From an uncultured Collinsella sp. (GTDB lineage Bacteria; Actinomycetota; Coriobacteriia; Coriobacteriales; Coriobacteriaceae), in the NCBI GenBank assembly GCA_958424475.1, contig CATZTY010000015.1:1-11470 (forward strand): a stretch of DNA of 11,470 nucleotides. The letters run 5' to 3'. The position numbers and the translations under genes are program-made. Below, in pieces: positions 1 through 11,470 of the stretch. The stretch's first letter is position 1. Each line of letters begins with the position of its first letter. Under the pieces are notes generated by a model that saw only the letters and a program-made list of their open reading frames with translations, made no database searches and was not told the origin of the DNA.

Positions 1-115
1 GCCACCGTCGTTTCCCTCATATGCCATGGCGTTTGCCAGCCCTGTCCAATATGACTCGTAGATTAACAAACACCCCTTAGCGGTAACTTAGGCTTTCAGT
101 ACCGCGGAAACACGG
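1..115. other. Intergenic edge, no gene supported
   Basis: I see no gene that can be defended here. On the minus strand an ATG at 27-25 opens a reading frame that leaves the window after nine codons. It has no convincing Shine-Dalgarno, so it may or may not be the start of the next gene. Confidence 0.4.
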
Positions 116-142
116 CTTTGGGGGCGCGGTCCGCCCCCAAAG
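116..142 (-). terminator. Hairpin after the acyl-CoA dehydrogenase gene
   Basis: An 11-bp perfect stem (CTTTGGGGGCG at 116-126 paired with CGCCCCCAAAG at 132-142) with a 5-base loop starts six bases after the stop codon of the gene at 149-1108. The minus-strand tail (CCGTGTTTCC) is not a clean U run. It may therefore be a weak or assisted terminator, or an mRNA 3'-end stabiliser. Confidence 0.5.
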
Positions 143-148
143 AATCGT

Positions 149-1108
149 TTAGTACTTGAAGAAGCCCTCGCCCGAGCTTTCGCCCAGCTTACCTTCGTCG
201 AGCATTTTCTTGAGGACGGACGCCATAGCCTTAAAGTTGTAGGGCATCATCATCTTTTTGAGCAGCGGGCTCACCAAGCCCGGCACCTTCTGATACTGCA
301 TTACGATGTTGTAGGCCGTCTGGATACCAACCGTGTCGAATACGCGGAACGGGCCTTTGGGGGCACCGGTGCCACGCGTCCATGCAAGGTCGATGCTCTT
401 GGGGTCGCTCACGCCCGAGACGTACAGGTCAAGGCCCGAAAGCAGCCATGGCACCAGCATGGAATTGAGCAGGTAACCGTTCTTTTCCTTGTTAACGGGC
501 AGGGCAAGCATACGGATATCGTTAGCAAAGTCGACAAGCTCATCGAAATAGCGCTTGTCGGTCTGGTCCTGAGCCATGACCTCGGTCATGTTGTTCTTCC
601 AGATGGAATTGGCAAAGTGCAGCGACAAATACTTCTCAGGGCGGCCGGTGTACTTGGCAAAGGTGCTCGGCAGCAGCGTGGAGGAGTTGGTCACGACGAC
701 GGTCTTTTGCGGGAGGACCGGGGCGAGCTTCTTGTAGAAGTCGATCTTTGCCTGAGTGTCCTCGGCCATAGACTCGATGACCAGGTCGGCGTCGGCCACG
801 GCTTTGGCGAGGTCGAGCTCCAGCTTGAGTGTGGAGTAGGCACGCTCGACGGCGGCGAGTGCCGCCTCCTTGTCGAAGGGCTGGCCACTATCGGCGATAC
901 CGGCGCACCACTCGCCCGTGCCGTCCGCCATGCCCTCGATAGCTGCGATGTACTCCTCGCGCACATGATCGATCTTGGGCTGGGTGCGACCGATGCTGCC
1001 CTCGCTGCGCAGCCAAATCGTTACATCGAAGCCGCAGTAGGCAGCCTGAAAGGCAATCTGGCTTCCCAGCACGCCGCCGCCGGCAACGCAAACGGTCTTG
1101 TAGCTCAT
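149..1108 (-). CDS. 3-hydroxyacyl-CoA (3-hydroxybutyryl-CoA-type) dehydrogenase
   Basis: This 319-residue soluble enzyme of the COG1250 family is expected to interconvert 3-hydroxyacyl-CoA and 3-ketoacyl-CoA with NAD(P)H. An N-terminal Rossmann fold is shown by AGGGVLGSQ (GxGxxG, residues 10-15). IESMAED (111-117) and TNSSTLLPS (140-148) match the domain's later strands. His164 and Glu176 lie 12 residues apart, as the catalytic pair does in this family, and Asn215 in NGYLLNSMLVP fits the substrate-contact position. The usual HFFNP after the catalytic His is replaced by HFANSIWKNN. An insertion at about residues 37-90 makes the N-domain longer than usual, so substrate preference is uncertain. 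The ATG start has a good AGAGAGGA ribosome site seven bases upstream. The gene stands alone between a hairpin and a long intergenic region. Family assignment is firm; the exact substrate is not. Confidence 0.85.
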   Translation of the reverse strand: MSYKTVCVAGGGVLGSQIAFQAAYCGFDVTIWLRSEGSIGRTQPKIDHVREEYIAAIEGMADGTGEWCAGIADSGQPFDKEAALAAVERAYSTLKLELDLAKAVADADLVIESMAEDTQAKIDFYKKLAPVLPQKTVVVTNSSTLLPSTFAKYTGRPEKYLSLHFANSIWKNNMTEVMAQDQTDKRYFDELVDFANDIRMLALPVNKEKNGYLLNSMLVPWLLSGLDLYVSGVSDPKSIDLAWTRGTGAPKGPFRVFDTVGIQTAYNIVMQYQKVPGLVSPLLKKMMMPYNFKAMASVLKKMLDEGKLGESSGEGFFKY

Positions 1109-1120
1109 AGGAACAGTCCT

Positions 1121-1164
1121 CTCTTACGTAATTCCATAGATGTGTATTTATTCAACCGTAAGAG
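1121..1164 (-). promoter_or_regulatory. Leader inverted repeat touching the ribosome site
   Basis: CTCTTACG (1121-1128) and CGTAAGAG (1157-1164) form 8-bp arms around a 28-base A/T-rich loop just before the dehydrogenase start. On the mRNA the start-proximal arm includes the first half of the AGAGAGGA Shine-Dalgarno. The pair could therefore mask ribosome entry, or it could be a DNA operator. No clear promoter hexamers were assigned. Confidence 0.3.
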
Positions 1165-1234
1165 GGCTGCACACTGGGGGTGGGTTCTATAAACGGACGG
1201 TAATTTGCGGCGAACGGCTACATCTGTTCATTAT

Positions 1235-1313
1235 CTCAGGGTTCCGAGGGCGATTTTTTGTGCCACCGAGACGTCGTTTGCGGAAGTATGCGGCAAATTC
1301 CGGAACCCTTGAG
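1235..1313. repeat. Inverted-repeat element A
   Basis: The arms CTCA-GGGTTCCG (1235-1246) and CGGAACCCTTGAG (1301-1313) are complementary apart from one indel. They enclose the sequence CGGAAGTATGCGGCAAA (1281-1297). The same 17-mer returns inverted in element B. The element sits in the intergenic region upstream of the dehydrogenase gene and has no coding content I believe. Confidence 0.55.
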
Positions 1314-1405
1314 CACACCCCGATTTTCCGCCAATAAAGCCGCAGGTACAGGGCTTGGACATATTCGGTGTGCTCGGTCTATTCAGATTTTGCCGCATAC
1401 TTCCG
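1281..1405. repeat. Large dyad joining elements A and B
   Basis: The 17-bp perfect inverted pair at 1281-1297 and 1389-1405 and a 9-bp perfect pair GAGCACACC (1311-1319) / GGTGTGCTC (1367-1375) share the same centre (1343). They therefore nest as one long stem-loop. The right arm is itself flanked by CAGATTT (1384-1390) and AAATCTG (1406-1412), an alternative hairpin. Confidence 0.6.
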
Positions 1406-1460
1406 AAATCTGAGTTCGCAAAGGGTGATAGTCGGGGCGTTTACGCAACATATGTCCAAG
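1354..1460. repeat. Inverted-repeat element B
   Basis: An 11-bp perfect inverted pair, CTTGGACATAT (1354-1364) and ATATGTCCAAG (1450-1460), brackets the second 17-mer core at 1389-1405. Its arms overlap the arms of the large dyad. The structures would be mutually exclusive if transcribed. Confidence 0.55.
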
Positions 1461-1461
1461 C

Positions 1462-1498
1462 AAAAACGGGTGGTAGCCGGTACGGCTACCACCCGTTT
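1462..1498 (-). terminator. Rho-independent terminator of the activase operon
   Basis: A perfect 15-bp stem (1464-1478 with 1484-1498, core CGGGTGGTAGCC / GGCTACCACCCG) with a 5-base loop lies 28 bases past the stop of the gene at 1527-6314. On the minus strand it runs into TTTTT. This is the clearest intrinsic terminator in the window. Confidence 0.85.
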
Positions 1499-1526
1499 GT
1501 CTCATATCTAGCCCATAGCAGGCCAG

Positions 1527-4500
1527 CTACTTCTTAATGCCGCGTCCCAGGCGCTTGGCGACCGATGCAACGGCCTCCTCGCTGGCCGGCCCGCAGCTCA
1601 CGTAGCCGTCATGGGCACGCATCTGGCCAGTGACCTCGTCCATCGCGAGCGGCGCCACCTTCTCGAGCTTAAAGCCCTTACCGGCGCGCATGTTTTCCTT
1701 GGCCACGCTGATCATGAGCTTAATGCGGTTGAGCTGGTTGACCTCGGATGCACCGGGGTCGTAGTCCACCGCGACGATGTTGCTTTCGGGGTGCTGACGG
1801 CGCAGCTCCTTGATCACGGCCTTGCCCACCACGTGGTTGGGCAAGCACGCGAAGGGCTGCGTGCAGATGATGTTGGGCGCACCGTGATCAATCAGGTCGA
1901 GCATCTCGGCCGTGAGCAGCCAGCCCTCGCCCATGTTGTTGCACACCGAAAGCACCGTACGGGCCTTGTCGGCCATGGTGCCGATGCGCTCGGGCGCCTC
2001 AAAGCGGCGGGACTTTTCGAGCATCTCCTCCACCGGCGTACGCATCCAGTCCACGAGTTTGATGAGCGCCTGCATACCAGCGCGCGTAGTAGCAGAGCTT
2101 CCCAACTCGTCCTTCTGCAGCTCGGCGTTGCTCATGGAGTACAGGAAGAAGTCGAGCAGGCCCGGTACTACGGCCTCGCAGCCCTCGCGCTCGATAACGT
2201 CGACCACGTGGTTGTTGGCCGTGGGATGGAACTTGACCAGAATCTCGCCGACCACGCCCACGCGCGGCTTGGTGCCCTCGCCCGCAAGCGGCATGGTGTC
2301 GAACGCACGGATGGCCTCGCGGCACAGCTTGGTGTAGTTGTGGCGGTTGAATTTGGGCGCCAGTTTGCGGGCGCGCGCCATGTACTCCTCGTAGAGCGCG
2401 TTGGCGACGCCGGGCATGGCCTCGTACGGGCGGCAGCGGTAGAGCATCTGCATCATCACGTCGCCAAAGAGCACCGCGTAGACTGCCTGCTTAAGCAGCG
2501 CCGGCGTAATCTTAAAGCCGGGGTTGTCCTCGCCGAGCGCCACAGCCGAAAGCGAGATCACCGGAATCTCGGGATGGCCGCTCTCGCGCAGGGCCTTGCG
2601 GATGAGCGCGATGTAGTTGGTGGCACGGCAGCCGCCGCCGGTCTGGCTGATAACCACGGCCGTCTTGGACAGGTCGTACCGACCGCTCTCGATGGCCTCC
2701 ATGATCTGGCCCGTCACCAGAATCGACGGATAGCAGATGTCATTGTTCACGTAGCGCAGGCCCGCCTCGACGGCGTCATGGTCGGTCGAGGGCAGCAGCT
2801 CCAAGTTGTAGCCGGCACCGCGGAATACCTCTTTGACCAGGTCAAAGTGGATCGGCGCCATCTGCGGGCACAGGATGGTGTAGCCCTCCTCGCGCATCTG
2901 CTCGGTAAAGGGTACCTTGGACCATGCGGTCGAGGCACTCTCGCGCTGCGCCTCGAACGTATACTTGCGGCTCGCGAACGCGGGAGCGTCCGTGGAGGGC
3001 GCCACCGGCGCGGCATCGCCCTGCTCGTAGGCCTCGCCCGCGGCCATGGCCTCTGCCAGGCGCTCGGCCTCCTGGTCCTTGAGCGCGGCCATGAGCGAGC
3101 GGATGCGGATGCGCGCGGCACCCAGATTGGACACCTCATCGATCTTGAGCACGGTGTAGATCTTGCCGCTGGCTTCCAGTATCTCCTGCACCTGGTCGGT
3201 GGTCAGGGCGTCCAAGCCGCAGCCGAAGGAGTTGAGCTGAATCAGGTCCAAGTCGTTGCGCATCGTCACAAAGCGGGCGACGGCGTACAGGCGGCTATGG
3301 TACATCCACTGGTCGACGACGCGGATGGGACGCTCGGGCTTCACCAGGTGCGCAAGCGAATCCTCGGTAAAGACCGCAAAGCCAAAGCTCGAGATAAGCT
3401 CGGGCAGGGCGTGGTTGATCTCGGGGTCGTTATGGTAGGGGCGGCCGGCGAGCACAATGCCGTGGCCGCCGTGGTCCTCGACCCACTTAAGGGCCTCCTC
3501 GCCCATGGTCTGGATATCCTCGTGGAAACGCGCATCGGCCTCAAAGGCAGCGTTGACGGCGGCATCGACCTCGGAGCGCGTGATCTTGGGTCCACGCACG
3601 CGACCGCGACCGGCTTGCGCATCGGCCACACGGTCGACGGCGAGCACCTGGTACAGACGGCGCTTGAGCTCGGTCTTGTCGTGATACGGCACAAACGGGT
3701 ACAGGAACTCGATGTTCTGCTCGCGGATCTCGTCGATATTGAGCGCCAGCGCCGTGGGGTAGCTCATGACGATGGGGCAGTTATAGCAGTTGCCGGCCGT
3801 CGGATCCTCCTTGCGCTCCCAGCGCACGCACGGCATCCAAATGAAGTCGACACCGCGGTCGATGAGGTTCATCACGTGGCCGTGGCTCATCTTGGCCGGA
3901 TAGCACACGCTCTCGGACGGCATGGACTCGATGCCTGCCTGGTAAGTCTTCTTGCTCGACTGGTCGGACAGCTGCACGCTAAAGCCCAGGCGCGTAAAGA
4001 ACGCGTGCCAGAAGGGGTAGTTCTCGTACATGTTGAGCGCGCGCGGGATACCCACGGTGCCGCGCGGGGCCTCGTCGGGACTCAGCACCTCGCGGTTAAA
4101 GAGCAGCTCATTTTTCTTTTTGAAGAGGTTGGGGGCCTCGGTCTTTTGCTTTTTGTGGCCGGCGCCCTTCTCGCAGCGGTTGCCGGTAATGAAGCGCCTA
4201 CCGCCGCCAAAATCGTTGACGGTAAGCTGGCAGTTGTTAGAGCAACGGCCGCAACGGACATGCTTTTGCGTCACGGTAAGGTGCGCGATGTCCTCGGCCG
4301 AGAGGATGGTCGAAGTGCCGTCGGCGCCGGCGCGATCGCGGGCGAGCAGGGCCGCACCGTAGGCGCCCATGCAGCCGGCGATGTCGGGACGTACGGCATG
4401 AACGCCGGTGAGCTGCTCAAACGCACGCAGCGTGGCATCGGACATAAAGGTGCCGCCCTGGACGATCACCTGGTTGCCGATCTCCTTGGGGTCGCGCAGC

Positions 4501-6314
4501 TTAATGACCTTGAAGAGGGCATTCTTGATGACGGAATAGGACAGGCCGGCCGCGATGTCGCCCACCGTGGCGCCTTCCTTTTGCGCCTGCTTGACGCGCG
4601 AGTTCATAAAGACTGTGCAGCGACTTCCCAGGTCGACCGGAGCCTTGGCATGGATGGCAGCGTTGGCGAACGCGCGCACGTCCATGTTCATAGAGACGGC
4701 GAAGCTCTCGATAAAGCTACCGCAACCCGACGAGCAGGCCTCGTTGAGCATGATGTGCTCGATAACGCCGTCCTTGACGCGCAGGCACTTCATGTCCTGG
4801 CCGCCGATGTCCAGAATGAACTCGACGCCGGGCAGGAACGCCTTGGCGCCGCGCAGGTGCGCGACGGTCTCGATCTCGCCGGAGTCGGCCTTGAGGGCCT
4901 CGATAAGCAGCGCCTCACCGTAGCCCGTGGTGGTCACGTGGCCGATGGTGCAGCCGGCGGGAATGTGGTTGTAGAAATCGGCCATGATGACCTTGGCCGT
5001 GCCCAGGATGTCGCCGTTGTTGTTGCCGTACCAGGTGTGCAGCAGCTGACCGTCCTCGCCCACGAGTGCGGCCTTCATGGTGGTGGAACCGGCGTCGATG
5101 CCGATGAACACACGGCCGGCGTAGCCATCGAGCTTGCCCTTGGGGACGACTTCCTGGTCGTGGCGGGTCTTGAACTCGGCAAAGTCCTCGTCGGTGGCAA
5201 AGAGCGGATCCAGGCGCTCGACCTCGGCACCCTGTGTGTCGCCTAAGCTGTCGATGGCCTCGATGAGCTGCGGGAACGTGCTGAGCTTGTTGGACTCGTG
5301 CGCCATGGCGGCGCCGCTCGCCACGAACAGGTGAGCGTTTTGGGGCACGATACGGTGCTCCTCGTCCAGGTTGAGCGTGAGGTAGAAGCGGTGGCGCAGC
5401 TCGGAGAGATACTGCAGCGGGCCGCCCAGGAAGGCGACGTTGCCGCGAATGGGACGGCCGCACGCCAGGCCCGAGATGGTCTGGGTCACGACGGCCTGGA
5501 AGATGGAAGCGGCGACGTCCTCGGGGCGGGCGCCTTCGTTGAGCAGCGGCTGCACGTCAGTCTTGGCGAAGACGCCGCAGCGGCTGGCAATGGGATAGAT
5601 GGTGGTGGCGTTGGCCGCGAGTTCGTTAAGGCCGCTGGCGTCGGTGTGTAGCAGAGTGGCCATCTGGTCGATGAACGCGCCCGTGCCGCCGGCGCAGGTG
5701 CCGTTCATGCGCTGCTCGATGCCGTTGTCGAAGTAGATGATCTTGGCGTCCTCGCCGCCCAGCTCGATGGCGACATCGGTGGCCGGAATGAGAGTCTCGA
5801 CGGCACGCTTGCTGGCGATGACCTCCTGGACAAACTCCAGGTCGAGCCACTGGGACAGCAGCAGACCGCCCGAACCGGTGATGGCGCAGGTCATCTGGGC
5901 CGTCGGCAGCACAGTCGCGGCGACCTCGAACAAGTCGCGGGCGCAAGCGCGGACGTCGGTGTGGTGGCGCTGGTACTTGGCGTAAACGATTTGGTTGTCG
6001 TCGTTGAGCACGGCGAGCTTAACGGTGGTGGAGCCCACGTCGATGCCCAGGTGCAGGTTGCCGTGGGCGTTGCCGGGGTTGAAGATCGCGCCTTCGGGGG
6101 CGTGGGCGGCGGTGGCGGCTACGGGCTCGGTGGCGGTGGCGGGCTCGCTAGCGACGGACGTCTCCCCTGCCGCGTTCTTGGCATCGGCAACTGCCTCGGC
6201 AACTTTCTCGGCAGCCGCGGTCGCGGCCTTCTGCGCGGCGTCCACCACGGCGGGCGCGGCCTCGCGTGCGGCAGCGACCACACGGTCTTTAATGCCCTCG
6301 ACGAGTTTGCTCAT
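1527..6314 (-). CDS. Giant fused acyl-CoA dehydratase activase (BadF/HgdC-type) with DUF2229 and HgdB-like domains
   Basis: This is a 1595-residue multidomain protein. Residues 1-75 are an Ala/Glu/Lys-rich, probably helical, low-complexity extension. Residues 87-340 and 402-660 are two ASKHA activase domains, each with a phosphate-1 motif (GIDVGSTTVK; GIDAGSTTMK). Each has the Cys pair that in HgdC-type activators binds a bridging [4Fe-4S] cluster: C207/C246 in the first, C527/C566 in the second, the latter with an extra C531. A four-Cys linker follows (C688, C691, C695, C714). Residues about 752-1060 are DUF2229-like with further cysteines (MPCVRWERK, NCYNCP). Residues about 1145-1550 resemble the HgdB/FldBC dehydratase fold (NDICYPSILVTGQ, TGGGCRATNY). 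By family analogy it couples ATP hydrolysis to low-potential electron transfer for a 2-hydroxyacyl-CoA dehydratase or a related reductase. The true substrate of these giant fusions is not known to me. The ATG is preceded by AGGAG with a 5-base gap. It follows the TetR gene by 11 bases and is probably cotranscribed with it. Confidence 0.85.
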   Translation of the reverse strand: MSKLVEGIKDRVVAAAREAAPAVVDAAQKAATAAAEKVAEAVADAKNAAGETSVASEPATATEPVAATAAHAPEGAIFNPGNAHGNLHLGIDVGSTTVKLAVLNDDNQIVYAKYQRHHTDVRACARDLFEVAATVLPTAQMTCAITGSGGLLLSQWLDLEFVQEVIASKRAVETLIPATDVAIELGGEDAKIIYFDNGIEQRMNGTCAGGTGAFIDQMATLLHTDASGLNELAANATTIYPIASRCGVFAKTDVQPLLNEGARPEDVAASIFQAVVTQTISGLACGRPIRGNVAFLGGPLQYLSELRHRFYLTLNLDEEHRIVPQNAHLFVASGAAMAHESNKLSTFPQLIEAIDSLGDTQGAEVERLDPLFATDEDFAEFKTRHDQEVVPKGKLDGYAGRVFIGIDAGSTTMKAALVGEDGQLLHTWYGNNNGDILGTAKVIMADFYNHIPAGCTIGHVTTTGYGEALLIEALKADSGEIETVAHLRGAKAFLPGVEFILDIGGQDMKCLRVKDGVIEHIMLNEACSSGCGSFIESFAVSMNMDVRAFANAAIHAKAPVDLGSRCTVFMNSRVKQAQKEGATVGDIAAGLSYSVIKNALFKVIKLRDPKEIGNQVIVQGGTFMSDATLRAFEQLTGVHAVRPDIAGCMGAYGAALLARDRAGADGTSTILSAEDIAHLTVTQKHVRCGRCSNNCQLTVNDFGGGRRFITGNRCEKGAGHKKQKTEAPNLFKKKNELLFNREVLSPDEAPRGTVGIPRALNMYENYPFWHAFFTRLGFSVQLSDQSSKKTYQAGIESMPSESVCYPAKMSHGHVMNLIDRGVDFIWMPCVRWERKEDPTAGNCYNCPIVMSYPTALALNIDEIREQNIEFLYPFVPYHDKTELKRRLYQVLAVDRVADAQAGRGRVRGPKITRSEVDAAVNAAFEADARFHEDIQTMGEEALKWVEDHGGHGIVLAGRPYHNDPEINHALPELISSFGFAVFTEDSLAHLVKPERPIRVVDQWMYHSRLYAVARFVTMRNDLDLIQLNSFGCGLDALTTDQVQEILEASGKIYTVLKIDEVSNLGAARIRIRSLMAALKDQEAERLAEAMAAGEAYEQGDAAPVAPSTDAPAFASRKYTFEAQRESASTAWSKVPFTEQMREEGYTILCPQMAPIHFDLVKEVFRGAGYNLELLPSTDHDAVEAGLRYVNNDICYPSILVTGQIMEAIESGRYDLSKTAVVISQTGGGCRATNYIALIRKALRESGHPEIPVISLSAVALGEDNPGFKITPALLKQAVYAVLFGDVMMQMLYRCRPYEAMPGVANALYEEYMARARKLAPKFNRHNYTKLCREAIRAFDTMPLAGEGTKPRVGVVGEILVKFHPTANNHVVDVIEREGCEAVVPGLLDFFLYSMSNAELQKDELGSSATTRAGMQALIKLVDWMRTPVEEMLEKSRRFEAPERIGTMADKARTVLSVCNNMGEGWLLTAEMLDLIDHGAPNIICTQPFACLPNHVVGKAVIKELRRQHPESNIVAVDYDPGASEVNQLNRIKLMISVAKENMRAGKGFKLEKVAPLAMDEVTGQMRAHDGYVSCGPASEEAVASVAKRLGRGIKK

Positions 6315-6325
6315 TGTCTCTCCTC

Positions 6326-7036
6326 TTAGTTGTTGGACTCGACGGTTGCGGTGGTGTCGACCGCGTCCTCGAGCTGCAGATTCAATAGCTTCATGCCGTA
6401 TTCCGGCACGTTGATATCGATGGGTTGGCCATACAGGTCGCCGGGGCGCACAAAGGCGATAACCGTCATAATGCGCGCCATGGTCTCGGGCGATTCGGTG
6501 AGCCCACGCTCAAACCAGCGCTGAATCAGGCCGACCTCGGCACTCACGACGTAGGTGACGTAGTAGTCAAAGAACGTGCCCAGCGCCAAGCCCAAGATGC
6601 CCGTCTGTGCACGAGGCACCACGGCCTCGCGTGCGGTATCGATGATCTTTTTAATGAAGGCCTGGTCGCCGCCCGGGCCCAGCAGCGATCCGATCAAATC
6701 GCGGTTGGCCGCAAGATAGCGTAGCAGCTCAACCGAACCGGTTGCCGGCTCGAGTTCGTCGATGTTGCGGTAAAGATCGGGTAATTGAGCTGCGGTGATA
6801 AGCTCCACCCGCTCACGAATCTCGGCAAGCAGGCCGTCCTCGATCTGGCTGATAAAGTCGGGAATATCGCGGTAGTGCGAATAGAACGTGCGGCGCGTAA
6901 GGCCGGCACGCTCGGTGAGCGACGCGACGTTAATGCGCGAAAGGTCGCCGCTTTCGGCAAGCTCGCTGGCAAGTGCCTGGCGAAGGGCACGCTGCGAGCG
7001 AAGGGACCGGCGATCGCATTTCTCGAGCTGGGACAA
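6326..7036 (-). CDS. TetR/AcrR-family transcriptional regulator
   Basis: A 236-residue regulator with an N-terminal helix-turn-helix: INVASLTERAGLTRRTFYSHY (about residues 35-55) is typical of TetR DNA-recognition helices. The C-terminal two-thirds is the divergent ligand-binding and dimerisation domain, and no ligand can be read from sequence. The start is TTG at 7036-7034, preceded closely by AGGAGG (4-base gap). No in-frame ATG occurs until far downstream, so I accept TTG. The stop codon lies 11 bases before the activase gene, whose ribosome site falls in that gap. The regulator and the enzyme thus look like one operon, with the regulator probably sensing a CoA ester or related metabolite and controlling itself through the dyads at 7058-7109. 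The family is certain; target and effector are inference. Confidence 0.85.
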   Translation of the reverse strand: MSQLEKCDRRSLRSQRALRQALASELAESGDLSRINVASLTERAGLTRRTFYSHYRDIPDFISQIEDGLLAEIRERVELITAAQLPDLYRNIDELEPATGSVELLRYLAANRDLIGSLLGPGGDQAFIKKIIDTAREAVVPRAQTGILGLALGTFFDYYVTYVVSAEVGLIQRWFERGLTESPETMARIMTVIAFVRPGDLYGQPIDINVPEYGMKLLNLQLEDAVDTTATVESNN

Positions 7037-7057
7037 GCGTCCTCCTTGTTACTCAGC

Positions 7058-7109
7058 CTGTGCGCTATTGCACAGTGCGAGTATTATTGCACACCGTGTG
7101 TATCAACAC
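7058..7109 (-). promoter_or_regulatory. Cluster of operator-like dyads upstream of the TetR gene
   Basis: Three short inverted repeats sit immediately upstream of the TetR start: CTGTGC-N6-GCACAG (7058-7075), CACAC-C-GTGTG (7090-7100) and GTGT-ATCA-ACAC (7098-7109). TATTGCACA occurs twice as a direct repeat, at 7066-7074 and 7085-7093, 19 bp apart. This is the expected place for an autoregulatory TetR operator. Promoter hexamers are ambiguous (TTGATA and TAATAC on the minus strand, spacing too short). Confidence 0.4.
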
Positions 7110-7129
7110 GTAAAGGCAATATTTGGGGT

Positions 7130-7156
7130 GTGGCAAAGGGGCTGTCCCCTTGTCAC
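7130..7156. repeat. REP-like palindrome, copy 1 (degenerate)
   Basis: GTGGCAAAGGGG and CCCCTTGTCAC form imperfect arms around CTGT. The element is a diverged copy of the perfect palindrome at 7566-7592, sharing GGCTGTCCC and the trailing CATT. Such GTGACAAAGGG palindromes recur in intergenic DNA of gut anaerobes, which I recall but did not search. Confidence 0.65.
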
Positions 7157-7214
7157 ATTCAGCGACCGCCTAGGTTGTGCCAGTTGTGCCTGGCTTTTGG
7201 AGCGACATTGCCGA

Positions 7215-7243
7215 TTGTTCAAAATGTCATTCGTGGGTAGAAT
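7215..7243 (+). promoter_or_regulatory. Candidate convergent promoter for an antisense RNA
   Basis: TTGTTC (7215-7220), a 17-base spacer and TAGAAT (7238-7243, five of six consensus bases) point toward the small gene at 7312-7437 from its 3' side. The -35 lies inside an inverted repeat GACATT (7204-7209) / AATGTC (7223-7228). Transcription would begin near 7250. Confidence 0.35.
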
Positions 7244-7249
7244 AGTGTC

Positions 7250-7335
7250 GACGGCAGCCCAAGTTGTAGCTGGCTGGGCAACGCCGTTGTTTGCATTAGG
7301 GGGTCAACGCCTTAGCGGCGGCGACCCCTTCTGTT
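7250..7335 (+). ncRNA. Candidate antisense RNA (type I antitoxin-like)
   Basis: If the promoter at 7215-7243 is used, the transcript begins with a two-part stem (ACGGC 7251-7255 with GCCGT 7283-7287; GCCCA 7257-7261 with TGGGC 7275-7279). It then runs into the hairpin at 7300-7328 followed by TTCTGTT, a weak terminator-like tail. That gives an RNA of about 85 bases complementary to the stop codon and 3' region of the small gene. This is the layout of 3'-overlapping type I antitoxins such as RatA/TxpA. The evidence is structural only. Confidence 0.25.
7300..7328. terminator. Shared hairpin over the 3' end of the small gene
   Basis: GGGGTC (7300-7305) pairs with GACCCC (7323-7328), and inside it CGCC (7308-7311) pairs with GGCG (7317-7320). 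The stop codon of the small gene lies in the loop and its last Arg codons in the stem. Only the plus-strand side has a T-rich tail (TTCTGTT). Termination is thus likelier for the antisense transcript than for the small-gene mRNA. Confidence 0.45.
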
Positions 7336-7437
7336 GCGCTTCGAACGCTGCTTGAGTGCCTCGGAAAGGCCGACAAGCGCCGTGAAGAACGAGACCAAAG
7401 CGGTCAGAAGTCTCACGAAATCAATCAGATCGGTCAT
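7312..7437 (-). CDS. 41-residue hydrophobic/basic peptide, candidate type I toxin
   Basis: This short reading frame opens with ATG at 7437-7435 and ends with TAA at 7314-7312. It is preceded by GGGAGGTGA with eight bases to the ATG after GGAGG, the best Shine-Dalgarno in the window and the main reason I believe it is expressed. The product begins MTDLIDFVRL and continues with an uninterrupted hydrophobic stretch (about residues 10-24, LLTALVSFFTALVGL). It ends in a strongly basic tail (KQRSKRNRRGRRR). One membrane segment plus a cationic tail is the plan of small type I toxins and holin-like peptides (TxpA, BsrG, TisB types); I do not recognise a specific family. A LexA-like box and an extended -10 promoter lie upstream, and a possible antisense RNA converges on its 3' end. 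The C-terminal codons share bases with a hairpin. An alternative is a small regulatory membrane protein unrelated to toxicity. Confidence 0.6.
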   Translation of the reverse strand: MTDLIDFVRLLTALVSFFTALVGLSEALKQRSKRNRRGRRR

Positions 7438-7501
7438 GGGCATCACCTCCCATCAGATGGAGGGCGTTGCCCGGCACATGGAACTGCCGCCAACAGTATC
7501 A

Positions 7502-7510
7502 ATTCTATCA
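7502..7510 (-). promoter_or_regulatory. Extended -10 promoter of the small peptide gene
   Basis: The minus strand reads TGATAGAAT here: a TGn extension joined to TAGAAT (five of six -10 bases). A -35-like TTCGCA lies 18 bases upstream, overlapping the LexA-like box. Transcription would start near 7495, giving a leader of about 58 bases. Confidence 0.5.
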
Positions 7511-7527
7511 AAGCGCAGTTAGATATG

Positions 7528-7541
7528 CGAATGTTTGTTCG
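7528..7541. promoter_or_regulatory. LexA/SOS-box-like operator
   Basis: CGAATGTTTGTTCG matches the CGAAC-N4-GTTCG SOS box of Gram-positive and actinobacterial LexA except for one base of the left arm (T for C). It is centred about 40 bases upstream of the predicted start site of the small gene and overlaps the -35 position, where LexA would repress. Whether this organism's LexA uses that consensus is assumed. Confidence 0.45.
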
Positions 7542-7565
7542 TATTTCAAGAGACCAGCGTCACCT

Positions 7566-7592
7566 GTGACAAAGGGGCTGTCCCTTTGTCAC
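7566..7592. repeat. REP-like palindrome, copy 2 (perfect)
   Basis: GTGACAAAGGG and CCCTTTGTCAC form a perfect 11-bp stem with a 5-base loop. It ends one base before the stop codon of the phosphatase gene, so it may also act as that gene's transcript end. It is the intact relative of the copy at 7130-7156. Both elements flank the small-peptide locus. Confidence 0.75.
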
Positions 7593-7593
7593 A

Positions 7594-8451
7594 TTATTCG
7601 ACGACGGTGCGGGAGTTTTGCTTATGCATGGTGGCAAGCATGTGTTTGGGGACGGCGTGGACCATGCAGCTGCCGATGGTCGCACTAGCGGCGGCCTTAG
7701 CGGCATCGCTTGCGTTTTTGGTCGCGTAGCTGTGACGGAAGCGCTTGAGCATGGCGATGTCGTTGCCGCCGTCGCCGTAGACCGCGACCTCGTCCTCGGC
7801 AATGCCGTAGTAGCCCGCCAACCAGGCCACACTCTCGCCCTTGTTGCACGCCACGTCCGTGATCTCGAACATCACCGGATCAAACGGCGCGTTGACCACA
7901 CGGTCCGAGCGCTCGGCCAAATACGCCTTAAGGTCGCGCTCCAGCTCGGGCGAGGTCACGCGACAGTTGATCTTGCACACATCGTGGCGCAGGATGTCAC
8001 CGATCGACTGGTCGAAATACTGTTCCTCGTGGTACCCGCCACGTGCACGCATACCGCGCATCACGATGCGCTTGATAGGACTGTCTTTTTTAAAGCCTGC
8101 CTGGTGCATCTCGAACGATCCACTCGAGAACATGCCATCGGGCGTGGAGCAGTCAAAACAGATATCCGGAAACTCCTTGAGCAGCTCCTCGGTAATCTGC
8201 GAGTCGATGGTCCAGGTCCTGAGCACCTCGCCATGGCTGTCGCGCACGATGGACCCAGTGGAGCAGCAGGCGTCGAGTGCCAGGCCCGTAAAGCCATGCT
8301 CGCCAATCGGCAGCGTCGAGCGCCCGGTCGCGGGAACCACATGCAGGCCAGCCTCGGTCAGCTCGCGAATGGCACGACGGATGGTCCCATCCGCCTCGTG
8401 CAGGGCGTTCAGCAGCGTTCCGTCTAAATCACTCGCAAACATCTTGATCAT
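7594..8451 (-). CDS. Cof-type HAD-IIB family phosphatase
   Basis: A 285-residue cytosolic hydrolase of the HAD superfamily, Cof/YidA subgroup, expected to dephosphorylate small phosphorylated metabolites such as sugar phosphates. All four HAD motifs are present: SDLDGTLL (nucleophile Asp8, acid/base Asp10), PATGR with Thr42, NKGES with Lys204, and YGDGGNDIAML with Asp227 and Asp231. The C2-type cap lies between motifs II and III, as in the family. Length is normal. The ATG at 8451 has AAGGAGAG about ten bases upstream; an alternative ATG three codons later would be too far from it. It may have its own promoter in the gap after glnK. The physiological substrate cannot be inferred, and the link to nitrogen control may be only adjacency. 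Confidence 0.88.
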   Translation of the reverse strand: MIKMFASDLDGTLLNALHEADGTIRRAIRELTEAGLHVVPATGRSTLPIGEHGFTGLALDACCSTGSIVRDSHGEVLRTWTIDSQITEELLKEFPDICFDCSTPDGMFSSGSFEMHQAGFKKDSPIKRIVMRGMRARGGYHEEQYFDQSIGDILRHDVCKINCRVTSPELERDLKAYLAERSDRVVNAPFDPVMFEITDVACNKGESVAWLAGYYGIAEDEVAVYGDGGNDIAMLKRFRHSYATKNASDAAKAAASATIGSCMVHAVPKHMLATMHKQNSRTVVE

Positions 8452-8479
8452 GGGCGTGTCTCTCCTTCGTCTTCACGAT

Positions 8480-8507
8480 ATTGTAGACGAGAACGGGCGC
8501 GCCCCAA
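8480..8507 (-). promoter_or_regulatory. Possible promoter of the HAD phosphatase gene
   Basis: On the minus strand TTGGGG (8507-8502) and TACAAT (8485-8480, five of six -10 bases) are 16 bases apart. The -35 lies at the loop and stem edge of the glnK downstream hairpin. A start near 8473 would leave a short leader carrying the ribosome site. Confidence 0.35.
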
Positions 8508-8522
8508 GAGAGGCGCGCCCGT
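8493..8522 (-). terminator. Hairpin after glnK
   Basis: ACGGGCGCGCC (8493-8503) and GGCGCGCCCGT (8512-8522) form a perfect 11-bp GC-rich stem with an 8-base loop, 16 bases past the glnK stop. The tail TTCTCGTC is poor in U. Termination may be partial. Confidence 0.6.
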
Positions 8523-8538
8523 CAGGCGAAAGATTGTC

Positions 8539-8877
8539 CTACACCGCGGCGGGGCCGTGTTCGCCGGTACGGATGCGGATAACTTCCTCGACCGGCTCGA
8601 CCCATATCTTGCCGTCTCCAACGGCACCGGTGCGAGCAGCATTGCAGATAATCTCGACAATTCCGTCGACATGCTCATCGGCGCAAATGAGCGTGAACTG
8701 CACCTTAGGGATCGTGTTGACAAGCAACTCGTTGCCGCGCACGTATTCCTTCCAGCCATGCTGTGCACCGCAGCCCTGCACCTGGTTGATAGTCATACCG
8801 CGAACATCAGCAGCAAACAGCGCGTCTTTGAGAACCTCAAGCTTTTCCTGACGCACGATAGCCGTGATCTTTTTCAT
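8539..8877 (-). CDS. glnK: PII nitrogen regulatory protein GlnK
   Basis: This 112-residue trimeric PII signal protein senses 2-oxoglutarate and ATP/ADP and is expected to close the AmtB channel encoded just upstream. The N-terminal MKKITAIVRQEKL, Gln39, Lys58 in PKV, TGAVGDGKI (83-91) and RIRTGE (101-106) are all in family positions, so ligand binding looks intact. In the T-loop Arg47-Gly48 is kept; Arg47 is the residue that enters the AmtB pore in the E. coli complex. Position 51, normally the Tyr that is uridylylated or adenylylated, is Leu, and position 46 is Val. Regulation is therefore probably by ligands alone. The ATG is preceded by GAGAGG. The gene lies 156 bases downstream of amtB, separated by a long palindrome. 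Confidence 0.95.
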   Translation of the reverse strand: MKKITAIVRQEKLEVLKDALFAADVRGMTINQVQGCGAQHGWKEYVRGNELLVNTIPKVQFTLICADEHVDGIVEIICNAARTGAVGDGKIWVEPVEEVIRIRTGEHGPAAV

Positions 8878-8924
8878 AATGAATTCCTCTCTTTAATAAA
8901 AGAAATTGATTGTCCTTCACATGA

Positions 8925-9030
8925 CACGGGTTTTCCAGGTGCCCGAGATTGCCCCGAAAGAGGAGCGCCGCGTACTTCGGTACGCAAGCGACGGTTTGAG
9001 GGGCAAGGTCGGGTGCCTGGGAAAGCCGTG
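8925..9030. repeat. 106-base symmetric palindrome between amtB and glnK
   Basis: The outer arms (about 8925-8955 and 9000-9030) pair base for base without net gaps, with few mismatches. At the centre, GCGTAC-TTCG-GTACGC makes a perfect 6-bp stem closed by a TTCG tetraloop (8970-8985). The region between core and arms pairs poorly. It begins three bases after the amtB stop. It may be a mobile palindromic repeat unit, a transcript stabiliser or an attenuator of glnK; there is no U run on either strand. Confidence 0.8.
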
Positions 9031-9033
9031 CCG

Positions 9034-10311
9034 CTAGTCAAGTCCCGAGAACGAGGGATACGCGCTCTCGCCGTGCTGACTCGCGTCCAAGCCCAGCGCC
9101 TCGTCGGCCTCGTCCACACGCAGGCTGCCGTGGAACAGCGTCTTGACCACCGCGGCGATCACCAAATCGAGCACCAGCACAATAGCGACCGTCACCACAA
9201 TGCCCAAAATCTGCGAGATGAGCAGCGACACATCGCCCGTGTAGAACAGACCGCCCTTACCGGTCCACGAGAGCTCCGGCACACAGAACAGGCCCGTGAG
9301 CACGCCGCCCAGGATGCCGCCGATGCCGTGGCAACCGAACGCGTCGAGTGCATCGTCGTAGCCAAACTTGGTCTTAAGATGGCTGATGGCCAGGTAGCAG
9401 ACGGGAGACACGATCAGGCCCATAACCAGCGCTGCCCACGGCTCGACAAAGCCCGCGCCCGGCGTGACCACCACAAGGCCCGCAACCAGACCGGTGCTGG
9501 CACCCACCAGCGTGGGGCGACCGGTGTGCACGCGCTCGACGGCAAGCCACGAGACCATGCCCGCCGCGCTGGCCGTCACGGTGTTGAGGATGGCGAGTGC
9601 CGCCACGGCGTTGGCCTTAAACTCGCTGCCACCGTTAAAGCCAAACCAGCCAAACCAAAGCAGGCCGGCGCCCAGCGCCACAAACGGCACGTTATGCGGA
9701 CGGTAGCTCACCACGCCAAAGCCACGACGACGGCCGAGCATCAGGCAGAGAATCAGGCCCGTCAGACCGGACGAAATATGTACCACGTCGCCACCGGCAA
9801 AGTCGAGTGCGCCGATGATGTCGCCGATAAAGGAGCCCTCGCCGCCCCAAACCATGTGAGCAAGCGGCGCATAGACCGCGAGCAGCCAAATGCCCAGGAA
9901 GGTTGCCATGGCGCTAAACTTAACGCGCCCGGCCAGGCTGCCCGTAACGATAGCGGCGGTGATCATGGCAAACGCCATCTGGAATGCGATGTTGATGATC
10001 TGAGGATAGACGGCACCGTCCGCAGCATTGCCCTCGGCCGCCAGCAGCACCTGGTTGAGCACCGGCAGGCACAGCAGCTGGTCAAAGCCTCCAATAAACG
10101 GGCTGGAACCGTCGCCGCCGTAGGCCAGCGACCAGCCGGCAACAATCCACAGCACACCAACCAGGCCAATGGCGCCAAAGCACATGAGCATGGTGTTGAT
10201 GACATTTTTGCGCCTGGACAGGCCACCATAGAAAAACGCCAGGCCCGGTGTCATTAAAAACACGAGCATGGTGCAGATGAGCATAAACGTTGTCGATCCC
10301 GTATCGTACAT
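9034..10311 (-). CDS. amtB: Ammonium channel AmtB
   Basis: A 425-residue Amt/Mep/Rh-family inner-membrane protein with about eleven membrane helices, conducting ammonium into the cell. Twin pore histidines are His178 (DVVHISSG) and His328 (FGCHGIGG). Asp170 in DFAGG and Trp155 in HMVWGG fit the recruitment site, and Phe110 and Phe225 fit the aromatic gate. The cytoplasmic tail LRVDEADEALGLDASQHGE (398-416) is the conserved segment that contacts GlnK. I start at the ATG at 10311 because MYDTGSTTFMLICTM begins directly with the first helix and AAGGGG lies six bases upstream. The frame stays open for 73 more codons to 10530, but those encode no hydrophobic segment and overlap the regulatory repeats. 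It is cotranscribed with, or followed by, glnK. Confidence 0.94.
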   Translation of the reverse strand: MYDTGSTTFMLICTMLVFLMTPGLAFFYGGLSRRKNVINTMLMCFGAIGLVGVLWIVAGWSLAYGGDGSSPFIGGFDQLLCLPVLNQVLLAAEGNAADGAVYPQIINIAFQMAFAMITAAIVTGSLAGRVKFSAMATFLGIWLLAVYAPLAHMVWGGEGSFIGDIIGALDFAGGDVVHISSGLTGLILCLMLGRRRGFGVVSYRPHNVPFVALGAGLLWFGWFGFNGGSEFKANAVAALAILNTVTASAAGMVSWLAVERVHTGRPTLVGASTGLVAGLVVVTPGAGFVEPWAALVMGLIVSPVCYLAISHLKTKFGYDDALDAFGCHGIGGILGGVLTGLFCVPELSWTGKGGLFYTGDVSLLISQILGIVVTVAIVLVLDLVIAAVVKTLFHGSLRVDEADEALGLDASQHGESAYPSFSGLD

Positions 10312-10415
10312 TCGCTCCCCCTTGGTCGTATGAACGTTGTCGGCGCCCATAATGCGGCCGAGGGGCAACTGGTGTAGACCAGATACGGCGTTGTTAAACG
10401 CTGTGTTGTCGAATG

Positions 10416-10473
10416 GAAACGGCGCCGCAATCTTGGAAACGGCGCGGCAACGGACACGAAACCAATGGGAAAC
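10416..10473. promoter_or_regulatory. GlnR-like phased GNAAC box upstream of amtB
   Basis: On the plus strand GAAAC (10436), GCAAC (10447), GAAAC (10458) and GAAAC (10469) occur at exact 11-base steps. An extra pair, GAAAC (10416) and GCAAT (10427), is also 11 apart. A 17-base near-identical direct repeat (10414-10430, 10434-10450, one mismatch) carries two of these units. The actinobacterial GlnR operator is four GNNAC-type half sites at 11-base steps, so this fits nitrogen control of amtB-glnK. The half sites read opposite to amtB transcription. Confidence 0.45.
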
Positions 10474-10566
10474 GCGTAAATCGAGAGGCCATCTATGCCC
10501 ACATTTCAAATCAGCTATATGCAGAGGCAAGGCAGTCCCAAGGCAGACTCCGCATCAGATTCGTCC

Positions 10567-10709
10567 GTGATTCCCCTAGGGGAAACACGGCTAGGAACTC
10601 TTTAGCGTGTTTTCCCTAAGGGAATCACAGTTGGCGGCGGCAGTAGCGTGTTTTCCCTAGGGGAATCACGATTGGGCAGAGCGATAAGGTGACTTCCCTA
10701 GGAAACACG
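10567..10709. repeat. Array of four 21-23 bp palindromic repeats
   Basis: The copies lie at 10567-10589 (+), 10606-10628 (-), 10647-10669 (-) and 10689-10709 (+, two bases shorter). In the + sense each reads approximately GTGATTCCCCTAGGG followed by AAAACACG, with CCCTAGGG as the palindromic centre. Centres are 39, 41 and 41 bp apart, near four helical turns, and the spacers are unrelated in sequence. The array lies between the stop of the membrane protein gene and the amtB regulatory region. It may be an operator array, a protein-loading site or a REP cluster. The adjoining 10477-10566 shows nothing I can support beyond a short AAGGCAG direct repeat. Confidence 0.8.
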
Positions 10710-10740
10710 CACTTGCAAGGCGCCTCTACGACTCCAGCTC

Positions 10741-11470
10741 TTAGCGGCGGAACAGCTCGCGGGCGCGGTCGCGGAGATTAGTTGCTCGAATGACACCTTC
10801 GTAGCGATTGATGCGCAGACGCGGGAAGGCGTTAAAGAAGCGTAGGTCGCGGCGGCTGAGCGACACGCTCGGCACCGGACGGCTCATGCGCTTGCCGGCA
10901 CGGAGACGGGCGAGCGATGGATGGGGCACGCTCGGCGCGGCATCGGCCACGCGGCGGGCGGCAAGCGCCAGACCGCGCGCGCCGTCCGAAATAAACGTCG
11001 GCATCGAAGCCTTCTCACGCAGGGCATCGAGCGCGGCATCGCCCAGCTCCGCCAGCCACGCGTTAACGGCACGACTGCGGATATGCGTCTGTGCCACCGA
11101 GTCAATCGTCGAATCGGGAATACGTTCGAGCATTGAGTCCGAGGCGTCGGCAAGCGACTCATTGATGCGGTCGGCAAGGTCGGCACGCACACGCTCCAGT
11201 TGATCGGACAGGCGGCGCCAACTGGCCAACGAGCACACCGCGTCGACCATCATCGCGACCGCGACGATAAAGGCGGACAGCCGCACAATCAGCACCGGCA
11301 GATGGCCAAGCAGCCCCAGCAATGCCGGCTCCACTAAACGGCAAATGCACAACGCACCCAAGCCGAATGCGCAAGCCCAGTACAGGCAGATACGTCCATG
11401 CAGGTTAAACGGTAGGTGCGAGTAATCCCAAAAGCGCGCGCCTGTTGTTTTTTCCAATAGAAGGTCCACA
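10741..11470 (-). CDS. Putative ABC-transporter type IV (CmpB-like) membrane protein, C-terminal part
   Basis: The gene enters from the right edge and only its last 242 codons are visible; the GTG near 11469 is not a believable start. WDYSHLPFNLHGRICLYWA matches the WDYS..PFN..GRICL signature of the putative ABC-transporter type IV family (ABC_trans_CmpB). These are multi-helix membrane proteins of unknown substrate. Two hydrophobic segments follow (about visible residues 27-54 and 57-86). After them comes a long charged, probably coiled-coil cytoplasmic region (RRLSDQLERVRADLADRIN). The C-terminus is Arg-rich (ending RDRARELFRR). No nucleotide-binding domain is present. The stop TAA at 10743-10741 is followed by the palindrome array, not by a clear intrinsic terminator. 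Function remains unassigned. Confidence 0.7.
   Translation of the reverse strand, partial: VDLLLEKTTGARFWDYSHLPFNLHGRICLYWACAFGLGALCICRLVEPALLGLLGHLPVLIVRLSAFIVAVAMMVDAVCSLASWRRLSDQLERVRADLADRINESLADASDSMLERIPDSTIDSVAQTHIRSRAVNAWLAELGDAALDALREKASMPTFISDGARGLALAARRVADAAPSVPHPSLARLRAGKRMSRPVPSVSLSRRDLRFFNAFPRLRINRYEGVIRATNLRDRARELFRR

What the first reader, a model, noticed from the sequence alone, without database searches (positions are those of the whole stretch)
7312..7541. SOS-boxed 41-residue membrane peptide: a candidate new type I toxin locus
Seen: a small minus-strand gene with an excellent Shine-Dalgarno, one hydrophobic segment and a 13-residue basic tail. It has an extended -10 promoter (TGATAGAAT) and a CGAAT-N4-GTTCG dyad over the -35 position. 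Known: TisB in E. coli is a LexA-controlled small membrane toxin linked to persistence, and CGAAC-N4-GTTCG is the Gram-positive/actinobacterial LexA box. Inference: this is a DNA-damage-induced membrane peptide, a TisB-like arrangement I do not know to be described in Coriobacteriia.
Basis: partly seen in the sequence, partly recalled or inferred. Interest (0 to 1): 0.75.

Follow-up and report, generated by a model that had tools for sequence, protein, structure and literature searches.

The report
SOS-linked antisense-controlled membrane peptide family
A tiny membrane peptide gene in a human gut bacterium (Collinsella) sits under a DNA-damage control box and faces a conserved opposing RNA gene, and the same two-part arrangement occurs in relatives across its class, so it looks like an unreported family of RNA-controlled self-toxins.

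Summary
The 41-codon minus-strand ORF (7312-7437) is conserved in Collinsella, on chromosomes and small plasmids, with diverged relatives elsewhere in Coriobacteriia (Slackia, Adlercreutzia). The noncoding part covaries: the mRNA 5'UTR pairs with its own 3'UTR (cis -53, trans -40 kcal/mol) and a second helix covers the Shine-Dalgarno. A covariance model of the antisense RNA hits 80 of 296 Coriobacteriia genomes; a 296-genome Actinomycetota sample adds one weak hit. This is the anatomy of a type I toxin-antitoxin. LexA control is well supported: lexA and recA carry boxes of the same type, and the toxin's one-mismatch variant also fronts the Y-family polymerase gene in 6 of 6 genomes; plasmid-type copies lack it. 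It is no TisB homologue by Pfam. Toxicity, transcripts and induction are untested. Verdict: a new type I TA-like family in a phylum where my searches found none reported.

The parts
7528..7541 (-). LexA-type box CGAACAAACATTCG (9 of 10 fixed bases of CGAAC-N4-GTTCG) over the -35 position
   Evidence: variant shared with the Y-family polymerase promoter
7502..7510 (-). extended -10 element TGATAGAAT of the toxin mRNA; start site predicted near 7495
   Evidence: conserved
7438..7495 (-). toxin mRNA 5'UTR; pairs with the mRNA 3'UTR and alternatively folds locally over the ribosome site
7463..7472 (-). GGGCAACGCC, 5' arm of the long-range helix (partner GGCGTTGCCC at 7276-7285)
   Evidence: 9-bp helix, 97.8% of cells paired in 40 sequences, changes on both sides at 3 pairs
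7442..7464 (-). hairpin that buries the Shine-Dalgarno (anti-SD 7459-7464, SD 7442-7450)
7312..7437 (-). 41-aa membrane peptide ORF including stop; candidate toxin
7300..7328 (+). hairpin across the toxin stop codon, predicted intrinsic terminator of the antisense RNA; U tract TTCTGTT at 7329-7335 lies in the codons of the basic tail
   Evidence: for the window the scan preferred another hairpin, this one is read by eye (it has an internal loop)
7276..7285 (-). GGCGTTGCCC in the mRNA 3'UTR, 3' arm of the long-range helix
7250..7336 (+). predicted antisense (antitoxin) RNA, about 90 nt; its first ~40 nt are a same-sense copy of the toxin mRNA 5'UTR; ends inferred
   Evidence: model R1 at 7235-7347, 99.6 bits; the window is one of its seeds
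7238..7243 (+). TAGAAT, -10 of the antisense RNA
   Evidence: TANNAT at this place in 23 of 25 representatives
7215..7220 (+). TTGTTC, candidate -35 of the antisense RNA, 17 nt from the -10 (read by eye; one search's consensus scan did not list it)

Best explanation
A chromosomal type I toxin-antitoxin module, SOS-controlled in this lineage. Shown by sequence: two convergent genes. One makes a structured mRNA for a short (37-43 residues in the 51-locus set) single-helix peptide. The other makes a ~90-nt RNA complementary to the mRNA's 3' part, ending in a terminator across the stop codon. Inferred: LexA on the box over -35 keeps the toxin promoter shut while the antisense promoter, where I saw no such box, stays on. 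Leaked mRNA is held silent by the hairpin over its Shine-Dalgarno and destroyed or locked by the antisense RNA at its 3' end (as with RatA or SR4 in Bacillus). DNA damage removes LexA, the mRNA outnumbers the antisense RNA, and the peptide inserts in the membrane, lowers its potential and slows growth. The 5'UTR-3'UTR helix is a regulatory switch: folding predicts slightly more open ribosome sites with the 3'UTR present (0.165 versus 0.050 unpaired), so I infer that antisense binding to the 3'UTR drives the 5'UTR back into its closed hairpin. Copies on plasmids, without the box, probably act as plasmid-maintenance modules.
For: Conserved coding frame, SD and start. Antisense -10 in 23 of 25 loci. 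Antisense-direction hairpin plus at least 5 T in 9 nt in 20 of 25 loci, against 3 of 25 in the sense direction; stop-codon hairpin z below -2 in 25 of 25. Long-range and SD helices: 46 double-change cells against 14.8 shuffled, 0 of 500 shuffles, and 2 to 13 for slid controls. Own 5'-3' duplex -53.3 against -40.5 kcal/mol with other loci's 3'UTRs, 0 of 20,000 permutations (26 loci). Mismatches lean to G-U in the mRNA sense, 33 against 18, P 0.024. Model R1 of the antisense RNA hits 80 of 296 class genomes, seed genomes included; of 27 non-seed hits that I picked and read, 14 have a hydrophobic small ORF with SD on the opposite strand. LexA: box 9/10 at the same place in 15 of 15 chromosomal-type copies of the set; the three boxes of Collinsella lexA are themselves 9/10 each in L025 and L026; of 20 CGAAC-N4-ATTCG sites in 6 genomes, 7 are toxin promoters and 6 are Y-family polymerase promoters. 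Chromosomal and plasmid copies.
Against: No transcript, toxicity or induction data. The SD is predicted buried with or without the 3'UTR, so the direction of the switch is weakly supported. The 5'UTR-antisense duplex shows no cis preference (-38.8 against -38.5, P 0.33), so a direct antisense block of the ribosome site is not supported. Numbers of pairs with double changes and of pair types do not exceed shuffles (109 and 131 of 500). 5'-3' complementarity fails in L101 (rank 18 of 25) and is unremarkable in L104 and L097. 13 of 27 non-seed model hits lack a clear toxin ORF. Three Collinsella copies (L012, L017, L052) have a toxin ORF without the antisense element next to it; in L052 a transposon has split the module, so survival without the adjacent antitoxin gene is possible. 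The box has a fixed mismatch and other regulators are not excluded. The polar stripe of the helix is not significant (P about 0.06; hydrophobic moment P 0.19-0.41).
Confidence: 0.76

Rival explanations
1. An SOS-induced small membrane regulator that is not a toxin (for instance a brake on division or on an ion transporter), with the antisense RNA as an ordinary expression control.
For: Same sequence evidence; LexA-type box; no toxicity data exist; purifying selection on the peptide; some copies persist with the antisense unit split off.
Against: Free variation of the tail, up to 4 matches per Collinsella genome, tandem copies, and plasmid copies without the box fit a toxin-antitoxin better than a housekeeping regulator.
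Confidence: 0.14
2. A small mobile element: the 5'-3' complementarity is a terminal inverted repeat of a ~230-bp element and the ORF is incidental.
For: Inverted ends, several copies per genome, different genomic contexts.
Against: The repeats lie just inside the two promoters and contain the 5'UTR up to the SD hairpin; double changes within copies; dN/dS below 1; several strains keep a copy at the same place downstream of the HAD hydrolase gene. Target-site duplications and empty sites were not looked for.
Confidence: 0.04
3. The type I module is right but the box is bound by a regulator other than LexA.
For: The mismatch in the second half-site is fixed, and the flanks extend the palindrome to ATACGAA-N6-TTCGTAT in several copies.
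Against: The same ATTCG variant precedes the Y-family polymerase gene in 6 of 6 genomes; lexA-type boxes at lexA and recA; one LexA per genome in 7 of 7 searched; 8/10 to 9/10 boxes at the same place in L101, L107 and L192 from other genomes.
Confidence: 0.2

Closest known systems
tisB/IstR-1 of E. coli
   Same: LexA-controlled small membrane peptide under an antisense RNA, with an inhibitory 5'UTR structure (PMC8309996, passages).
   Different: IstR-1 is encoded apart and pairs with the standby site; here the RNA is cis-encoded and overlaps the 3' end. No sequence relation shown: TisB_toxin Pfam E 0.11 in 2 of 19, none for the window peptide.
dinQ/AgrB of E. coli
   Same: LexA-controlled single-transmembrane peptide with an opposing small RNA (PMC3567139, passages).
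   Different: AgrB has a 31-nt antisense region to dinQ and counts as trans-acting; no 5'-3' inverted-repeat mRNA was described in the passages seen.
par (fst/RNA II) of pAD1
   Same: Convergent promoters, terminator hairpin lying in both RNAs, SD in a stem-loop, plasmid and chromosomal members (PMC7472228, passages).
   Different: par uses direct repeats, so the two RNAs are complementary at the 5' region; here the ends are inverted repeats, so the mRNA pairs with itself and the antisense RNA is a same-sense copy of the 5'UTR. No Fst profile match.
txpA/RatA and bsrG/SR4 of B. subtilis
   Same: cis-encoded antisense RNA overlapping the mRNA 3' end; SR4 binding changes the distant ribosome site (PMC4147584, passages).
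   Different: Different peptides; no LexA box was mentioned in the passages seen; here the predicted overlap reaches into the stop codon and tail codons.

Membership tests
type I toxin-antitoxin | small hydrophobic peptide ORF under selection | tested here: met
type I toxin-antitoxin | antisense RNA gene complementary to the toxin mRNA | tested here: met
   by sequence only: promoter, conserved body, terminator; the RNA itself is not shown
type I toxin-antitoxin | structured mRNA that hides its ribosome site | tested here: met
   covarying helix and folding; prediction only
type I toxin-antitoxin | peptide is toxic and the RNA neutralises it by base pairing | not testable with these tools
   needs expression experiments
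LexA (SOS) regulon | box of the lineage's own LexA type over the promoter | tested here: met
   9/10 match; lexA/recA boxes; shared variant with the Y-family polymerase promoter
LexA (SOS) regulon | LexA binding and induction by DNA damage | not testable with these tools
   no expression data held
TisB family (Pfam PF13939) | profile match | tested here: not met
   no match for the window peptide; E 0.11 at best in 2 of 19 relatives
Fst/Ldr family | profile match | tested here: not met
   no such Pfam hit in 19 members or NCBIfam hit in 5
Fst/par locus organisation | direct repeats giving 5' complementarity between the two RNAs | tested here: not met
   5'UTR:antisense duplex has no cis preference; the ends are inverted repeats

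The most novel reading that the evidence does not exclude
A new regulatory design for type I modules. The antitoxin RNA carries at its 5' end a same-sense copy of the toxin mRNA's 5'UTR, and it wins by displacing that 5'UTR from the mRNA's 3'UTR (strand displacement), which snaps the ribosome site shut. The terminator of the antitoxin is also read as the toxin's basic tail, so one stretch of DNA is both protein end and antitoxin end. The family is class-wide and several lineages independently put it under LexA.
Probability: 0.35. Interest if true: 0.82.

Novelty: new variant of a known kind. Interest (0 to 1): 0.74.

Why it matters
A 2025 paper states that type I systems were known only from Proteobacteria, Firmicutes and Tenericutes before its cyanobacterial case (PMC12390103, passages). 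A class-wide family in Coriobacteriia would put them in Actinomycetota and give a covariance model to find them. It would also offer a concrete, testable SOS-linked growth-arrest candidate in human gut bacteria, and a case where an antitoxin's terminator and a toxin's C-terminus share the same bases.

Tried and rejected
Known families: Pfam and NCBIfam gave nothing above cut-off for the peptides that I could call a family match, and Rfam nothing for the region (the three Rfam rows are far below their cut-offs). In one search single members had weak Pfam rows (best DUF6223, E 0.0014, one member; its cut-off is not shown in that table). PHROGs gave unknown-function families only, best E 0.0023 for another member. 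Phage origin: no tblastn match to phages, no relative in viral contigs with the narrow alignment. Direct antisense block of the 5'UTR, as in par: tested and not supported. Amphipathic stripe as in TisB: not significant. Simple box counting is weak on its own: 0.9% of 39-bp background windows reach 9/10, 3% reach 8/10 and 13% reach 7/10 (that background includes the loci themselves), so I relied on position and on the shared polymerase promoter.

Rows left out of the 51-locus set and its alignments: L021 (replaced 5' end), L023:2986 (truncated 5' end), the IPGPSEL-type degenerate copies, L012, L017 and L052 (no antisense element beside them), L110, L113 and L115, and near-identical duplicates. 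L021 and L023 also lack the box. L101 was kept. The 26 and 25 representatives and the 40 of A4 are my selections from that set.

Two steps were corrected: the -10 scan had a slicing fault and was redone; the terminator scan scored the window weakly because of an internal loop.

Full report
THE OBSERVATION. The dyad reads CGAACAAACATTCG on the toxin strand, 9 of the 10 fixed bases of CGAAC-N4-GTTCG. The protein database holds 264 relatives at E<=1 (best 120 listed); the few that bear an organism name are Collinsella. The window matches C. aerofaciens strain TSDC17.2-1.1 at 95.8% over 97% of a 521-base query, with the same neighbours, and the gene is annotated there as a hypothetical protein. 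Relatives also lie on three small C. aerofaciens plasmids of 23-30 kb, a little upstream of two metallophosphoesterase genes in each. In the genus, 20 of 43 genomes match at E<=0.001, with up to 4 matches, some degenerate.

A SECOND GENE. Aligning 23 loci and the window, I saw that the region past the stop codon is as conserved as the ORF. In the distant relative L056, whose peptide is 37% identical to the window's, the 3' noncoding block is nearly unchanged. Read on the + strand it looks like a gene: a -10 (TAGAAT at 7238-7243), a body, and a hairpin across the toxin stop codon followed by a U tract. TANNAT is present at that place in 23 of 25 representatives, the exceptions being L095 and L104. 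In the antisense direction the best hairpin is followed by at least 5 T in 9 nt in 20 of 25, in the sense direction in 3 of 25; the hairpin region has z below -2 in 25 of 25 against mononucleotide shuffles. The U tract of the antisense RNA falls in the A-rich Lys/Arg codons of the tail (best 9-nt window there 5.4 A on average; the ORF body averages 1.6 A per 9 nt, a best-against-mean comparison and so only indicative), and the hairpin arm reads as the GRRR-like end. This would explain why the tail is basic and yet varies.

BREADTH. An order-level peptide search matched 61 of 297 genomes at E<=0.05; many of the weakest rows look like chance hits in long frames. The better ones have short ORFs with the same flanks (37-43 residues in the 51-locus set). 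The profile of 19 peptides finds 510 proteins at E<=0.01 (7,984 candidates scored), with names such as Slackia sp. and Adlercreutzia equolifaciens. A covariance model of the antisense RNA (R1, 28 sequences, 112 positions, 9 base pairs) hits 80 of 296 Coriobacteriia genomes at E<=0.001, seed genomes included, up to 8 per genome. In a 296-genome Actinomycetota sample it hits 10, of which nine also match on the class list and one (G637, kinship not told) is weak at E 4.6e-4. I picked 20 regions with 27 non-seed hits and read them: 14 have a small hydrophobic ORF with a good SD in the expected place, one has a poorer SD, and 12 have none. The model therefore points to toxins it was not built on, but bare antisense elements also exist.

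RNA STRUCTURE. RNAalifold on 40 loci finds a 9-bp helix between 5'UTR and 3'UTR and a hairpin on the SD. Counted: 95.1% of cells paired, 46 double-change cells against 14.8 in shuffles (0 of 500), and 2-13 in slid controls. Counts of pairs with changes and of pair types did not exceed shuffles (109 and 131 of 500). A competing local helix (GGGCA with UGCCC beside the start codon) is 90% paired. Each locus's 5'UTR binds its own 3'UTR better on average than other loci's: -53.3 against -40.5 kcal/mol, 0 of 20,000 permutations; 13 of 26 beat all others, L101 fails. Because an inverted repeat would also arise if the antisense RNA simply copied the 5'UTR, I counted mismatches: 33 would be G-U in the mRNA, 18 A-C (P 0.024), which leans towards pairing in the mRNA. 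The 5'UTR and the antisense 5' domain do not pair preferentially in cis (P 0.33). Folding predicts the SD 16.5% open in the full mRNA and 5.0% without the 3' element (22 loci). The direction of this switch is inference.

SOS. All seven Collinsella genomes searched have one LexA (an eighth asked for was not held). The lexA upstreams that I printed in full orientation (L025, L026, L028) have three GAAC-N4-GTTC-type boxes, and a recA upstream (L031) has CGAACAGCCGTTCG. Each of the three lexA boxes is itself 9/10 in L025 and L026; lexA upstreams of eight further genomes, seven outside the genus list and G025 within it, carry similar boxes. The toxin box scores 9/10 at -104 in 15 of 15 chromosomal-type copies of the set and in none of 8 plasmid-type copies. 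'Plasmid-type' is a sequence group; some of its members lie on large contigs. CGAAC-N4-ATTCG is rare: 20 sites in six genomes, fewer than the reversed-pattern control. Seven of the 20 are toxin promoters and six, one in each genome, lie just upstream of the same gene, which matches impB/mucB/samB (Y-family polymerase) in Pfam (tested on one of them), a classic SOS target from general knowledge. The other seven are scattered, mostly within genes where I looked. Boxes of 8/10 or better at the same place occur in L101, L107 and L192; 7/10 in L109 (two copies), L114, L099, L196 and L201 (62 loci). Background is 3% for 8/10 and 0.9% for 9/10.

PEPTIDE. AlphaFold2 gives a single helix, residues 2-40, pLDDT 84. 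Selection keeps the sequence: dN/dS 0.11-0.70 in the 14 pairs with dS>0. A TisB-like polar stripe is suggestive only (P about 0.06). Membrane action is inferred from hydrophobicity and from the kind of system.

SPLIT COPIES. In L052 a transposon with an IS110-type transposase gene (Pfam DEDD_Tnp_IS110, E 1.5e-10) interrupts the tail codons, and the nearest antisense element lies about 4 kb away in L220. L012 and L017 have the same tail junction near contig ends and no strong element beside them. So the ORF can stand without an adjacent antitoxin unit; whether such copies are expressed is unknown.

NOVELTY. Paper searches: 'type I toxin-antitoxin' with 'Coriobacteri' 0 papers, with 'Collinsella' 1, with 'Eggerthella' 2, with 'Actinomycetota' 1; listings and abstract starts only, none about such a system by title and abstract. 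One search (with Actinobacteria and two more terms) listed 2, held 70 papers with 25 shown, and (Collinsella, LexA) listed 8 papers on other subjects. PMC12390103 (passages) says type I systems were known only from Proteobacteria, Firmicutes and Tenericutes. The library is open-access only. The kind is known; the peptide family, host class, inverted-repeat mRNA and shared tail/terminator are, as far as these searches go, new.

Noticed in passing
window 7129-7157 and 7565-7593: Two copies of a 29-nt palindrome (TGTGACAAAGGG-N5-CCCTTTGTCACA type) flank the module; its core occurs in 35 of 219 fetched loci, many of which overlap each other. It may be a repeat element or insulator.
   Followed up: partly
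L220:9220-13401 (L052); also L012, L017: A transposon with an IS110-type transposase splits one copy in its tail codons and separates the toxin ORF from its antisense element by about 4 kb; the same junction explains some of the variant tails.
   Followed up: partly
L016:4099, L023:2513, L054, L066, L070-L073, L055: Degenerate copies (IPGPSELVELL...) have lost start codon and ribosome site but several keep the antisense element with strong model scores; possible orphan antitoxins.
   Followed up: partly
G226:C112:1129143-1129377, G163:C52:11951-12218, G135:C1:944223-944548, G119:C33: Antisense elements in close tandem, some without an ORF beside them.
   Followed up: no
L002, L003, L004: Three C. 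aerofaciens plasmids carry the module without a LexA box, near two metallophosphoesterase genes and a DUF5067 gene.
   Followed up: partly
L010:296 and L101:803: Two copies have ATA in place of the start codon.
   Followed up: no
L142, L143, L144, L152: Canonical boxes CGAAC-N4-GTTCG in Collinsella also lie upstream of a RuvB/AAA-type ATPase, a GyrB-type ATPase and a GyrI-like protein, a start for a Collinsella SOS regulon.
   Followed up: no
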